From NCBI RefSeq assembly GCF_035994945.1, contig NZ_CP108677.1, positions 3,286,001-3,350,000 of the forward strand: a stretch of DNA of 64,000 nt, written 5' to 3'. The notes under the pieces were generated by a model that was not told the origin of the DNA, ran no database searches, and saw only the letters and a list, made by a program, of their open reading frames with translations. Source of the DNA: Streptomyces sp. NBC_01216 (lineage in GTDB: Bacteria > Actinomycetota > Actinomycetes > Streptomycetales > Streptomycetaceae). A program made the translations under genes and the position numbers. Of the stretch, positions 1 to 64,000 are shown in pieces; the stretch's first letter is position 1; every line of letters starts with the position of its first letter.

Positions 1-56
1 ACGAGTGCGTCGAGGACATCGACGAGGCCGACGCGTTCTGGGATCAGGACGTCTGA
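1..56 (+). CDS. 3' end of an unidentified protein
   Basis: A rightward reading frame enters from outside the window and ends with TGA at 54-56. The visible C-terminus is very acidic (ECVEDIDEADAFWDQDV). Nothing in these 17 residues identifies a family. It converges on purL, and the hairpin at 202-237 lies between the two genes. Confidence 0.5.
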   Translation, partial: ECVEDIDEADAFWDQDV

Positions 57-201
57 GCGCCGCGGCCGGGGCGGCGGCGAGGCGCCTTCGGGGCGGGAGG
101 CCGCCGGCGGGCGCACCGCCCCTCCCGGGCCACCGCCCCCCACCGCGCCTTCCGGCACCACGGCCCGGCCGAAGGGGTGGGAGACGGCGGGACGCACGAG
201 A

Positions 202-237
202 AGCCCCGGCCGGGGACCCGAAGGTCCGGCCGGGGCT
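202..237. terminator. Hairpin between convergent genes
   Basis: A perfect 12-bp inverted repeat (AGCCCCGGCCGG and its complement) surrounds a 12-nt loop, just past the purL stop codon. There is no clear T tract, as is common in high-GC actinobacteria. Its position between converging genes fits a bidirectional terminator. Confidence 0.6.
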
Positions 238-254
238 CCGCGCGGTACGACCGG

Positions 255-2500
<2,246 letters not shown>

Positions 2501-2504
<4 letters not shown>

Positions 2505-3205
2505 GCGTTGACCAGCTTCTTCAGGATCGAGGTGAAGAATCCGAGGCCGTCGGTACGGCCGGTACCGATCAGCGGCTCGACGGCGTGCTCGGGGTGCGGC
2601 ATGAGGCCGACCACGTTGCCCGCGGCGTTGGTGATGCCGGCGATGTCGCGGAGCGAGCCGTTGGGGTTGCCGTACCCCTCGACGGCCGGGCCGTCGGCCA
2701 GGTAGCGGAAGGCCACCCGCCCCTCGGCCTCCAGCTCGTCGAGGGTGTGCTCGTCGGCCACGTACCGGCCGTCCACGTTCTTGAGCGGAACCCGGATCTC
2801 CTGGCCCTGCTCGTAGTCCACCGTCCAGGCGGTCTCCGCGTTCTCCACCCGCAGCTTCTGGTCGCGGCAGATGAAGTGGAGGTGGTTGTTGCGCAGCATC
2901 GCGCCCGGCAGCAGGTGGGCCTCGGTGAGGATCTGGAAGCCGTTGCAGATGCCGAGGACGGGCATGCCGGCCTTGGCCTGCTCGATGATCGTCTCCATCA
3001 CCGGCGAGAAGCGGGAGATGGCGCCGGCCCGCAGGTAGTCGCCGTAGGAGAAGCCGCCGGCGAGGACCACGGCGTCGACCTGCTTCAGGTCCTTGTCGCG
3101 GTGCCAGAGGGAGACGGGCTCGGCACCCGCCAGACGGGCGGCACGCAGCGCGTCCTGGTCGTCGAGCGTTCCGGGGAACGTGACGACGCCGATGCGTGCG
3201 GTCAC
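2501..3205 (-). CDS. purQ: Phosphoribosylformylglycinamidine synthase subunit PurQ
   Basis: This class I glutamine amidotransferase subunit supplies ammonia to PurL. The 234-residue protein begins [17 protein letters not shown]. The nucleophile is the cysteine of GICNGFQ (about residue 87), and the His/Glu pair lies in [10 protein letters not shown] near the C-terminus. The frame stays open upstream, but GTG at 3205 is preferred because it overlaps the purS stop as GTGA and matches the family N-terminus. It is the middle gene of purS-purQ-purL. Confidence 0.96.
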
Positions 3206-3453
3206 GACTCCACCTTCACGACGAAGTCTTCGATCACGGTATTGGCAAGGAAGGTTTCGGCCATCTCGTGGATGCGGGCGAGGGCGGCGTCGTCGACCGG
3301 CCCCTCCACCTCCAGCTCGAAGCGCTTCCCCTGACGGACGTCGGCGATCCCGGCGAACCCGAGGCGGGGCAGCGCACGCTGCACCGCCTGTCCCTGCGGG
3401 TCGAGGATCTCCGGCTTGAGCATGACGTCGACTACGACGCGTGCCACTGGCAC
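3202..3453 (-). CDS. purS: Phosphoribosylformylglycinamidine synthase subunit PurS
   Basis: PurS is the small (83 residues) subunit that joins PurL and PurQ in small-type FGAM synthases. The sequence starts [20 protein letters not shown], contains [20 protein letters not shown], and has the usual length. It is the first gene of the leftward trio, and its stop overlaps the purQ start by four bases. No PurBox-type operator was recognised upstream. Confidence 0.95.
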
Positions 3454-3769
3454 TCCCGGTGGTGTGTTGCGTGGGCGGTTCCCTCAGCGTACCTGCCTCC
3501 AAATTCTACGCGGGTAGAAGTCTGGAGGACCCTACAAAAGACACGAAAGACCCACACGGAAAATTCAAGTGAAATATCGCGCGCCCCATTGCGGCGGGAC
3601 ACGCGCATGCAATTGGCTGGGCTTCACACTGTGAGGGCTTCCGCTGTACAAAGGAATACAGGGGAAAGCAGCATTGCCCCGGGGCAGCCGTCAAGCCGGT
3701 TTCGCCGCACGTCAGAGGCGCCCAAGGCGCCGACAGGGCACGGCGTACCGCAGGAAAGGACCGATATCC
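3454..3769. promoter_or_regulatory. Divergent purS / lsr2 intergenic region
   Basis: 316 bp separate divergent purS and lsr2, so promoters for both should lie here. The first ~120 bp are AT-richer than average for the window. A small perfect palindrome, TCACACTGTGA, occurs at 3624-3634, and a purine-rich ribosome-binding site (AGGAAAGGA, 3752-3760) precedes the lsr2 GTG. No convincing -35/-10 pair can be assigned by eye. Confidence 0.4.
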
Positions 3770-4123
3770 GTGGCTCAGCGAGTAGTGGTCACTCTCTTCG
3801 ACGACATCGACGGCGGAGAAGCAGCGGAAACGGTCACGTTCGGCCTGGACGGGAAGATGTACGAGATCGACCTGAATCCCGCCAATGCAAAGAAACTACG
3901 CAAGGCGCTGGCACCCTACCTCGCGGCCGGCCGGAAGCAGACGGGCCGGACGACGGTGGGGCGGGCCGGCGGGCCGGGTGCACCCGTCACTTCGTACAAG
4001 CACACCGCGCTCGCCCCCGACCCCGCGGCGGTCCGCGCCTGGGCCCAGTCCCACAAGATGGACGTGCCCGCCCGCGGCAGGATCCCGAAGCGGGTCTACG
4101 AGGCGTTCCGCGCGGCCGGGTGA
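3770..4123 (+). CDS. lsr2: Lsr2-family nucleoid-associated protein
   Basis: Lsr2 bridges AT-rich DNA and silences horizontally acquired genes in actinobacteria. The 117-residue product has the N-terminal dimerisation domain (VAQRVVVTLFDDIDGG, then FGLDGKMYEIDLNPANAKKLR) and the C-terminal DNA-binding domain with the AT-hook-like ARGR turn (AVRAWAQSHKMDVPARGRIP). The frame is open upstream, but GTG at 3770 has a good ribosome-binding site and fits the family start. Streptomyces often carry two Lsr2 paralogues; which one this is cannot be told here. Confidence 0.93.
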   Translation: MAQRVVVTLFDDIDGGEAAETVTFGLDGKMYEIDLNPANAKKLRKALAPYLAAGRKQTGRTTVGRAGGPGAPVTSYKHTALAPDPAAVRAWAQSHKMDVPARGRIPKRVYEAFRAAG

Positions 4124-4322
4124 ACCGGGTGCGCCATCACTCCGCCCGTGCCGGCGCACCCCCGCACCGAAAGCGTCGCGCCCGCCCGCCCGTACGGACG
4201 CGCCCGCGAGGTCCATCGGCACGGCGCCCCCCGGGAACGGATTTGCATTGCACCCCCGCTGATCGGCTAGAGTCTGGATCACGCCGAGGGGCGAGGCCGC
4301 AGGGCCGAACCTCACGCAGCGT

Positions 4323-4394
4323 GCGGGTGTAGTTCAGTAGTAGAACATCCCCCTTCCAGGGGGAAGGCGCAGTGTGCAATTCCTGTCACCCGCT
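4323..4394 (+). tRNA. tRNA-Gly(UCC), atypical, possibly non-proteinogenic
   Basis: The cloverleaf has a perfect 7-bp acceptor stem (GCGGGTG/CACCCGC), a 4-bp D stem, a 5-bp anticodon stem TCCCC/GGGGA and anticodon TCC. It departs from canonical tRNA at conserved sites: the D loop has A at position 18, and the T loop reads GTGCAATTC where GTTCRANYC is expected, so U55 is G. In the standard register the T stem barely pairs; shifting by one nucleotide gives GCAG/CTGT with an enlarged loop. CCA is not encoded. A possible promoter is TTGCAT near 4243 with TAGAGT near 4268. See findings for a possible role in peptidoglycan bridge synthesis. Confidence 0.85.
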
Positions 4395-4473
4395 CTGCAC
4401 CGAAGGACCGACCACTCCGGTGGATCGGGTACAGTGGTGCTCGCACCGCCCGGTGAAAGCCGGTCGGAGGCAT

Positions 4474-4546
4474 GCGGACGTGGCTCAGTTGGTAGAGCAT
4501 CACCTTGCCAAGGTGAGGGTCGCGAGTTCGAATCTCGTCGTCCGCT
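4474..4546 (+). tRNA. tRNA-Gly(GCC), copy 1
   Basis: A canonical 73-nt cloverleaf: acceptor stem GCGGACG/CGTCCGC, D loop with GG, anticodon arm TCACC-TTGCCAA-GGTGA giving anticodon GCC, and T loop TTCGAAT. CCA is not encoded. A -10-like TACAGT lies about 40 bp upstream, and a strong hairpin terminator follows at 4553. A second identical copy follows at 4722. Confidence 0.97.
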
Positions 4547-4552
4547 CGGAAA

Positions 4553-4584
4553 AGAAGCCCCGGTTCTCAGGAACCGGGGCTTCT
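4553..4584 (+). terminator. Terminator after tRNA-Gly copy 1
   Basis: A perfect 14-bp stem (AGAAGCCCCGGTTC and its complement) with loop TCAG starts a few bases after the tRNA. It is a typical intrinsic terminator apart from the weak T tract. Confidence 0.85.
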
Positions 4585-4721
4585 CCGTGTTCCGGGTCCG
4601 CGCATCGCGAGGGCGGAGACCGTCCGACCTCGGGCGGACCGGCTGGTGAGGGCCGCCACAGGACCCTTCGGTCCCCGCCACGGAAAACCTTGGGTATAGT
4701 TGGCTCCGCGCTACGGCGCAT

Positions 4722-4794
4722 GCGGACGTGGCTCAGTTGGTAGAGCATCACCTTGCCAAGGTGAGGGTCGCGAGTTCGAATCTCGTCGTCCGCT
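4722..4794 (+). tRNA. tRNA-Gly(GCC), copy 2
   Basis: Identical in sequence to the tRNA at 4474-4546, with anticodon GCC and no encoded CCA. It appears to have its own promoter, with a -10-like TATAGT at 4695-4700. A separate hairpin terminator follows, so the two copies are probably independent units rather than one transcript. Confidence 0.97.
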
Positions 4795-4800
4795 CGGAAA

Positions 4801-4834
4801 AGAAGCCCCCGGCCCTCTCGGACCGGGGGCTTCT
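4801..4834. terminator. Terminator between tRNA-Gly copy 2 and purC
   Basis: A 12-bp stem (AGAAGCCCCCGG and its complement) with a 10-nt loop lies between the rightward tRNA and the 3' end of leftward purC. It can serve both directions. Confidence 0.82.
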
Positions 4835-4845
4835 TCGTGTCCGGG

Positions 4846-5757
4846 CTACGACCAGGACGTGCCGGTCAGCAGCTCGTACGCCTCGATGTACTTGGCACGG
4901 GTCGCCTCGACGATCTCCTGCGGCAGCGCGGGCGGCGGCTGCTCGCTCCTGCGGTCCCAGCCGGAGGCCGGCGAGGTCAGCCAGTCGCGGACGAACTGCT
5001 TGTCGTACGAGGGCTGGGCGCGGCCCGGCTCCCAGGCCGCGGCCGGCCAGAAGCGGGACGAGTCCGGGGTGAGGACCTCGTCGGCGAGGACCAGACGCCG
5101 CCCGTCCGCGGTGTGCTCGAAGCCGAACTCGAACTTGGTGTCGGCGAGGATGATCCCGCGCTCGCGCGCCACGTCGCGGGCCCGCGCGTAGACGGCCAGC
5201 GTCGTCTGGCGCAGCAGCGCCGCGGTCTCCGGGCCGACCTGGCGGGCGACCTCCTCATACGACACGTTCTCGTCGTGGTCGCCGACGGCGGCCTTCGTGG
5301 CGGGCGTGAAGATCGGCGCGGGCAGCTCGGAACCGTCGCTGAGCCCCTCGGGCAGGGTGAGACCGCAGACCGTGCGGGAGTCCTCGTACTCGAGGAGGCC
5401 CGAACCGGTCAGGTACCCGCGGGCCACGCACTCCACCGGGACCATCTCCAGCGACCTGCAGACCAGGGTGCGCCCCTCCCAGTCGGCGGGGGCACCGGCC
5501 GGGACGTCCGTGGACAGGACGTGATGGGGTACCAGGTCCCGCAGCAGGTCGAACCACCACAGCGAGAGCCGGGTGAGGACCCGGCCCTTGTCGGGGATCT
5601 CGGTCGGCAGTACCCAGTCGTACGCGGACATGCGGTCACTGGCCACCATGACGAGGTCGCCGGCCTCGTTCCGGTAGAGGTCACGCACCTTGCCCGTGTG
5701 GAGGTGGGTCAGGCCCGGGACCTGGACAGGTTCGGGCTTTTCTACGAATCCGGACAC
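4846..5757 (-). CDS. purC: SAICAR synthetase (phosphoribosylaminoimidazole-succinocarboxamide synthase)
   Basis: PurC joins CAIR and aspartate with ATP to give SAICAR in purine synthesis. The 303-residue product begins VSGFVEKPEPVQVPGL, followed by HTGKVRDLY, the conserved ATP-binding start of the family. Later family segments include VPVECVARGYLTGSG and ILADTKFEFG. The frame is open upstream; GTG at 5757 is chosen because GAGGAACC precedes it closely and because it aligns with family N-termini. Length is normal for the long bacterial/yeast-type PurC. Confidence 0.95.
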   Translation of the reverse strand: MSGFVEKPEPVQVPGLTHLHTGKVRDLYRNEAGDLVMVASDRMSAYDWVLPTEIPDKGRVLTRLSLWWFDLLRDLVPHHVLSTDVPAGAPADWEGRTLVCRSLEMVPVECVARGYLTGSGLLEYEDSRTVCGLTLPEGLSDGSELPAPIFTPATKAAVGDHDENVSYEEVARQVGPETAALLRQTTLAVYARARDVARERGIILADTKFEFGFEHTADGRRLVLADEVLTPDSSRFWPAAAWEPGRAQPSYDKQFVRDWLTSPASGWDRRSEQPPPALPQEIVEATRAKYIEAYELLTGTSWS

Positions 5758-5833
5758 GGTTCCTCCGCGTAGGTTGATCCAGGAGCGGTTCGATTCTCTC
5801 GCACCCGGACGCGGAGCCCGTGGCCGGGCCCGC

Positions 5834-7294
5834 TCAGTCCCTCTTACAGATGCGGTCCAGCAGATTCGCCGTGGCGCGCTGGATCCGCGCGTCGACATGG
5901 CCCGGGCGGTCCAGGGCCGGCGACCAGGCGAAGGTGCCGGAGGCGAACACCCAGGCGCCGGACGGGGCCCGGTACAGCGAGGTCTCCTGGTGGCGCAGGG
6001 CGCCGTCGCCGTCCCGGTAGGGCGAGTGGGCGAGCAGGATGCGGCCCTCGTGCTGGGGCAGCGCGGTCCGTGGGAAGTACCGGTCGGCCTCCCCGGCGAC
6101 CAGCCCCGGGATCTCGTCGCCGTCGCCCGCGCCGGTGGCCTCCCAGAGCCAGTGGTCCGCGTTGCGGACGACCAGGGGGTGCGGCTCGGGCACCCTGCCC
6201 GCGTACTGGATGCCGAGGAGCTGCTGCTCGGGCCGGTCGATCTCCCGCCAGAGCGCGGGCTTGCCCGGACCTCGACGCTTGCGGCACGTCAGCAGCCGGT
6301 CGGGGACCCCGGACGGGGAGGGCCCCAGCTCCACCTGCCAGTACATGGTGTTGGCGGACAGGAACACGAGCGAGGTGCCCTGTTCGCTGGCCAGCTCGAC
6401 GGTCCGGCGCATGGGGACGGACCAGTACTCGTCATGGCCGGGGAAGACCAGGCCGCGGTAGCGGGTGGGATCGACCCGGCCCGCGTGCAGGTCGCGGGTC
6501 TCGGCGTAGGCGAGGTCGTAGCCGTAGCGTTCGGCCCAGCGGATGAAGTCGTACGCGTGGCCGACGTGCAAGGGCAGCCCGGCGCCGGCGTAGGGCCTGT
6601 CGAAGGAGACCGTCGCGGCGGCGTCCTCCTCGCCGAGGAGCCGGCCCTGCTCGTCCCAGGCGTGGTAGAGGCTGGCCCCGGTCCGGCCGTCCTCCGGGTA
6701 GAGGTTGTACGCCTGCCAGGTCACGTCCGGCAGGATCAGGAGCAGATCGGCGGGGTGATCGTCCCGGACCGTGAAGGGGATGTGGGAGCGGTGGCCGTCG
6801 GCCGTGGTGAGCACGGCGACATACGCGCCGATCGACCAGTAGGCCGGGATCTGGAGGCGCCAGGACTGCCACCAGTGATGGCAGGAGACGGTGCGGTCCG
6901 CCGTCAGCGGGGCCGGCTGGACGATCCCCGACAGACGCGGACTGGTGGTGATCTTGGCGGCGCCGTCGCCCGCGTAGTGACCGATGCGGTAGATGTCGAC
7001 CGAGAACTGCTGCGGCGGGTCCACCGTGATGTGGAAGTCGATCGCCTCGCCGGGTGCCACCGCTCCGTCGGAGGCGAACCCCTTGACCTGGCGGCGGACG
7101 TCGTCGGCGGTCCGCGGACCGCCACCCGCACCACGGGCCAGGGTGGCGTCGGCGTACCAGGGGACGACCTGCCCGGTGTCGTCGAAGTAGTTCTCCGACC
7201 CGCGCAACCAGGGCAGCGGGCCCTGACCGAAGGGGTCCGTGACGGCATGGGCGAGTGCGCCCGATTCCCACCGCCTGATGTGCTCCGCCCCCAT
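5834..7294 (-). CDS. N,N-dimethylformamidase beta-subunit-like domain protein
   Basis: The 486-residue protein resembles the large-subunit C-terminal region of N,N-dimethylformamidase. Recognisable parts are the Ig-like segment ending FSVDIYRIGHYAGDGA (about residues 95-110), the IPAYWSIGAYVAVLTTADG region, and the C-terminal block with GLVFPGHDEYWS and FLSANTMYWQVEL. No signal peptide is apparent. The actual substrate in Streptomyces is unknown, so the amidase role is homology-based inference only. It lies alone between purC and a membrane-protein gene on the same strand. Confidence 0.75.
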   Translation of the reverse strand: MGAEHIRRWESGALAHAVTDPFGQGPLPWLRGSENYFDDTGQVVPWYADATLARGAGGGPRTADDVRRQVKGFASDGAVAPGEAIDFHITVDPPQQFSVDIYRIGHYAGDGAAKITTSPRLSGIVQPAPLTADRTVSCHHWWQSWRLQIPAYWSIGAYVAVLTTADGHRSHIPFTVRDDHPADLLLILPDVTWQAYNLYPEDGRTGASLYHAWDEQGRLLGEEDAAATVSFDRPYAGAGLPLHVGHAYDFIRWAERYGYDLAYAETRDLHAGRVDPTRYRGLVFPGHDEYWSVPMRRTVELASEQGTSLVFLSANTMYWQVELGPSPSGVPDRLLTCRKRRGPGKPALWREIDRPEQQLLGIQYAGRVPEPHPLVVRNADHWLWEATGAGDGDEIPGLVAGEADRYFPRTALPQHEGRILLAHSPYRDGDGALRHQETSLYRAPSGAWVFASGTFAWSPALDRPGHVDARIQRATANLLDRICKRD

Positions 7295-7770
7295 ACCGCG
7301 CCCCTCCCTCGACTCCCCCGGTTCGTCGGCGGCCCATTCCGGCCGTCGTTGTATGGCTCATTCGGCCTCTGTCAGTGCCGGTCCCCAGCACATCACATAA
7401 CGCACGCACTCCGTCACCGTTCGTCGCTAATCGACGTGAGTGGAAGACAAGCTTCCGGGGGCGGGGGCGGAGTGGAGGCCGGTCAGGGCGCGTGAGGGCA
7501 GGGAAGGCCGGGGTGGCGGCGAGCATGGCCGGCGGGGTGCGGGGGCGGTGGCGGCCGGGACGGGGCCGGGGAGGGGAGGGAGCCCGGCGTAGGTCCCGGT
7601 GGCCGGTACCGCTCGGTGCGGGCTGGGTGGGAAGCGGAGCCGGTGCGGGGGTACGCGGGGAGCGGAGCCGGTGCCGGGGGCGGCGCCGTCGGGTCGCTGC
7701 CGCCCGCTCGGGGGTGGGGCCGACGGCAGCGGGAACGTCCGCTGCGGAGCCGCGGTCGCGGAGTCCGGTC
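7295..7770. other. Long intergenic region without a supported gene
   Basis: About 475 bp of very GC-rich DNA upstream of the dimethylformamidase-like gene. The first ~150 bp (7340-7450) are AT-richer and probably hold its promoter. Two direct copies of AGCGGAGCCGGTGC occur at 7633 and 7661. Open frames here lack start signals and family resemblance and were not accepted as genes. Confidence 0.4.
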
Positions 7771-9624
7771 TCAGACGAGTCGGACGGGCTTCTCCGGGCG
7801 GACCCCGGTCGCGGTGAGCCAGGCACGCAGCGGCTCCGGGTCGCCGCCTTCGACGAGAGCCAGGACGCGAGCGGTCAGGTCCGTGTTCCGCTCGCCGCCG
7901 ACGAGCAGCGCGGGGCCGTCGAGCCAGTCGAGACCGGGTGCGGCGCCCGCGGTGTCGACCGCGGCACAGCAGACCATCGCCGCCACGTGGTCCGCGAGCA
8001 GGTCACGTCCGGTGCGGGGCGGCTGGAGCGGGAAGAGCGGCAGCGGTTCGCCGCCGTCCGCCCCGTTGTCGCCCCAGGCTCCTCCGGGCGGGCCGGGGAC
8101 ATGGGCGGGGGGCATCGCCGTCTCCTCGCGGGCGAGCTGTGCGGTCAGCGCGGCGGCGAGGGCGTCGGCGGCGGGGTGCGGCTCCTCGTCCCCCTCGCCT
8201 CCCTCGCCTCCCTCGCACACGGCGGCAACGGCGGGGGCGGTGGCCCCGTCGGGCATGCCGTCGGCCCGGTCGCGGAGAGGCTCGTGATCGTCGGACGAGA
8301 CGTGCAGGGCGCCGTCGGCCGCACCGGTGTCCGGGTCGCCGGGCAGCGCCAGGTGGGCCATCACGCGGGTCAGGGTGGGGCCGTCGGCGGGCCCCGGTTC
8401 GCCGCCGCGCTGAGCACCCAGGTCGCCCGCGGGACGGACGCCCAGCTGGTCCAGGACCTGGTGGAGACGGGCGGCGTCGGCACGCCACTTCCGGTCGACG
8501 ACCTCCTCCGGGTACTGGTCCCAGTCCACCGGGGACCAGTCCGGGCCGGACTCCGCGGGGCCGCCGTGGAAGAGCCGGGCGGCCAGTAGCGACGTGGCCT
8601 CGTCGACGGCACCGGGCTGCTCGAGGAGATCGCAGGCCGGACGCTCGCCGAGCCGGGTGGTGAAACCGTCGGCGAGCCGGTCGCGGCGGGAGAGTTCGGA
8701 CAGGGCGGAGACCACGCCGACGTCCAGCCGGGAGGGCCAGCGCCCCATCCGCCAGGCGGGCAGCGCGACCCTGGTGAGCAGCCGGTCCCAGCCCGCGTAG
8801 GCGAGGCCGACCTGCTCCTGGGCGACGATCCGGACGCCGTAGTCCACGGCCTGCGCGCGCTCGGAACCCGCCGCGGCGACCCCTCGCTCCATCTCCAGGG
8901 CGTGTCCGCGGCAGCTCCGCAGCAGCACCCGGGCGATCCGGCCGACACCGCGGGCGCCGAGCCGGCTGACGGGGTCGAGTCCGGGACGGCGGGGCGCGGC
9001 GACGGCCGCGTCCAGTCCCTGCACGAAGCGGCGCGCCTCGGCTATGTCGGTCTGGGCCGCGGGCCCCGTACCGGCGACGACGGGGGCGAGTACGGCGCGC
9101 AGCTCCCCGACGCGCATCCACCAGAGGAAGGGCGAACCGACGACGAGGACGGGGGCGGGGGCGGGGGCGGAACCCCGGGGGCGCCGCCGGCCCCGGCCGT
9201 GCGCCGGATGCGTGCGGTCCTCGAGCCAGCTGTCGCAGTCCGGCGTCAGGGCTATGGCGGAGGGCGCGGGCACCCCGAGCCGGTCGGCCAGGTCCCGGAC
9301 CATCCGGTAGAGATCGGGGGCGGCGCTCTCCGCGAGTTCCACCGTCGGCGTGACGGCGGGCCGGGAACGGGCGACGACCAGTGCCACGGCCGCCGCGACG
9401 ACCAGGACGACCAGCGCGAGCACGGTCGTCACCCAGCGGGCGGCGCCCCAGCCGGGGCCCGTGAAATGGCCGGTGACACCTCCCGCGTACAGGATCACGG
9501 CCGCGGCGGCGGGAAGCAGCGCGGCGCCCAGTGCCCTGCCGCGGACGCGGAGTACGGCGAGGGCCCTGGTGCGCGCGGCGCGCGCTCCCATCTCCTCGCC
9601 GACGACGGAACCGGTACCGGACAC
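7771..9624 (-). CDS. Membrane protein resembling an M48 peptidase that has lost its zinc site
   Basis: The 617-residue protein has two N-terminal membrane segments (about residues 32-50 and 64-86). A domain follows that reads like an M48-family peptidase core: RLGVPAPSAIALTPDCDSWL (about 115-134), then LVVGSPFLWWMRVGELRAVLAPVVAG (160-185). Where M48 enzymes have HExxH after ELRAVLA, this protein has PVVAG, so H, E and H are P181, V182 and G185. The C-terminal half is acidic and low-complexity. GTG at 9624 is preferred because GGGGTGAGG precedes it; ATG at 9591 is an alternative. The M48 assignment is pattern-based, and the cellular role is unknown. Confidence 0.65.
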   Translation of the reverse strand: MSGTGSVVGEEMGARAARTRALAVLRVRGRALGAALLPAAAAVILYAGGVTGHFTGPGWGAARWVTTVLALVVLVVAAAVALVVARSRPAVTPTVELAESAAPDLYRMVRDLADRLGVPAPSAIALTPDCDSWLEDRTHPAHGRGRRRPRGSAPAPAPVLVVGSPFLWWMRVGELRAVLAPVVAGTGPAAQTDIAEARRFVQGLDAAVAAPRRPGLDPVSRLGARGVGRIARVLLRSCRGHALEMERGVAAAGSERAQAVDYGVRIVAQEQVGLAYAGWDRLLTRVALPAWRMGRWPSRLDVGVVSALSELSRRDRLADGFTTRLGERPACDLLEQPGAVDEATSLLAARLFHGGPAESGPDWSPVDWDQYPEEVVDRKWRADAARLHQVLDQLGVRPAGDLGAQRGGEPGPADGPTLTRVMAHLALPGDPDTGAADGALHVSSDDHEPLRDRADGMPDGATAPAVAAVCEGGEGGEGDEEPHPAADALAAALTAQLAREETAMPPAHVPGPPGGAWGDNGADGGEPLPLFPLQPPRTGRDLLADHVAAMVCCAAVDTAGAAPGLDWLDGPALLVGGERNTDLTARVLALVEGGDPEPLRAWLTATGVRPEKPVRLV

Positions 9625-9844
9625 GCCGTACCTCACCCCCTGCCCTGGTCGGGACTGCCTGTGGCGGTGTTGCTCACTCCCCCACTGTGGCACCCGGCAC
9701 GGACATCGCAATGCCGGTGGGCCAAGTGCCGGAACGCCTGCGCCGCACCCTAGTTGGGGCGTCGACAGGCGTCATCCGGATGGCCCAGCGTCACTCGATG
9801 GAATGGCTTTGGGTAAAGGTGATGGCGTCAGGCGGCCGAGGGGT

Positions 9845-11095
9845 TCACTCCCCCGCGGCCTTGCGCGCGATGTCCGTGCGGTGCTGCGAGCCGTCCAGGC
9901 GGATGCGGCCGACGGCCGTGTAGGCGCGCTCCCGGGCCTCCTTCAGATCGGCGCCGGTCGCCGTGACCGACAGGACGCGTCCGCCGGCGCTCACGATCGC
10001 TTCGCCGTCCCGTCGGGTGCCGGCGTGCAGCACGTAGGCGTGCGGGGCGTCCTGCTCCGCGACCTCGCCGAGGCCCTCGATCGGGTCGCCCGTGCGCGGG
10101 GTGGCGGGGTAGTCGTGCGAGGCGACGACCACCGTGACGGCCGCGTCGTCACGCCAGTTGAGCGGCGGCTCGTCGTCGAGGGTGCCGTTGGCCGCGTTCA
10201 GCAGGACGCCGGCCAGCGGGGTCTTGAGCCGGGCCAGCACCACCTGGGTCTCGGGGTCGCCGAAGCGGGCGTTGAACTCGATGACCCGCACCCCGCGTCC
10301 GGTGATCGCCAGACCCGCGTAGAGCAGTCCCTGGAACGGCGTGCCGCGGCGGCGGAGCTCGTCGACCGTCGGCTGCAGGACGGTGGCCAGGACCTCGTCG
10401 ACCAGCTTGGGGTCGGCCCAGGGCAGCGGCGAGTACGCGCCCATACCGCCGGTGTTCGGGCCCTCGTCGCCGTCCAGCGCGCGCTTGAAGTCCTGCGCGG
10501 GAGTCAGCGGCAGGACGGTCACACCGTCGGTGATCGCGAAAAGGGAGACCTCGGGGCCGTCCAGGTACTCCTCGATGACGACCCGGCCGCAGGCGAGCGC
10601 GTGGGCGCGGGCCTCGGCGAGTTCGGACGTCACCACGACGCCCTTGCCGGCGGCGAGACCGTCGTCCTTGACGACGTAGGGGGCCCCGAAGGCGTCGAGC
10701 GCCTCGTCGATCTCGGCGGGGGTGGTGCAGAGGTAGGAGCGGGCGGTGGGCACGTTCGCGCCCGCCATGACGTCCTTGGCGAACGCCTTGGAGCCCTCCA
10801 GTCGCGCCGCCTCACGGGACGGGCCGAAGCAGGGGACTCCGGCCGCGCGGACGGCGTCGGCGACACCGGCGACGAGCGGTGCCTCCGGACCGACGACGAC
10901 GAGGTCCGCCTGGAGGTCGACGGCGAGTCGCGTGACCGCGCCGCCGTCCAGCTGGTCGACGGGGTGCAGCTCGGCCACCTCCGCGATTCCGGCGTTGCCG
11001 GGCGCGCAGTGCAGAGCGGTGACGTCGGGATCGAGGGAGAGAGAGCGGCACAGGGCGTGTTCGCGGGCGCCGCCGCCGATGACGAGGACCTTCAC
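9845..11095 (-). CDS. purD: Phosphoribosylamine-glycine ligase (GAR synthetase)
   Basis: PurD ligates glycine to phosphoribosylamine with ATP, an early step of purine synthesis. The 416-residue protein starts [19 protein letters not shown] and has the ATP-grasp features [44 protein letters not shown] and [12 protein letters not shown] at 11095 is chosen over longer forms because GGGARE must sit near the N-terminus. It is the fifth purine gene in the window and the only one of the set adjacent to dnaX. Confidence 0.96.
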
Positions 11096-11156
11096 GCCAG
11101 CCAGGGTAGCCCGCGGGACGGGATGCCCCTTGTGCGGGCCACCGAGCGAGACGCCC

Positions 11157-13280
11157 CTACTCGTTCGTGTATTCCTCCACAACGGTGGCTCCGAGCTCGC
11201 GCACGATCAGGTCGTGGCCGGAGAGCGCGGAGTCGACCAGGTCGGGATCGTCCTCCTCCGGCACGTCGTCCTCAGGCGCGACGGGCGGCGGCACCGGGCG
11301 CGCGGGCGAGGCCGGCGGCGCGCCCGGGGGCTGCTCCCGGACCGGGGGCGGCGCGGCCGGAGCGGGCGCCTGGCGCACGGGCGGGGCGGCCGACGGGGGG
11401 GCCGCCTGCTCGAAGGACGGCGCGGGAGGCGGCGAGGAGGCCGGCCGGCCGCCGCCGAAACCGGTCGCGGCGGGCGGCGGCGTGGCACCGCCGGAGGGAT
11501 CGATGATCGCCTCGATCTTCCACTGGACGTTGAACTGCTCGGCCAGGGCCTGCCGCAGCACGTCCTCGCTGCCGCTGCTCGCGAAGTTGTCACGGGCGCC
11601 GGCGTTCAGGAACCCGAGCTGCAGGGTGGTGCCGTCGAAGCCGGCGACCTGTGCGTTCTGGCTGAGCAGGATCCAGGTGAAACGGCGGCGGTTCTTCACG
11701 GCTTCGAGGATCGCCGGCCACATGTTCCGGACCTGCGCCGCGCCCTGACCGGCCATGGGCGCGGCGGGGGCCGCCTGGGCGGCGGGGGCGGGCTGCGGCG
11801 GGGGCGAACCCTGTGCCGGGGCGTGCGCGGGAGCCTGCGCGGAGGCGGAGGCCCCCGGCCAGGCACCGGGGGCGGCCGCGCCGGGCCAGGCGCCGGGCCG
11901 CGGGGCCTCGGCGGGCGGCGTTGCCGGACGGGCGGGGGCCTGGGGCGGAGCCGGAACCTGGGGCGCGGGGGCCTGGTCCGGCTCGACCGTCCGGGGGCCG
12001 GGGGCGTGCGTCCGCGCGGCCGGAGGCGGCGGGGCCATCGGCGTGTGCGCGTCGGGGCCGGGCACGTAGCCCAGGGGCGGCGCGGCCGGTGTGGCCGAGA
12101 AGACGGGCCCGGGCGCGGCGGCGGCCCCGCGCTCCAGGCGGTCGACCCGGGCCTGCAGCGACCGCTCGTCGTCATAGGCGGCGGGCAGCAGCACCCGCGC
12201 GCAGATCAGCTCCAGCTGCAGTCGCGGTGAGGTGGCACCGCGCATCTCGGTCAGTCCGCTGTTGACGAGGTCGGCGGCCCTGCTCAGTTCGGCCGCACCG
12301 AACACGGACGCCTGGGCCTGCATGCGCTCGACGACATCGGCCGGAGCGTCGATGAGCCCCTTCTCCGCGGCGTCGGGCACGGCGGCCAGGATCACCAGGT
12401 CGCGCAGCCGTTCCAGGAGGTCGGAGACGAAGCGGCGGGGGTCGTTGCCGCCCTCGATGACCCGGTCCACCACTTCGAAGGCCGCCGCGCCGTCGCCCGA
12501 GGCGAAGGAGTCGACGACGGAGTCGAGCAGGGAGCCGTCGGTGTAGCCGAGCAGTGACGTCGCCATGGCGTATGTCACACCGTCTTCGGCGGCGGCGGCC
12601 AGCAACTGGTCCATGACGGACATCGAGTCACGCACGGATCCGGCACCGGCGCGCACGACGAGGGGCAGCACCCCGTCCTCGACCGGGATGCCCTCGCGAC
12701 CGCAGACCTCACCGAGGTAGTCCCGCAGGGTGCCCGGCGGGACGAGCCGGAAGGGGTAGTGGTGGGTCCGGGAGCGGATGGTCCCGATGACCTTCTCGGG
12801 CTCGGTCGTGGCGAAGATGAACTTCAGGTGCTCGGGCGGCTCCTCGACCACCTTCAGCAGGGCGTTGAAGCCCGCCGAGGTGACCATGTGCGCCTCGTCG
12901 ATGATGTAGATCTTGTAGCGGCTGGACGCCGGGCCGAAGAACGCCTTTTCCCGCAGGTCACGGGCATCGTCCACGCCACCGTGCGAAGCCGCGTCGATCT
13001 CGATGACGTCGATGGAACCCGGCCCGTTGCGCGCCAGGTCGCGGCAGGACTGGCACTCCCCACAGGGGGTGGGCGTGGGCCCCTGCTCGCAGTTCAGACA
13101 GCGGGCGAGGATGCGTGCGCTGGTCGTCTTCCCACAGCCACGCGGCCCGCTGAACAGGTACGCGTGATTGACCCGGTTGTTCCGCAGGGCCTGCTGCAGG
13201 GGGTCGGTGACATGCTCCTGCCCGATGACCTCGGCGAACGACTCGGGGCGATAGCGGCGGTACAGCGCGAGAGACGACAC
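11157..13280 (-). CDS. dnaX: DNA polymerase III subunit gamma/tau
   Basis: This is the clamp-loader ATPase of the replicative polymerase. The 707-residue protein begins [21 protein letters not shown], then Walker [10 protein letters not shown], the zinc-binding cysteines in [19 protein letters not shown], Walker [11 protein letters not shown] and a FATTEPEK sensor. From about residue 390 it has a long Pro/Ala-rich linker typical of actinobacterial DnaX, then a tau-like C-terminal domain ([20 protein letters not shown]). No strong ribosome-binding site precedes the GTG. No obvious slippery heptamer for a gamma frameshift was found by eye. Confidence 0.95.
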
Positions 13281-13323
13281 ATCTACGAGGTTATAGGCGC
13301 CCACCGACAACCCGGGAACGCAA

Positions 13324-13422
13324 GCGCCCCCCACGCACCCGCCAGAGCCGACCTACCCTTGCTGCCTTCCGGCCCTGGGGGAGTTCAGTCAGATAGCGCC
13401 ACGTGAGGGGCTGCGCCCAGGG
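13324..13422 (-). ncRNA. ffs: Signal recognition particle RNA, small bacterial type
   Basis: Read on the minus strand, the region contains the conserved Ffh-binding core GGGCCGGAAGGCAGCAAGG (GGAA tetraloop with asymmetric internal loop). Outside it, CCCCTCACG pairs with the distal GCGTGGGG to form the long hairpin. The location directly upstream of dnaX, next to tRNA-Ser, is the place I recall for SRP RNA in streptomycetes. Exact ends are estimated from the pairing and could be off by several nucleotides. Confidence 0.9.
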
Positions 13423-13523
13423 TACCCGATCCCGAGGGCCGTCCGGTCCCCCGACCCCCACCCCGGGAAGCCGGTCTGGATCACGTTCGCGAGCACCCCT
13501 CAGCGTCTTGTATTGTTTGCGGC

Positions 13524-13608
13524 GGAGGATTCGCCTAGTGGCCTAGGGCGCACGCTTGGAAAGCGTGTTGGGGGCAACCCCTCACGAGTTCGAATCTCGT
13601 ATCCTCCG
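13524..13608 (+). tRNA. tRNA-Ser(GGA), integration site of the element
   Basis: An 85-nt class II tRNA: acceptor GGAGGAT/ATCCTCC, anticodon arm CACGC-TTGGAAA-GCGTG (anticodon GGA), a long variable arm and T loop TTCGAAT. The discriminator G is followed by an encoded CCA (13609-13611). The gene is intact. Its 3' part, from the anticodon loop onward, lies in the direct repeat that bounds the integrated element, so the element restores the gene at its left end. Confidence 0.97.
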
Positions 13609-13666
13609 CCAGTGCCTCACCGGGCACGTTGTCGAAGGGCCCCACCGTTCGCGGTGGGGCCCTTCG
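13556..13666 (+). repeat. attL: left copy of the 111-bp direct repeat
   Basis: Bases 13556-13666 are identical to 43171-43281. The repeat starts in the anticodon loop of tRNA-Ser (TTGGAAAGCG), covers the rest of the tRNA and ends in a hairpin of the GGGCCCCACC/GGTGGGGCCC type, a likely tRNA terminator. Sequence diverges immediately outside both ends. It is much longer than a typical crossover core. Confidence 0.95.
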
Positions 13667-13674
13667 ACGTGCGT

Positions 13675-13696
13675 GGTCTCAGTTTTGGTCTCAGTT
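13675..13696 (+). repeat. Left arm-type repeat pair
   Basis: Two copies of GGTCTCAGTT (13675-13684 and 13687-13696) with a 12-bp period lie nine bases inside attL. The same arrangement recurs inside attR at 43056-43077. Symmetric placement at both ends suggests integrase or Xis arm-binding sites, which is inference. Confidence 0.5.
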
Positions 13697-13811
13697 GCCG
13701 TTCGCCCCTGGTCTGGGGGCCGGCCCTGTGCCCGCTCGGTGCGGCATGGCTCATGGGGCACACACTGAGGAACAGAGACGCCACCACCCGTCACCACCCA
13801 TGTGCGCTCCC

Positions 13812-14567
13812 TCACAGAAGGAGGAGCGCACGCAGCTCCTCGTCTCTCAGCAGGGCGAGGACCTGAGGGTCCGTATCCACGAAGATGGCGTCGGCGTTTT
13901 CGGAGACGGCCTTGTGCAACGCCGCGTAGCAGACATCGGCGAAGGGCTGGTCTCGCATGCGCCAGACGTGGAAACGCATATCGTCCGGTCGGCCCTCGTC
14001 CCGCGCACGTGCCCACTCCTTGAGGTCGCCACCCAGGCTCCGCCAGGCACCTTCCCGGGCCCTTGGGCGCTTCCCCTCATTGAGCCCGCACACGTCGATC
14101 GTCCACTGGCCTTTCTTCGAGCCTTCGACCGCGCGGTAGAGGCCACTCTCCAGCTGTAGATCGAGATGCTCCACGGGGTCGTCGCGCGTCGGATCTACAA
14201 GGAGGGAGCCGACAAGCCCATCGCTCCTGTGCTGATCTCTCTTGAACCGAGAGTTACAGGTGGAGCAGGCGAGCAGAAGGTTCGGCCAGTAGAACGTCCG
14301 GAGCGCACACCGAGACTTGGGAACGAAGTGGTCGACCGTGTCGGCCATGTGGTTGCCGCAGTACATGCAACAGTCCAGGCCCGGGGCCATGGTCTCAAGC
14401 TCGTCCTTCACCGGCCGATAGACGTCCCGGCGTACGGTTCTCCGGTCCCACATCCGGTCGGCGTGCTCGATACGTTCGGCTATCGGAGTGCCCGCGAGTT
14501 CCTGGGTCAGCCTCACGAGGGAGGATTCCAGTTCGGACGACAGGCGCTGCCGTACGAGTTTGATCAC
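13812..14567 (-). CDS. ptuB: HNH endonuclease, PtuB-like (Septu defense)
   Basis: The 251-residue protein has a zinc-HNH core: CCMYCG (C67, C70), TVDHFVPKS (D79, H80), WPNLLLACSTCN (N96, C101, C104, N105). This layout matches the HNH partner of Septu systems, where an ATPase (PtuA) activates an HNH nuclease. The rest is charged, with no other recognised domain. Its start overlaps the ATPase stop by four bases. It sits nearest attL. The Septu assignment rests on pair architecture and motifs; other ATPase/HNH pairs (retron-associated, for example) are alternatives, but no reverse transcriptase is nearby. Confidence 0.75.
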   Translation of the reverse strand: MIKLVRQRLSSELESSLVRLTQELAGTPIAERIEHADRMWDRRTVRRDVYRPVKDELETMAPGLDCCMYCGNHMADTVDHFVPKSRCALRTFYWPNLLLACSTCNSRFKRDQHRSDGLVGSLLVDPTRDDPVEHLDLQLESGLYRAVEGSKKGQWTIDVCGLNEGKRPRAREGAWRSLGGDLKEWARARDEGRPDDMRFHVWRMRDQPFADVCYAALHKAVSENADAIFVDTDPQVLALLRDEELRALLLL

Positions 14568-15919
14568 GTACTGCCGGCCCCCCGTCTCCTTGCCCCCAGA
14601 TCGAGCTCGTCCAGGCGTGTGGACTGCGAGCTTGCCAACTCCCTGCGCAGTTCGCGGAACCTCTGCATCGCCGTGGAGTCGGCCCGCCCCGTCGCAACGT
14701 CGTACTCGAGGTCGGCCAATTCCTCCCGCATCGCCTCCGCACGGCGGGAGAACGGCGACTCCAACCCAAAGAAGTCCGACAGAACCGCGTCATCCCCCGT
14801 GCCGTAGACGACCCGGCCGTAGATCTTCTCGTCCACTACCTCTGGCGGAACTTGCTCCTCCGGGCCAGGAAGCCTGATCAGCCCACCTGGATCGGCAGCC
14901 TGGCAGATGTACGGGCTGTGTGTGCTGACGATGAACTGCACGGCGGGGAAGTGAGCCTTGAACCACTCGCCAATGCGCTGCTGCCAGGACACATGGAGGT
15001 GCGCGTCAACCTCGTCGATGAGGACGACCCCTGGGTGAGGCAGATACGGCCGGCCGCCTTCCCGGCGGAGCTCCAAGGTCCCGTAGGCAGCGTGCATCTG
15101 CCGTGCAACATCTAGGACAAGCGCGGTGACGGTCCGCAGGCCATCGCTCATGCGCCGCAGTGCGGTGAGCGGGCCCTCACCGTCAACGCGCCGCAGCCAC
15201 AACCCGCGCGAGGTGACCTCCTCGACGCGGAAGTCCCCTGGCAGCAGCTCGTCGTTGAGGAGTGCGAGCACCGAATCGAGCAGTTGGCCAGCCCCAGCTT
15301 CGCCTTCCAGTTGGCGAAGACGCACAGATACGAGCCAATCGACCGACTCTGTAAGTGCCGACTGTTCCTCGAAGAGAGTGCGTAGGGCCGCGGCACGGTC
15401 TAGGTTCTGCGCGTTGCGTTCATACAGGCCCGTGCCAGTCAGCCGCCGGAAGGGCCCATACCCCGCGTGAAACCAGCCTGCCGGAGGCGAGGGCGACCAC
15501 AGCAAGCGGGCAGTCTTGGTGCCCTCGCGAACGGCGAAACTCGCCCGGGTCGGGGGCTGATCGTCGGGGGCAAGCGGCTCCCGGTCGGGTTTCCACAGGA
15601 CCGCGACCATCAATCGACTGGAGGAAGGAGGAGCCCCGAGGTCGGCCTCCGCCTCGGTACGGAGGGTCAGCTCCGCGGAGCCACGGGTCTGCCCGAACGA
15701 GAGATGATCCTCGATCTCGTCATCCAGTCGGCTGGCTCGCTCTGGCCCCGCCAGCGCCAGGGCGATCGTTCTCAGCAGGGTTGTCTTCCCCGAACCGTTC
15801 CGCCCTGCGAGGACCGTCCATCCAGCGAAGGTCCCGTCTGGGCGGGTGAAGTCGAGGTCGCAGGCGCGAGCGCCGTGGAACCCACGCACGCCGTCGAGCC
15901 GGAGCCTCGTCACATACAC
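14564..15919 (-). CDS. ptuA: AAA/ABC-type ATPase, PtuA-like (Septu defense)
   Basis: The 451-residue protein starts VYVTRLRLDGVRGF. Walker A is GRNGSGKTT (residues 39-47), an ABC-like signature appears as RRMSDGLRTVTALVLD, Walker B as VVLIDEVDAHLHVSWQ and the H-switch in IVSTHSPYI. This is the single-chain ATPase type seen in Septu and other OLD/PtuA-like defense systems. GTG at 15919 is preferred; GGAAAGGG lies about 10 bases upstream. Four 10-bp tandem repeats lie just beyond. Divergently transcribed from hsdR and coupled to the HNH gene by a four-base overlap. Confidence 0.78.
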   Translation of the reverse strand: MYVTRLRLDGVRGFHGARACDLDFTRPDGTFAGWTVLAGRNGSGKTTLLRTIALALAGPERASRLDDEIEDHLSFGQTRGSAELTLRTEAEADLGAPPSSSRLMVAVLWKPDREPLAPDDQPPTRASFAVREGTKTARLLWSPSPPAGWFHAGYGPFRRLTGTGLYERNAQNLDRAAALRTLFEEQSALTESVDWLVSVRLRQLEGEAGAGQLLDSVLALLNDELLPGDFRVEEVTSRGLWLRRVDGEGPLTALRRMSDGLRTVTALVLDVARQMHAAYGTLELRREGGRPYLPHPGVVLIDEVDAHLHVSWQQRIGEWFKAHFPAVQFIVSTHSPYICQAADPGGLIRLPGPEEQVPPEVVDEKIYGRVVYGTGDDAVLSDFFGLESPFSRRAEAMREELADLEYDVATGRADSTAMQRFRELRRELASSQSTRLDELDLGARRRGAGST

Positions 15920-15930
15920 CGGACTACCCT

Positions 15931-15970
15931 TTCCCTGACCTTCCCTGACCTTCCCTGACCTTCCCTGATC
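15931..15970 (-). repeat. Four tandem 10-bp repeats upstream of ptuA
   Basis: TTCCCTGACC occurs three times exactly and a fourth time as TTCCCTGATC, without spacers. On the ptuA strand this reads GGTCAGGGAA, ending about a dozen bases before the GTG. The purine-rich AGGGAA units lie in the leader and could change ribosome loading or promoter spacing with copy number. Confidence 0.9.
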
Positions 15971-16088
15971 CACCGGGCCGCGGGCCCGCCGCAATCTACC
16001 GCCCACTGTACGGACGCGCGCTGACAGTGCCCTGTGCCGGTCCGTGGCCGGATCCTGGCGGTCGGCGTCCGCGAGCCCGCGCACGCAC

Positions 16089-16102
16089 CGTACGCGCGTA
16101 CG
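16089..16102. promoter_or_regulatory. 14-bp palindrome upstream of hsdR
   Basis: CGTACGCGCGTACG is a perfect palindrome in the ptuA/hsdR divergent region, about 77 bp before the hsdR start. It could be an operator for one or both units. No matching regulator gene is adjacent. Confidence 0.4.
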
Positions 16103-16178
16103 CGGGCTGATGTAATGAGTGGGGCTGGCGAGTCGTGACACGTCGGAAGCACGGAGCAACGAAGTACGGGGAGGGGCC

Positions 16179-19148
16179 GTGAGCGCTGCTGGTACGCAGG
16201 CGAGCGACAGAGCCGAGAGGGCTCTGCGCGAAGCCGGATGGCGGGTGTGCGCCCCGCACGAACGTGACCTCAAACCGGACGCAACGGCGGTCCGCGCTGA
16301 TCACCCGGACACCCCTGATCTCCGTGTCTATCTCCTTTACGTCAATCGCGACCTCAGCGGCCTCGTCGTGGCGGGGGCGGACACAGCTGATCCCCATGAC
16401 CTGGTCACCGAAGCTGATCGACTCGCCGCGCCGCTCACTGAACAGCACCCCAAGCGAGCCTGGCAGGGACGCCCCTTGGCCTTCCGCTATGGAACCAATG
16501 GCTCCGTCTGGCGCTTCCGTAATTCCCTCGACGCCGAATGCCTTGACGGGACACCTGCTCCCGGAGCCCCGCAGGGCGGAGCGCGCAGCCGCTACGTATT
16601 CGCGCCGGCCCGCCCGGTCACCATCGCCCGCTGGAAGCGTGAAGCCATACGCGATCCCGAGGCGCCGACCCTGCGGGCCCGGCTGAGGCGGCTACCCGCC
16701 ATCCTCCTCGACCCACAGCGGCAGCTGTACAACGCTCAGCGCCGCGCCGTCGAGGGCCTGGAACGCTCCTTCGCCGCGGACCGCCCTCGCGCCCTTATCC
16801 AGATGGCGACAGGCGCCGGTAAGACGTACACCGTCGTTCAGGCGAGCCACCGGCTACTCAAGCACGCTCAGGCTCACCGGGTGCTGTTCCTCGTTGACCG
16901 CAACAACCTGGGCCACCAGGCTTTCCTGGAGTACCGCGACTTTCTTCCGGCAGACTCGAAGAAGCCGCTGCACGCGGAATTCCCGCTCAAGCACCTCTCG
17001 GGCGGCAAGTCGGGGCTGGTCGGCTCTGACAAGATCGTGATCACCACGATCCAGCGGCTTTGGTGCAAGCTGTCAGGCCAGGCACCGCCCGAGCCTGGCA
17101 GCGAGGACGAGAAGAAGTTCGAGGCGGGTGGCACCGCAGGGCTCGGAGCCGAACTTCCCAAGGTCCATTACTCGGCCGACCTCCCACCCGACTACTTCGA
17201 CTTCATCGTCATCGACGAGTGTCATCGCTCCATCTATGGGCGCTGGCAACCTGTTCTGGAGTATTTCGACGCGCACATCGTGGGCCTGACCGCGACCCCG
17301 ATCGGGCCGACGTTCGCCTTCTTCCACGACAACCTGGTAAGCCAGTACACGTTCGATGAGGCCGTCGCCGATGAGGTCAACGTCGACTACGACGTCTACC
17401 GCATCTCGACCCGGATCACGCGTGATGGCTCGACGATCCCGGCCGTGACGGAGACAGTCGCACCCGACGGCACGATCGAGCAGGTGAACACCGTCCTGGC
17501 TCATGTGAACCGCGTGACGCGTGAGCAACACTGGCGCCAGGAGGACGAGGACGACGAGTACACGCCCGCCGAGCTCAACGCGCGGGTGGAATCCGCCAGC
17601 CAGATCCGCACGATCATCCAGACTTTCAAAGACCAGATGTTCACCGAGATCTTCCCGCCGGATGTCGACCCGGAGACCGGTGAAGTGATCCACGAGCGGA
17701 AACACGTCCCCAAGACGTTGATCTTCGCAGCAACCGACAAGCACGCCGACTCGATCGTGCGAGAGGTTCTCCGAGCCTGGGGGGAAGGAGATGGATTCTG
17801 CAAGAAGATCACCAGTGCGGCAGAGCAGCCGGGCAAGGCTATCCGTGACTTCCGCAACAAGCACGAGACTCGAATCGCTGTCACTGTGGACATGATCGCC
17901 ACTGGTACCGACATCCCCGCCCTGGAGTGCCTGGTCTTCATGCGGGACGTCCGGACGTGGTCGTACTTCGAGCAGATGAAGGGCAGAGGCGCTCGGACCA
18001 TCAAGCCGGAGGACCTGAAGAAGGTCACGGAGGATGCTATCCGCAAGGATCGCTTCGTTATTGTCGACACGGTCGGCGTGACCGAGCACTCCATGGTCGA
18101 CGCGCGGCCCTTGGTCCGGGATGGGCAGCCCGAAATTCCCAGTCTGGAGCGACTCCTCAAAGCATGCGCGGACGGACGTCCGCTGTCGGTCGACGATGTC
18201 GCTACCCTGGCTGGCCGCCTGAGCCGCCTCGGGCAGCGCCTAGACGACGACCAGCTCACCCGGATCGAGGGCAGCACAGGCGGGCGGAAGCTGACCGAGC
18301 TGGTGACCGAGCTGGTCCTGGCGACCGACCCGGACCGCCTGGCAGGGCGGCGGGTGCGAGCAACGGTGGCGGACGATGAAATCGCACTCGGGCAGGGTGA
18401 GAGCCATGAGGAGTCGGCCAACAGCTCGGGCGACGCTGTGGTGACCGAGGCGCTGCGTCCCTTCGTGGAACGCGAGGCGCTGCGCGAAGCCCTGCTGGAG
18501 GCTGCCAGGGCCCGCCGCTGGATCAAGATCGACCACCTAAGTCAGGACGGCGGCGTGATCGCCGAGGGCGTGACGGACGTCATGCGCGCCGAGCGAACGA
18601 TCAAGGACTGGCGCGCGTACATGGAGGATCAGCGGGAACGGTTCACCGACCTCCGGATCGCCTTCGAGCAGCGCCGGCCACTGAGCGAGGTACGAACGCG
18701 AATCGAGGAGGTCCTGAGCCTGGTCAGCCCACCGCAGCAGCGCTGGACCGACCAACAGCTGTGGAAGGCATACGTCGACTTCGGCATCGCCCGCGCACGA
18801 CGGCGCAGGGGCGCAGGTCTGCCTGAGCTGCTGTCGGTGCTGCGGTTCGAGCTGGGACTCGATGGGAACGAGTTCCGGCCATATCGGGATACCGTGGACC
18901 TCCGCCTCCAGGAGTGGCTCGCGCGTCAGGAGACGGCGGGGGCAACATTCACAGAGGAGCAGCAAGAGTGGCTGCGGCGCATTGTCGGCGTGGTTGCCAC
19001 GTCGGCGACCGTATCGCTGGAAGCGCTGGACCAGCATGCGCTGTGCCGGGCAGAGGGCGGCTGGAGCAGGTTCAGGGAGGTGTTCGAGGGAGGCCCGCGA
19101 ACACCCGATGAACTAATTGACGAATTGGATCGGGAACTGGGTGCGTGA
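16179..19148 (+). CDS. hsdR: Type I restriction enzyme HsdR-like helicase subunit with degenerate nuclease motif
   Basis: The 989-residue protein is the motor subunit of a type I R-M system. Helicase motifs are intact: MATGAGKTYT (about 209-218), DECHRS (about 346-351), GLTATPIGPT and the motif VI-like QMKGRGAR. The N-terminal PD-(D/E)xK domain normally reads roughly DYLLYVDxxxxGVIEAK; here it reads VYLLYVNRDLSGLVVAG (50-66), so the D, E and K positions hold V50, V64 and G66. DNA cleavage by this subunit is therefore doubtful. GTG at 16179 follows GGGGAGGGG. The stop overlaps hsdS by four bases. Confidence 0.9.
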   Translation: MSAAGTQASDRAERALREAGWRVCAPHERDLKPDATAVRADHPDTPDLRVYLLYVNRDLSGLVVAGADTADPHDLVTEADRLAAPLTEQHPKRAWQGRPLAFRYGTNGSVWRFRNSLDAECLDGTPAPGAPQGGARSRYVFAPARPVTIARWKREAIRDPEAPTLRARLRRLPAILLDPQRQLYNAQRRAVEGLERSFAADRPRALIQMATGAGKTYTVVQASHRLLKHAQAHRVLFLVDRNNLGHQAFLEYRDFLPADSKKPLHAEFPLKHLSGGKSGLVGSDKIVITTIQRLWCKLSGQAPPEPGSEDEKKFEAGGTAGLGAELPKVHYSADLPPDYFDFIVIDECHRSIYGRWQPVLEYFDAHIVGLTATPIGPTFAFFHDNLVSQYTFDEAVADEVNVDYDVYRISTRITRDGSTIPAVTETVAPDGTIEQVNTVLAHVNRVTREQHWRQEDEDDEYTPAELNARVESASQIRTIIQTFKDQMFTEIFPPDVDPETGEVIHERKHVPKTLIFAATDKHADSIVREVLRAWGEGDGFCKKITSAAEQPGKAIRDFRNKHETRIAVTVDMIATGTDIPALECLVFMRDVRTWSYFEQMKGRGARTIKPEDLKKVTEDAIRKDRFVIVDTVGVTEHSMVDARPLVRDGQPEIPSLERLLKACADGRPLSVDDVATLAGRLSRLGQRLDDDQLTRIEGSTGGRKLTELVTELVLATDPDRLAGRRVRATVADDEIALGQGESHEESANSSGDAVVTEALRPFVEREALREALLEAARARRWIKIDHLSQDGGVIAEGVTDVMRAERTIKDWRAYMEDQRERFTDLRIAFEQRRPLSEVRTRIEEVLSLVSPPQQRWTDQQLWKAYVDFGIARARRRRGAGLPELLSVLRFELGLDGNEFRPYRDTVDLRLQEWLARQETAGATFTEEQQEWLRRIVGVVATSATVSLEALDQHALCRAEGGWSRFREVFEGGPRTPDELIDELDRELGA

Positions 19149-20749
19149 GCGTGGAGAGCAGTGAAGGGGGCCTGGAGGCACCAGGGGGCACGGAGAGCGC
19201 GGGGCTGCCGGAGGGGTGGGCCTGGGTCAAGCTCGCGGACATTCTGAGCGAACCCACGACCAATGGCCGCTCAGTGCGGTCGGACGACGACGGTTTCCCG
19301 GTCCTCAGGCTCACTGCGCTCAAGCGCGACGGCGTCGACTGCAGCGAGCACAAGCTGGGCGACTGGACGGCTGAGGAGGCTGCGCCCTACCTGATCCAAC
19401 CGGGCGATTTCCTCGTAAGCAGGGGAAACGGATCGCTCAGCCTGGTGGGCCGGGGCGCCCTGGTCACGTCAGTGACAGAACCTGTCGCGTTCCCAGACAC
19501 AATGATCCGCATCCGCACCAGCCCAGACCACGTGGACCCGCGATTCCTGGCGCACCTCTGGAGTTCCCCGGCCATCCGTCGGCAAGTCGAGAAGTCGGCC
19601 AGAACAGGCACCGGCATCCACAAGGTCAGCCAGGCAGCCGTTCAGGAAGTTGAGTTCGCTCTGCCTCCGACGGCCGAGCAGCACCGCATCGCCGACGCCC
19701 TGGACGCACGACTCTCGCATTTGGACAAGATCGAGTCGCGCCTCATGGCTGCCCAGCGGCGTCTGAATCATCTCCGCAACTTCGCCATGACCGCCGCAGC
19801 GACGGGTGTCCTGGCCTGGGATGCCGACTCGCAACACCTTCCCATCGCCGGCGCCCCAGGGGTGAAAGACGGCACGCTGCCTCTGCTTGCCTCAGGTTGG
19901 CGCTGGACCCGGCTCCAAGACATCGCCGATGTTGTCGGCGGAGTCTCCAAGGACTCCAAGAACCAACACGACCCAGCCCTTCCCGAGGTGCCATACCTGC
20001 GCGTGGCCAACGCCCAGCGTGCTCGCCTGGATCTCTCGCAGGTGTCCAAGATCCGCGTTCCGCCAAAGACGCTCGCGAAACTCCGTCTCCGTGACGGGGA
20101 TCTGCTGATGACCGAGGGCGGCGACCGAGACAAACTCGGACGCGGCTGGATCTGGGCGGACGAGATCGAGGACTGCATCCACCAGAACCACCTCTTCCGC
20201 GCCCGGATTCTGGATCAGGCCACGCATCCCAAGCTCCTTGGCTGGTACGTGAATTCAGCCGCACGCTCCTGGTTCGAGGACAACGGCAAGCAGAGCGTCA
20301 ACCTCGCTTCAATCAGCATCTCCAAGGTCAAGATGCTCCCGGTCCCGGTGCCTCCGCCGGACGAAGCGGAGCAAGCGGGCTTCGTTGAACTGGGTGAGCG
20401 AGTCCTAGCGCGCTTCGATCGCCTTGTAAGCGCCTGCGAGAAGGGCCTCGGAAACGCCGCCGCCCTCCGCCGAACCCTCCTCTCCGAAGCCCTTTCTGGC
20501 CGCCTCCTTCCTCAGGACCCGGACAACGAGTCCGCAGAGGACCTCCTCAAGCGCATTCGCGCCGAGCGTGAGGCCGCCGAAGTTGAGCGGAAGGCTGCAC
20601 GAAGGGCGGCCGCCCAAGCCAAACGGAAGCGGCACGTCGGGTCCAAGGCGCCTGCCCCCGCGGACACGCCACCACCGCCTGCCCCCACTTCCGACACCCT
20701 CCTCCCCGAGGGCGAACAGGACACCCTCCCCCTGGAGTTCACCGCGTGA
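19145..20749 (+). CDS. hsdS: Type I restriction system specificity subunit
   Basis: The 534-residue protein carries two target-recognition domains separated and followed by conserved helical spacers. The first half runs LPEGWAWVKLADIL to LPPTAEQHRIADALDARLSHLDKIES, and the second ASGWRWTRLQDIADVV to PVPPPDEAEQAGFVELGERVLARFD. This is the usual two-TRD architecture for a bipartite recognition site. The C-terminus is long and Lys/Ala/Pro-rich (about 455-534). The GTG start overlaps the hsdR stop, and the stop overlaps hsdM, both as GTGA. Confidence 0.92.
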   Translation: MSVESSEGGLEAPGGTESAGLPEGWAWVKLADILSEPTTNGRSVRSDDDGFPVLRLTALKRDGVDCSEHKLGDWTAEEAAPYLIQPGDFLVSRGNGSLSLVGRGALVTSVTEPVAFPDTMIRIRTSPDHVDPRFLAHLWSSPAIRRQVEKSARTGTGIHKVSQAAVQEVEFALPPTAEQHRIADALDARLSHLDKIESRLMAAQRRLNHLRNFAMTAAATGVLAWDADSQHLPIAGAPGVKDGTLPLLASGWRWTRLQDIADVVGGVSKDSKNQHDPALPEVPYLRVANAQRARLDLSQVSKIRVPPKTLAKLRLRDGDLLMTEGGDRDKLGRGWIWADEIEDCIHQNHLFRARILDQATHPKLLGWYVNSAARSWFEDNGKQSVNLASISISKVKMLPVPVPPPDEAEQAGFVELGERVLARFDRLVSACEKGLGNAAALRRTLLSEALSGRLLPQDPDNESAEDLLKRIRAEREAAEVERKAARRAAAQAKRKRHVGSKAPAPADTPPPPAPTSDTLLPEGEQDTLPLEFTA

Positions 20750-22296
20750 AGCTGGAAGCTCGCCGTCTCGTCGACCGGCTCTGGAACTACTGCAACGTAC
20801 TGCGCGACGACGGCGTCTCAAGCCTTGAGTACCTGGAGCAGCTCAGCTTCTTGGTGTTCCTCAAGATGGCCTCCGAGATGGAGGAAGCTGGCAAGCCCCT
20901 CTCCGAAGACAAGCGGCGCCACGTCCTGCCCGATACCGAGGAGTGGCGCGGTCGAGGGTGGCCGGAGCTGCTGGACCTCACGGGCAGCGCGCTGGAGGAG
21001 GAGTACACCCAGCTGCTCGCCGACCTTGGCAAGCAGGACGAGGGCCAGAACACCACCCTGGGCCTGATCTTCCGCCGGGCCCGCAACCGCCTGCAGAACC
21101 CGGCTAACCTCCGCCGCCTCATCGTGGACCTGATCGACAAGGAAGACTGGTTCAGCGCCAGCAAGGACATCAAGGGCGACGCCTACGAGGCGTTGATCGC
21201 CCGCTCCGCCGAAGACACCAAGGCCGGCGCCGGGCAGTACTTCACGCCCCGAGTCCTCATCGAGTCCATCGTGCGGTGCATGCGACCCGCTCCAGAGGAC
21301 ACGATCACGGACCCGGCCTGCGGAACCGGGGGCTTTCTGCTCGCAGCGCACGACTACATCGTGCAAGAGTACGGCGATGACATGTCCACGGAGGAATCCG
21401 CCCGTTTCGACGAAGGCGCCATCTGGGGCACTGAACTCGTCCCAGCGACGGCTCGCCTCGCGGCGATGAACCTGCTTCTCCACAAGATCGGCCGCCCAGA
21501 CGGCAAGCCCCTCATCCACGTGGAGGACGCACTCGCCAAGCCTCCCGCCAAGCGCGCCTCGATGGTCCTTGCCAACCCGCCCTTCGGCAAGAAGTCCTCG
21601 ATTGTGATCACCAACATCGACGGCTCGGTCAGCCGCGAGGACATGTCGTACCACCGCAAGGACTTCTGGGAGACGACTACCAACAAGCAGTTCAACTTCG
21701 TCCAACACATCGCGAATCTGCTGACCGACAATGGACGGGCTGCAGTGATCCTCCCGGACAACGTCCTCTTCGAAGGCGGCCGAGGGGCGAGCATCCGCCG
21801 CGAACTACTCAAGCGCTACAACCTCCACACCATGCTGCGCCTGCCCGCCGGCATCTTCTACGCGGGCGGAGTGAAGGCCAACGTCCTATTCTTCGATGCC
21901 GCCCCGCCCCGCCGCAGCGACGATGAGCCCCCGCACACCAAGCAGCTGTGGGTGTACGACCTGCGCACTGGTAACCGCTTCACTCTGAAGCAAAACCCGC
22001 TGCTTCCGGGGCACCTCGAGGACTTCGAGAAGCGTGCGTTCGGCGTCGGAGAGTGTGCTCTTGACACCGCCATCGCCCGCCGTGAGTCCGAGGGGCGCCT
22101 CCAGGTGTTCGACGGCGCCGAACTCGTTACCACGAAGGACGTCAACCTCGATATCGGCCTGATCGAGTCGGATGCGGCGGAGGCCAAGTCTCTAACCGAG
22201 TTGACGCTCGCGCTCTCCGCGGACCTGCGCGGAGCTCTGGCCGAACTGGAGAGCCTGGCAGCAGACCTGAACGTGAAGCTGTCGTCATCGGCGTGA
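20746..22296 (+). CDS. hsdM: Type I restriction system N6-adenine methyltransferase
   Basis: HsdM methylates adenine in the sequence chosen by HsdS. The 516-residue protein has the HsdM N-terminal helical domain (LEYLEQLSFLVFLKMASEME), the AdoMet motif DPACGTGGFLLAAHDY (about 189-204) and the catalytic NPPFGKKS (about 278-285). Length is normal and no defect is visible, so host methylation is expected even if HsdR cannot cut. Last gene of the R-S-M operon; a convergent hairpin follows. Confidence 0.95.
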   Translation: MKLEARRLVDRLWNYCNVLRDDGVSSLEYLEQLSFLVFLKMASEMEEAGKPLSEDKRRHVLPDTEEWRGRGWPELLDLTGSALEEEYTQLLADLGKQDEGQNTTLGLIFRRARNRLQNPANLRRLIVDLIDKEDWFSASKDIKGDAYEALIARSAEDTKAGAGQYFTPRVLIESIVRCMRPAPEDTITDPACGTGGFLLAAHDYIVQEYGDDMSTEESARFDEGAIWGTELVPATARLAAMNLLLHKIGRPDGKPLIHVEDALAKPPAKRASMVLANPPFGKKSSIVITNIDGSVSREDMSYHRKDFWETTTNKQFNFVQHIANLLTDNGRAAVILPDNVLFEGGRGASIRRELLKRYNLHTMLRLPAGIFYAGGVKANVLFFDAAPPRRSDDEPPHTKQLWVYDLRTGNRFTLKQNPLLPGHLEDFEKRAFGVGECALDTAIARRESEGRLQVFDGAELVTTKDVNLDIGLIESDAAEAKSLTELTLALSADLRGALAELESLAADLNVKLSSSA

Positions 22297-22310
22297 CAGC
22301 TGAGGCAAAC

Positions 22311-22338
22311 GAGCCCTGTCCAAGACTGGTCAGGGCTC
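22311..22338. terminator. Hairpin between hsdM and int
   Basis: GAGCCCTG and CAGGGCTC form a perfect 8-bp stem with a 12-nt loop in the 59-bp space between the converging hsdM and integrase genes. It is placed to end transcription from both sides. Confidence 0.65.
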
Positions 22339-22355
22339 GTCCGCTCACCGTCCGG

Positions 22356-24122
22356 CTACCACTCGTCGGTGTCGCCGTACTTCCCCGGGTTCTGGGCACG
22401 GTCCACAGCCTGTGCACAAGCCTCGGCGAAGGCCACCTCCACGGCAGCCTTGTCCGTACCTCGCACCTGGGCCTCGACCTCCTGGCCCGTGCCGGGGCGA
22501 CGGGCCGTGCGCCAGGCTGAGGCGCGGTCGGTGTAGCGGTCGCTCTCGAACTCCCAGGCCGACACCGACCACTGCTCCGGGACGGCGGTCGCCGCGCGCT
22601 CCCCGCCGGGGAGGAACAGGGCTCGGGCGTGGAAGACCACGGCCCTCTTCGGCACACGGTCGCGGATGGCGCTCGCGCCGCCGGGACCCTGGTGTTCCCA
22701 GCGCCAGCGGTCCCATTCCTCGACCTCGGCGGTGTGGTCGGGCCAGTCCTCGCTCCACCGCGCGACGACCTCGTCGGCGTGCTCTCGGTGGAGGAAGGGG
22801 ACGCGCCGTTCGCCAAGGTGAGCGACGTGTACCACCAGTTCGGCGGGGACGGGACTCTGGCCGGCCTCCGGCGCAACGCTTCCCTCGCTCTGGTCCGTAC
22901 CCCACAGGAGGCCGCCGACCTTGGCGGCGGTGTCCTTGAGGACACGGCTGGTCAGATGCTGGTAACGGCGGCGCATCCGGGCGGACTTGCCCGGCTCCCA
23001 GCCCATGATGGAATCGACGACCGCGTCGGAGACGCCGAGAATAAGCAGGACGGTCGCCGCGGTGTGGCGGGCGTCGTGAAGGCGGGCATCGCGGACGCCG
23101 GCCGCCTTCAGCAGCTCCTTCCACTTGTGGTAGTCCGTGTTCGGGTTCAGGGGCTCGCCGGTGGGCGAGGTGAACACGTACCCCTTCTCCGTCCACAGGT
23201 CCCGGGCCCGGGCTCGCTCGCGTGCCTGATCCTCCTTGTGTTGGCGTAGGAGCTGGAGGAGTTCGTCGGGGGCCCCGATAGGCCGTTGGCCGGCGCGGGA
23301 CTTGGCGTTCTTCGTCTCGCGCCGGGTGTTGATCTTCTGGGGGCAGAAGCCGGGCTTGCGTCCGCAGCGGTCGCCGCAGCCGTGCTTGTAGCGGGGCCGC
23401 AGCCGGCCACGGCGTACGCGGATGACGCCCAGCTCGAAGTCGACGTCCTCCCACTGCATGCCAAGGACTTCACCCTGGCGCAGGCCGAGGGCGAGCGCGA
23501 TGACCCAGCGGGCGGTGTTTCGGTGCTTGGCGGCCTCGGCAAGCAGGTGCTGAACCTCCTCGACCGTGTACGGCTCGACCTCCTCCTCTTCAACCTTGGG
23601 GGCCTTGGCGATAGACGCCGGGTTCGAGGTGAGGTGCTGGCGGCGCACGGCCTCGTTGAGAGCGGTGCGGATCGTGCGGTGGGCCTGGTGGGCGGTGCCA
23701 GCGGCGCTGCCGTTTTCCTGCATCCTCTTGTAGAAGCGCTCCAGGTGCTCGGGTTCGAGCTTCTCCAGGCGGTGGGCGCCGAGGCCGGGGATGAGGTGGT
23801 GGTTCACCGCGACGCGGTAGCCGTCAATGGTGTTCTCCGAGACGTGCGCGGCGGCGATGTTCTCGACCCAGTGGGTAAGCCACGTTTTCACGGTCCAGGT
23901 CTGGCCGGCCTTGCGGATGGCGCCTTTGTCGCGCTGGCGCTCCAGCTCGCGGACGACCTTGGTGACCTCGGGTCGGGTCTTGCGGCTGACGTGGCGGCGG
24001 TCCGGGGTGCCGTCGTCCTTGACGCCGACGGTGACGCGGCCGTGCCAGCGGCCGTCTTTGCCGAGGTAGATGGTCGAGGCACCGTTGGGCTGGCGGGACT
24101 TCGGTGCGGAGGCTCGAGTCAC
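22356..24122 (-). CDS. int: Tyrosine recombinase (integrase) with C-terminal extension
   Basis: This integrase should catalyse insertion at tRNA-Ser(GGA). The 588-residue protein has an AP2-like arm-binding region (STIYLGKDGRWHGRVTVG), a SAM-like core-binding domain (TVKTWLTHWVENIAAAHVSENT) and the catalytic domain: Arg in LGLRQGEVLG, HxxR in LHDARHTAATVLL and the nucleophile Tyr in RMRRRYQHL. A Cys-rich insert (HGCGDRCGRKPGFCPQK) lies between the Arg motif and the HxxR motif. About 150 residues follow the usual end (GGLLWG), an extension with no recognised domain. The GTG overlaps the xis stop as GTGA. Confidence 0.92.
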   Translation of the reverse strand: MTRASAPKSRQPNGASTIYLGKDGRWHGRVTVGVKDDGTPDRRHVSRKTRPEVTKVVRELERQRDKGAIRKAGQTWTVKTWLTHWVENIAAAHVSENTIDGYRVAVNHHLIPGLGAHRLEKLEPEHLERFYKRMQENGSAAGTAHQAHRTIRTALNEAVRRQHLTSNPASIAKAPKVEEEEVEPYTVEEVQHLLAEAAKHRNTARWVIALALGLRQGEVLGMQWEDVDFELGVIRVRRGRLRPRYKHGCGDRCGRKPGFCPQKINTRRETKNAKSRAGQRPIGAPDELLQLLRQHKEDQARERARARDLWTEKGYVFTSPTGEPLNPNTDYHKWKELLKAAGVRDARLHDARHTAATVLLILGVSDAVVDSIMGWEPGKSARMRRRYQHLTSRVLKDTAAKVGGLLWGTDQSEGSVAPEAGQSPVPAELVVHVAHLGERRVPFLHREHADEVVARWSEDWPDHTAEVEEWDRWRWEHQGPGGASAIRDRVPKRAVVFHARALFLPGGERAATAVPEQWSVSAWEFESDRYTDRASAWRTARRPGTGQEVEAQVRGTDKAAVEVAFAEACAQAVDRAQNPGKYGDTDEW

Positions 24123-24415
24123 GCGGCGGCCCCGAAGTCGGTCGCCGACAGACGGCGGGCGAGGAAGTCGTTCACCGCCTCTGCTGGGATGCGGCGCAAG
24201 CTTCCGATCTTGACGGAGGCGATCTCGCCGGAGGAGACGTACTCGTACAGCTTGGTGCGACCGATGCCGATCCGGCGGGCGGCCTCGGCGACGGTGAGGG
24301 CGACCAGGGTCGTGTCGCCGGAGGATCGCCGCTCGGCCATCAGGCTGCGCAAGGCGCCCTCGGGGACGTCCAGGAGCTGGGCTATCTGGGAAACGGGCAG
24401 GGCGGACTGCGACAA
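24119..24415 (-). CDS. xis: Excisionase-like helix-turn-helix protein
   Basis: The 98-residue protein contains a MerR/excisionase-type HTH (VAEAARRIGIGRTKLYEYVSSGEIASVKIGSLRRIPAEAVNDFL, residues about 42-85). Such proteins precede actinomycete integrases and direct excision or regulate int. The start is TTG at 24415, supported by GGGAGGAG six bases upstream. It is translationally coupled to int by a four-base overlap. The leader contains the structured element at 24448-24567. Confidence 0.88.
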   Translation of the reverse strand: MSQSALPVSQIAQLLDVPEGALRSLMAERRSSGDTTLVALTVAEAARRIGIGRTKLYEYVSSGEIASVKIGSLRRIPAEAVNDFLARRLSATDFGAAA

Positions 24416-24447
24416 GGGGTACTCCTCCCGCCGGCATCACGGCGTCG

Positions 24448-24567
24448 CGGGAGCGGCAACTCCCGTCGGCCTGGCCGGTGGCGTCGTTCAGGGATGGATG
24501 GATGGTGATCGTCGGCGACGGAGGTCGCCACGCATGAGGTTTCTCGGCGTTCGTAGCGCCGGGAGAA
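24448..24567 (-). promoter_or_regulatory. Structured leader of xis-int (copy L)
   Basis: On the minus strand, in order: a hairpin with loop CTACGAA and stems GGCG/CGCC plus CTC-type flanks (24541-24567), the 18-mer CCATCCATCCCTGAACGA (24484-24501), and a hairpin CGGGAG-TTGCCG-CTCCCG (24448-24465), ending 32 nt before the xis TTG. The same three parts, in the same order, precede the helicase gene on the other strand (25274-25374). Loops and 18-mer are identical while stems differ with pairing kept, which suggests RNA structure. Confidence 0.75.
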
Positions 24568-24579
24568 GGCAACCGCCGG

Positions 24580-25119
24580 CTACTCACCGGCAGGTGGCTG
24601 CTCCTGGTTTCGCAGGTGTGCTCGGGACGGGTGCATGCTCCTCTGCAGCGCCCGTTCTTCGAGCCGGAGGAGTTCGTCGACCTGTCCTCTCTGCTCGGGT
24701 CCCTTGTCCCCGTAGGCGTTGAGTTCCATGTCGATCTCGTGCAGGTCCATCTGATTCCGGTCGATCGCCGCTCGCAGTTGGCGGTACTCCCGCGTCATCT
24801 GGACGTACTCATGGGCAAGCTGGCGGATGCGGGGTGTGGCCAGCTCTCCTGGCGGTCCGGTCAGGTCCTGCATGGTGATGTCGAAGACCTTGCAGAAGCC
24901 GAGCGCCTCGTCGAGGTTGACCCTGCGGCGCGGCTTGCCGCTCTCGATGCGCCAGATCGCCGACTGGTTGATCGGATGGCCGGCAGCGGCCATCTCCTCG
25001 GCGAGCTTCACCGTGCTCCAACCGCGGACCTCGCGCTCCAGCTTGATGCGTGCGGCGACGTGTTCCTCCGGTAGAGGACGACCGGGGCCGGCGCGCTCCG
25101 CACCTTCCTCACCGCTCAT
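24580..25119 (-). CDS. XRE-family transcriptional regulator
   Basis: The 179-residue protein has an N-terminal Cro/CI-type HTH (ARIKLEREVRGWSTVKLAEEMAAAGHPINQSAIWRIESGKPRRR, about residues 25-68), followed by a helical, charged region (residues 95-150) suited to dimerisation. ATG at 25119 is chosen over GTG at 25125 because GGGAGG sits at proper distance only for the ATG. It lies between the two structured leaders, transcribed with xis-int polarity. It is the obvious candidate to switch the element between integrated and excised states; this is inference from context. Confidence 0.88.
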   Translation of the reverse strand: MSGEEGAERAGPGRPLPEEHVAARIKLEREVRGWSTVKLAEEMAAAGHPINQSAIWRIESGKPRRRVNLDEALGFCKVFDITMQDLTGPPGELATPRIRQLAHEYVQMTREYRQLRAAIDRNQMDLHEIDMELNAYGDKGPEQRGQVDELLRLEERALQRSMHPSRAHLRNQEQPPAGE

Positions 25120-25273
25120 GCGCACCTCCCTTCACACGACAACCGGGTCCACTGGGGCCAGCGTCCACAACTAAACATCATTGCGGAGTGAAATGCAAGG
25201 CGTTGCGTTGCCGAAAATCTCGGCTATGGTCATAGTCCGCCGTACAGCGGTGGACGACTCCGCACACGCAAGC

Positions 25274-25374
25274 GGCCCCGGTGCTACGAACACCGGGGCC
25301 GAAGTAGAGGCTCCACCGCACAACCATCCATCCCTGAACGATCGAAACCGGCACCGGCCGGGGTTGCCGCCCCG
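25274..25374 (+). promoter_or_regulatory. Structured leader of the helicase operon (copy R)
   Basis: Hairpin I is a perfect 10-bp stem GGCCCCGGTG/CACCGGGGCC with loop CTACGAA (25274-25300). The 18-mer CCATCCATCCCTGAACGA is at 25324-25341. Hairpin II is CGGGG-TTGCCG-CCCCG (25359-25374), ending 26 nt before the ATG. This is the partner of copy L at 24448-24567. Confidence 0.75.
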
Positions 25375-25400
25375 TAATGGCCTGCCGGGTGAGGAGCTCT

Positions 25401-26919
25401 ATGCCTCAGGGTACGACCCTGCCGCCCCAGACGCCATCCCGCTTCGGCGAGGACTCCACGCCGATGGAGCCTCCCTTCAACGTGGACGCCGAGTGCGCGA
25501 TCCTCGGCGCCTGCATGCACCAAGCCGACGTCATTGACGCGGTCAGGCCCATCCTCGGTGACGACGCGTTCTACCGGCCCGCGCACGAAACGATCTGGCG
25601 CGCCCTCCTCGCCCAGCACCGCGAGGACAGGCCGACCGACCCGATCGTCCTCACCGAACTGCTCCAGCAGCAAGGTGACCTGCAGCGGGTCGGCGGCGCG
25701 GCCTACGTGTTCCAGCTCGCCAACGCGCCCTACGGCACCGGCAGCGCGGCGCACCACGCGGAGATCGTCCGCGAGAAGGCCGACCTGCGCCGCCTGGTGA
25801 CCTCCGCCGTACGCACCCTCCAACGGGCCCAGGAGCCCGGCGCGGATCCCGAGGCGATACGCAGCGAGGCCGAAGCGGATTCGCGCCGAACGCGAGCGCG
25901 CGCTCGCCTCGGGGCAGGGGCGGCTGTCCCGCTTCGCCACCGACGGATGGTCGTTCGTCAAAGAGAGCGGCGCGGACGCCGAGCCCCTGTGGGGCACCCG
26001 CGAGAAGAGCCTCTGGGCCCCTGGCGAGAGCCTGATGATCGTCGGCGCTCCGGGCGTCGGCAAGACGACCCTGGCCCACCAGGTGATCTTCGCCCGCATC
26101 GGCTTGCAGGAGACCGTCCTGGAGATGCCCGTCGCCCCCAGCAGGCGCGTGCTCTACCTGGCGATGGACCGGCCCAAGCAGATCGCCAAGGCCATGGCCC
26201 GCCGCGTCTTCCCCACCGACGAGAAGATCCTGCGCGAGCGGCTCGTGGTCTGGGAAGGTCCCCTGCCCGCCACACTCGACAAGGAGCCCGACCTCCTCGC
26301 CGACCTCGCCGCCGCCCACCAGGCCGACACCATCGTGATCGACAGCCTCAAGGACGCGGTCAGCACGATGGTCGATGACAGCCTCGCGGTGGCCTTCCAC
26401 AACGCCCGCATGCGTGCCATTCGCAACGGCGTGGAGATCCTGGAGCTGCACCACCAGCGCAAGGCCACCGCCGACGCGCCGCGCGGCCAGCGCCCCAGCC
26501 TGGACCAGGTCTACGGCTCCACCTGGTTCACCTCCGGCGCGGGCAGCGTCCTGTTCGTCACCGGCCGGGCAGGGGACCCCGCGGTCACCCTGCACCACCT
26601 CAAGACCCCTACCGGTGAAGTCGGTCCCCTGGACGTCACGCACGACCACGTGCGCGGCACCACCACCGTCGACCCCACCAAGGACCCCGCTGTCCTGCTG
26701 CGCAACGCCCCCAACGGGCTGACCGCACGCGACCTGGCGACCGTCCTCATCGGCGGGGGTGACCCCGAACGTGCCGACATCGAGAAGGCGCGACGCCACC
26801 TCAGCCGCCTCGTCGACAGCGGCCTGGCCACCAAGGCAGAGGGCATCGCCGGAGGGGTCGGAGGCGGCCAGCAGGCCCGCTACTACGCCTCCGCCCGCCA
26901 CCTCACCGCCGTCGGCTGA
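25401..26919 (+). pseudogene. DnaB-N / RecA-fold helicase-like replication protein, apparently frameshifted
   Basis: ATG at 25401, preceded by GAGGAG, opens a frame with a DnaB N-terminal-like domain (EPPFNVDAECAILGACMHQA through EIVREKADLRRLVT). Around base 25875 the coherent sequence moves to another frame: IRAERERALASGQGRLSRFATDGWSF leads into a RecA-like ATPase with Walker A IVGAPGVGKTT, DTIVIDSLKDAVS and a winged-helix-like tail ending at 26919. Joined, the two would give about 506 residues. The downstream ATG at 26035 starts inside the Walker A strand, so independent translation is unlikely to give a full domain. A mutation, a sequence error or a programmed shift are all possible. Confidence 0.7.
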
Positions 26920-26942
26920 ACCTCGCACCGACCCCCGCGGAG

Positions 26943-27114
26943 CGTTCACGCGACCGTACACGCGGCCCCTGCGCCCGTACACCGCCGTAACCCGCTCACA
27001 GCGCACACGCTCACCGCAAAACCACAGGTAGAGCGATCACGCGAGCGTCCACGCCGTACACGCGCCCAGGCGATCACGCGCGGGGCCCCCTTTAGAAGGG
27101 GGCCCGCGTGTACG
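26943..27114. repeat. Iteron-like field, consensus CGWWCACGCG
   Basis: Good matches are CGTTCACGCG (26943), CGTACACGCG (26955), CGATCACGCG (27034), CGTACACGCG (27055), CGATCACGCG (27071) and the reverse complement of CGTACACGCG (27105). A weaker copy is CGTACACCGC (26976), and further degenerate copies extend into the next gene. The region follows the helicase gene and lacks coding potential. Either a replication origin or a repeated operator would fit. Confidence 0.65.
27083..27105 (+). terminator. Short-loop hairpin before the membrane-protein gene
   Basis: GGGCCCCCTT and AAGGGGGCCC form a perfect 10-bp stem with a 3-nt loop (TAG), ending three bases before the GTG at 27108. It may terminate transcription from the helicase gene or control entry to the next one; its 3' arm overlaps the AAGGGGG that would serve as ribosome-binding site. 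Confidence 0.55.
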
Positions 27115-28520
27115 CCCCTCTCCGTGAACGCCGTGATCGCCGCCTCACCTCCCTCGGAGTAGCCCCGTACATGCCCCCTGCCACGACCGACACGCTCGCC
27201 ATCGCTTCACTCCCGTACACCGATAGTCCGCTCCTGGCCGTAGCCGCCTCGGCCGTCGTCGCCGGCGGCCTGCTTGCCGGCCTGTGGTCCCGACGGTCGG
27301 GCGGCCAACGCCGCACCCACGACCGGAAGCGGCGTCTCTCGGCCGCAGTCCTCACAGCGACCGTGGCAGCGCTGGTGTGCACCGCTTACAGCGCCGACAC
27401 GAGCTGGCGGTTCGCCGCCCACTACCTCGGCATGCGCAACACCGCCGAGCGCACCGCGATGTTCGCCGCCGCCGAACTCGCCCTGTTCTCGATGGCGCTG
27501 ATGGCCCGCCAGAACCTGCACGGGCCGAGGCAAGCGGCCGGCCTGCCCGGAGTCCTGGTCTGGGTGATCACCGCCATGCAGACCATCCCCGCCTACGCCG
27601 AGTCCGGCCCGGTCGGCGGCACCGTGCGCGCCTTCACAGGCCCCGTGATGGCCGCCGTGCTGTGGCACCTAGCCATGGGCATCGAGCTGCGACAGCGGAC
27701 CCCCGACGCCGCCTCCCGCGGGCTCGCCGCCGTCCTCACACGGCAGGCCCGCGAGCGGCTGCTCGCCCGCCTGGGGATCGTCGAGCAGGACCAGGGCGCC
27801 GCCGAGATCATCCGGGACCGGGCCACGCAGCGGGCCGTCGCCCTGGCCGCCCGCCTCGCCGAGATGCCCCCCGAACAGCGCACCAAACGGGCAGGCCGAC
27901 GAACCGTGCGCCGCCTGTCCAAGGCCCTCGCCCGCTCCGGCATCGACGCCGACCCGCGCCGCAACGAGCAGCTGCTACGCCAGCTCGCCACCCGCCGCCA
28001 AGCAGCCGCCCTGGCCACCATCGACCTGCCCGGGCGCTGGACCACGCCCGTCGGGCAGCCCGCAGCACCGCCCGGCCGCTCCCGGGCGAACGCCGACGAG
28101 CGGGCAGAGGGCAACGGGCGGGCAGAAGACCGGCCCCGCCCGCACCCATCAGATCCGGGCGACGAGGAACCCCACCCGGGCGCCCGCCCGCAATCCGCCC
28201 GCCCGAATCGCACCGCCCGCTCCGGCCCGGAACCCGCAGCCCGCCCGCAAGAGGCGGCTCCGCCGCCCACGGGCAGCGGCTCGCGTACCCCACCGGGCAG
28301 GCCCGGTACGCCGAAGTCGAAGCGGCCGGGCCGCAAACCCCGCGCCTCAGACAAGATCCTCCGTGACTACGCCCACCGTCTCCACGACGAGCACGGCCGC
28401 CTGTCCCGCGACTCCCTGGAACAGGTCGTACGCGACGACGGATACAGCGTCGCCAGCGACCACGCTGGCGAGATCGTCCGCGCGGTCAAGGCCGAACTGA
28501 GCGCCTCCCGCGACGGCTGA
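27108..28520 (+). CDS. Membrane protein of mobile-element type, unknown function
   Basis: The 470-residue protein has four apparent N-terminal hydrophobic segments (about residues 40-60, 77-95, 112-130, 145-190), then a soluble basic region (residues 215-310), a long Pro/Arg-rich linker and a C-terminal helical stretch (KILRDYAHRLHDEHGRLSRDSLEQVVRDD) that resembles a small DNA-binding or partner domain. Position between helicase and mobilization genes suggests a role in transfer or maintenance, possibly linking DNA to the membrane. No family was recognised with confidence. An alternative ATG is at 27171. Confidence 0.7.
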   Translation: MYAPLRERRDRRLTSLGVAPYMPPATTDTLAIASLPYTDSPLLAVAASAVVAGGLLAGLWSRRSGGQRRTHDRKRRLSAAVLTATVAALVCTAYSADTSWRFAAHYLGMRNTAERTAMFAAAELALFSMALMARQNLHGPRQAAGLPGVLVWVITAMQTIPAYAESGPVGGTVRAFTGPVMAAVLWHLAMGIELRQRTPDAASRGLAAVLTRQARERLLARLGIVEQDQGAAEIIRDRATQRAVALAARLAEMPPEQRTKRAGRRTVRRLSKALARSGIDADPRRNEQLLRQLATRRQAAALATIDLPGRWTTPVGQPAAPPGRSRANADERAEGNGRAEDRPRPHPSDPGDEEPHPGARPQSARPNRTARSGPEPAARPQEAAPPPTGSGSRTPPGRPGTPKSKRPGRKPRASDKILRDYAHRLHDEHGRLSRDSLEQVVRDDGYSVASDHAGEIVRAVKAELSASRDG

Positions 28521-28568
28521 CGACCACCTGGCTCAGCCCCGCCCCTCCACACCTCCGACAGGAGACTC

Positions 28569-29173
28569 ATGCACCACGCGCGCCACGAACCCATCACGCC
28601 CCAGCAGCAGTCGCCCACCACCCCAGCCCACGGCACAGCAAGTTGGAGGTTCGGACACTCCCCCGCTGGGGGTGCGTCCGAACCCGAGCCCGCCCCGGGG
28701 GTGGCGGGCAGCCTCCCGCGCCAGGGGGCGCGGGAGGCAGGGGCTGCGACCGGGGGCGGATCGCAGCCTGGCAGGCGCCGGGGCAAGCCCGTATCCGCGC
28801 GCCCAAGCAGCGTCCCGCGCACAGCGTCCGCCTCAGCGACGCCGAGCACGCGACCATCGCCGCCGGCGCCGAAGCGGTCGGCATGAGCATCGCCGGCTTC
28901 CTCGCCCATAGCGCCCTCGCAGCCGCCCGCGACCTCAACCGCACCGCAGCCACCATCGCCACCCGTCAGGACACCCTGACCGCCCTCTTCGCGCTCCGAC
29001 GTCAGCTCGGGTACGCGAACAACAACCTCAACCAGGCCGCCCGTGCCCTCAACAGCGGCACCTACCCCGACGGCCTGGAGGACACCATCGCTGCCGTCAA
29101 ACGTGCCGTCGACGACGTACGCCACATCACCGCCCGCCTCACCGACCCGAACGCCGAAGGCACTGCCACTTGA
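28569..29173 (+). CDS. mobC: MobC-like relaxosome protein, 5' end uncertain
   Basis: The clear part, about 28795-29173, reads KQRPAHSVRLSDAEHATIAAGAEAVGMSIAGFLAHSALAAARDLNR to VDDVRHITARLTD, the ribbon-helix-helix plus helical layout of MobC accessory proteins that help a relaxase nick oriT. Its frame has only a TTG at 28643 without a ribosome-binding site. The well-placed ATG at 28569 (after ACAGGAGACTC) is in a different frame that runs into the oriT-like hairpins, so a frame change near 28785 is suspected. The stop overlaps the relaxase TTG (TTGA). Confidence 0.65.
28649..28768. other. Candidate origin of transfer (oriT)
   Basis: Three successive inverted repeats lie just upstream of the conserved mobC sequence: GTTCGGA/TCCGAAC (28649-28683, with an inner C-rich/G-rich stem), GCCTCCCGCGCC/GGCGCGGGAGGC (28711-28738, 4-nt loop) and GGCTGCGA/TCGCAGCC (28742-28768). 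Clustered hairpins beside mobC and relaxase are the usual oriT organisation. The nick site cannot be placed. Confidence 0.55.
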
Positions 29174-30885
29174 TCCCCTCCATCCACAAACAGGGCCGCG
29201 ACACCGCCCGCCTCCTCGCCTACCTCTACGGCCCCGGCCGCCGCGAGGAACACACCGACCCACACCTCGTCGCCTCGTTCGACGGCCTCGCCCCTGACCC
29301 TGGCCGCGACCCGAACGCCACCCTCGCCGACCTCGCCCAGCTCCTGGACGAACCCCTGCACCTCCTCGCCGAAGACACACGCCCCGCCACACACGTGTGG
29401 CATGCCTCCGTCCGCGCCGCCCCCGGTGACCGCACCCTCACCGACGCCGAGTGGGCCGACATCGCCCGCCGCGTCATCGCCGCCACCGGCGTAGACCCCG
29501 GCGACGGTGCAGGGTGCCGCTGGGCAGCCGTCCGCCACGCCGACGACCACATCCACCTCATCGCCACACTCGTCCGCGAAGACGGCCGCCGCCCCGACCA
29601 CCACCGCTCCGCCAAGCGCGCCCAGGCCGAATGCCGCCACATCGAAGCTGAATACGACCTGCATCGTGTGAAGGCCGGCGACGGCACCGCCGCCAAGCGC
29701 CCCACCAGCGCCGAACGCCACAAAGCCGACCGCCGGGGCCAGCAGCGCACCCCGCGGGAGGAGCTCCGCGAGGCGGTCCGCCGCTCGGTGGCCGGCGCGG
29801 CGAGCGAAGAGGAGTTCTTCGACCGCCTCGCCGCAGCCGGCCTGCTCATCCGGCGCCGCATCGCACCGTCGGGCGACACCCTCGGCTACACCGTCGCCCT
29901 CCCCGGCGACCGCAACGCCAAGGGCGAACCCGTCTTCTACCCCGGCTCCAAGCTCGCCCCGGACCTCTCCCTGCCCCGCATCCGTGAACGCTGGACCACT
30001 CCCTCGGACGCCACCACCCAGCAGCCGACCCTGCCGCCAGTGACCGGGCCCGCGTCCGCACGCCGACGCGCCACCAACGCCGCCTGGCAGGCACTGCTCG
30101 TCATCGACCACGGCGACGACGGCATGGCCGCCGCCCAGATCGCCGCCACAGGGGAAGTCCTCGACGCCCTCGCCAAGACCTCCGCCGCCCACACCCGCCA
30201 CGAACTACAAGCCGCCGCCACCGCGTTCGAACGCGCCTCCCGCTCCCACATGCGCGCTGCACGAGGCCACGACCACGCCCTTCGCCAAGCCGCTCGCGAC
30301 CTCGTCCACAGTGGCTCGGCCTTCGGCCGCGGAGAGGACGGCGCCACCACGGCCATGGCGCTCGACATGCTGATCTTCCTCGCCGTCGCCGCCGCGAACT
30401 GGCACGCCAAGAAGCAGCACGCCCAGCAGGCCGAGGCCGCCCACCGGGCCGCCGCACACCTGCGCGCCGCCTACGAGGCCGCCGCCAGCCAGCCCATGGC
30501 CCTGCTCCACCAACGGGGAAGCCGCCTGGCCCCAGCCTGGCAACGCCACCACACCGCCGCCGTACGCCAAGCCCTGCCCGAACTTGCCGACCGCATCCTC
30601 GCCGAACCCGGCTGGCCCGCCCTCGCAGCCACCCTCAACGAAGCGCAGACCGCCGGCCACAATCCCACCACCCTGCTCACCCAGGCAGCCGCCCGACGGG
30701 AACTGGACACGGCGGAACGCACGACCGACGTGCTCGTGTGGCGGCTACGGCGAATGGCTGGCCTCCCCGCTGATCCTCAGAACTCCCGGGGCCAGCGAGC
30801 CAGCGGAAACCGCTCTGTCTCGTCGCCGGAACAGGCAGCGCAAATCGGGACCAGGCCCGTGAATAGCTCCCCGCGGCGACGCTGA
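29170..30885 (+). CDS. Relaxase / mobilization nuclease
   Basis: The 571-residue protein starts MIPSIHKQGRDTARLLAYLYGPGR. The metal-binding histidine motif RHADDHIHLIATLVREDG (about residues 121-138) identifies the relaxase fold that cleaves oriT and pilots the strand. A catalytic Tyr cannot be chosen with certainty; Y18 and Y20 near the N-terminus are candidates. The C-terminal half is Ala/His-rich and helical, with a hydrophobic segment (MLIFLAVAAANWHA, about 400). The TTG start overlaps the mobC stop. With no TraB or T4SS in the element, this supports mobilization in trans. Confidence 0.88.
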   Translation: MIPSIHKQGRDTARLLAYLYGPGRREEHTDPHLVASFDGLAPDPGRDPNATLADLAQLLDEPLHLLAEDTRPATHVWHASVRAAPGDRTLTDAEWADIARRVIAATGVDPGDGAGCRWAAVRHADDHIHLIATLVREDGRRPDHHRSAKRAQAECRHIEAEYDLHRVKAGDGTAAKRPTSAERHKADRRGQQRTPREELREAVRRSVAGAASEEEFFDRLAAAGLLIRRRIAPSGDTLGYTVALPGDRNAKGEPVFYPGSKLAPDLSLPRIRERWTTPSDATTQQPTLPPVTGPASARRRATNAAWQALLVIDHGDDGMAAAQIAATGEVLDALAKTSAAHTRHELQAAATAFERASRSHMRAARGHDHALRQAARDLVHSGSAFGRGEDGATTAMALDMLIFLAVAAANWHAKKQHAQQAEAAHRAAAHLRAAYEAAASQPMALLHQRGSRLAPAWQRHHTAAVRQALPELADRILAEPGWPALAATLNEAQTAGHNPTTLLTQAAARRELDTAERTTDVLVWRLRRMAGLPADPQNSRGQRASGNRSVSSPEQAAQIGTRPVNSSPRRR

Positions 30886-30998
30886 ACCGCAAAACCGAGC
30901 CGACAAAAGTAGCCGACGATCCCCGGTTAGGCTAACCGGGGATTCTCCAGACCATGGGTACATCGGCGCCCACCACCGCCCCGCCAAGGAGAACCCCT

Positions 30999-31358
30999 TT
31001 GCCCGCATCCACCCCTCGCCCCCACGTCATGGCCCTTCTCTTCGACACGGACTTCAATCGACCCTGGGGTGCCCGCACCTTCCGCCACCTCGACGGACGC
31101 CCCTTCACCGACGAGGAACAGGGCCTCGCCGACGACGCCACCCTCGAAGAACTCCAGGCCGCCGGGGTCCACGACCCCGAGGCCGGAGCCGAGGCCAAGG
31201 CCGCTGCGCACCAAATGGCCGAGCTCCTGTTCAAGTACGTCCTCCCGCACCGTGAAGCCCTCATCCCCTTCATGACCCACGAGGACATGCTCGAGTACGG
31301 CCGGTTGGAGACCATCGTCGCTGCGGGCGCCCACCGCCTCCGCCCTCACAAGGACTGA
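30999..31358 (+). CDS. Conserved-looking hypothetical protein
   Basis: A small soluble protein of 119 residues with no recognised domain. It contains HVMALLFDTDFNRPWGARTFRHLDGRPFTDEEQ and ends HRLRPHKD. The TTG at 30999 is chosen because AAGGAG lies seven bases upstream; an in-frame ATG at 30954 has no ribosome-binding site. It follows the relaxase by about 110 bp and ends before a strong hairpin. Confidence 0.65.
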   Translation: MPASTPRPHVMALLFDTDFNRPWGARTFRHLDGRPFTDEEQGLADDATLEELQAAGVHDPEAGAEAKAAAHQMAELLFKYVLPHREALIPFMTHEDMLEYGRLETIVAAGAHRLRPHKD

Positions 31359-31388
31359 GCACACAGGCACGGCACCAGCTCAAGAACC

Positions 31389-31426
31389 GGCGGCCGGTGG
31401 TCGGCAGTGCTCCCCACCACCGGCCG
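31389..31426 (+). terminator. Terminator after the 30999-31358 gene
   Basis: GCGGCCGGTGGT and ACCACCGGCCGC form a perfect 12-bp stem with a 14-nt loop, about 30 bp past the stop codon. Confidence 0.75.
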
Positions 31427-31659
31427 CACCCCGTCGTCCGGCCGGACGGCCCCGCTCAAGTCAGACCGCGAGACCACGTGTCCCAGCCGCCGTCATCGCC
31501 GACCACCGTGAGCTGGTCGCCGAGCTGTTCGTAAGCTCCGGCCTAGGGACAGGCCAGGTGTAGCGGCAGCCGGCCTCAGGGGACAAAGGTCGTGAGACAG
31601 CACTGCCGTCCCCACAGAAACCCTGTGCGCGCAGCGAGCAAATTACTGATAGTTGCTGC

Positions 31660-32364
31660 ATGGATGCGATTGACGCTGCGTGTGCCGTTGTAGAGGAACA
31701 CCACCCTGACGCTCGGGCTGCGTTCCTGGGAGGCAGCGTCGTGACGGGCCGCCGCACGGCGATGTCAGACCTGGACATCGTGGTACTGCTCCACTGAGCT
31801 CCAGCCCCGTACAGGGCAAGCCTGAGGAACAACGACTGGCCGGTGGAGCTGTTCGTGCATACCGAAGCGACCTGGCACGCGTACGTCGAGCGGGAAGTAC
31901 GCAAGCGCCGGTCGCCGCTGCTCTGGATGTGTGCCGACGGGCTGCTGCTCTTCGACACCGATGGAGTCGGGGCGCACCTCGCCGCTGAGGCCCGGAAGCT
32001 GGCCGCCGCGGGACCACCCATGGCGTCGGCCGAAGAAATCGATGACTGCCGCTACGCGATCACCGACCTGCTCGACGACCTCGCGGGGAGCACCGCCCAG
32101 AGCGAGCAGTTGTTCATCGCCACCGAACTGGTACGACGGACCGGCGAATTGGCGCTCACCATCAGCGGATCTTGGGGTGGAGGCGGGAAGTGGCTGGCAC
32201 GCCGCCTTGAGACCGCGGCACCGGGACTCAGCACGCGCCTGCACCTCGGCCTACGCGAGGTGTTGGACGGGCGGATAGAACCCCTCGTGGCCGTCGTGGA
32301 CGAGGTGGTGGCCCAGGTCGGCGGCCGGTTGTGGGTCGGCTACAAGCGCGGTGGAACGCCATGA
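31660..32364 (+). pseudogene. Nucleotidyltransferase-fold protein interrupted by a stop codon
   Basis: From ATG 31660 the frame reads MDAIDAACAVVEEHHPDARA, then GGSVVTGRRTAMSDLDIVVLLH, the GSxxxG...SDxD motif of DNA-polymerase-beta-fold nucleotidyltransferases. A TGA at 31795-31797 interrupts it, yet the same frame continues coherently (PVELFVHTEATWHAYVEREV to GGRLWVGYKRGGTP) for 189 more residues without any frameshift. One C-to-T change of CGA would explain the stop. The family includes antibiotic-modifying and toxin-type transferases; the substrate is unknown. Confidence 0.75.
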
Positions 32365-32534
32365 ATGATCTCGTAAGGCGAGGGAGTCGAGCATCCACCA
32401 GCTCCGCCGAGATCGTGATTACTGCCCTTGCAGGGCCGGACGACGGCTGCGGCGTACTCGTAGAGTGAGGCCCGCCCTGGTCACGGGGCTCATGCCGCGG
32501 GGGACGGCAGGCACTTCCGAGCCAGGGCGGGGGC

Positions 32535-32897
32535 TTAACTTCGGCGGAGGAACCTGCTGTGGCCCCGATGCCTGCCGGTACGCCGTGCGGAGGGTGGTTC
32601 CAGGGCGGGGGTCTCGCTCGGCCGGTCAGGGCGAACCGGTTCATCCTTGCTGAGGATGGACTGCCAGACCCGTTCCTGGAGCACACGGATGCACGCGCCG
32701 CACGCGTACATGGGCGCCTGGGCGCCGGCGACGCTCGCTGGGCCGATCCACAGGACACGGGTCCACTGCTGGCCGCAGTAGAGCCAGCAGAAGCCGTCGA
32801 CCCACTTGTTGGCGTCGTCCGTGGTTGCCGGCGCGGGCAGACCTCCGCGGGCGAACTCGGGAATCACCCTGTGCGGTAACGCGACTTCCGTAAGCAT
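32535..32897 (-). CDS. Small cysteine-containing hypothetical protein
   Basis: A 120-residue protein with paired cysteines and a Trp-rich centre (KWVDGFCWLYCGQQWTRVLW, then MYACGACIRVLQERVWQSIL), which could bind zinc. The C-terminal third is basic and low-complexity. Its ATG at 32897 follows the CYTH gene stop by 19 bases, so it is the last gene of the six-gene leftward operon. No family recognised. Confidence 0.6.
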   Translation of the reverse strand: MLTEVALPHRVIPEFARGGLPAPATTDDANKWVDGFCWLYCGQQWTRVLWIGPASVAGAQAPMYACGACIRVLQERVWQSILSKDEPVRPDRPSETPALEPPSARRTGRHRGHSRFLRRS

Positions 32898-32916
32898 CAC
32901 TTGTCCGCCTTCGGGA

Positions 32917-33504
32917 TCAACGGCTTCGGACCGTCGCGGAGGGGGCCTCCTGCTTCTCGGCATCGGCGAAGAGGAGGGTGGGCTCGGCGAGGATGTCGCG
33001 TCCCGCCTCGCTCTTGTAGATCTCGTCGACGCTGCCGAACCGGGCGTCGGAGTAGTCGAGGTCGAGCAGGGCCGCCGCCTGCCGGACGGATGCCTCGTCG
33101 GGTCCCTCGATCTCCAGGAAGGTGGGGAGGTCGGGCCAGGTGTCGAAGTCGAAGGCGACCTCGCCCAGGCGCCACTCCTCGCGGTAGTTCTCCTGGTAGC
33201 GGACCTCGGTGAGGCCGAGGTGGCGGAGGATGTCGGCCATGGCGTGCAGGTCGGTGACCTCGGTCTCGATCTCGGTCGTGCCGTCGATCGTGGTGGCGTC
33301 GGTGACCTGCTTGAGCGTGAGCGTCGAGCGGGTGCCCTCGTCCCGCAGGCGGAGCCACGCACCGCCGTCGAGGGCGTCGTTCTCGAAGATCTTGCGGGTG
33401 AGGAGGGTCCGCGGGAACGCCTGGACGGCGCCGAGCGTGGTGAGCTTGGCCTGAAGGTCGGCGACGTCGACGGCCAGGAACTTCGCCTCGTACTCGTGCT
33501 TCAT
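32917..33504 (-). CDS. CYTH-domain protein (class IV adenylate cyclase / triphosphatase type)
   Basis: The 195-residue protein has the N-terminal EYEAK signature (ExExK, E4-K8), and along the fold LRLRDEG, STLTLKQVTD, TEIETEVTD, YREEWRLGEVAFDFDTWPDLPTFLEIEG, the charged tunnel residues that bind triphosphates and metal in CYTH enzymes. Members are adenylate cyclases, thiamine triphosphatases or inorganic triphosphatases; which applies cannot be decided from sequence. The gene is 16 bases downstream of the methyltransferase. Confidence 0.88.
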   Translation of the reverse strand: MKHEYEAKFLAVDVADLQAKLTTLGAVQAFPRTLLTRKIFENDALDGGAWLRLRDEGTRSTLTLKQVTDATTIDGTTEIETEVTDLHAMADILRHLGLTEVRYQENYREEWRLGEVAFDFDTWPDLPTFLEIEGPDEASVRQAAALLDLDYSDARFGSVDEIYKSEAGRDILAEPTLLFADAEKQEAPSATVRSR

Positions 33505-33520
33505 GAGTCCTTCTTCCGTA

Positions 33521-34177
33521 TCAGTGGGGGAGGGTGGACGTACGGGCCGCGAGGAACAGGCCCATCCGGTGGGTGTGGTCCTGGAGCTGGCCGATGTGTG
33601 CCCGCTCGGTGAACTCGTTCGTGCGCAGCGTCAGCAGCACGTTCCAGTCGCCGATGAAGTGGTGCCGCAGGCGTTCGGGGGAGGTGTAGTGCTCGACCAG
33701 GTGGTGGCGTTTCTCGACGGGCATCATGAACTCCGCGCCGAACAGCCCGCCCGGACGGACCAGACGCTGCATGCGATCGACGAACTCGGCGAGCGGGCGA
33801 TGGTGGTTGGCACTGTAGTGCCATGAACAGCTCGTCCAGACTGCGTCGCACGGGATGTTCAGGGGCTCGCCCTGTAGGAAGTCCTCCTCTACGACCCGTA
33901 CGCGGTCGTGGAGTTCTTCGAGTTTCAGCCGGTCGATCAGGCCCAGCGCGTGGGCGTGATTGTCACCCGGGAGGTGGACCTCTCCACCGTGCAGGGCGAG
34001 CGCGTCGCGTTCGATGGCGAGGACGCGGTATCCGGCGGCTGCGAGCGGCAGGACGAACTTTCCGTCGCTCGCGCCGACGACCGCGACAGTGGCGTCAGGG
34101 GCAACCCGCTCCTTCAGCGTGGCGAGGAACTGGGGGAAGAAGGTGAGGGTGTGCTCCCACAGGCTCTGTGTCTGCAC
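33521..34177 (-). CDS. Class I SAM-dependent methyltransferase
   Basis: The 218-residue protein has a Rossmann-type motif I (VAVVGASDGKFVLPLAAAGY, about 31-50), an acidic second strand (VLAIERD), VVEEDFLQ and WTSCSWHYSANHHRPLAEFVDRM, a layout of small-molecule methyltransferases. Motif I is VGASDG rather than the common G-x-G-x-G. The GTG start lies 83 bases inside the kinase gene, so the two reading frames overlap unusually far. Substrate unknown; context suggests a nucleotide-derived product. Confidence 0.82.
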   Translation of the reverse strand: MQTQSLWEHTLTFFPQFLATLKERVAPDATVAVVGASDGKFVLPLAAAGYRVLAIERDALALHGGEVHLPGDNHAHALGLIDRLKLEELHDRVRVVEEDFLQGEPLNIPCDAVWTSCSWHYSANHHRPLAEFVDRMQRLVRPGGLFGAEFMMPVEKRHHLVEHYTSPERLRHHFIGDWNVLLTLRTNEFTERAHIGQLQDHTHRMGLFLAARTSTLPH

Positions 34178-34736
34178 GGGAGTGCGCTCCTTGCGTGTCG
34201 GTGGCGACGATCGCCTGGAGGACCTCGTCGGGGCTGAGGTCCGTGGTGTCCACGCGGTGCATCGGGAACGGGGCGTAGGCGTCGGTCACCCGGTCCGTGA
34301 CGGTCTCGACGAGGGCGTCCCAGTGGGAGACCGGCTTGTCCCGCGAGGCGAGGCGGCGCTGGCGCTCGTCCTCGGCGCAGACGAGGTGGTAGGTGACGGG
34401 CTGGGGCAGGGCGGGCGGCAGTGTGATGCCGAGGCCGGCTCCGAGGGCGCGGTGGTTGGCCAGGCAGCGGGCGAAGTAGCTCTCCACGACGACGGGGACG
34501 CCGGCCGTCAGGTGGCGCCGTATCTCGTCGGCCGCGGTGAACAGCGCGGAGAGGTAGAAGCACATCCGCGCCTCGACATTCCTCCGCTTGTCCACCTCAC
34601 GCCTCAAGGGCTGGAAGAAGGGTGGCACGGTGGGGACGAGGACGGCTTCGCGGGCCTCGGCCAGCATCGGCGCGATAGTCGACTTCCCCGTGCCCCGTAA
34701 GCCTTCGAGGCTCTCGAACAGCGGGTTGTCAGGCAC
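34095..34736 (-). CDS. P-loop nucleotide kinase, thymidylate kinase-like
   Basis: The 213-residue protein begins VPDNPLFESLEGLRGTGKSTIAPMLAEA, with an EGLRGTGKST Walker A at the position used by dTMP kinases. VVVESYFARCLANHRALGAG stands where those enzymes have the DRY motif, and a LID-like Arg-rich segment follows (DERQRRLASRDKPVS). The DRY aspartate is replaced by Glu, so the acceptor may not be dTMP. The start overlaps the radical SAM stop by eight bases. Confidence 0.78.
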   Translation of the reverse strand: MPDNPLFESLEGLRGTGKSTIAPMLAEAREAVLVPTVPPFFQPLRREVDKRRNVEARMCFYLSALFTAADEIRRHLTAGVPVVVESYFARCLANHRALGAGLGITLPPALPQPVTYHLVCAEDERQRRLASRDKPVSHWDALVETVTDRVTDAYAPFPMHRVDTTDLSPDEVLQAIVATDTQGAHSRADTEPVGAHPHLLPPVPRHAEGAGCP

Positions 34737-35631
34737 GGGCGTACACCACGTCCGGCACCGCGAGCGTGAGCTCGTCCGTGGCGGAGGGCCGGTGGACGAT
34801 GTGGTTGGCGGACTTCTCGTACCAGAACGCGTGCGAGTCCTTGCCGACGGCCTTGCAGGACATGGTGAGCGCGCCGCGCGGGTCGGCCTCGATCCGTTCG
34901 ATCTCACCCGGGCCGTCGGCCGGCGCGCAGATCTCCGGGGCGCCGTGCTCGGACAGGTCCTCGTCGACGATGACCTCGATGGACAGGTCGGCCGTCTGGA
35001 GTTCCTCGCGGAGCCTGCTGTAGGCCGTCGAGTCGGTGACCAGCAGTTCCGGGTGCTCAGCGGCGTTGCCGACCGCCCGCAGGTGGTGCAGTTTCAGTTG
35101 ACGCACCCCGAAGCGCGTGAGGGTACGTGCCAGGGGCAGCACTTCGTTGATGTTCTGGGAAGTGACCGTCATGGTGACCCCAGTGGGGACACCGAGCCGT
35201 CGGGCGAGGGCGAGGGCTTCGAGCGCGCTCTGGTAGCTGCCGACCTTGCGGATACGGTCGTTGGTCGAGCCGATCCCTTCCAAGGAGACGCGCAGCAGGT
35301 CCAGGTGGGGAGCGATCTCGGTCAGGCGGCGCTCGATCCGGTACCCGTTGGTGCAGATCTCGACCTGCTGGCCGAGTTCCTCCTTGGCGTGGCGGACGAC
35401 CTGGGCGAGGTCCCTGTAGACGAACGGCTCCCCGCCGAGCAGCGTGACGGCCTCGGTGCCGTACTGCTCGCGCATCAGCGTGATGATGTTGATGGCCTGC
35501 TCGGCGGTGAAGGCGTCGGCGTGCTGGAGCCTCTTGCCGTGGAAGCAGTGGTCGCACTCGAAGTTGCAGCGGTACAGCAGCTGGAGGTAGAGCATCCGGA
35601 TCTTCCGGATCCCGGTGACTTCGCCGATCAC
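34729..35631 (-). CDS. Radical SAM protein
   Basis: The 300-residue protein has CNFECDHC (CxxxCxxC for the 4Fe-4S cluster, about residues 21-28), followed by FHGKR, then the SAM-binding TLLGGEPFVYRDL and EICTNGYRI, and LDLLRVSLEGIG. No complete SPASM cysteine cluster follows, only isolated Cys. AAGGAG precedes GTG at 35631. It resembles small radical SAM enzymes of RiPP or cofactor pathways, but no precursor peptide was seen. A viperin-like role was considered and not accepted. Confidence 0.85.
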   Translation of the reverse strand: MIGEVTGIRKIRMLYLQLLYRCNFECDHCFHGKRLQHADAFTAEQAINIITLMREQYGTEAVTLLGGEPFVYRDLAQVVRHAKEELGQQVEICTNGYRIERRLTEIAPHLDLLRVSLEGIGSTNDRIRKVGSYQSALEALALARRLGVPTGVTMTVTSQNINEVLPLARTLTRFGVRQLKLHHLRAVGNAAEHPELLVTDSTAYSRLREELQTADLSIEVIVDEDLSEHGAPEICAPADGPGEIERIEADPRGALTMSCKAVGKDSHAFWYEKSANHIVHRPSATDELTLAVPDVVYARA

Positions 35632-35704
35632 GTGGGCTCCTTGGGCTGGTTGCCTGATGGGAGCCCTGATAGTGGCCGAGCGTCCGGGGACCGCGTCACC
35701 GCGT

Positions 35705-36430
35705 CTAGGGACAGCCCAAGGACGTCCTGGGACGTTTTCCGTGCACCGCGAAGGTCTCCAGGATTTCCAGGAGTTCTGCGGTGTCCGAGAGATCCGACAG
35801 GACCACGGACGCGCCGGCGGCGGCCAGCTCCTCGGAGCTGTGGATGCCCGAGGCGACGGCGATGATCCCGGAGTCCGTGGCGAGGGCGGCCTCGACATCT
35901 CGCGGTGTGTCCCCCACCAGCACGGCGGGCACGTCGGCCGCCACGTCGTGGAGCCGCCGGGCCCGCTCGCGGGCCACCGCTACAAGGTCGGGACGGAGCT
36001 CAGCGTCAGCGCCGTAAGCGCCAGCGGACAGGTCCAGCAGGGGATCGAGACCGAAGGCGGACAGCTTCACACGGGCGTTAGCGGCGATGTTGCCGGTCAA
36101 GACCGAGGACACCCAGTCGTCATGTGCCGAGGCCGCCTTGAGCGCCTCGCGCACGCCTGGAAGAGCGGTCCCCCGTAGCCGGAGATCGTCGAGGCGCTCC
36201 TCCCCAGCATGGGCTAGGGCGGCCTCGACAGCGGGCCAGTCCGGCTCGGGCAGACCGTCCCGAAGGAACATGTCGCGCAGGATCAGGCGATCCGTACGCC
36301 CCTCGGTTCGTGCCGGCCCAGTTGGCTGACGTCCCGCGAGGGCCGCGAAAGCGGCGGCGTAGATCTCCTTGCTCACCCCCGCGTTCTCGATGAGGGTGTG
36401 GTCGATGTCCCACAGGACGATGAGCTCCAT
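35705..36430 (-). CDS. HAD-superfamily hydrolase
   Basis: The 241-residue protein has motif I LWDIDHTLIEN (D8, D10), motif II VLTGN, and motif III/IV AVLVGDTPRDVEAAL with a helical cap between. This is the phosphoglycolate phosphatase-like subclass; the product is presumably a phosphorylated small molecule. First gene of the leftward operon, 73 bases before the radical SAM gene. A 94-bp divergent region separates it from the XRE/PLD-like regulator. Confidence 0.88.
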   Translation of the reverse strand: MELIVLWDIDHTLIENAGVSKEIYAAAFAALAGRQPTGPARTEGRTDRLILRDMFLRDGLPEPDWPAVEAALAHAGEERLDDLRLRGTALPGVREALKAASAHDDWVSSVLTGNIAANARVKLSAFGLDPLLDLSAGAYGADAELRPDLVAVARERARRLHDVAADVPAVLVGDTPRDVEAALATDSGIIAVASGIHSSEELAAAGASVVLSDLSDTAELLEILETFAVHGKRPRTSLGCP

Positions 36431-36524
36431 GCCGCCAGGGTAGGTACCTGACGCGACAGAGGTCCCACAAGAACGTCCCATAACGTCCTTGCGTGATCAC
36501 GCCGGGCACCGCTTCCATAGCTCT

Positions 36525-37298
36525 GTGAACGACCGACTGCACTCCGTGCTCGCCCAGCGCGGCGTCTCACCCGAATCGCTCGCGGAAGTCTGCGAGGTGG
36601 ACCCCAAGACGGTAAGTCGGTGGCTCGGCGGGCGCGTTCCCCACCCACGCCACCGCTTCCGGGTCGCTCGCCACCTGAGGGTGGAGGAGACGTTCCTCTG
36701 GCCCGCCCCGCCACGGCGGGCCGCGCGGTCCGGTGGGGGATTAGGTGCCGAGCTCGTCGGCACCTACCAGAACCGCGCGAGTGTCCCGCGGGACATGTGG
36801 ATCTCCCTGCTCCGGGAAGCCCGAGAGGAGATCGGCGTCCTCGTCTTCTCCGGCACCTTCTTCGCGCAGTCCAACCCGCACGTCGCCAAGATGCTCGCCG
36901 AGCAAGCTTCCGGCGGCGTCCGAGTACGGCTGTGCTTCGGCGACCTCGAGGGGCAGGCGGTCGTCATCCGGGGCCGAGAAGAAGGCATCGGCGACACACT
37001 GGCCGCCAAAATCAGGGCCTCCCTGACGTACTACCGCCCGCTCCTGGCCGAGGCCGGATGCGAGGTGCGGCTGCACGACACCACCCTCTACACGTCTCTG
37101 TTCCGCTACGACGACAACCTGCTGGTCAACCCGCATGTGTGGGGTCAGCCGGCCAGCGCCAACCCCCTGCTCCACCTCAACAAGGTTGACGACACGGGGT
37201 GGTTCGCCAACTACGCTCAAAGCTTCGAAGCCGTCTGGGCCGGCGCGCGGCCCTGGACACCCGACCAGGAGGGAACCGCCGCACATGGGCAGGACTGA
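36525..37298 (+). CDS. XRE-type HTH protein with C-terminal PLD-like domain
   Basis: The 257-residue protein starts VNDRLHSVLAQRGVSPESLAEVCEVDPKTVSRWLGGRVPHPRHR, a Cro/CI-type HTH. After residue 85 a domain resembling phospholipase-D-like folds follows (DMWISLLREAREEIGVLVFSG, VRVRLCFGDLEGQAV, GCEVRLHDTTLYTSLFRYDDNLLVNPHVWG). I recall this HTH-plus-domain layout in many Streptomyces proteins next to Nudix genes; the domain lacks a clear HKD catalytic pair and may be a ligand sensor. Divergent from the HAD-led operon, which it may regulate. GTG 36525 lacks a strong ribosome-binding site; TTG 36489 is the alternative. Confidence 0.8.
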   Translation: MNDRLHSVLAQRGVSPESLAEVCEVDPKTVSRWLGGRVPHPRHRFRVARHLRVEETFLWPAPPRRAARSGGGLGAELVGTYQNRASVPRDMWISLLREAREEIGVLVFSGTFFAQSNPHVAKMLAEQASGGVRVRLCFGDLEGQAVVIRGREEGIGDTLAAKIRASLTYYRPLLAEAGCEVRLHDTTLYTSLFRYDDNLLVNPHVWGQPASANPLLHLNKVDDTGWFANYAQSFEAVWAGARPWTPDQEGTAAHGQD

Positions 37299-37752
37299 GT
37301 ATTACAACGACCCCGCCGCCCCGAAGGCGAACACCCTCATCCCCGCCAGCAACCTGCTCGTCGTCGACGACAACGGTGCCATCCTTCTTCAGCGCCGTCG
37401 CGACACTGGCCAGTGGGCTCTCCCGGGCGGTGCTCAGGACATCGGCGAGACCGCCGCTCAGTGCGCGGTGCGGGAGTGCCTGGAGGAGACCGGCATCGTC
37501 GCCGAGATCACTGGATTCCTCGGCGTCTACACCAACCCGAACCACATCGTCGCCTACACCGACGGTGAGATCCGCCAGCAGTACGAGAACACGTACATCG
37601 GCCGCCCCGTCGGCGGTGAGCTCACCATCAACGACGAGGCCGATGGCGTCCGCTTCGTCCAGCCGGCCGACCTCGACGAGTTCGACATCCACGCCAGCAT
37701 GCGCCAGCAGATCGGCGACTACCTCGCCGGCACCTACCCCTACCTGGGCTGA
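37285..37752 (+). CDS. Nudix hydrolase
   Basis: The 155-residue protein has a perfect Nudix box (G-x5-E-x7-RE-x2-EE-x-G) at GAQDIGETAAQCAVRECLEETGI, about residues 48-70, flanked by the ILLQRRRDTGQWALPGG strand. Nudix enzymes cleave nucleoside-diphosphate-linked substrates; the specific one is unknown. It overlaps the preceding regulator gene by 14 bases and so is co-transcribed with it, and its 3' end overlaps the HD gene convergently by 13 bases. Confidence 0.93.
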   Translation: MGRTEYYNDPAAPKANTLIPASNLLVVDDNGAILLQRRRDTGQWALPGGAQDIGETAAQCAVRECLEETGIVAEITGFLGVYTNPNHIVAYTDGEIRQQYENTYIGRPVGGELTINDEADGVRFVQPADLDEFDIHASMRQQIGDYLAGTYPYLG

Positions 37753-38303
37753 GCCGCCAACGCCGCCTCCACCTGCTCTACGGCGGCGAAGATCTCAGGC
37801 GCCGCCCGACGGATGAACCGCCCGACGATGCTGTCGGCTCCGTAGCGGCCGAGGATCTCCGCGACCCGTTCCTGCGCGGTGGTCCGGCGGCCGTCGGGCG
37901 TGGTCCTCATGTCGCAGTAGACCAGCGCGTCGACCAGCAGTGGCTCCTCCAGCAGCGGGAACTCCGCCGCGAGTTCTTCCCGGAGCCCACGCTCCTCGGC
38001 CTCCAGCAACGCGAACGAGTGGTTCGCTACCAACCGCACCAGCCGCTCATCAGCGCCGTGAACGTCACGTAGAAACCGGGCGCCGTCGAGCGGGTGGAAC
38101 CCCGTCGCGGCCAGCCGGGGCGCGTACCCCACGTCATGCAACGTGGCGGCGGCGACCAGCAGGTCGGCATCCTTCCCCAAGATCCGCCCGACCTCGGCCG
38201 CTCGGGCTGCGACTCCTTGGCTGTGCGCCCATCGCCGGGGGAGCGCATCACCGAGCTCAACCTCCGCGACCCGCCTGGCCCAGTCCACCATCACCTCGTC
38301 CAT
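37740..38303 (-). CDS. HD-domain phosphohydrolase
   Basis: The 187-residue protein carries the HD metal motif: H27 in RRWAHSQGVAARAAEVG and H56-D57 in ATLHDVGYAPRLAATGFHPLDGARFLRD, with a downstream LVANHSFALLEAEERG. Such proteins hydrolyse nucleotide phosphates or phosphodiesters. It is convergent with the Nudix gene and belongs by content to the nucleotide-chemistry cluster at 32.5-38.3 kb. Confidence 0.9.
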   Translation of the reverse strand: MDEVMVDWARRVAEVELGDALPRRWAHSQGVAARAAEVGRILGKDADLLVAAATLHDVGYAPRLAATGFHPLDGARFLRDVHGADERLVRLVANHSFALLEAEERGLREELAAEFPLLEEPLLVDALVYCDMRTTPDGRRTTAQERVAEILGRYGADSIVGRFIRRAAPEIFAAVEQVEAALAAQPR

Positions 38304-38423
38304 GGCCCACTACATGCCCTGAAGGAGTGGCTGCCAGTCGTACTGGCTCTCGACCTGCAGGCGGAAGCGGGAACATCACCATTCTGCTTGTAGGCGCTCG
38401 GCGGGACCGGTACGACGGTCACC

Positions 38424-40121
38424 ATGTACCGATGGTCGCCGCTCAACAATCGACAGCTGGCCTTGCTCACCCGCATCGGAGAGGGAACGGATCCCGTCAC
38501 CTCGGCGAGCCCGGAACTCGCCCACACCGCCCGTGCCCTCAAAGGCCGGGGCCTCATCACCATGCCCAAGCACGGTGGGAATTGGCAGGCGGCGATCACC
38601 GATGACGGTCACTTCTACCTGGAACACGGCCACCACCCGGACCGGCCCGAGCCAGCCCCGCGCAAGCAACGACCGGCAGCCGCCGAGCCGACACCGGAGG
38701 CTGCGGCGCCTCCCCGTCGGCGGGCGACGCCCCCGCCCGAGGCGAAGCCAGCGCCAGCGCGCCCCGCGAAACCGCCACGGCAGTCGCCGGTGGAAATCGG
38801 CACTGCTTTGATCGCGGAGGTGCAGAGGGCTGGCCGGATCCTCCGGATCCCGGATCCGGACGCCGAGGAGCGGGCCCGCTATCGCCGAGCGTTCGACGCC
38901 GCGCGGCAGTGTGCCCCGGAGGGCTACCACCTGAAGTACAGCGGACGGGCGAAGGGAGACTTCTTCCTCGGCCTGCTGCGGGTGACGGGCGAGGACGACA
39001 CCGAGTGGAACCGAACCCGCCTGGCGCGCAGCCGTGTGATCACCGACGTCGAGGACGTGATCGCAGCGGTCACCGCGGATCACAGCGCCTTCGAGATCTC
39101 GGACGAGGTCCTCCCACGGGTGCTTTCTCTCCTTCGGCTCCTCGCCGAGCAGGCCCTCGCGGGGCACGGCGATATCGCGGTGTCGAAGAAGCGTAGACAG
39201 GTGCGGCCACTGCTCACGGTCCACGGCAGGACGTACGAGATCAGCTTTAAGGAACGGCAGAAGCAGGTCCGGTACGTGCCCACCCAGCCGGGCCGGCGGA
39301 CGTACGAATGGCAGCGGGTCACCCCGGCCCACCGGCTCGAACCGTCCGGCGAGCTGGAGCTGCAGGTGGCCCAGCAATCGGGGTACAGCTACGGCTACCG
39401 CTACGGCTGGACGAAGGAATGGTCCGACACCGCCAAGAAACCGTTGGAGGACCAGATCGATGCCGTCCTTCGAGCACTGAAGGCCCGCGCGGAGGAAGAG
39501 GAGCAGGCCCGGCTGGCGCGGGAGGCGGAACAACAGCGTCAGCGTGAGGAGCGGGAGCGGCAGGAGGAGGAACGCCGCCTGCGAGAGGCCCAGGAAGAAG
39601 AGGAGCACCGCCGGCGGAAGGCGGAGAAGAAGGAGCGCACGCGGCAAGAATGGGAAGCGGCGGTCAGCGTCGCGACGATCAAGGCAGTGGACGCCGTACG
39701 GGTCGACCGGTTCGGCACCGCCCTGGGGCAATGGCGGGCCGCAGGAGAGATGCGGGCCTTCTGCGCCGCGCTCGACGAGGCCGCCTCCACCTCGGACGAC
39801 GCCCACGAAGCCGAGCGGCTTCGCGAGTGGTCAGCGTGGGGGAAGGCGGAGGCTGACCGGCTCGACCCGACCGTGGCCGACAGGAGCCTGACCAGCCACA
39901 GCCTCCACGCGGAACCCACGAACGACCAGCTAAGGCCCTTCCTCGACGGCTGGCACCCGCAGCGGCCAGAGAAAGAGAAGCCTCCGAAGCAGGAAGAGCC
40001 CAAGGCGGAGGCTGAACCGCCCAAGCCGGAGCCGGAGCGGTGGCGCGGCTTCACCGACGAACGTCTGGACCAAGGCTGGAGATATGGACCCCAAGGTCGC
40101 GCTCAATGGTGGAGGCGATGA
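38424..40121 (+). CDS. Coiled-coil protein with N-terminal winged-helix-like region, unknown function
   Basis: The 565-residue protein begins MYRWSPLNNRQLALLTRIGEG, with an N-terminal region like a small winged helix (TARALKGRGLITMPKHGGNWQAAITDDG). A Pro/Ala/Arg-rich linker follows (about 72-120), then a folded central region (about 125-345), a strongly charged coiled coil (about 350-405, rich in E, R and Q), a helical segment and another Pro/Lys/Glu-rich stretch before a C-terminal WRGFTDERLDQGWRYGPQGRAQWW. No catalytic motif is recognised. It neighbours the two membrane Mrr-like nucleases. Its 3' end overlaps the next gene convergently by 71 bp. Confidence 0.7.
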   Translation: MYRWSPLNNRQLALLTRIGEGTDPVTSASPELAHTARALKGRGLITMPKHGGNWQAAITDDGHFYLEHGHHPDRPEPAPRKQRPAAAEPTPEAAAPPRRRATPPPEAKPAPARPAKPPRQSPVEIGTALIAEVQRAGRILRIPDPDAEERARYRRAFDAARQCAPEGYHLKYSGRAKGDFFLGLLRVTGEDDTEWNRTRLARSRVITDVEDVIAAVTADHSAFEISDEVLPRVLSLLRLLAEQALAGHGDIAVSKKRRQVRPLLTVHGRTYEISFKERQKQVRYVPTQPGRRTYEWQRVTPAHRLEPSGELELQVAQQSGYSYGYRYGWTKEWSDTAKKPLEDQIDAVLRALKARAEEEEQARLAREAEQQRQREERERQEEERRLREAQEEEEHRRRKAEKKERTRQEWEAAVSVATIKAVDAVRVDRFGTALGQWRAAGEMRAFCAALDEAASTSDDAHEAERLREWSAWGKAEADRLDPTVADRSLTSHSLHAEPTNDQLRPFLDGWHPQRPEKEKPPKQEEPKAEAEPPKPEPERWRGFTDERLDQGWRYGPQGRAQWWRR

Positions 40122-40893
40122 CGCCGTGCCCGCGGTCACGTAGGGCCTTCACCGACTTTTCCACGAGCTTCCCGAGCCGGACGACCTCCTCGCGCAGGGC
40201 GACCAGCTCGTCGTACCGCTCGGCCTTGTCCTGGCCGCACCATTCCCGGACGGTCCGCAGGACGGCCGCTTCCGCGTCCAGCTTGCGGTCGTCCCGGCGG
40301 CTGTAGGAGTACCAGGAGGACTGCGTGCGCTCCTGATCAATGGCCTGCTGCCTGCGGTCCACCTCCGGAAGGATGTCCTCGGCGAGACGGCCGGCCACGA
40401 GGCGTGCGATGCGCTCGGTGACCGGCCACCCTGCCAGACACCTGCCGTGGCGGTTCTCGTAGACCATCGGATCGCCTCGCAGCTCCGCGGGATCCATGCC
40501 GACAAGGGGAGCGCTGCCGTCGAGACTGCCCATCTCCAGGATCCCTGCGTCCGCGACACTGCGCCGCAGTCGCAGCTTGCTCTTCGGGCGGACTAACCCG
40601 AGGATCAACCGTGCAGCCTCGAAGTCGGCACTCCCCCGCACATGCCGCGACGCCTCGGCCAGAGCGAGCTCGCTCGCGTCGTCCGCACGAAACGCCGCGA
40701 CGTCCTCCCAGCGCGCCACCAGGGAAGTCGCGTCGACCCACTCCTGCAGTCCGGCGTCGTCACCGTCGAGGAACCGCACGTGGAGCCAATCAGCCCGGCC
40801 CCGACCGCCTACCCGTACGACCTCGACCCGACGAACCGGGCCGCCCAGCTCCTTCGGCCTCGCTCGGTAGGCCCAGTGCTCACCCATCTCCAT
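40051..40893 (-). CDS. Hypothetical protein
   Basis: A 280-residue soluble protein: MEMGEHWAYRARPKELGGPVRRVEVVRVGGRGRADWLHVRFLDGDDAGLQEWV gives an N-terminal beta-rich, possibly SH3/Tudor-like region, followed by helices with many charged residues and a C-terminal coiled-coil-like stretch (YDELVALREEVVRLGKLVEKSVKAL). No family recognised. ATG 40893 is chosen; ATG 40887 is the other choice. It lies between the coiled-coil gene and the Mrr-like gene, on the same strand as the latter. Confidence 0.65.
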   Translation of the reverse strand: MEMGEHWAYRARPKELGGPVRRVEVVRVGGRGRADWLHVRFLDGDDAGLQEWVDATSLVARWEDVAAFRADDASELALAEASRHVRGSADFEAARLILGLVRPKSKLRLRRSVADAGILEMGSLDGSAPLVGMDPAELRGDPMVYENRHGRCLAGWPVTERIARLVAGRLAEDILPEVDRRQQAIDQERTQSSWYSYSRRDDRKLDAEAAVLRTVREWCGQDKAERYDELVALREEVVRLGKLVEKSVKALRDRGHGVIASTIERDLGVHISSLGPDVRR

Positions 40894-41050
40894 GGGTCCA
40901 TTGAGCCAGGTCTGTTGATCCAGCTGCCCCGCGATTGCCAAAACCAGCAGATGGAACTGAGCGCCACGGAGGTTCCTTCAGGGGCGATCAGGGGCCCAAT
41001 ACCTGTGCCATCTGCAGTCGAGCAACGCGTTGAGTCGTCCTGGCGGGTAC

Positions 41051-41800
41051 TCAGCGTCCACGCGTCCCGGTCGAGGCTGGCCACGGTCGTTCCCCCTGCT
41101 CGTACGTCTCCTTCCACCGCTCCCGATGCCGGCGGTCCCCCTGCCCCAAGCCGTTTACCGCACCGAGTGACACCAGCGAGGCGCCGTTGTTCCACAGCCC
41201 GAGGTGATCACGGTGGACGGCGAGGATGTCGTTCTCCGTGGCGAACTTCTCCGCTGGCCCACTGAAGTACGTCGTGGCCACGAAGATCGCAACGTCGACC
41301 TTGAAGTGCACCTTCGCGCCGAGCAGGTCCCGGATCTCCCGGCTGGGGATCTTGCTCTTGGGCGTGTACCGCTTGCACTGGATCACCATGCTCCGCCCAT
41401 CGGGAAGGATCCCCAGGACATCGGCCCCGTTGTCGTGAGAGCCGCCGACCCTCCGCACGTCGGTGCACCCGTCGCGTCGACACAGGTCCACGACGAAGTC
41501 CTCGAACTCCGTCCCCGTCATCGCGTCGACCTCGGTCAGCGTTCGGTGCCCTGCCTTCACCGCCTCGTCATGCCGCCACTGCCGATCACCGCCCCGGACG
41601 AACCGATCGGTGCGCCACAACCACCATCCACCTCCGGCGACGCCACCGAGAACGAGCGCACCGACGAGATAGGGCCAGATCACGCTCCAGAAGGCCACCA
41701 GCACGACGATGCTCAGGCCCCCAGCGAGGGCTCCGATCTTGAGTCGCTGCTGGCGTCGCTTACGCGCAGCCGATGCCCGTCGCTTCCGTGCCGCCGCCAT
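41051..41800 (-). CDS. Membrane-anchored Mrr-like restriction endonuclease
   Basis: The 249-residue protein has a basic N-terminus, two adjacent membrane helices (about residues 22-44 and 46-63) and a PD-(D/E)xK domain of the Mrr type: LTEVDAMTGTEFEDFVVDLCRRDG, VGGSHDNGADVLGILPDG (D127) and SMVIQCKRY (Q141-x-K143). Mrr-like proteins cut modified or foreign DNA; the membrane anchor suggests action on DNA entering at the envelope. ATG 41800 follows GGAGGGTC. Divergent from the next gene, which has the same overall design. Confidence 0.85.
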   Translation of the reverse strand: MAAARKRRASAARKRRQQRLKIGALAGGLSIVVLVAFWSVIWPYLVGALVLGGVAGGGWWLWRTDRFVRGGDRQWRHDEAVKAGHRTLTEVDAMTGTEFEDFVVDLCRRDGCTDVRRVGGSHDNGADVLGILPDGRSMVIQCKRYTPKSKIPSREIRDLLGAKVHFKVDVAIFVATTYFSGPAEKFATENDILAVHRDHLGLWNNGASLVSLGAVNGLGQGDRRHRERWKETYEQGERPWPASTGTRGR

Positions 41801-42009
41801 GACCCTCCCTCTGGTCCGGCACAGCAGGATCAAGGACACGGGAACAATCCGTAAGGGTGCCGATCGGCCAGTGGCTGACAAACGGCGCTCTGACTCATAC
41901 GGCAGAGGGACGGCTCGTCAACCGGTGATAGCCGAGATGACGCGACCAGGGACGCCGCTCCCAACCGTCGCTGACACGCCGCGTCCCTGTCCGCGTCTCC
42001 AGGAGCCCC

Positions 42010-43002
42010 TTGATCCACTACACATGCCGCCCCATACGCAGGCAACATGGATCTATGGACAGAGAGGCCGGCAGCCAACCGCGCCCGGAGAAGCACCTCA
42101 ATTCGGTGCTGCTGCTGTATGACAAGCCGCTGTACCGCGACTGGGCGTTCTGGACAACGGTCGGCGTGGCCGGCATGACCGCTCTCGCCATGGGCACCAG
42201 CAGGGATCCAACAGCGACATCACTGCCTAGGTGGCTGGACACGCTCCTGGCCGTAATCATCTTCGCGATCCTTTTCGGAGTGGTTCCAGCATGGATTCGA
42301 CTGCTCGTACGTCGATCTCGTGAGCATCGCTCTCGTCCCTCAGACCAGCGGCAGCCAGCCGACGGTCACGCCGCCGCAGCATCTGATTCGCAGCAGTGGC
42401 AACAGCGACCCCCGACCGGACCGCGGCGGCGTCGGACGATTCCCTCGACCTCTCCGCCTGAAGGTCCGCCCACCGCTGCAGCCTCGCTTCGGTCCGAGGA
42501 GAGCGCACGTATACCCGCGGAGCCGCCCAGCCCGGCGACGGCACCATTGCGCTGGGCCCGCATGGACGCCGACGGATTCGAGCGGTTGTTGTTCGACCTG
42601 CTTCGCAGCTCCCCCGAGTACCGGAACGTGCAGTGGCTCATGCACACACAGGCTGCGGACCGCGGACGCGACCTTTCGATGGATCGCGTACTCCATGACA
42701 GCGCTGGTGGCACTCACAGTGAACGGGTCATCGTCCAAGCCAAGCACTGGCTGAAGAAATCCGTGGACAGGTCAACGGTAGCGGCGACAGTGGCAGCCAT
42801 GAAGTTGTGGGAACCGCCGGTGATCAGAATCCTGATCATTGCAACGAGCGGCCACTTCTCTGCAGATGCCGTCCAATGGACGGAGAAGCACAACAACAGC
42901 GGCACCGCACCGTTCATCGAGCTCTGGCCAGTGAGCAAGCTCGAAGCGTTCCTGGCCGCAAAACCGGGCCTCGCCGCAGCCCACGGCCTCCGGCCTCGCT
43001 GA
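42010..43002 (+). CDS. Second membrane-anchored Mrr-like endonuclease
   Basis: The 330-residue protein has two membrane helices (about 45-62 and 76-100), a long polar Pro/Arg-rich linker, and a C-terminal Mrr-like nuclease domain: MDADGFERLLFDLLRSSPEYRNVQW, ADRGRDLSMDRV and ERVIVQAKHW (D and QxK spacing). The start is TTG 42010 after AGGAG; an ATG at 42055 would remove 15 residues. It is the last gene before the right end, facing away from the other Mrr-like gene. No close sequence similarity between the two is visible beyond the fold. Confidence 0.75.
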   Translation: MIHYTCRPIRRQHGSMDREAGSQPRPEKHLNSVLLLYDKPLYRDWAFWTTVGVAGMTALAMGTSRDPTATSLPRWLDTLLAVIIFAILFGVVPAWIRLLVRRSREHRSRPSDQRQPADGHAAAASDSQQWQQRPPTGPRRRRTIPSTSPPEGPPTAAASLRSEESARIPAEPPSPATAPLRWARMDADGFERLLFDLLRSSPEYRNVQWLMHTQAADRGRDLSMDRVLHDSAGGTHSERVIVQAKHWLKKSVDRSTVAATVAAMKLWEPPVIRILIIATSGHFSADAVQWTEKHNNSGTAPFIELWPVSKLEAFLAAKPGLAAAHGLRPR

Positions 43003-43055
43003 GGAGGAGCACACGGCCGCGTTCAAACTCGACATCGTCATCATGACCGCGCTCT

Positions 43056-43077
43056 GGTCTCAGTTCTGGTCTCATTC
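43056..43077 (+). repeat. Right arm-type repeat pair
   Basis: GGTCTCAGTT (43056-43065), then GGTCTCATTC (43068-43077), with the same 12-bp period as the pair inside attL, about 95 bp before attR. A third, decayed version is at about 44445. Confidence 0.5.
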
Positions 43078-43170
43078 GCCGCCGTCCGGGCTAGTCCAGG
43101 CGGAGCCGCCCCGATCACTCCGCCGCAGGTCAGGACGCCTACGACCTCCGCCGGACCCCCGTCCGAACAT

Positions 43171-43281
43171 TTGGAAAGCGTGTTGGGGGCAACCCCTCAC
43201 GAGTTCGAATCTCGTATCCTCCGCCAGTGCCTCACCGGGCACGTTGTCGAAGGGCCCCACCGTTCGCGGTGGGGCCCTTCG
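43171..43281 (+). repeat. attR: right copy of the 111-bp direct repeat
   Basis: Identical to 13556-13666. It contains only the 3' part of tRNA-Ser from the anticodon loop onward and no 5' half, so it is not a functional tRNA. It marks the right boundary of the element. Confidence 0.95.
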
Positions 43282-43530
43282 GCGATTCTCAGCCTCGTCG
43301 TCCTGGTCTTTGTCCACAACGGGTGCGTCCGGGGTCCCCCGATCGCCGCGCCGATCTTCCGGGCCACTTCCTTCAGGAGACGGTCGGGCACGTGGAGGTA
43401 CCGCGCTCGCATCCTCGCGGCCCCTCCGGGCTCCCGTCCCATGATCTGGTCGATCACGCGGTCCGGGACGCTCAGCAGCATCAGCACCGTGCCGGCCGCA
43501 TACCGAGCGTCGTGAGCGAAGTGGCCGACC
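43197..43530 (-). pseudogene. C-terminal relic of another tyrosine integrase
   Basis: On the minus strand the frame reads VGHFAHDARYAAGTVLMLLS (HxxR box, HDAR), VPDRVIDQIMGREPGGAARMRARYLHV (nucleophile Tyr) and LLKEVARKIGAAIGG, the end of a catalytic domain similar to the element's own integrase (RLHDARHTAATVLLILGV). The frame then runs into the att repeat and stops there, as when int overlaps attP. The upstream two thirds of the gene are missing. It is evidence of an earlier element at this tRNA. Confidence 0.8.
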
Positions 43531-43539
43531 GTCCTCAGC

Positions 43540-43751
43540 CCCCGGGATCGGTGACGCTTGCCCTGCCGCGGCTCGCGCTGCCGCATCTCCAGGTCGCCGA
43601 AGCACTGGCGGCGCTGCGTACGCCCGCGTCACGCGATGCCCTCGCGGAGCTGCTGGGAGCGGCCGACGGCGACAGCACTCGCGCGCTGGAGGCCGCACTG
43701 GAAGCCCTGACGGCCCGAACCCGTACATCCCACGACACCGCTGAACCATGA
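43540..43751 (+). pseudogene. Possible 3' remnant of a rightward gene
   Basis: The frame ending at 43751 reads LALPHLQVAEALAALRTPASRDALAELLG and ends RTRTSHDTAEP, a plausible helical C-terminus of a lost protein that joins the integrase relic without a start of its own. No family recognised, and it may be only a fortuitous frame. Confidence 0.3.
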
Positions 43752-43794
43752 GAGGTATAGTTTTCTCCATAGTTGATATATAGGGAGGTGCACG

Positions 43795-44010
43795 GTGAGT
43801 CGGACGGTGATCGACCTCGATGACGAGCTGGTGGCAGATGTGGCCAAGGCCCTGGGGACCAGCACCAAGAAGGAGACGGTCAACACGGCCCTGCGCGAGG
43901 TACTGGAGAACAGGCGGCGCGCGCTGGCTCTGACGCGACTGCGCACAGCCACCACCGAAGGCGCGTTTGATCTGACCCTCTTCGAGGACAAGCGGAACTA
44001 CCGACGTTGA
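43795..44010 (+). CDS. vapB: VapB-type antitoxin
   Basis: The 71-residue protein begins VSRTVIDLDDELVADVAKALGTSTKKETVNTALREVLENRRR, an antitoxin N-terminal DNA-binding domain, followed by a short C-terminal tail (FDLTLFEDKRNYRR) that would wrap the toxin. GTG 43795 follows GGGAGGTGCAC. The 50 bp upstream are AT-rich (TATAG, TTGATATATAG), a likely promoter/operator for autoregulation. It overlaps vapC by four bases. Confidence 0.88.
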   Translation: MSRTVIDLDDELVADVAKALGTSTKKETVNTALREVLENRRRALALTRLRTATTEGAFDLTLFEDKRNYRR

Positions 44011-44429
44011 ACGCCGCTCTCTACCTGATCGACACCAGCGCCCTCGCCCGGTTCATGCGGGGCGACGCGGAGCAGTACGGCTGGGACCAGGCGGCAGCCG
44101 CCGGCCTCATTGCCACGTGCCCCATCACGGAGCTGGAGTTCTTCTACAGCGCCCGATCGGCCGCCGACCGGGCACGCGGCATCGAGGACGTCCGCCTGGT
44201 CTTCGGCTGGGTTCCGGTTGACGACCGCGCCTACGACCGGGCCTGGCAGGTCCAGGAGGTCCTCACCAAACAAGGCAAGCACCGCAGCGCCGGTGCGGTG
44301 GATCTCGTCGTCGCCGCGACCGCCGAGCTGCAGGGCCTCACGCTTCTGCACCGTGACCACGACTTCGAGTGCATCGCCGCGGTAACCGGCCAACCCCTCC
44401 AGTGGTACGGCCCCGAGGGGCGTAAGTAG
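44007..44429 (+). CDS. vapC: VapC-type PIN-domain toxin ribonuclease
   Basis: The 140-residue protein has PIN-domain acidic residues: YLIDTSALARF (D9), CPITELEFFYSA (E near 43) and GAVDLVVAATAELQGLTLLHRDHDFECIA (D near 99 and D near 117). VapC toxins cleave tRNA or rRNA when freed from VapB. The TTG start overlaps the vapB stop (TTGA), giving coupled synthesis. The pair lies between two copies of the element's right-end sequence and outside the current element. Confidence 0.9.
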   Translation: MNAALYLIDTSALARFMRGDAEQYGWDQAAAAGLIATCPITELEFFYSARSAADRARGIEDVRLVFGWVPVDDRAYDRAWQVQEVLTKQGKHRSAGAVDLVVAATAELQGLTLLHRDHDFECIAAVTGQPLQWYGPEGRK

Positions 44430-44440
44430 TCAAGCCGTGG

Positions 44441-44586
44441 TTGGAGTTCTGGTCGCATTCGCCTCCGTCCGGGACCGTCCGTACGAAGGCGAATGCGGCC
44501 AGAACGCTCCGCCGCAGGCCAGAACACCCCCGACCCACCGCGGCCCCCCGGGCGAACACGTGGAAACCGTAGGCCCTCACGAAAGC
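44441..44586 (+). repeat. Decayed second right-end / att remnant
   Basis: This stretch parallels 43056-43200: GAGTTCTGGTCGCATTCGCC against CAGTTCTGGTCTCATTCGCC, then CTCCGCCGCAGG in both, and finally TGGAAACCGT..CCCTCACGA against TTGGAAAGCGT..CCCTCACGA of the att repeat. Similarity is partial and interrupted, as expected for an old attR that is no longer maintained. Confidence 0.55.
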
Positions 44587-44712
44587 AGGGCAAGCACCGC
44601 AGCGCCGGTGCGGTCGATGTCGTCGTCGCCGCGACCGCCGAGCTGCAGGGCCTCACTCTCCTGCACCGTGACCACAGCTTCGAGTGCCTCGCCTACACCG
44701 TCGACGCCTCCT
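44582..44712 (+). pseudogene. vapC: 3' fragment of a second vapC
   Basis: KQGKHRSAGAVDVVVAATAELQGLTLLHRDHSFECLA repeats the C-terminal third of the intact VapC (KQGKHRSAGAVDLVVAATAELQGLTLLHRDHDFECIA) nearly residue for residue, with no 5' portion. It joins the decayed att remnant directly, so it was probably truncated by an integration or recombination event. Confidence 0.8.
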
Positions 44713-44733
44713 CGGAGACGGCGAACGGCGGGG

Positions 44734-45918
44734 TCAACGGGCGACGACGTCGGGCACCTCACGCCGGAGTGCGGCCCGGGTCGCCGGTCCGTACCAGCCG
44801 GACGGATCGAGGGTGATCCCGCGGCTCCGCTGGTAGGAGGCGACCGCGTCGGTCAGCCGCTGGTTGTAGTTGCCGTTGACACGGCCCTCGTACCTGCCGA
44901 GCACCCGGAGCCGGTACTGCAGGTCCGCGACCTCGGGACCGCTGGCACCGCAGCACAGAGCGGCGGGGGTCCGCGACGGCGAAGCGGTCCGCGGACGGCC
45001 GGTGGAGGGGCACGGCGCCCCGGGAAGGTGCGGGGCTGCGCACCGGGTGCGGCCTCCCGCTGAGACGACGGGCTTCGGCGTGGTGACGGGCGCGGGTCTG
45101 GTGGCGTGGGGGCTCGCGGAGGGGGAGGGCGACCGCGAGGGCGTACCCGCGGCGGCGACGGTGAGTTCCTGGTCCTCGGCCGCCGGGCCACTGGGGGGCG
45201 GCGCGGTGGACGTCTCCGCGGCGGCCACCGAGGCGGTCGTCGCCTGCGGTGTCGCCCGCTGCTCGCTTCCGCCCGTCTTGAGCATGACGCCGGTCAGCGT
45301 GGTCGTCCCGACCACCGCCGCCAGCATGGCGACGGCACCCGCGACCCGGGCCGACCCGCTCCGGTCGGCGGCGTGCCGCGCCGAGGCCGCCTTCCTGTGG
45401 GACCCGCGCGCCCCGGGCACCTCCCGGGGCGCCGGGGCCGCGTCGACGGGGGGAGGGAGAACGACCGGGCGCAGCCGGAGAGTGTCGTCGCCGCACGGCG
45501 GACGCGGACCCGCGGGGCTGTCGGGTCCCCGGGGATGCCCGGGGTCCGGGGCGATGTGGTGCCGGGGCAGCGGTGCCCCGAGCGGACCGGCCGCGCGGTC
45601 GTCCCGCGCCGGGTCCCACTCCGGCCTCAGGGCTGTGTACGCCCGCATGATGCCCAGGGCGGGGCCGGGAGCGGTCCGGGCCCCCGCGTGCGGGTCCGCC
45701 GCGTACCGGTCGTGAGGGTCCCCCGCGTACCGGTCCGGTGTGCCGTCCGAGGATGACGCAGGGTGCGGCGGCGAGCCGAGGTAGGGGCGCACCCACGCCT
45801 GCGTGAACAGCTTCGTGTCGCTCCACTCGTGCGCGGCTGTACCGGCGCAGGGGCAGTCCGTACCCCGGGTCGGTCGGGTGGTGCCGCAGCGGGGGCAGCT
45901 CGGTCCGGACACGTCCAT
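44734..45918 (-). CDS. Peptidoglycan-binding-domain membrane protein
   Basis: The 394-residue protein has an N-terminal zinc-ribbon-like motif (CPRCGTTRPTRGTDCPCAG), a Pro/Arg/Asp-rich cytoplasmic stretch, one transmembrane helix (VAGAVAMLAAVVGTTTLTGVML), a Ser/Pro/Thr-rich extracytoplasmic linker and a C-terminal PG_binding_1 domain (GPEVADLQYRLRVLGRYEG, DAVASYQRSRGITLDPSGWYGPATRAALRRE). ATG 45918 follows GAGAGAGGACGC. It probably senses or anchors to the cell wall. First backbone gene right of the insertion site. Confidence 0.85.
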   Translation of the reverse strand: MDVSGPSCPRCGTTRPTRGTDCPCAGTAAHEWSDTKLFTQAWVRPYLGSPPHPASSSDGTPDRYAGDPHDRYAADPHAGARTAPGPALGIMRAYTALRPEWDPARDDRAAGPLGAPLPRHHIAPDPGHPRGPDSPAGPRPPCGDDTLRLRPVVLPPPVDAAPAPREVPGARGSHRKAASARHAADRSGSARVAGAVAMLAAVVGTTTLTGVMLKTGGSEQRATPQATTASVAAAETSTAPPPSGPAAEDQELTVAAAGTPSRSPSPSASPHATRPAPVTTPKPVVSAGGRTRCAAPHLPGAPCPSTGRPRTASPSRTPAALCCGASGPEVADLQYRLRVLGRYEGRVNGNYNQRLTDAVASYQRSRGITLDPSGWYGPATRAALRREVPDVVAR

Positions 45919-46256
45919 GCGTCCTCTCTCGGAGATCGATCTTTCCGGTGGGCCGAACACGGTCGGCTCGCGCGGTCAGCGGTCAGCGGTCAGCCGTCCG
46001 TACGCTCGCGCGGCGCCCGCGAGCAGCGTCACCGAAGCCGCCACCACTCCGGCAACCCGATGCGGACTGAGTCTCATGACGCTCCGCACTCCCTTGCCCC
46101 GCCCTTGGTCCGTCACGCTTCAGCGGAAGAGAGGGGATCGCCGCCGACACCTCCCGCGACTTTGCCTTCTCTTTACGAAGGGACTCGCTTCCCACCACCC
46201 GCCGTTCGCGCGCGAGGCGGGCCCCGGGGTGACGCGGGAGGGCCGTCTCCGCCGCC
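45919..46256. other. Intergenic region without a supported gene
   Basis: About 340 bp between the PG-binding gene and a broken lectin gene. It should contain the promoter of the former (leftward). No RNA gene, repeat or convincing reading frame was seen. Confidence 0.4.
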
Positions 46257-46840
46257 TTACCCGGCACGCGGCCGGGTGAGGAACGCGCGCAGCCGCGCAC
46301 GCCCGGGGCCGGGGCCTCCTCCCGGAGTACGGAACGCCGCCGGGCAGCGCCCGCGGCGGAACGGGTGCGGTCGGGTCACCAGCCGGTGCGGAAAAGGCAG
46401 GGAGGGTGAGAGGTAGTAGTGGCGGGTCGTCGCGATGAGCGGGTCGTGCGGCTCGCCCCGGCCGGCCGCGGCCCATTCCTTGAGGCCCAGGTACATGTTG
46501 TCGCCGGTGAAGATCCCGGCCGTGCCCTTGTCGCCCTGCCGGTTGATCGACCGGATCGGCAGGCCGTCGGCGGGGTCACAGACGGCCTGCCGCACCGGGG
46601 CGCCGTCGACGGTGGTCCCGATGGGGGAGAGGCAGAGTCCCGTGCCCACGTTCCGGAGCATCACCCGGCGGCGCTTCTCCTGCGGGGTCACATCCCATTC
46701 CTGGTGGGGCGCGCCGGTACACGCCGCCTCGCGCGGCTGCGCCCCGCCTCCCCGCTGCCGCCAGGGATCTCCACGCACAGTCCCGTGGCGTCGATCCGCA
46801 GCCGCGTGCGGTCGGCGGGGCTGGCCGAGGCGGCCATCAC
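46257..46840 (-). pseudogene. Ricin-type lectin domain gene with a frameshift
   Basis: On the minus strand, ATG 46837 starts MAASASPADRTRLRIDATGLCVEIPGGSGEAG, a ricin-B-like opening. The matching continuation, AQPREAACTGAPHQEWDVTP, LRNVGTGLCLSPIGTTVDGAPVRQAVCDPADG and onward to TAA at 46257, is in another frame. One lost G in the GGGG run near 46750 would join them. Any upstream domain is gone. The QxW-type motif appears as QEW. Confidence 0.6.
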
Positions 46841-46962
46841 GGACGGGCGGGCGGTCTCCGCGAGTGGACGGCCGGCACGGACGCCTCACACGCGGGCGAG
46901 GGCCGTTACACGGGGCCGGTCCACGCCGTCCCGGCCTGGCGGGTCCCGCCGGGCCGCCCCGG

Positions 46963-47961
46963 TCATTCGCCGACGGTTCCGGCCGCGATGCGCTGGCCCC
47001 GGGTGGCGTCGACGACGATCGGGATGCCGTCCGGGATCTGGCCCTTGAGGTCGGCCAGCAGTTCGTCGATCGGGGGGAGGTCCTCCGGCGTACGGACGTG
47101 CACGTAGATCGTCCTGGACTGGGCGTCCACGCTGGTGACCGAGGCCCCCTTGTCACCGGAGAGCCACGCGTCGGCCGCGTTCTTGACCCGGCCCGTCCAG
47201 GTGTTGAGCAGCAGGGTGAGCGTGGTGTTGGCGGCCAGGGGCAGGAACACCGCGACGAGCAGCACCGCGACCATGACGTACGCCCTGCGGGCGGACTGCA
47301 CGACGCGTGTCGGGTCCGATCCGTAGCCGAGGGAGGCGAAGACCACCATGCCCGCGAACACCAGGGCGAAGAGGTTGGAGAGGAACAGCACCAGGGCGCC
47401 CAGGGCGAGCCACCCGGAACCTTGGCCCAGGCACACGCCGACCACCACCAGGGGCGGGACCAGGGAGATGGCGATCGCCACACCGGGCAGCACCGCGGCG
47501 ACGTCCTTGCGCGCGAGCGCGACGGCGCCCGCGAATCCGGTCGCCAGCGCCGAGACCAGGTCCAGCACGCCCGGCGAGGTGCGCGAGGTGATCTGGTCGT
47601 TGGACAGCAGGTCGTAACTACCGGGCAGCACCAGCGAGAAGGCGATGCCGACCACGGTCACCAGCAGGCTGCCGAGGAGGACGTAAGAGATCGCCCCGCT
47701 GCGGCGCCGCTGCACCGCGCCGAGGGCGATGCCCATGATCGGCGTCGACAGGGGTGCGATGATCATGGCGCCGATCACGGTGGCGGTGGAGTTCGTCAGC
47801 ACCCCGCACGCCGCGATCACCGCCGACAGGCCGAGCATCGTCCAGAACGCCGAACGCTTCGCTCCGGTGTCGCCCGACGACAGGTCGAGGTCGTCGGTCA
47901 GGTTCTCCAGGGACCGCATCTGATGGTTCGGCAGGACACGTTGGCGGATTCCGCTGAGCAT
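46963..47961 (-). CDS. DUF389-family membrane protein
   Basis: The 332-residue protein has several membrane helices beginning with WTMLGLSAVIAACGVLTNSTATVIGAMIIAPLSTPIMGIALGAV, the signature DUF389/TIGR00341 block, followed by LLGSLLVTVVGIAFSLVL, AAVLPGVAIAISLVPPLVVVGV, LALGALVLFLSNLFALVFAGMVVF and a soluble C-terminal domain. ATG 47961 begins MLSGIRQRVLPNHQMRSLENL. Function of the family is unknown. Divergent from the ClC gene with about 250 bp between. Confidence 0.88.
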   Translation of the reverse strand: MLSGIRQRVLPNHQMRSLENLTDDLDLSSGDTGAKRSAFWTMLGLSAVIAACGVLTNSTATVIGAMIIAPLSTPIMGIALGAVQRRRSGAISYVLLGSLLVTVVGIAFSLVLPGSYDLLSNDQITSRTSPGVLDLVSALATGFAGAVALARKDVAAVLPGVAIAISLVPPLVVVGVCLGQGSGWLALGALVLFLSNLFALVFAGMVVFASLGYGSDPTRVVQSARRAYVMVAVLLVAVFLPLAANTTLTLLLNTWTGRVKNAADAWLSGDKGASVTSVDAQSRTIYVHVRTPEDLPPIDELLADLKGQIPDGIPIVVDATRGQRIAAGTVGE

Positions 47962-48210
47962 GAGGCCAGTATTGGCGCGGCGGGCCCGGCCGCCCGGCAG
48001 GACACGGCCTCGTACCCGTGTGGGCACGACGCCCGGCGAGGACTCGGCGAGGCGGGGGCCCGGCACCGCGGGGGCACGGCACGGGCGAGGGCCCCCGGGA
48101 CGCGGCACGTCCCGGGGTCCGACGGCGTGGCAGCCGGGGATGGGCGGCCAGGCCGATAGCCTCGGGCGTCGTGGGGGGACCGCCTGTTCAGTCGACCCCG
48201 GGAGGCCCCC

Positions 48211-49587
48211 ATCTCCGGAACGAAGTCGGAAGCCTCGCCGTCCGCGCCGGGGAGCCAGCCGCGTGAGGCCGACGAACTGCGGGCCATACTGCGACGGCCC
48301 GAGTACCGCAGGGCGCTCGTCTTCTGTGGGCTGATCGGCATCCCGGTGTCCCTCATCGCGTTCTGGTTCCTCGTCGCGATCGAGCAGCTGCAGGACCTGT
48401 TCTGGACGGACTGGCCCCGGGACCTGGGCTGGGACCAGCCGCCCTGGTGGTGGCCGTTCCCGCTGCTGGCGGTGGCGGGCCTGGGGGTCGGGCTCGTCGT
48501 CGCACGGCTGCCGGGACGCGGCGGACACCTGCCGGCGGCCGGACTGAGCGTCGGCGGCATCACGGCGCAGTCGCTGCCCGGCGTCGTCCTCGCCGCTCTG
48601 CTCAGCCTGCCGCTGGGCGCCGTGCTGGGCCCCGAGGCACCTCTCATCGCCTTGGGTACCGGACTCGCGCTGCTCTTCGGCCGCCTGGTGAAGGCCCCGG
48701 AGACCAAGGCAGGCGGGGCACTGCTCGGGGCCGCCGGCGCCGCCGCGGCCATCTCGGCACTGTTCGGCAATCCCCTGGTCGGCGCGGTGCTCCTGATGGA
48801 GGTGGCCGGCGTCGGCGGTCCGCGGCTCTTCGCGGTGATGCTGCCCGCGTTGTTGTCGAGCGGGGTCGGGGCCCTGGTGTTCACCGGCTTCGGCCACTGG
48901 ACCGGGCTGAAGACGGGAAGCCTGAAGATCGGGCTGCCTCCGGCGCCGCTGCTCGACGCCGGGGACGTGCTGTGGACCCTGCCTGTGGCCCCGCTCCTCG
49001 CCCTGTTCGTGCACGGGACCTTCGTCGGCGGCCGGTACGCCGCCGGGTTCGTGACGTCCCGCACGGTCCGCAACACCTTCCTGTGCGCGCTCGGGGCGGC
49101 CGGCTGCATCTCGCTCTACACGGTCTCCACCGGGCGTTCGGCACAGGACGTCGCCCTGTCGGGACAAGCCGCCCTGGCACGGCTGGCGGCCGACCCGCAC
49201 TCCTGGTCGGTGGGCGCGCTCGTCGCCATCCTGGTCTTCAAGGGACTCGCCTATCTGCTCTGCCTGGGCAGTCTGCGCGGCGGACCGATCTTCCCGGCGC
49301 TGTTCCTCGGCGGTACGGCCGGTGTCCTGCTCGCCCCGCTGCCCGGATTCGGCGTGGTGCCGGCCATGGCGGTCGGCATGGCCGCGGCTGTCACCGCGGG
49401 CCTGCGGCTGCCGGTCAGCAGCGTGGTGCTGGTCGTGCTGCTGCTGGGGAACGGGGAGACCATCCCGGTCGTGGTGCTGGCCGCGGTCATCTCCTTCGTC
49501 GTGGTCGAACTGCTGCCGCCCGGCCCGGAGATCCCGCCGTTCGCCGAGAGCCCGGCCCGCCGCGCGCGTCGCTCCGGAACGCCGTGA
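48211..49587 (+). CDS. ClC-family chloride channel/transporter, unusual start
   Basis: The protein has about ten helices and ClC landmarks: LGAVLGPEAPLIALGTGLALLFG (selectivity helix GxEGP variant GPEAP), AAISALFGNPLVGAVLLMEV, and LRGGPIFPALFLGGTAG. The first in-frame GTG (48346) would cut the first helix (YRRALVFCGLIGIPVSLIAFW). Upstream the frame is open to a TAG at 48157. The best-placed initiation site is ATC at 48211, five bases after GGGAGG, giving 458 residues. Divergent from DUF389, whose product is also a membrane protein. Confidence 0.82.
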   Translation: MSGTKSEASPSAPGSQPREADELRAILRRPEYRRALVFCGLIGIPVSLIAFWFLVAIEQLQDLFWTDWPRDLGWDQPPWWWPFPLLAVAGLGVGLVVARLPGRGGHLPAAGLSVGGITAQSLPGVVLAALLSLPLGAVLGPEAPLIALGTGLALLFGRLVKAPETKAGGALLGAAGAAAAISALFGNPLVGAVLLMEVAGVGGPRLFAVMLPALLSSGVGALVFTGFGHWTGLKTGSLKIGLPPAPLLDAGDVLWTLPVAPLLALFVHGTFVGGRYAAGFVTSRTVRNTFLCALGAAGCISLYTVSTGRSAQDVALSGQAALARLAADPHSWSVGALVAILVFKGLAYLLCLGSLRGGPIFPALFLGGTAGVLLAPLPGFGVVPAMAVGMAAAVTAGLRLPVSSVVLVVLLLGNGETIPVVVLAAVISFVVVELLPPGPEIPPFAESPARRARRSGTP

Positions 49588-49624
49588 GCCGCGCCCTTCG
49601 GAAAGCGGGTACGGGCGGGACCGG

Positions 49625-51046
49625 TCAGGCGCTCTCGGCCCGCACCCGCCCGGCCTTGACGGCGTCCAGCAGCGCCTGGTGGTCCCGCTCGTTCTGGTCC
49701 GCGTACGACTCGGCGAAGGTCGCCAGGGCCCGGTCGAAGACGTCTCCCCCGCCGAGATAGGCGGCGATCGCGATCCGGTCGCCGGAACAGGCGTGGGCGC
49801 GGGCCAGGGTGGCGCCGCACAGCCGGCCGAAGACCTTCATCCGCTTCGGCGACATGTTCTCGGCGACCGCGACCCCCTTCCAGTCCCGCAGCTGACGCAC
49901 GTAGAAGTCCCGGCGGCGGCCGTCGATGCCCTGGACCCGTTCCCAGCCCAGGAAGATGTCGCTGGTGGCCTGCATGAGCCGCTGGCCCGTGACCACCCGC
50001 TCGCCCTGGGAGCGGTACGCGCCGGCGCCGGCGTACGGCGCGAGGACCGACTCGTCGGCCTCCTTGGCCTGGAGGAACAGCGGGTCCCGGTCGTCCTTGC
50101 CGAGCAGCAGGATGATCCAGCACCGGGTCCCCACGCTGCCGACGCCGACGACCTTGCGTGCCACGTCCGCCACCCGGTACGACTCCAGCAGGAACCGCCG
50201 GTCGGACGCCAGCGTGCGGCCGTAGGACTCGACGATCCCGCCGATCCTCCGCTCCAGCGCGTGCCGTTCGGCGCCGGGCATCAGATCGGCGAGGCGGACC
50301 AGCAACGGCGGGTCGGAGGCGATCAGTCGTCGTCCGCCGACGAGGTGGGTGAGCTTGTCGAACGCCTGGAGCGTGTCGTGCGACCGGGCCCGTTCCCGCG
50401 CGCGTTCCCAGCGGTCGCGGTCTGCCGCGCCCAGTGCCGGGGCGAACTGTCCTTGCAGTTCGTCGGCCTCGAAGCGGGTGTACCAGACGTCGAGGTTGCC
50501 GAGTCCGGCGAAGGCCCGCATGCGCTCGCGGTACGAGCGCACCGTCGCCCTCACCACGGACGCCCGCTGCCGGGCGCTGAAGCCGTTGGCGCGGCCGGCG
50601 ATGACGAGACTGGCGGCGAGCCGCTTCACGTCCCACTCCCACGGGCCGGGCAGGGTCTCGTCGAAGTCGTTGATGTCGAAGACCAGCCGCCGCTCGGGAG
50701 AGGCGAGGAGCCGGAAGTTGAGCATGTGGGCGTCGCCGCAGAGCTGCGTCCGGATACCGCTGCGCGGGGTGTCGGCCAGGTCCGCGGCCATGATGGCCGC
50801 GGCCCCGCGGTAGAAGCGGAAGGGGGACTCGCTCATCCGGCCGTAGCGGATCGGTACGAGTTCCGGGACCCGTCTGGCCGACTGGGCCTCGATGATGTCC
50901 ACCGGGTCCGTGCGCTGCGCCGACGGGGTGAACGCGGCGTGCCCGGAGCGGGGCGCGGCGGACCGGGCGGCCTTGCCGCGCGCCGCTCGTTCCTTCGCGG
51001 TTCCGTACCGCCCGGAGCGGCGCTCCGGGCGGTTCTTCGCGCTCAT
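49625..51046 (-). CDS. DUF2252-family protein
   Basis: The 473-residue protein matches DUF2252: RVPELVPIRYGRMSESPFRFYRGAAAIMAADLA, TQLCGDAHMLNFRLLASPERRLVFDINDFDETLPGPWEWDVKRLAASL, and the C-terminal LGRARAHACSGD-like block here read as GATLARAHACSGDRIAIAAYLG. It resembles a kinase-like fold with GDxHxxN and DFD motifs. Role unknown. It precedes the small 51060-51509 gene on the same strand, 13 bases away. Confidence 0.88.
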   Translation of the reverse strand: MSAKNRPERRSGRYGTAKERAARGKAARSAAPRSGHAAFTPSAQRTDPVDIIEAQSARRVPELVPIRYGRMSESPFRFYRGAAAIMAADLADTPRSGIRTQLCGDAHMLNFRLLASPERRLVFDINDFDETLPGPWEWDVKRLAASLVIAGRANGFSARQRASVVRATVRSYRERMRAFAGLGNLDVWYTRFEADELQGQFAPALGAADRDRWERARERARSHDTLQAFDKLTHLVGGRRLIASDPPLLVRLADLMPGAERHALERRIGGIVESYGRTLASDRRFLLESYRVADVARKVVGVGSVGTRCWIILLLGKDDRDPLFLQAKEADESVLAPYAGAGAYRSQGERVVTGQRLMQATSDIFLGWERVQGIDGRRRDFYVRQLRDWKGVAVAENMSPKRMKVFGRLCGATLARAHACSGDRIAIAAYLGGGDVFDRALATFAESYADQNERDHQALLDAVKAGRVRAESA

Positions 51047-51059
51047 CGCGGCACCTCGG

Positions 51060-51509
51060 CTAGGTCGCGTCAGCGGCCTCGGCCGCTTCCAGCGAGGCGA
51101 GGAGGGCCGGAACCGGGATGCGTCCGGAGGCGACGAGTTGCGCGCCGCCGCGGCGCAGTGCGGCGGCGAAGGGGGCCGCCCACAGGTTCTCGTAGACCAG
51201 CAGCCCGGCGGAGTTCCCCGGCTCCACCGCGGCGGACGCCTCGTCCAGGTCGTCCTGGCCGACGAGTCCGGACCGGGCGCCCTCGAAGACGGTGAGGTCG
51301 AGTTCGCCGTCGCCGTCGAGATCGGAGATCTCGAGGCGGGCCACCGAGCCGTCCTCGTCCTTGCGGATGAAGACCATGTCGAGGACGCGGATGATGCCGC
51401 GGTCCACCAGGTCGACCAGGTGGGAGAGCCCCTCGCCCGTCATGCGGTTGCCCGGGAACTCCACCACCACGTAGTCGATGGGCCCCATCTCTTCGATGCG
51501 TTCGGTCAC
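51060..51509 (-). CDS. DUF6325/DUF1269-like small protein
   Basis: A 149-residue acidic protein: VTERIEEMGPIDYVVVEFPGNRMTGEGLSHLVDLVDRGIIRVLDMVFIRKDEDG, then DLDGDGELDLTVFEGARSGLVGQDDLDEA and GLLVYENLWAAPFAAALRRGGAQLVASGRI. This two-part layout is common in actinobacterial stress-associated small proteins. GTG 51509 is chosen over the long upstream frame because AAAGGCG precedes it. Probably transcribed with the DUF2252 gene. Confidence 0.78.
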   Translation of the reverse strand: MTERIEEMGPIDYVVVEFPGNRMTGEGLSHLVDLVDRGIIRVLDMVFIRKDEDGSVARLEISDLDGDGELDLTVFEGARSGLVGQDDLDEASAAVEPGNSAGLLVYENLWAAPFAAALRRGGAQLVASGRIPVPALLASLEAAEAADAT

Positions 51510-51589
51510 GGTGACGCCTTTCCCGCGTGGTTCCTCGTGGTTCCTCTGGATGGCCGATCCGCCTCCACCGGTGCTCCGGTGGCGGTGGA

Positions 51590-52006
51590 TCAGGTGGTGA
51601 TGTCGCGCGAGCCGCCGACGCACAGGGCCCAGATGACGAAGCCGTCGACCACGATCAGGACGAGGGCCCAGAACGGGTAGTACGGCAGCCAGGTGAAGTT
51701 GGCGAGCATCGCGACGGCCGCCACAGCGATACCGAGGATGCGGGCCCACAGCTTGCCGCTGAACAGGGCGAACCCCGCGAGCGTCACGATGATGCCGATG
51801 ATCAGATGCATCCAGCCCCAGCCGGTGAGGCTCCAGGTGAAGGTGTAGTTCCGGGTGGTGACGAACACGTCGTCCTCGGCGATGGCGGCGATCCCCTGGA
51901 AGATCGCCATGATGCCGCCGATGATCAGCATGATCGCGGCGAACGTCGTCCAGCCCGACACCGCCCCGCCGGAGCCGGGCCGCTGCGTTCCTGTCTGCGT
52001 GGCCAT
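51590..52006 (-). CDS. Small four-helix membrane protein (DUF7144-like)
   Basis: A 138-residue protein with four membrane segments: TTFAAIMLIIGGIMAIFQGIAAI, WGWMHLIIGIIVTLAGFALF, ILGIAVAAVAMLANFTWL and FWALVLIVVDGFVIWALCV. The short soluble N-terminus is Gly/Thr-rich. ATG 52006 follows GAGGAG. The family is widespread in Streptomyces and of unknown function. Confidence 0.85.
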   Translation of the reverse strand: MATQTGTQRPGSGGAVSGWTTFAAIMLIIGGIMAIFQGIAAIAEDDVFVTTRNYTFTWSLTGWGWMHLIIGIIVTLAGFALFSGKLWARILGIAVAAVAMLANFTWLPYYPFWALVLIVVDGFVIWALCVGGSRDITT

Positions 52007-52235
52007 CGTGTACTCCTCTGGACGAGACCGTCCGTCGGCCGGACCCGGCCGACGGCTGCCCCCACGAAATCCAGCCTGCCACGGGTACACGGGACCGGCA
52101 GTTCGGCACGAGCACGACATCCGCCCTGTGGTGGACCTCCGCGGCAGGCCGCCTCCCACCACCGCCGCACGAGGTCTCCGCACGAACCGTCGCACGAGGC
52201 CGCGGCCGGGAGGGCCCGCCGGCGCGGAACCCCCG

Positions 52236-52288
52236 TCTCCCATCGCCCTCCCGGCGTCGCACTGCGGCGCCGGGAGGGCGATGGGAGA
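52236..52288. repeat. 21-bp perfect inverted repeat
   Basis: Arms 52236-52256 and 52268-52288 are exact complements (left arm begins TCTCCCATCGCCCTCCCGGC) around an 11-nt loop. It sits between divergent genes, about 80 bp before the SHOCT gene, where a terminator is not expected. Confidence 0.9.
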
Positions 52289-52365
52289 ATGGAGGGGTCC
52301 GGCGCGCCGGCAGCCCGGCGCCTGTTCTCAGCTACCTCGCTTCCCCCACGAGAGAGGACTTCGCC

Positions 52366-52662
52366 ATGCCAGGTCTCCTTCGCGGAGTGGCCCGTACCGC
52401 CGTCGTGGCGGGCACGGCGACCGCCGTGTCCAACCGCGTGTCGCGGCGCCAGCAGGGCCGCTGGGCGGCCCAGTCGGGCTATCAGGAGCCACCGCAGCAG
52501 GCCGCCGCCGCGCCGCCGCAGGCCGAGCCGGCCGCCGCCCCGGCCGGAGACGCCATGGGCGACAAGATCGAACAACTCAAGCAACTCGGTGAGCTCAAGT
52601 CCCAGGGAGTCCTGACCGAGGCGGAGTTCGAGGAGCAGAAGCGCCGGCTGCTGGCGGGCTGA
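52366..52662 (+). CDS. SHOCT-domain small protein
   Basis: The 98-residue protein has an Ala/Gln/Pro-rich middle and a C-terminal SHOCT motif (DKIEQLKQLGELKSQGVLTEAEFEEQKRRLLAG, residues 66-98), a short helical oligomerisation module. GAGAGAGGACTTCGCC precedes ATG 52366. No membrane segment is clear. Role unknown. Confidence 0.88.
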   Translation: MPGLLRGVARTAVVAGTATAVSNRVSRRQQGRWAAQSGYQEPPQQAAAAPPQAEPAAAPAGDAMGDKIEQLKQLGELKSQGVLTEAEFEEQKRRLLAG

Positions 52663-52784
52663 CCGGACCGTTCGGCGGATCGCGGACGAGGGCGGACGCG
52701 GGCCGGGCCGGACCCGGACATACCGTCGGACGACCCGAAGAGCGCATCACCCTATGTAAAAGAGGCGGGTTGTTCCGTCATGTC

Positions 52785-52801
52785 ACGGACGTGACGTCCG
52801 T
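52785..52801. promoter_or_regulatory. Palindrome upstream of the beta-helix lipoprotein gene
   Basis: ACGGACGT-G-ACGTCCGT, an 8-bp-arm perfect palindrome, lies about 70 bp before ATG 52869 in an AT-richer stretch. Position and symmetry fit a dimeric repressor operator. Confidence 0.45.
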
Positions 52802-52868
52802 CCGGTTTCTGGCACCTTGATACGCGCAGTAGCGCAGTGCGGAATCCGAACGGAATGGGGACGCCGGG

Positions 52869-54581
52869 ATGGTGCGTGGACATCGAATCGCCGGGCGGAG
52901 GCGTCTCCCTCCCGGCTGGGCGGGCGCGAAGCTCTTCGCCGGGGTGACCGCGGGCGCGATCGCCTTCCTGTGCGGGTGCGACGTGCTCAAGCCGTACACA
53001 CCGCCCCGCCCGGCGACGAAGGAGTCCCTCACCTTCTACCTGAGCCCGGACGGCGACGACGAGAACGACGGCCTGAGCGAGAAGACGGCCTGGCGCACCC
53101 TGGAGCGTGCCGACGAGGTGCCCTTCAAGCCCGGGGACCGGCTCCGGCTCAAGGGCGGCGAGCGGTTCACCGGGGAGCTGACCCTCGGCGAAGGCGAGGC
53201 GGGCGACGCCGCGAAACCCGTCGTGATCGACTCCTACGGCAGCGGGAAGGCCACCGTCGTCGCCCGCGGCACGGCGGGGATCACCGTCCACAACACCGGC
53301 GGCGTGGAGATCCGGAACCTGACGATCAGCGGTGACGGCACCGCGCGCCGCGACGAGGACGGCATCAAGTTCTACAACGACCTGACGGGCGGGAAGCTCC
53401 TGACGCACGTCAGGATCTCCGGGGTCGACGTGTCCCGTTTCCGGAACGGCATCAGCTTCGGCGCGGCCTCCGGCTCGCGGGGATTCCGCGACATCACGGT
53501 CACCGACTCGGCCACCCACCACAACCAGGACGCCGGGCTGGTCACCGCCGGCCCCCGCTTCGACGCCGACGAACCGTCCTACGCGCACGAGAAGCTCACG
53601 GTCAGCGAGGTGCGGGCGTACGCGAACGCGGGCGACCCCGAGGAGCACGAACGCAACACCGGCAGCGGCATCGTCCTCGGCAGCCTCAAGGAGGCGACCG
53701 TCCAGCGGTCCGCCGCCTACGACAACGGCGCACACTCCTCCGCCCGCGCGGACGAGGGGCCCGAGGGGATCTGGACGTACGACTCGACGCGGGTGGTCAT
53801 CCAGAACAACGAGTCCTACCGCAACCGCACCGGCTCCCGCGTCGACGGTGGCGGCTTCGGCCTCGACAACAACGTGTCCGAGTCGGTGCTCCAGTACAAC
53901 CTGTCCTACGGAAACGACGGGCCCGGCTTCCTCGTCTACTCGGGCGAGGCGACCGGCGCCCACCGGGACAACGTCGTGCGCTTCAACTACAGCTGGGACG
54001 ACGCCCGCAAACTGCCCTTCTACGGCGGCATCGTGGCCTACGGCACCCGGCTGCGGAAACTCGACATCTACAACAACACGGTGCTCCAGCGGTCGCCCGA
54101 GGGCACCGGGGACGGCGAGCGGGCCCCGGCCCTGCGGCTGCGGGCCGGCATCAGCGACATCGGCATCCGCAACAACATCTTCCTCACCGACGGCGCGCCC
54201 GTGGTGGACTCCGACACCGCCTTCGCCCGGTCCCGGGTCCGGCTCCAGGGCAACGACTACCACAGCACCGGCCCGTGGAACCTGATCTGGGGCGGTACGG
54301 CCTTCTCCAGCCTGGCCGCCTGGCGCGGTGAGGCCGGGCAGGAGCAGCACGACTCGGCCCCCACCGGGACCACCGCCGACCCCTGCCTCGTCGACGCGGC
54401 GGCCCCGGTCACGGACCGGGCCGGGGCCGCCAATCTCGTCTCGACCTGCGCCGACCGGCTGACGGGCGCGTTCCCGCTGCGCTCCGTCGGTGTCGATCCC
54501 GGCCCGGTCGACTACTTCGGGGAACGGCTCAGCACCGTGCCGTCGGTGGGCGCTGCCGCCCCGCCGCGCTCGGACGGCTGA
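52869..54581 (+). CDS. Secreted right-handed beta-helix lipoprotein
   Basis: The 570-residue protein has a basic N-terminus, hydrophobic segment and lipobox-like LCGC (AGAIAFLCGCDVLKP), then LTFYLSPDGDDENDGLSEKTAWRTLERAD, the usual opening of parallel beta-helix proteins, and repeated strands with Asn/His/Gly turns (GGVEIRNLTISGDG, NNVSESVLQYNLSYGNDG, RKLDIYNNTVLQ). Such folds are typical of polysaccharide lyases or binding proteins. No lyase catalytic set can be named. It is next to, and convergent with, the UGD end of a sugar-nucleotide operon (53-bp overlap). Confidence 0.85.
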   Translation: MVRGHRIAGRRRLPPGWAGAKLFAGVTAGAIAFLCGCDVLKPYTPPRPATKESLTFYLSPDGDDENDGLSEKTAWRTLERADEVPFKPGDRLRLKGGERFTGELTLGEGEAGDAAKPVVIDSYGSGKATVVARGTAGITVHNTGGVEIRNLTISGDGTARRDEDGIKFYNDLTGGKLLTHVRISGVDVSRFRNGISFGAASGSRGFRDITVTDSATHHNQDAGLVTAGPRFDADEPSYAHEKLTVSEVRAYANAGDPEEHERNTGSGIVLGSLKEATVQRSAAYDNGAHSSARADEGPEGIWTYDSTRVVIQNNESYRNRTGSRVDGGGFGLDNNVSESVLQYNLSYGNDGPGFLVYSGEATGAHRDNVVRFNYSWDDARKLPFYGGIVAYGTRLRKLDIYNNTVLQRSPEGTGDGERAPALRLRAGISDIGIRNNIFLTDGAPVVDSDTAFARSRVRLQGNDYHSTGPWNLIWGGTAFSSLAAWRGEAGQEQHDSAPTGTTADPCLVDAAAPVTDRAGAANLVSTCADRLTGAFPLRSVGVDPGPVDYFGERLSTVPSVGAAAPPRSDG

Positions 54582-55935
54582 GAGCCAGCCCGGCCCGCGC
54601 GGGGCCGGGCAGCAGGGCGGGCGACGGCCTGCCCAGTGCCCGCACCGTCCAGCCGGAGGCCCGCCACAGGCCCATGTCGAGGTGGTTGCGGGCGTCGATC
54701 AGACGCGGTGTCCGCACCACCCGGGCCAGCTTCACCGGGTCGAGCTCGCGGTAGTCGCTCCACTCGGTCAGGTGGAGCACCACGTCCGCTCCGGCGCAGG
54801 CCCCGGAGGGCTCGTTCTCGTAGCGCAGTTCGGGATGGGCCAGCCGGGCGTTGTGGAGGCCCTCGGGGTCGTGGACGCGCACCTCCGCGCCCTCGCGGTG
54901 GATCGCCGCCGCCACGGCGAGGGCCGGCGAGTCGCGGATGTCGTCGCTGTTCGGCTTGAAGGTGGCGCCGAGCACCGCGATCCGTCGGCCGGTGAACTCC
55001 CCGCCCGCCAGGTCACGGGCGATGTCGACGGTGCGCCGCCGCTGGCGCTGGTTGACGGCGTCGACCTGCCCCAGGAAGCCCACCGCCTCCCCGACCCCCA
55101 GCTCCCGGGCCCGCGCGGAGAACGCCCGGATGTCCTTGGGGAGGCAGCCGCCGCCGAAGCCGAGACCCGCGTGGAGGAAGCGGCGTCCGATGCGGGTGTC
55201 GTGGCCGAGCGCGTCGGCCAGGGTGACCACGTCGGCCCCGGCCGCGTCGCAGACCTCCGCCATCGCGTTGATGAAGGAGATCTTGGTGGCGAGGAAGGAG
55301 TTGGCCGAGACCTTGACCAGTTCCGCGGTCGCCGGATCGGTGCTGACGTACGGGACCCGGTCCGCCAGCATCGGCGCGTACACCTCGCGCAGGACGCGGT
55401 CCGCGCGCGGCGAGGTGACGCCCACGACGATCCGGTCCGGCCGCAGGGTGTCCTCGACGGCGAATCCCTCGCGCAGGAACTCCGGGTTCCAGGCGACCTC
55501 GACCTCGCAGCCGGCGGGGACGATACCGCGCAGGCGGGCCGCGAGCCGGGGAGTGGTCCCCACCGGGACGGTCGACTTGCCGACGAGGAGATGGGCGCCC
55601 GTCAGGTGGGCGGCGAGGCCGTCGACGACGGCGTCGACACAGCGCAGGTCGGCGGCGTCCGATCCGGCCTGCTGCGGGGTACCCACGCAGACGAAGTGCA
55701 CGTCGGCGAAGGCCGCAGCCTCGCTGAGCGAGGTGGAGAAGCGAAGCCGGCCCGAAGCCGTGGCGCGGGTCAGCACCTCGTCGAGTCCGGGCTCGAAGAA
55801 GGGCGGTCGTCCCTCGGCGAGGGCACGGATCTTCTCGCCGTCGATGTCGACGCCGAGGACCTCGTGCCCGATGTCCGCCATGCACGCGGCGTGCACGGCT
55901 CCGAGGTATCCCGTCCCGATGACGGTCATGCGCAT
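54529..55935 (-). CDS. UDP-glucose 6-dehydrogenase
   Basis: UGD oxidises UDP-glucose to UDP-glucuronate with NAD. The 468-residue protein starts MRMTVIGTGYLGAVHAACMADIGHEVLGVDID (NAD Rossmann fold), with STVPVGTT, AWNPEFLREGFAVEDTLRPDRIVVG, VKVSANSFLATKISFINAMAEVCDAAGAD and the catalytic cysteine in GFGGGCLPKDIRAF. The C-terminal ~30 residues (PALLPGPARAGLALSRPSAA) are an Ala/Pro-rich tail beyond the usual end. It is last in the leftward order UXS, GT2, GalE, UGD. Confidence 0.93.
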   Translation of the reverse strand: MRMTVIGTGYLGAVHAACMADIGHEVLGVDIDGEKIRALAEGRPPFFEPGLDEVLTRATASGRLRFSTSLSEAAAFADVHFVCVGTPQQAGSDAADLRCVDAVVDGLAAHLTGAHLLVGKSTVPVGTTPRLAARLRGIVPAGCEVEVAWNPEFLREGFAVEDTLRPDRIVVGVTSPRADRVLREVYAPMLADRVPYVSTDPATAELVKVSANSFLATKISFINAMAEVCDAAGADVVTLADALGHDTRIGRRFLHAGLGFGGGCLPKDIRAFSARARELGVGEAVGFLGQVDAVNQRQRRRTVDIARDLAGGEFTGRRIAVLGATFKPNSDDIRDSPALAVAAAIHREGAEVRVHDPEGLHNARLAHPELRYENEPSGACAGADVVLHLTEWSDYRELDPVKLARVVRTPRLIDARNHLDMGLWRASGWTVRALGRPSPALLPGPARAGLALSRPSAAGRQRPPTARC

Positions 55936-56069
55936 GGGGGGTCTCCTGTCCTGCGACGTTGCGGAAGATGGGTGAAACGTCCCGTGCGTCCCCGCGGCCG
56001 GTGGGGCCGGTGGGGCCGGTGGTGCGGGCGCGCTGGAAGAAGGGGGAGCGGGCGGGGCGCTCCCGGCGG

Positions 56070-57098
56070 TCAGCCGGTCACATAGCCGTCGGGGTGAAGC
56101 TCCTGGAAGCGCCAGGCGTCCTCGCACATGGCCGCGAGGCCGCGCGTCGGGGACCAGCCCCAGGCCGCCGCCACCGCACCGGGATCGGCGACGAGTTCGG
56201 CGACGTCCCCGGGGCGGCGCCCGGCCACCTCGTACGGGACCGGCCGGCCGGAGGCGCTCCCGAAGGCGCGGACGAGGTCGAGGACCGACGAACCCACTCC
56301 CGTGCCCAGGTTGAACACCCGCAGCCCGTTCTCGTCGCCGAGGTGCTCCAGCGCGCGCCGGTGGCCCTCGGCGACGTCCACGACATGGACGTAGTCACGG
56401 ATGCCGGTCCCGTCGGGCGTCGGGTAGTCGTCGCCGAAGACGGTGAGCCGCTCGCGACGGCCCACGGCGACCTGCGCCAGGTACGGCATGATGTTGTTCG
56501 GGACGCCCCGGGGGTCCTCGCCGAGCAGCCCGGAGGGGTGTGCGCCGACCGGGTTGAAGTACCTCAGTGCCAGCACACCGAGCTCCGGCAGGCGGTGGCA
56601 GGTGTCGGCCAGCACCTGTTCGCAGATCCACTTCGTGGTGGCGTACGGGTTGGTCGGGGCGGCCGGATCGGCCTCGGTCAGCGGCACCTTGGTGGCGTCG
56701 CCGTAGACCGAGCAGGACGAGGAGAACACCATCCGGCGCACCCCGTGCGCGTGCATGGCCGCCAGCAGCGCGGTCGTCCCGCCGACGTTGACGTCGTAGT
56801 AGGCGATCGGGATCCGGACTGACTCCCCCACCGCCTTCTTCGCGGCGAAGTGGATCACCGCGTCGATCGGATGGGCCGCGAAGACGGCGTCGAGCGCGCG
56901 CCGGTCCCGCAGGTCGGCGCGGTGGACGGCCGCGAGCGGGCGGCCGGCGATCTTCGCGACCCGTTCGAGTGCCTCCGGGGAACTGTTCGAGTAGTCGTCG
57001 ACGACGACGACCTCGTAGCCGTGCTCCAGCAGTTCGACACATGTGTGGCTGCCGATGAATCCGGCGCCGCCGGTGACCAGGACCGTCGTGGGGGGCAT
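56070..57098 (-). CDS. galE: UDP-glucose 4-epimerase
   Basis: GalE interconverts UDP-glucose and UDP-galactose. The 342-residue protein has the NAD motif VTGGAGFIGSHTCVELLEHGYEVVVVDDYSNSS, the catalytic region VFSSSCSVYGDATKVPLTE, the YxxxK in NPYATTKWICE, and LRYFNPVGAHPSGLLGEDPRGVPNNIMPYLAQVAVG, all typical of GalE. ATG 57098 starts MPPTTVLVTGG; an upstream ATG at 57116 is possible. Located between the glycosyltransferase and UGD genes. Confidence 0.93.
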   Translation of the reverse strand: MPPTTVLVTGGAGFIGSHTCVELLEHGYEVVVVDDYSNSSPEALERVAKIAGRPLAAVHRADLRDRRALDAVFAAHPIDAVIHFAAKKAVGESVRIPIAYYDVNVGGTTALLAAMHAHGVRRMVFSSSCSVYGDATKVPLTEADPAAPTNPYATTKWICEQVLADTCHRLPELGVLALRYFNPVGAHPSGLLGEDPRGVPNNIMPYLAQVAVGRRERLTVFGDDYPTPDGTGIRDYVHVVDVAEGHRRALEHLGDENGLRVFNLGTGVGSSVLDLVRAFGSASGRPVPYEVAGRRPGDVAELVADPGAVAAAWGWSPTRGLAAMCEDAWRFQELHPDGYVTG

Positions 57099-57208
57099 GG
57101 GGGAGGTCCCTTCCATGAGCTCTGTGAGGGGGGTGGGTGGGACACGCGAGGGGCGGGACGGGTACGGGACGGCGCCGGAGGGGACGGCGGTCGGGGGCGG
57201 GCCGGATG

Positions 57209-59083
57209 TCACCAGCCGAAGAGGCCGGCGGCGTAGGTGGGGAACAGGCCGACGGCCAGGGTGAGCGGCAGCAGCGCCAGCGTGCCGAAGAACAGCGGCA
57301 GACGGGCCGTCACCAGGGCCTTGAACCGGGACACCCGCGCGGCACGGGCCATCCCGCCGACGTGCAGCGAGGCGACGGCGAGCGTGACGACCGCGTACGA
57401 GGACGAACCCAGGAGACACAGGAAGACGTACCCCGCCGCGGGGCCGGTGAGCTCACCGATGACCGCGCAGACGGACAGGGTGACGGTGATGAACAGGTAG
57501 GGCGCCACGAGCCGCAGCGGCAGCCGCTGCAGGCCGTCCGTCGACTTGGGCGTCACCTTGAAGACCACCGGCCGGGGCCGCAGCCTCTGCCACAGCGCCG
57601 CGCCGACGCCCCAGGCGACGAAGGGCCAGCGCGCCAGGCTGAACAGCCAGCTCTCCCAGCTGAGCACGGGGGCCTTCGCCGGACGGAGCAGACCGCGTCG
57701 GCGCACCAGCACGACGAGCAGGATCATCCACACGGACAGCGCCCAGTAGTGCCCCAGGAACGAGAGGTAGTTCACGTTGATCCACGGCAGACCGGTCACG
57801 GCCGCGATGGGGGGCAGGGCGAGCCCGGCGGACGTGGTCAGCGCGAGCAGCGGGTAGTAGGAGAGGGCGAAGGCGAACCGTACCCGCAGGGCGGGGCCCA
57901 TCCGGCCCAGGTGGCGCGGCAGCAGACCGAGGAGCATCACCGCCAGGCTGCGGGACCACTGGAACTCCTGGGTGGCCATGGCGGCGAAGGTGATCGGGCC
58001 GTCGCCGTGCGCCTCGGCGTCGATGGCGAACGAGCCGTGCCAGCCGGCCGAGTTCAGGAGGAAGGTGGTCGAGAAGTCCTCGGCGAGTTCGGGTCCGATG
58101 CCTCCGATGTCCCGTACCGCCTCGGTGCGCACCGCGTAGTGGGAGCCGATGCACATGGGCGCGAGACCGGCGGTGTGACCCAGTTGCACCGCGCCGTGGA
58201 AGACGGCCTCACGGTGCAGTCTGCCGCGCACGGACCAGGAGACGTCGGCGTTGGCGTCGCAGACGCTGGGGGCGGCGACGTAGCCGATGGCCGGGTCCGC
58301 GAACGGCCGGACCATCTCCGCCAGGTAGGTCGGTGCGGGCACGTGGTCGCAGTCCAGCTGGGCGACCACGTCGTAGCGCTCGTAGCCCCAGTGGTCGTAG
58401 AAGAAGGCGAGGTTGCCCTCCTTGCAGCGGGTCCGGCGCGGCCAGGTCGTGCGGTGGTAGTCCGGCCGGTCCCGGCGGCAGGAGACGTGCACGCCCTGGA
58501 CGGCGCACCAGTCGCGGATCTCGTCGGTCGGGTCCTCGTCGCACAGCCACACGTCGTAGTCGTTCGGGAAGTCCTGCCCGAGCATGGCTTCCAGAGTGGT
58601 CCGGGCGACGTCCCAGGGTTCCGAGGGGGCGCGGGTGACCACGAACGCGGTGCGCAGGCCGGGGACGGCGATCCGCGGGTCGAAGCGGCGCAGCCGGAGG
58701 ACCGCGAGGAAGAAGTACAGGGGCAGCAGGGCCAGGTAGAGGAGCAGGGCGCTGTTGACGGCCAGGCCCACCCAGCCGTAGCGGTGCTCCGGCTGGAGCC
58801 ACCAGGTCCAGAACCAGATGAGGCTGGACACCCATCCGATGCTCAGGAACGCGACCTTCATCCGGTCGCCCTTGCCGAACTGGCGGACGAAGCTCTCGGG
58901 ACGGGTCCGCCGTGCCGGGCGCGGGTGGGCGAACACGGGTCCGTCGGCGGGAATCCCGGCGACGTTGCCGCGGGAGAGCGCGCGGATCCGGTCCTCGAGG
59001 GTGGGCTGGGTTGTCGTCGGGCCGGGGATGAGCCGGTCGGTCGTGGCGGCCTCGCCTACGAGTCCTGGCTCGGTCGGGGTCAT
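57209..59083 (-). CDS. Family 2 glycosyltransferase, cellulose-synthase-like membrane protein
   Basis: The 624-residue protein has two N-terminal membrane helices (VAFLSIGWVSSLIWFWTWWL; WVGLAVNSALLLYLALLPLYFFLAVL), a cytoplasmic GT-A domain with AQLDCDHVPAPTYL (DxD), ELAEDFSTTFLL (TED-like base) and QEFQWSRSLAVML (QxxRW-like), and at least six C-terminal helices. This is the BcsA/HasA-type processive polymer synthase layout. No PilZ domain is evident. With UGD, GalE and UXS beside it, it probably makes or extends an extracellular uronic-acid- or galactose-containing polymer; this is inference. Confidence 0.88.
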   Translation of the reverse strand: MTPTEPGLVGEAATTDRLIPGPTTTQPTLEDRIRALSRGNVAGIPADGPVFAHPRPARRTRPESFVRQFGKGDRMKVAFLSIGWVSSLIWFWTWWLQPEHRYGWVGLAVNSALLLYLALLPLYFFLAVLRLRRFDPRIAVPGLRTAFVVTRAPSEPWDVARTTLEAMLGQDFPNDYDVWLCDEDPTDEIRDWCAVQGVHVSCRRDRPDYHRTTWPRRTRCKEGNLAFFYDHWGYERYDVVAQLDCDHVPAPTYLAEMVRPFADPAIGYVAAPSVCDANADVSWSVRGRLHREAVFHGAVQLGHTAGLAPMCIGSHYAVRTEAVRDIGGIGPELAEDFSTTFLLNSAGWHGSFAIDAEAHGDGPITFAAMATQEFQWSRSLAVMLLGLLPRHLGRMGPALRVRFAFALSYYPLLALTTSAGLALPPIAAVTGLPWINVNYLSFLGHYWALSVWMILLVVLVRRRGLLRPAKAPVLSWESWLFSLARWPFVAWGVGAALWQRLRPRPVVFKVTPKSTDGLQRLPLRLVAPYLFITVTLSVCAVIGELTGPAAGYVFLCLLGSSSYAVVTLAVASLHVGGMARAARVSRFKALVTARLPLFFGTLALLPLTLAVGLFPTYAAGLFGW

Positions 59084-59287
59084 GTGAGCGTGCTCCGAAA
59101 GGGTGCTCGGTGGGGCGGCGCGAGAGCCTCACGGCCGCCCTGGTGGGAAGGAGCCGGCGGGGAGCGGCACGGATGGGCGCCCGCTCCGCCGCCAGGGTGA
59201 GAAGGCGAAGGGTGGGGTCGTGGGGCGGGGTCGGATGCGTGGCGGCGCCGATGCCTCGCGACGGGCCGGGGTCGGATCCTTCCGGAG

Positions 59288-60439
59288 TCAGGCCGGTGCG
59301 GCGGCCGGTCGTGGAGCGCCGGAACGGCCGGCCGGCCGGGGCTCGGACCAGGTGACGGGGCGTACGTCCGCGGGCGCGGCGGCGCGGGTGTCGGGCGGGG
59401 CCGGGACGTCGGCGCGCGTGTCGGGCAGGGCGGCGGCCGTGTGCGGGGCGGGGAGCGGTGTCCCCTCCTCCTGGCCGCCCCGGATCACGCCGGCGGCGGC
59501 GGCGAGTTCGGCCGGCCGGGAGGCGAACCAGTCGGCCGTCCTGCGCAGCCCGTCCTCGATGTCCACCTCGGGCGTCCAGCCGAGCGCGCTCTGGGCCCGG
59601 GTGATCACCGGGCGGCGCCGGCACGGGTCGTCCACCGGCAGCGGGTGGTAGTGGATCTCCGAGGACGAGCCGGTGAGCTCCAGCACCGACTCGGCCAGTT
59701 CGGTGACCGTCCGCTCCACCGGGTTGCCCAGATTGAACGGGCCGGGCTCGGCCGAGTCGAGGAGGGCGACGAGACCGCGGACCAGGTCGTCGACGTAGCA
59801 GAAACTGCGGGTCTGCTTTCCGTCTCCGTAAATGGTCAGGGGCTCACCGGTGAGCGCCTGGGTGATGAAGCTGGAGACCACGCGCCCGTCGTGCGGGCGC
59901 ATCCGCGGACCGTAGGTGTTGAAGATGCGGGCGATGCCGACGTCGACGCCGTGGGTGCGGCGGTACGCGAAGGAAATCGCCTCAGCGAATCGTTTCGCCT
60001 CGTCGTAGACGCTACGGGGCCCCACCGAATTGACGTTGCCCCAGTAGTCCTCGTCCTGCGGGTGGACCAGCGGGTCGCCGTAGATCTCGCTGGTCGACGC
60101 GAGAAGGAAACGGGCCCGCTTGTCCAGCGCCAGCCGGAGCGCGTTCTCCGTCCCCCTGCTGCCGACGGCGAGCGTCTCGAGCGGCTGGCGCAGGTAGTCG
60201 GGCGGGGAGGCGGGGCTCGCCAGGTGGGCGATGGCGTCGAGGGGGCCGGAGACCTCCACGGCGACACTGACATCGACACGGACGCATTCGAATGCCGGGT
60301 GATAGATCAGGTGTTCGATGTTTCTGGGGTCGCCTGTCGAGAAGTTGTCCAGACAGACCACGGAGTCGCCACGTCTCAGCAGCGCTTCGCAGAGATGCGA
60401 CCCGAGAAAACCACTGCCACCGGTGACCGCAACGCGCAT
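59288..60439 (-). CDS. NAD-dependent epimerase/dehydratase, UDP-glucuronate decarboxylase-like
   Basis: The 383-residue protein starts MRVAVTGGSGFLGSHLCEALL, then CLDNFSTGDPRNI, HLASPASPPDY, LLASTSEIYGDPLVHPQDEDYWGNVNSVGPRSVYDEAKRFAEA (YxxxK), and ARIFNTYGPRM, the pattern of UDP-xylose synthase. The final ~60 residues are Pro/Ala/Arg-rich and lie beyond the usual domain. First gene of the leftward operon and a producer of UDP-xylose from UDP-glucuronate made by the linked UGD. Confidence 0.88.
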   Translation of the reverse strand: MRVAVTGGSGFLGSHLCEALLRRGDSVVCLDNFSTGDPRNIEHLIYHPAFECVRVDVSVAVEVSGPLDAIAHLASPASPPDYLRQPLETLAVGSRGTENALRLALDKRARFLLASTSEIYGDPLVHPQDEDYWGNVNSVGPRSVYDEAKRFAEAISFAYRRTHGVDVGIARIFNTYGPRMRPHDGRVVSSFITQALTGEPLTIYGDGKQTRSFCYVDDLVRGLVALLDSAEPGPFNLGNPVERTVTELAESVLELTGSSSEIHYHPLPVDDPCRRRPVITRAQSALGWTPEVDIEDGLRRTADWFASRPAELAAAAGVIRGGQEEGTPLPAPHTAAALPDTRADVPAPPDTRAAAPADVRPVTWSEPRPAGRSGAPRPAAAPA

Positions 60440-60939
60440 GCGATTCTCCAGGAATCGGGAACGAACGGGAAAGCCTCCGACGCTTTTCCGATGCCGACGG
60501 TGAACGCGCGGACGGAAGCGGCGAAGACTCACGGAATACGCTTGAAAAGAATATGGACATAAGTGGGATTTTCCGTGCATCGCAATTCGGGACTACGCCG
60601 ATCGGACGCCCCGGCCCCGGCGGCGTTCCCTGGCCGAAGAGCACTCCCCGGCGCTCGGCGGGCCGGTCCGCACCCGCTCCGCTTCACTCTCCCGTGTGTC
60701 CCCACCGCGTGCCGGGCGCGCGGCACATCGCGCCGCCCCGGCCCCGCGCCCCGGCCCCGCCCACAGCACTCCCGCACACCGCGCCCAGGCCCCACCCATC
60801 ACACCCGCCAGGGACACCCGCTCCGCCCTGTCGGTGCCCGGCGGCGGGGTGAACAGGACCAGCCGCTGTTCGCCAGGAGGACGCGTTCGTCCTGCGGGTG
60901 ACGGGACTTCCTGTCGGTGCGACGGGCCATGCTTGCCCC
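60440..60939. promoter_or_regulatory. Divergent intergenic region
   Basis: 500 bp between the UXS-led operon and the winged-helix gene. The part nearest UXS (60530-60590) is AT-richer (AAAAGAATATGGACATAAG) and probably contains that operon's promoter. The rest is very GC-rich with Pro-rich frames, which look like shadows. Confidence 0.4.
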
Positions 60940-62130
60940 ATGGGCGAGAGACGACGTGTGATCACGGGGGACGAGCGACGGGCCCGGCTGGGCGTACGAC
61001 ACCGCCTGGCCGGCTCGGCGCGGGCGTCGGGTGCCGAGGAGGTGACCGACGCGCTGGTGGCGCTGCACGCCACCGATCCGGCCTCCGTCTTCCTGAGCGT
61101 GGGAGCACGGCTGCGCGCGCCCGGGGGCGGGGCGGACCCGGTCGCGGACCTGGAACGCGCCCTGTACACGGATCGCACGCTGACCCGGATGCACGGCATG
61201 CGCCACACCCTCTTCGTCTTCCCGAGCGGCCTGACCCCGGCCGTACACGCCTCCACGACCCGCGACGTCGCCGCCCGCGAACGCGCCTCGCTCGTCCGGC
61301 ACCTGGCCGCGGGCAGCGCGTACGACGCGGCCTGGCTGGCCGAGACCGAGCGGCTGCTGCTCGCCGAGGTGACGGCGCGCGGCGAGGCGACGGGTGCCGA
61401 ACTGGGCGAGGCCGTACCGAGGCTGCGCGCCCAGTACCTCCACGGCATCGGCACCCGCCAGGAGGGGCACCAGTCCCTCTCCAGCCGGCTGCTGCGCGTG
61501 CTCGGCATGGAGGGGCGGATCGCACGGGGCCGGCCGCAGGGCGGCTGGACGTCCAGCCGCTTCCGCTGGATCCTCGCCCCCGATCTGCCCGACCCGCCCG
61601 ACGCGGACGCCCACGCCGCACTCCTCGGCCGCTGGCTGGCGGCGTGCGGACCGGCGACCGAGGCCGATCTGAAGTGGTGGACCGGGTGGAAGGTCACCGA
61701 CGTCCGCAAGGCGCTGGCGGCGCTCGGCGCGGAGACCGTCGGCCTCGAAGAGGGCACCGGGCACGTGCTGCCGGACGACACCGTTCCGGTACCGGAGCCG
61801 GAGCCGTGGGTCGCCCTGCTGCCCTGCCTCGACCCGACGGCCATGGGCTGGAGCGGGCGCGACTGGTACCTCCGGCCCGCGCACCGGGCGGCGCTCTTCG
61901 ACCGCAGCGGGAACATCGGCCCGACCGTGTGGTGGAACGGCCGGATCGTCGGCGGCTGGGCACAGCGCGCGGACGGCGAGATCGTCTGGCGGCTCCTCGA
62001 CGACGTGGGCGCCGAGGCCGCGACCGCCGTCGCCGAGGAGGCGGCACGACTCTCCTCCTGGGTCGGTGAGGTCCGCGTGACACCCCGCTTCCGGACGCCC
62101 CTGGAAAGGGAGTTGACGGCCGGGCCGTGA
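60940..62130 (+). CDS. Winged-helix DNA-binding-domain protein (HTH_42/YcaQ-like)
   Basis: The 396-residue protein matches the winged-helix DNA-binding family: VLVALHATDPASVFLSVGARL, TLTRMHGMRHTLFVFP, EGHQSLSSRLLRVLGMEGRIARGRPQGGWTSSRFRW, KWWTGWKVTDVRKALAALG and LLPCLDPTAMGWSGRDWYL. Members of this broad family include DNA glycosylases acting on crosslinks; this gene's activity is not known. Two possible starts, 60898 and 60940; the latter removes a short tail of unlikely sequence. Confidence 0.8.
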   Translation: MGERRRVITGDERRARLGVRHRLAGSARASGAEEVTDALVALHATDPASVFLSVGARLRAPGGGADPVADLERALYTDRTLTRMHGMRHTLFVFPSGLTPAVHASTTRDVAARERASLVRHLAAGSAYDAAWLAETERLLLAEVTARGEATGAELGEAVPRLRAQYLHGIGTRQEGHQSLSSRLLRVLGMEGRIARGRPQGGWTSSRFRWILAPDLPDPPDADAHAALLGRWLAACGPATEADLKWWTGWKVTDVRKALAALGAETVGLEEGTGHVLPDDTVPVPEPEPWVALLPCLDPTAMGWSGRDWYLRPAHRAALFDRSGNIGPTVWWNGRIVGGWAQRADGEIVWRLLDDVGAEAATAVAEEAARLSSWVGEVRVTPRFRTPLERELTAGP

Positions 62131-62238
62131 GCGTCGGGAGCGCCCGCGGGGGCGGCGGCGCGGTCCGGGGCCGGTCCGGCCGCCCGCCCCCGAGCCCCTA
62201 GGCTGGAGGCCCGGACCGTGCAGACGGGGGAGCGGACA

Positions 62239-64000
62239 GTGCGTATAGAGCGGCACCGGGTCAGCGCGGCCAAGATCGCCGCGGCCCGCGAGGACTTCGT
62301 CGGCAGGATCAACCGGCGGGTCCGTTCGATGTCGAGGGCCGGCCGGATGACCACGTACGAATGGTGGCTGCTCTCCGAGGAGTTCCTCGACTACCTCGCG
62401 GCCCTGTCCGTCGAGGCACCCGACCTGCACACGCCGGAGGCCGAGACCGTCCTCAACGACGCCACCGAGGCCGCCGCCGGCGCCGTGGCGTTCGCCGCGT
62501 ACTTCCCGCACGGCTCCTTCCAGGTGTTCCTCAACTACGTCGACTTCGGCATGGGTTACGAGCCGACGTCCGGCGCGAGCCCGGAATCCGTCACCGCCCA
62601 GGACTGGCTCGACGCCTTCTGCCTGGCCGTCCTCGCGGGCAAGGCCGAATGGCACGGCGAGGCATTCCACTTCGCCCGCCGAAATCCCCAGCGGGGCCGC
62701 ACCGGCGAGCCGTCAGCGGAACTCATCAGCGGCCTGATGGCGTACGTCATCGGAGACCTCGGCGACGAAGGCCAGAACTTCCCGCCCTCGGCGGAGGAGC
62801 GACTCGCCGCCCTCGACGCCGCGCTCGCCCGTGTCCGGCACCGGGACGCCCACGCCGGCGCGGAGCCCGCCGACCACCCGCACCGTGTCGCGCTCCGCGC
62901 GCTGCGGGGCCTGGCCGACGGAGACCGGGACGCCTTTCACACCGGACTGGCCGCGCTGCTCGTGCCGTACGGCGCGCGCTCCGGGCCCGCCGCCGAGCCG
63001 CGCAGTCTGCTGCCGCTCCTGCCGCTGGCGCTGGCCGCTCTCGCCTACCGCCGCGAGGGCTGGCAGCCCCGCGTCGACACCCCTTACCTGCCGCGGGCGC
63101 TGGTCACCGGTTTCGAGGACGCGGGGCCGCGGGTGGAGGAGTTCGGACGCAACCGGCGCGCGGACGCCGTCGCCGCGCTGGCGGCGGGGACCCTGACCGT
63201 CGACCGGCCCACGAGCCCGGCGCCCCACACCGCCGAGGGAGAAGCGTGGTTCGAACACCGCACACGGGAGCGGCTCACCCCGCACCAGGAGCCGCTCGGG
63301 CTCGGGCACCTCTCCGAGGCCCTGGACCACCAGGGCCTCCTCTTCCGCCGGCGGGCCCGGCGCGCCGCTGACGCGACGGACCTCCAGCTCGGGAACCTGC
63401 GGCTGGCCTCCCGGCTGGGCGCCGCCGTCTTCCGTACGGCGCTCGCCGCCCCCGGCACCGACGTGGAGGTCGTCGTCGACGGTGTCACCCTCACCTGCCA
63501 CGTCGCCTCCCCCGGCACGGACGCCGGCGCGAACGCCGGCCCCCACATCTGGCACACCGCGACCAACTTCGCCCTGATCACCGGCGCCCGCGAGGACCTC
63601 GCGCCGCTCGTCGTGGCGGGACCCGGCCGGCACGGAAGAGACTGCTCCGCCTTCGCGTCCTACCGCGCCGCCCTGCACGACTACCTGCGCGGCGCCGAAC
63701 CGGAGGCCGGCGCGGAGCGCGCCGTGCACGACAGCGGGAGGGCGAAGTCCTGGGGCTTCTTCCCGCCCCCGGCCGTCCTCTTCTCCCAGCTGGTCGAGGG
63801 CGACGAGGAGAGTTTCAACCTGGCCCTCCTGGACGCGCTGGAAGCGCACCGCGACCACTACGCGGTCGCCGACCGCGCCGACGACCCGGACGCCGCCGTC
63901 AACCTCGACATCCTGGCCCTGACCTGCCACGCCCGTCGGCGGGGCTGGTCGATCCGGGTCGCCTCCCCCTACCTGCCGCCCCGGCTGCTCGCCGCCGCCG
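62239..64000 (+). CDS. Immunity 49 family (Imm49)-like protein, runs off the window
   Basis: The GTG at 62239 starts VRIERHRVSAAKIAAAREDF, and the frame runs uninterrupted to the end of the window. Segments such as SMSRAGRMTTYEWWLLSEEFLDYLAALSVEAPDL and WHGEAFHFARRNPQRG match Imm49 proteins, predicted immunity proteins of polymorphic toxin systems in Streptomyces. The reading contains at least two similar halves, the second beginning near RERLTPHQEPLGLGHLSEALDHQG, which suggests a tandem fold. The stop codon is not in the window. Confidence 0.78.
   Translation, partial: MRIERHRVSAAKIAAAREDFVGRINRRVRSMSRAGRMTTYEWWLLSEEFLDYLAALSVEAPDLHTPEAETVLNDATEAAAGAVAFAAYFPHGSFQVFLNYVDFGMGYEPTSGASPESVTAQDWLDAFCLAVLAGKAEWHGEAFHFARRNPQRGRTGEPSAELISGLMAYVIGDLGDEGQNFPPSAEERLAALDAALARVRHRDAHAGAEPADHPHRVALRALRGLADGDRDAFHTGLAALLVPYGARSGPAAEPRSLLPLLPLALAALAYRREGWQPRVDTPYLPRALVTGFEDAGPRVEEFGRNRRADAVAALAAGTLTVDRPTSPAPHTAEGEAWFEHRTRERLTPHQEPLGLGHLSEALDHQGLLFRRRARRAADATDLQLGNLRLASRLGAAVFRTALAAPGTDVEVVVDGVTLTCHVASPGTDAGANAGPHIWHTATNFALITGAREDLAPLVVAGPGRHGRDCSAFASYRAALHDYLRGAEPEAGAERAVHDSGRAKSWGFFPPPAVLFSQLVEGDEESFNLALLDALEAHRDHYAVADRADDPDAAVNLDILALTCHARRRGWSIRVASPYLPPRLLAAA

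Follow-up and report, generated by a model that had tools for sequence, protein, structure and literature searches.

The question raised by this locus is why two divergent operons of what appears to be an integrated element carry the same arrangement of sequence ahead of their genes, and whether that arrangement acts as RNA or as DNA. The window, by which we mean the whole stretch of DNA analysed (64 kb of Streptomyces sp. NBC_01216), contains a pair of exact direct repeats whose position suggests probable att sites and an element of ~29.6 kb. Downstream of an XRE-type gene, the minus strand encodes an excisionase-like protein of the HTH_17 type and then a tyrosine integrase. The plus strand encodes a replication helicase (DnaB-N/AAA_25), then a NikA-like protein and a relaxase. 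Genes resembling a type I restriction-modification system, as judged by eye, lie at 16.1-22.3 kb. The features of the element are as follows.

13556-13666, no strand: att-like 111-bp exact direct repeat, left copy, beginning within tRNA-Ser(GGA)
22356-24122, minus strand: tyrosine integrase reading frame, 588 aa as given (PF00589, E 4.8e-20)
24119-24415, minus strand: xis-like HTH_17 gene, TTG start at 24415, its Shine-Dalgarno sequence immediately 3' of leader hairpin 2
24580-25125, minus strand: XRE-type regulator, named by resemblance
25203-25230, plus strand: possible promoter TTGCGT-16-TATGGT, 5' of the helicase-arm leader, read by eye (scanner score sub-threshold)
25401-26919, plus strand: replication helicase gene, DnaB-N then AAA_25, ATG at 25401 as judged from relatives, apparently frameshifted near 25880
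43171-43281, no strand: att-like 111-bp exact direct repeat, right copy

The XRE-type gene gave no Pfam match at E 0.001, and a scan of the window region for consensus promoters and terminators found neither. Over 25377-26919 the helicase is split into two frames near 25880, with DnaB-N in the first open reading frame (ORF) and AAA_25 in the second, apparently through a frameshift or a sequencing error; in the relative L034 it is a single 512-aa ORF.

The preliminary description had reported an identical 18-mer ahead of xis-int on the minus strand and ahead of the helicase gene on the plus strand, each time in the order hairpin with loop CTACGAA, 18-mer, hairpin with loop TTGCCG, ribosome-binding site, with stems that differ yet stay paired and with the XRE regulator between the copies. 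We recovered each of these elements. There are exactly two occurrences of the 18-mer CCATCCATCCCTGAACGA in the window (24484-24501, minus; 25324-25341, plus). Chance would give 0.05 occurrences with up to three mismatches, and none of 100 shuffles reached two copies. The loop CTACGAA is present in both copies, although as a 7-mer by itself it is not rare in the window (3 observed versus 1.65 expected). The full order was found on either side of the XRE-type gene, and the stems pair in both copies (hairpin 1, closing stems GGCG/CGCC versus GGTG/CACC; hairpin 2, CGGGAG/CTCCCG in the minus copy versus CGGGG/CCCCG in the plus copy). We refer to these arrangements as the leaders; their parts are listed here.

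25273-25301, plus strand: hairpin 1 of the helicase arm, 11-bp stem CGGCCCCGGTG/CACCGGGGCCG, loop CTACGAA at 25284-25290 (from sequence, fold and covariation in relatives)
25324-25341, plus strand: single-stranded core CCATCCATCCCTGAACGA of the helicase arm (family consensus CCGCCCAUCCCugaacga)
25356-25382, plus strand: hairpin 2 of the helicase arm, outer stem GGCC/GGCC, inner stem GGGGT/GCCCC, loop TGCC (TTGCCG) (from sequence, fold and covariation)
25391-25403, plus strand: Shine-Dalgarno sequence GAGGAG and ATG (25401-25403) of the helicase gene, at the equivalent position in relatives
25434-25440, plus strand: codon 12 CCA followed by TCCC, a conserved coding segment able to pair with the 5' arm of hairpin 2
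24542-24564, minus strand: hairpin 1 of the xis arm, TCCCGGCG/CGCCGAGA, loop CTACGAA at 24550-24556, 15 nt past the XRE stop codon
24484-24501, minus strand: core CCATCCATCCCTGAACGA, second copy, xis arm
24448-24465, minus strand: hairpin 2 of the xis arm, CGGGAGT/GCTCCCG, loop TGCC (from sequence and fold)

The spacer between hairpin 1 and the 18-mer is longer in the minus copy, where it accommodates an additional hairpin, GGCGACCTCCGTCGCC. The plus-strand leader folds better than shuffled sequence (z-score -3.0), and the minus-strand leader is unexceptional (-1.4); thus the two window copies alone are no proof of RNA structure, which is supplied by the relatives.

Among 28 distinct hairpin 1 fragments with a 7-nt loop, six of the seven pairs change on both sides, and none of 500 shuffles gave covariation as high. 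The score of 0.443 fell to at most 0.147 when the partners were slid by one, two or three columns. For hairpin 2 (24 fragments) three of five pairs change on both sides; here shuffles did as well in 0 of 500 by the score and in 5 and 11 of 500 by two counts. When 34 leaders were aligned over their full length, two-sided changes were seen in 11 of 13 pairs. From these rows, which were preselected for hairpin 1, RNAalifold recovered hairpin 1 unaided with six of seven pairs compensated; it did not return hairpin 2, which is only 71% paired in this alignment because subfamilies shift register. Such paired percentages are inflated, as hairpins were chosen as the best or as having at least 5/6 pairs (40 leaders passed, 34 were aligned).

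The context in which the loops occur offers a comparison free of row selection. CTACGAA is closed by five of five pairs in 34 of 43 contexts inside leaders and in 8 of 60 in other parts of the fetched loci; the corresponding counts are 6 of 9 versus 1 of 21 for CTACCAA and, taking the best of four registers, 67 of 87 versus 65 of 1524 for TTGCC. A mutual-information scan over 141 columns and 77 of 88 leaders places the hairpin 1 and hairpin 2 pairs at the top of the pairs with excess pairing; those ranked next are isolated and do not reach one third of the highest value. Hairpin 2 shows 42 G-U against 3 A-C, but a single U-G position accounts for 35 of the 42, and hairpins had been selected for their pairing. 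The corresponding figures for hairpin 1 are only 5 and 3.

The most conserved stretches of the leader are the core between the hairpins, CCGCCCAUCCC, and the loop of hairpin 2. Both loops are kept (usually CUACGAA in hairpin 1 and UUGCC in hairpin 2) while the stems change with compensation. Hairpin 1 loops were counted in 61 nonredundant leaders out of 123 parsed (11 dropped): CTACGAA is the commonest (21), followed by CTACCAA (5), CGCCAA (3), CTGCGAA (3), CTGAGAA (2) and CTGTGAA (1). Compensatory change of the kind that marks structured cis-regulatory RNA as a broad class is found across the relatives. The preliminary description had preferred RNA structure to plain DNA sites and had made this depend on covariation in wider alignments; such covariation is present, in six of seven pairs of hairpin 1 and three of five of hairpin 2, under constant loops.

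Nor does the leader match an Rfam family, and the preliminary description had not recognised it as a known one: Rfam 15, run over the window at its gathering cut-off, returned only tRNA and SRP RNA, both outside the leaders. At E<=10 the leader region gave a single chance match (20.5 bits versus a cut-off of 40), and at E<=1 fifteen relative loci gave two weak matches that fell short of the cut-off and lie in L034, away from its leaders. No description of such a leader was found in the papers searched, judged from titles and abstract openings, and nothing related was found for int-alpA. On sequence comparison the leader represents a new family of RNA; its broad kind is known, and its paired arrangement is unusual. 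It appears to be a family of structured mRNA leaders of integrative elements in the Streptomycetaceae, so far undescribed, with one leader per operon, in the orders xre, leader, xis, int and promoter, leader, replication gene.

How widely the leader occurs was assessed with short words and with covariance models. Of 199 genomes from the genus, 41 contain the 13-mer CATCCCTGAACGA, some of the matches being due to chance, and 3 contain its reversed pattern; the listing holds 12 divergent pairs, one of them 0.2 kb apart and the others ~0.8 kb. Nine of its places were discarded by eye as chance occurrences in coding DNA (L004, L006, L008, L015, L026, L031, L054, L056 and L059), and copies of three of these (L062, L065 and L073) were kept in one early listing and are absent from later sets. 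A covariance model, R1, built from 19 leaders including the plus copy of the window, matches 47 of 150 genomes of the family and 11 of 17 genera, the source genome counted. The wider search that had been proposed at the outset finds the leader widespread in integrated elements of the family. Beyond the family, R1 matched 3 of 246 genomes in a sample of the phylum (the source genome, one more of the genus, and a weak match in another family), and a second model, R2, matched 3 of 246 genomes in a sample of the class, all of the source genus; the E-values of both models are rough, owing to a short calibration. Among named genomes the 18-mer of the consensus core gave 64 stretches, 58 of them titled in their records as Streptomyces, Actinacidiphila or Streptantibioticus, and R1 at E<=0.01 matches 59 of the 64, one weakly in Azohydromonas.

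The pairing of leaders is itself common: a divergent pair is present in 42 of the 59 R1-matched consensus-core stretches and in 47 of 61 loci (60 fetched from R1 searches plus the window). A homologue of the XRE gene of the window lies beside the leader in only 24 of these 47 paired loci (translated search, E 1e-4), the remainder having a more distant or different regulator (L147 is the example read); XRE homologues adjoin leaders in 85 of 157 cases. At one locus (L044, G056:C1:3559300-3563300) the leaders are only ~230 bp apart, the XRE gene was not found, and the replication arm has other sequence in place of hairpin 1. The source genome carries a second element with a leader pair (L040, G000:C1:3766282/3767073), a lone leader 5' of a DUF3631-like gene (L049, G000:C1:5985687) and a further weak model match at G000:C1:3465530. 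An origin in phages was considered and rejected: a loose pattern occurs in 61 viral contigs, none of which matches R1 at E<=0.1, and among the plasmid and phage records listed (20 of 28 and 3 of 3, respectively) the matches are confined to the helicase portion of the query.

Translated searches assigned the gene 3' of the leader in 118 of 157 leaders, as either excisionase-like (48) or replication-type, the latter being a DnaB-like helicase (19) or a second replication-type protein (51) that we take to be DUF3631-like; 39 were unassigned. Three placements were read: directly past the XRE stop, ahead of xis-int; as the 5' leader of a replication gene; and that of L048, 26 nt past the stop of a small HTH gene and 5' of a DUF3631-like gene. 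From the hairpin 2 loop to the start codon the distance has a median of 33 nt (quartiles 32-35, range 25-50; 85 nonredundant leaders), a narrowness that is partly built in, as the parser looked for starts near the ends of model matches. The predicted fold past the core ends 9-19 nt 5' of the start codon in 85 leaders, and shuffled regions behave nearly alike (median 13 versus 11), so this distance was rejected as a sign that hairpin 2 abuts the Shine-Dalgarno sequence.

In several families the Shine-Dalgarno sequence of the leader opens an ORF of 23-25 codons, often with a KAG[CWR] end. ORFs of 20-25 codons follow leaders L126-L130, L132, L134, L136, L142-L146, L148, L151, L157, L160, L168 and L171, and those of the replication arm mostly have their KAG[CWR] end at a Shine-Dalgarno-like stretch ahead of the main gene. 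Translational coupling and leader peptides are possible readings of these ORFs. On the opposite strand, hairpin 1 of L034 and of several replication-arm leaders ends in a T-run and resembles an intrinsic terminator directed towards the XRE gene.

Within an element, the likeness between the two leaders is concentrated in particular parts. Over 21 nonredundant elements, representing 78 pairs, similarity within and between elements is 0.807 versus 0.690 for the core (P<0.0001) and 0.944 versus 0.848 for the hairpin 2 loop (P=0.0001), and copies from the same element are also more alike in the stretch 3' of the core (P=0.0001). The likeness is weak in the start region (P 0.006-0.014) and the hairpin 2 5' arm (P 0.04), and no excess was found in spacer 1, the hairpin 2 3' arm or the upstream DNA of these elements. 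Variants common to both arms of an element include the loops TCGCCG, TTGCAG and CTGCCA and cores with GTACCC. Arm labels in this comparison are simple word matches in translations and are swapped in at least 3 of the 21 elements (L125, L143 and L157), and parsing went wrong for a few cores or loops (e.g. L139 and L035); P values throughout are from permutations, with kinship among leaders uncorrected. The pattern fits selection on the core and hairpin 2 loop by one element-specific reader and lends support to the earlier suggestion that both arms answer to one signal or protein, though gene conversion limited to the core and hairpin 2 could also produce it.

Conservation extends into the coding region of the replication arm. 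Among 48 nonredundant ORFs codon 12 ends in A at a frequency of 0.92, the other codons of the first 40 doing so at 0-0.17 each; CCA, GCA, ACA and TCA are all used, and thus nucleotides rather than an amino acid are conserved. UAC over codons 4-5 is likewise conserved in this arm. The codon 12 signature was not found in the excisionase arm. In the replication arm the 5' arm of hairpin 2 prefers its cognate segment at +30..+42 (P 0.0002-0.001 at three redundancy cut-offs) and has no cognate preference for two neighbouring segments or the core; the set was chosen by its codon 12 form, and the test was run after several others. When 60 windows were scanned per arm, one window besides the arm's own partner reached P<0.005 in each, at +30 (replication) and +36 (xis), and for all leaders together the pairing with +30..+42 gave P 0.052. 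These observations are suggestive of an alternative pairing between the hairpin 2 5' arm and the early coding region.

Other partners were tried and rejected. Spacer 1 as an anti-Shine-Dalgarno sequence gave -9.52 kcal/mol for cognate versus -9.56 for swapped partners (P 0.57, 88 nonredundant leaders), so that the masking helix between spacer 1 and the Shine-Dalgarno sequence, present in the minimum-energy fold of the plus copy of the window, is not a conserved feature. Swap tests of the core with the Shine-Dalgarno sequence (P 0.83) and with the hairpin 2 arm (P 0.87) were equally flat; the swap-test set comprised 215 parsed leaders from 258 matches (21 duplicates, 13 without a parsed hairpin 2 and 9 without a start were dropped). 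For a host RNA complementary to the core, the source genome offers 36 places at up to one mismatch versus 26 for a reversed control.

The structure, position and conservation of the leaders and the co-variation of their copies are established by comparison of sequences. As to their role, the reading we place first is that the leader of each operon acts in cis as an RNA switch on translation initiation, that an element-specific factor reads both, and that the hairpin 2 arm possibly changes partners; the chances of this reading being right and wrong seem to us about equal. As the distance from fold end to start codon is uninformative, this reading was marked down to that level and an antitermination reading was marked up. 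Translation of both xis and the replication gene would start under the control of the leader, and excision would thereby be switched together with replication. One element-specific reader, a protein or another trans factor, would recognise the core and the hairpin 2 loop in both leaders. With less confidence, we propose that the hairpin 2 5' arm may swap its own 3' arm for a segment ~30-45 nt inside the gene, giving two states of the start site. A more specific version, which we advance tentatively, is that an element-encoded reader co-evolving with the core and hairpin 2 loop would form an RNA-read 'immunity' layer that gates excision and replication after transcription has started, hairpin 2 exchanging with codon 12 and the first 13 codons belonging to the switch. 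Like riboswitches and protein-read translational leaders, the sequence would be a conserved structured leader 5' of a Shine-Dalgarno sequence with possible alternative pairing; unlike them, it has no Rfam match and is located on the excision and replication genes of integrated elements.

The strongest competitor is processive antitermination, which we regard as somewhat improbable. Once transcribed, the leader would modify RNA polymerase, either by itself (put-like) or together with a protein of the element (nut- or conAn-like), and terminators in both early operons would be read through. A lambdoid nut site comprises a conserved single-stranded stretch and then a hairpin of constant loop and varying stem, occurs in both operons flanking the repressor, and is element-specific. 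Hairpin 2, with its constant loop and varying stem 3' of a single-stranded core in both operons, is like it, and the co-variation of copies within an element resembles that of a site and its reader; the leader, unlike nut, has an additional hairpin upstream. The core was rejected as a copy of host rRNA boxA, since CCGCCCATCCC is by eye unlike GTTCCTTGAGAACTC of two rRNA leaders of the source genome, which we presume to be boxA. The put stems of phage HK022 are joined closely, whereas here the most conserved stretch lies between the hairpins. Antitermination, moreover, has no need of conservation that reaches codon 12 or of a narrow distance from hairpin 2 loop to start, itself partly a product of the parser. 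The layout is nonetheless strikingly like that of HK022, where putL lies directly after PL and putR ~270 nt past the PR start as two similar two-stem-loop RNAs (PMC9378689). In the Streptomyces leaders, too, every copy has two stem-loops and every early operon has a single copy, one 3' of a possible promoter and the other 3' of the first gene, that of the XRE regulator. Unlike put, they have a conserved core between the hairpins, a start codon close 3' of hairpin 2 and conservation into the coding region, and the host family is different; the likeness is one of layout. A bipartite kind of antitermination by RNA plus protein exists in conjugation operons of Gram-positive bacteria, and conAn of their conjugative plasmids is like the leader in being an RNA that stands first in the operon of a mobile element (PMC8955417), a likeness of position.

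We consider it quite improbable that hairpin 1 is a plain terminator or insulator and the remainder a conserved ribosome-binding region without regulation. A GC-rich hairpin directly 3' of the XRE gene, with a T-run on the opposite strand in some copies, is what such a function would give, but it has no need of a conserved loop, a core or a second loop, the core and hairpin 2 loop co-vary between the arms, and the terminator scan of the window region was negative. More doubtful still is a role at the DNA level, in which the leaders would be operators, promoter parts or replication or recombination sites for an element protein, and the hairpins simply palindromes. The duplication around a regulator gene, the palindromic nature of the hairpins in DNA and the L034-type hairpin 1 with its terminator-like T-run on the opposite strand agree with it; constant loops on compensated, varying arms are the reverse of an operator, and the orientation toward the following gene is constant in three operon contexts.

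Finally, hairpin 1 might imitate the anticodon arm of tRNA-Arg (7 nt, C-U-N-N-N-A-A) and be read, or edited from A to I, by a protein that reads tRNA, such as TadA. UACG within a stem-loop resembling the tRNA-Arg2 anticodon arm is edited by TadA (PMC13170351), and the CTACGAA copies have this motif in an anticodon-like stem-loop; CTGCGAA, CTGAGAA and CTGTGAA have G where inosine would arise, and a tRNA-Arg(ACG)-looking sequence of the host, assigned by look rather than by a tRNA finder, has the loop CTACGGA, identical at six of seven positions. As UACG is missing from the CTACCAA and CGCCAA copies and further loops exist, such a reading is possible in some leaders but not general, and we find it scarcely credible as the explanation.

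A switch at translation initiation in both operons, the reading we prefer, is directly testable with the covariance models and the codon 12 signature, and because the leaders of one element co-vary at few nucleotides, its reader can be sought through specificity swaps. Accounts of how integrative elements are controlled in actinomycetes usually concern the promoter. If the proposed switch is real, the leader would be a second gate on the movement of these elements, in about a third of the sampled genomes of the family (47/150), and could explain why the repressor gene and xis share one operon.
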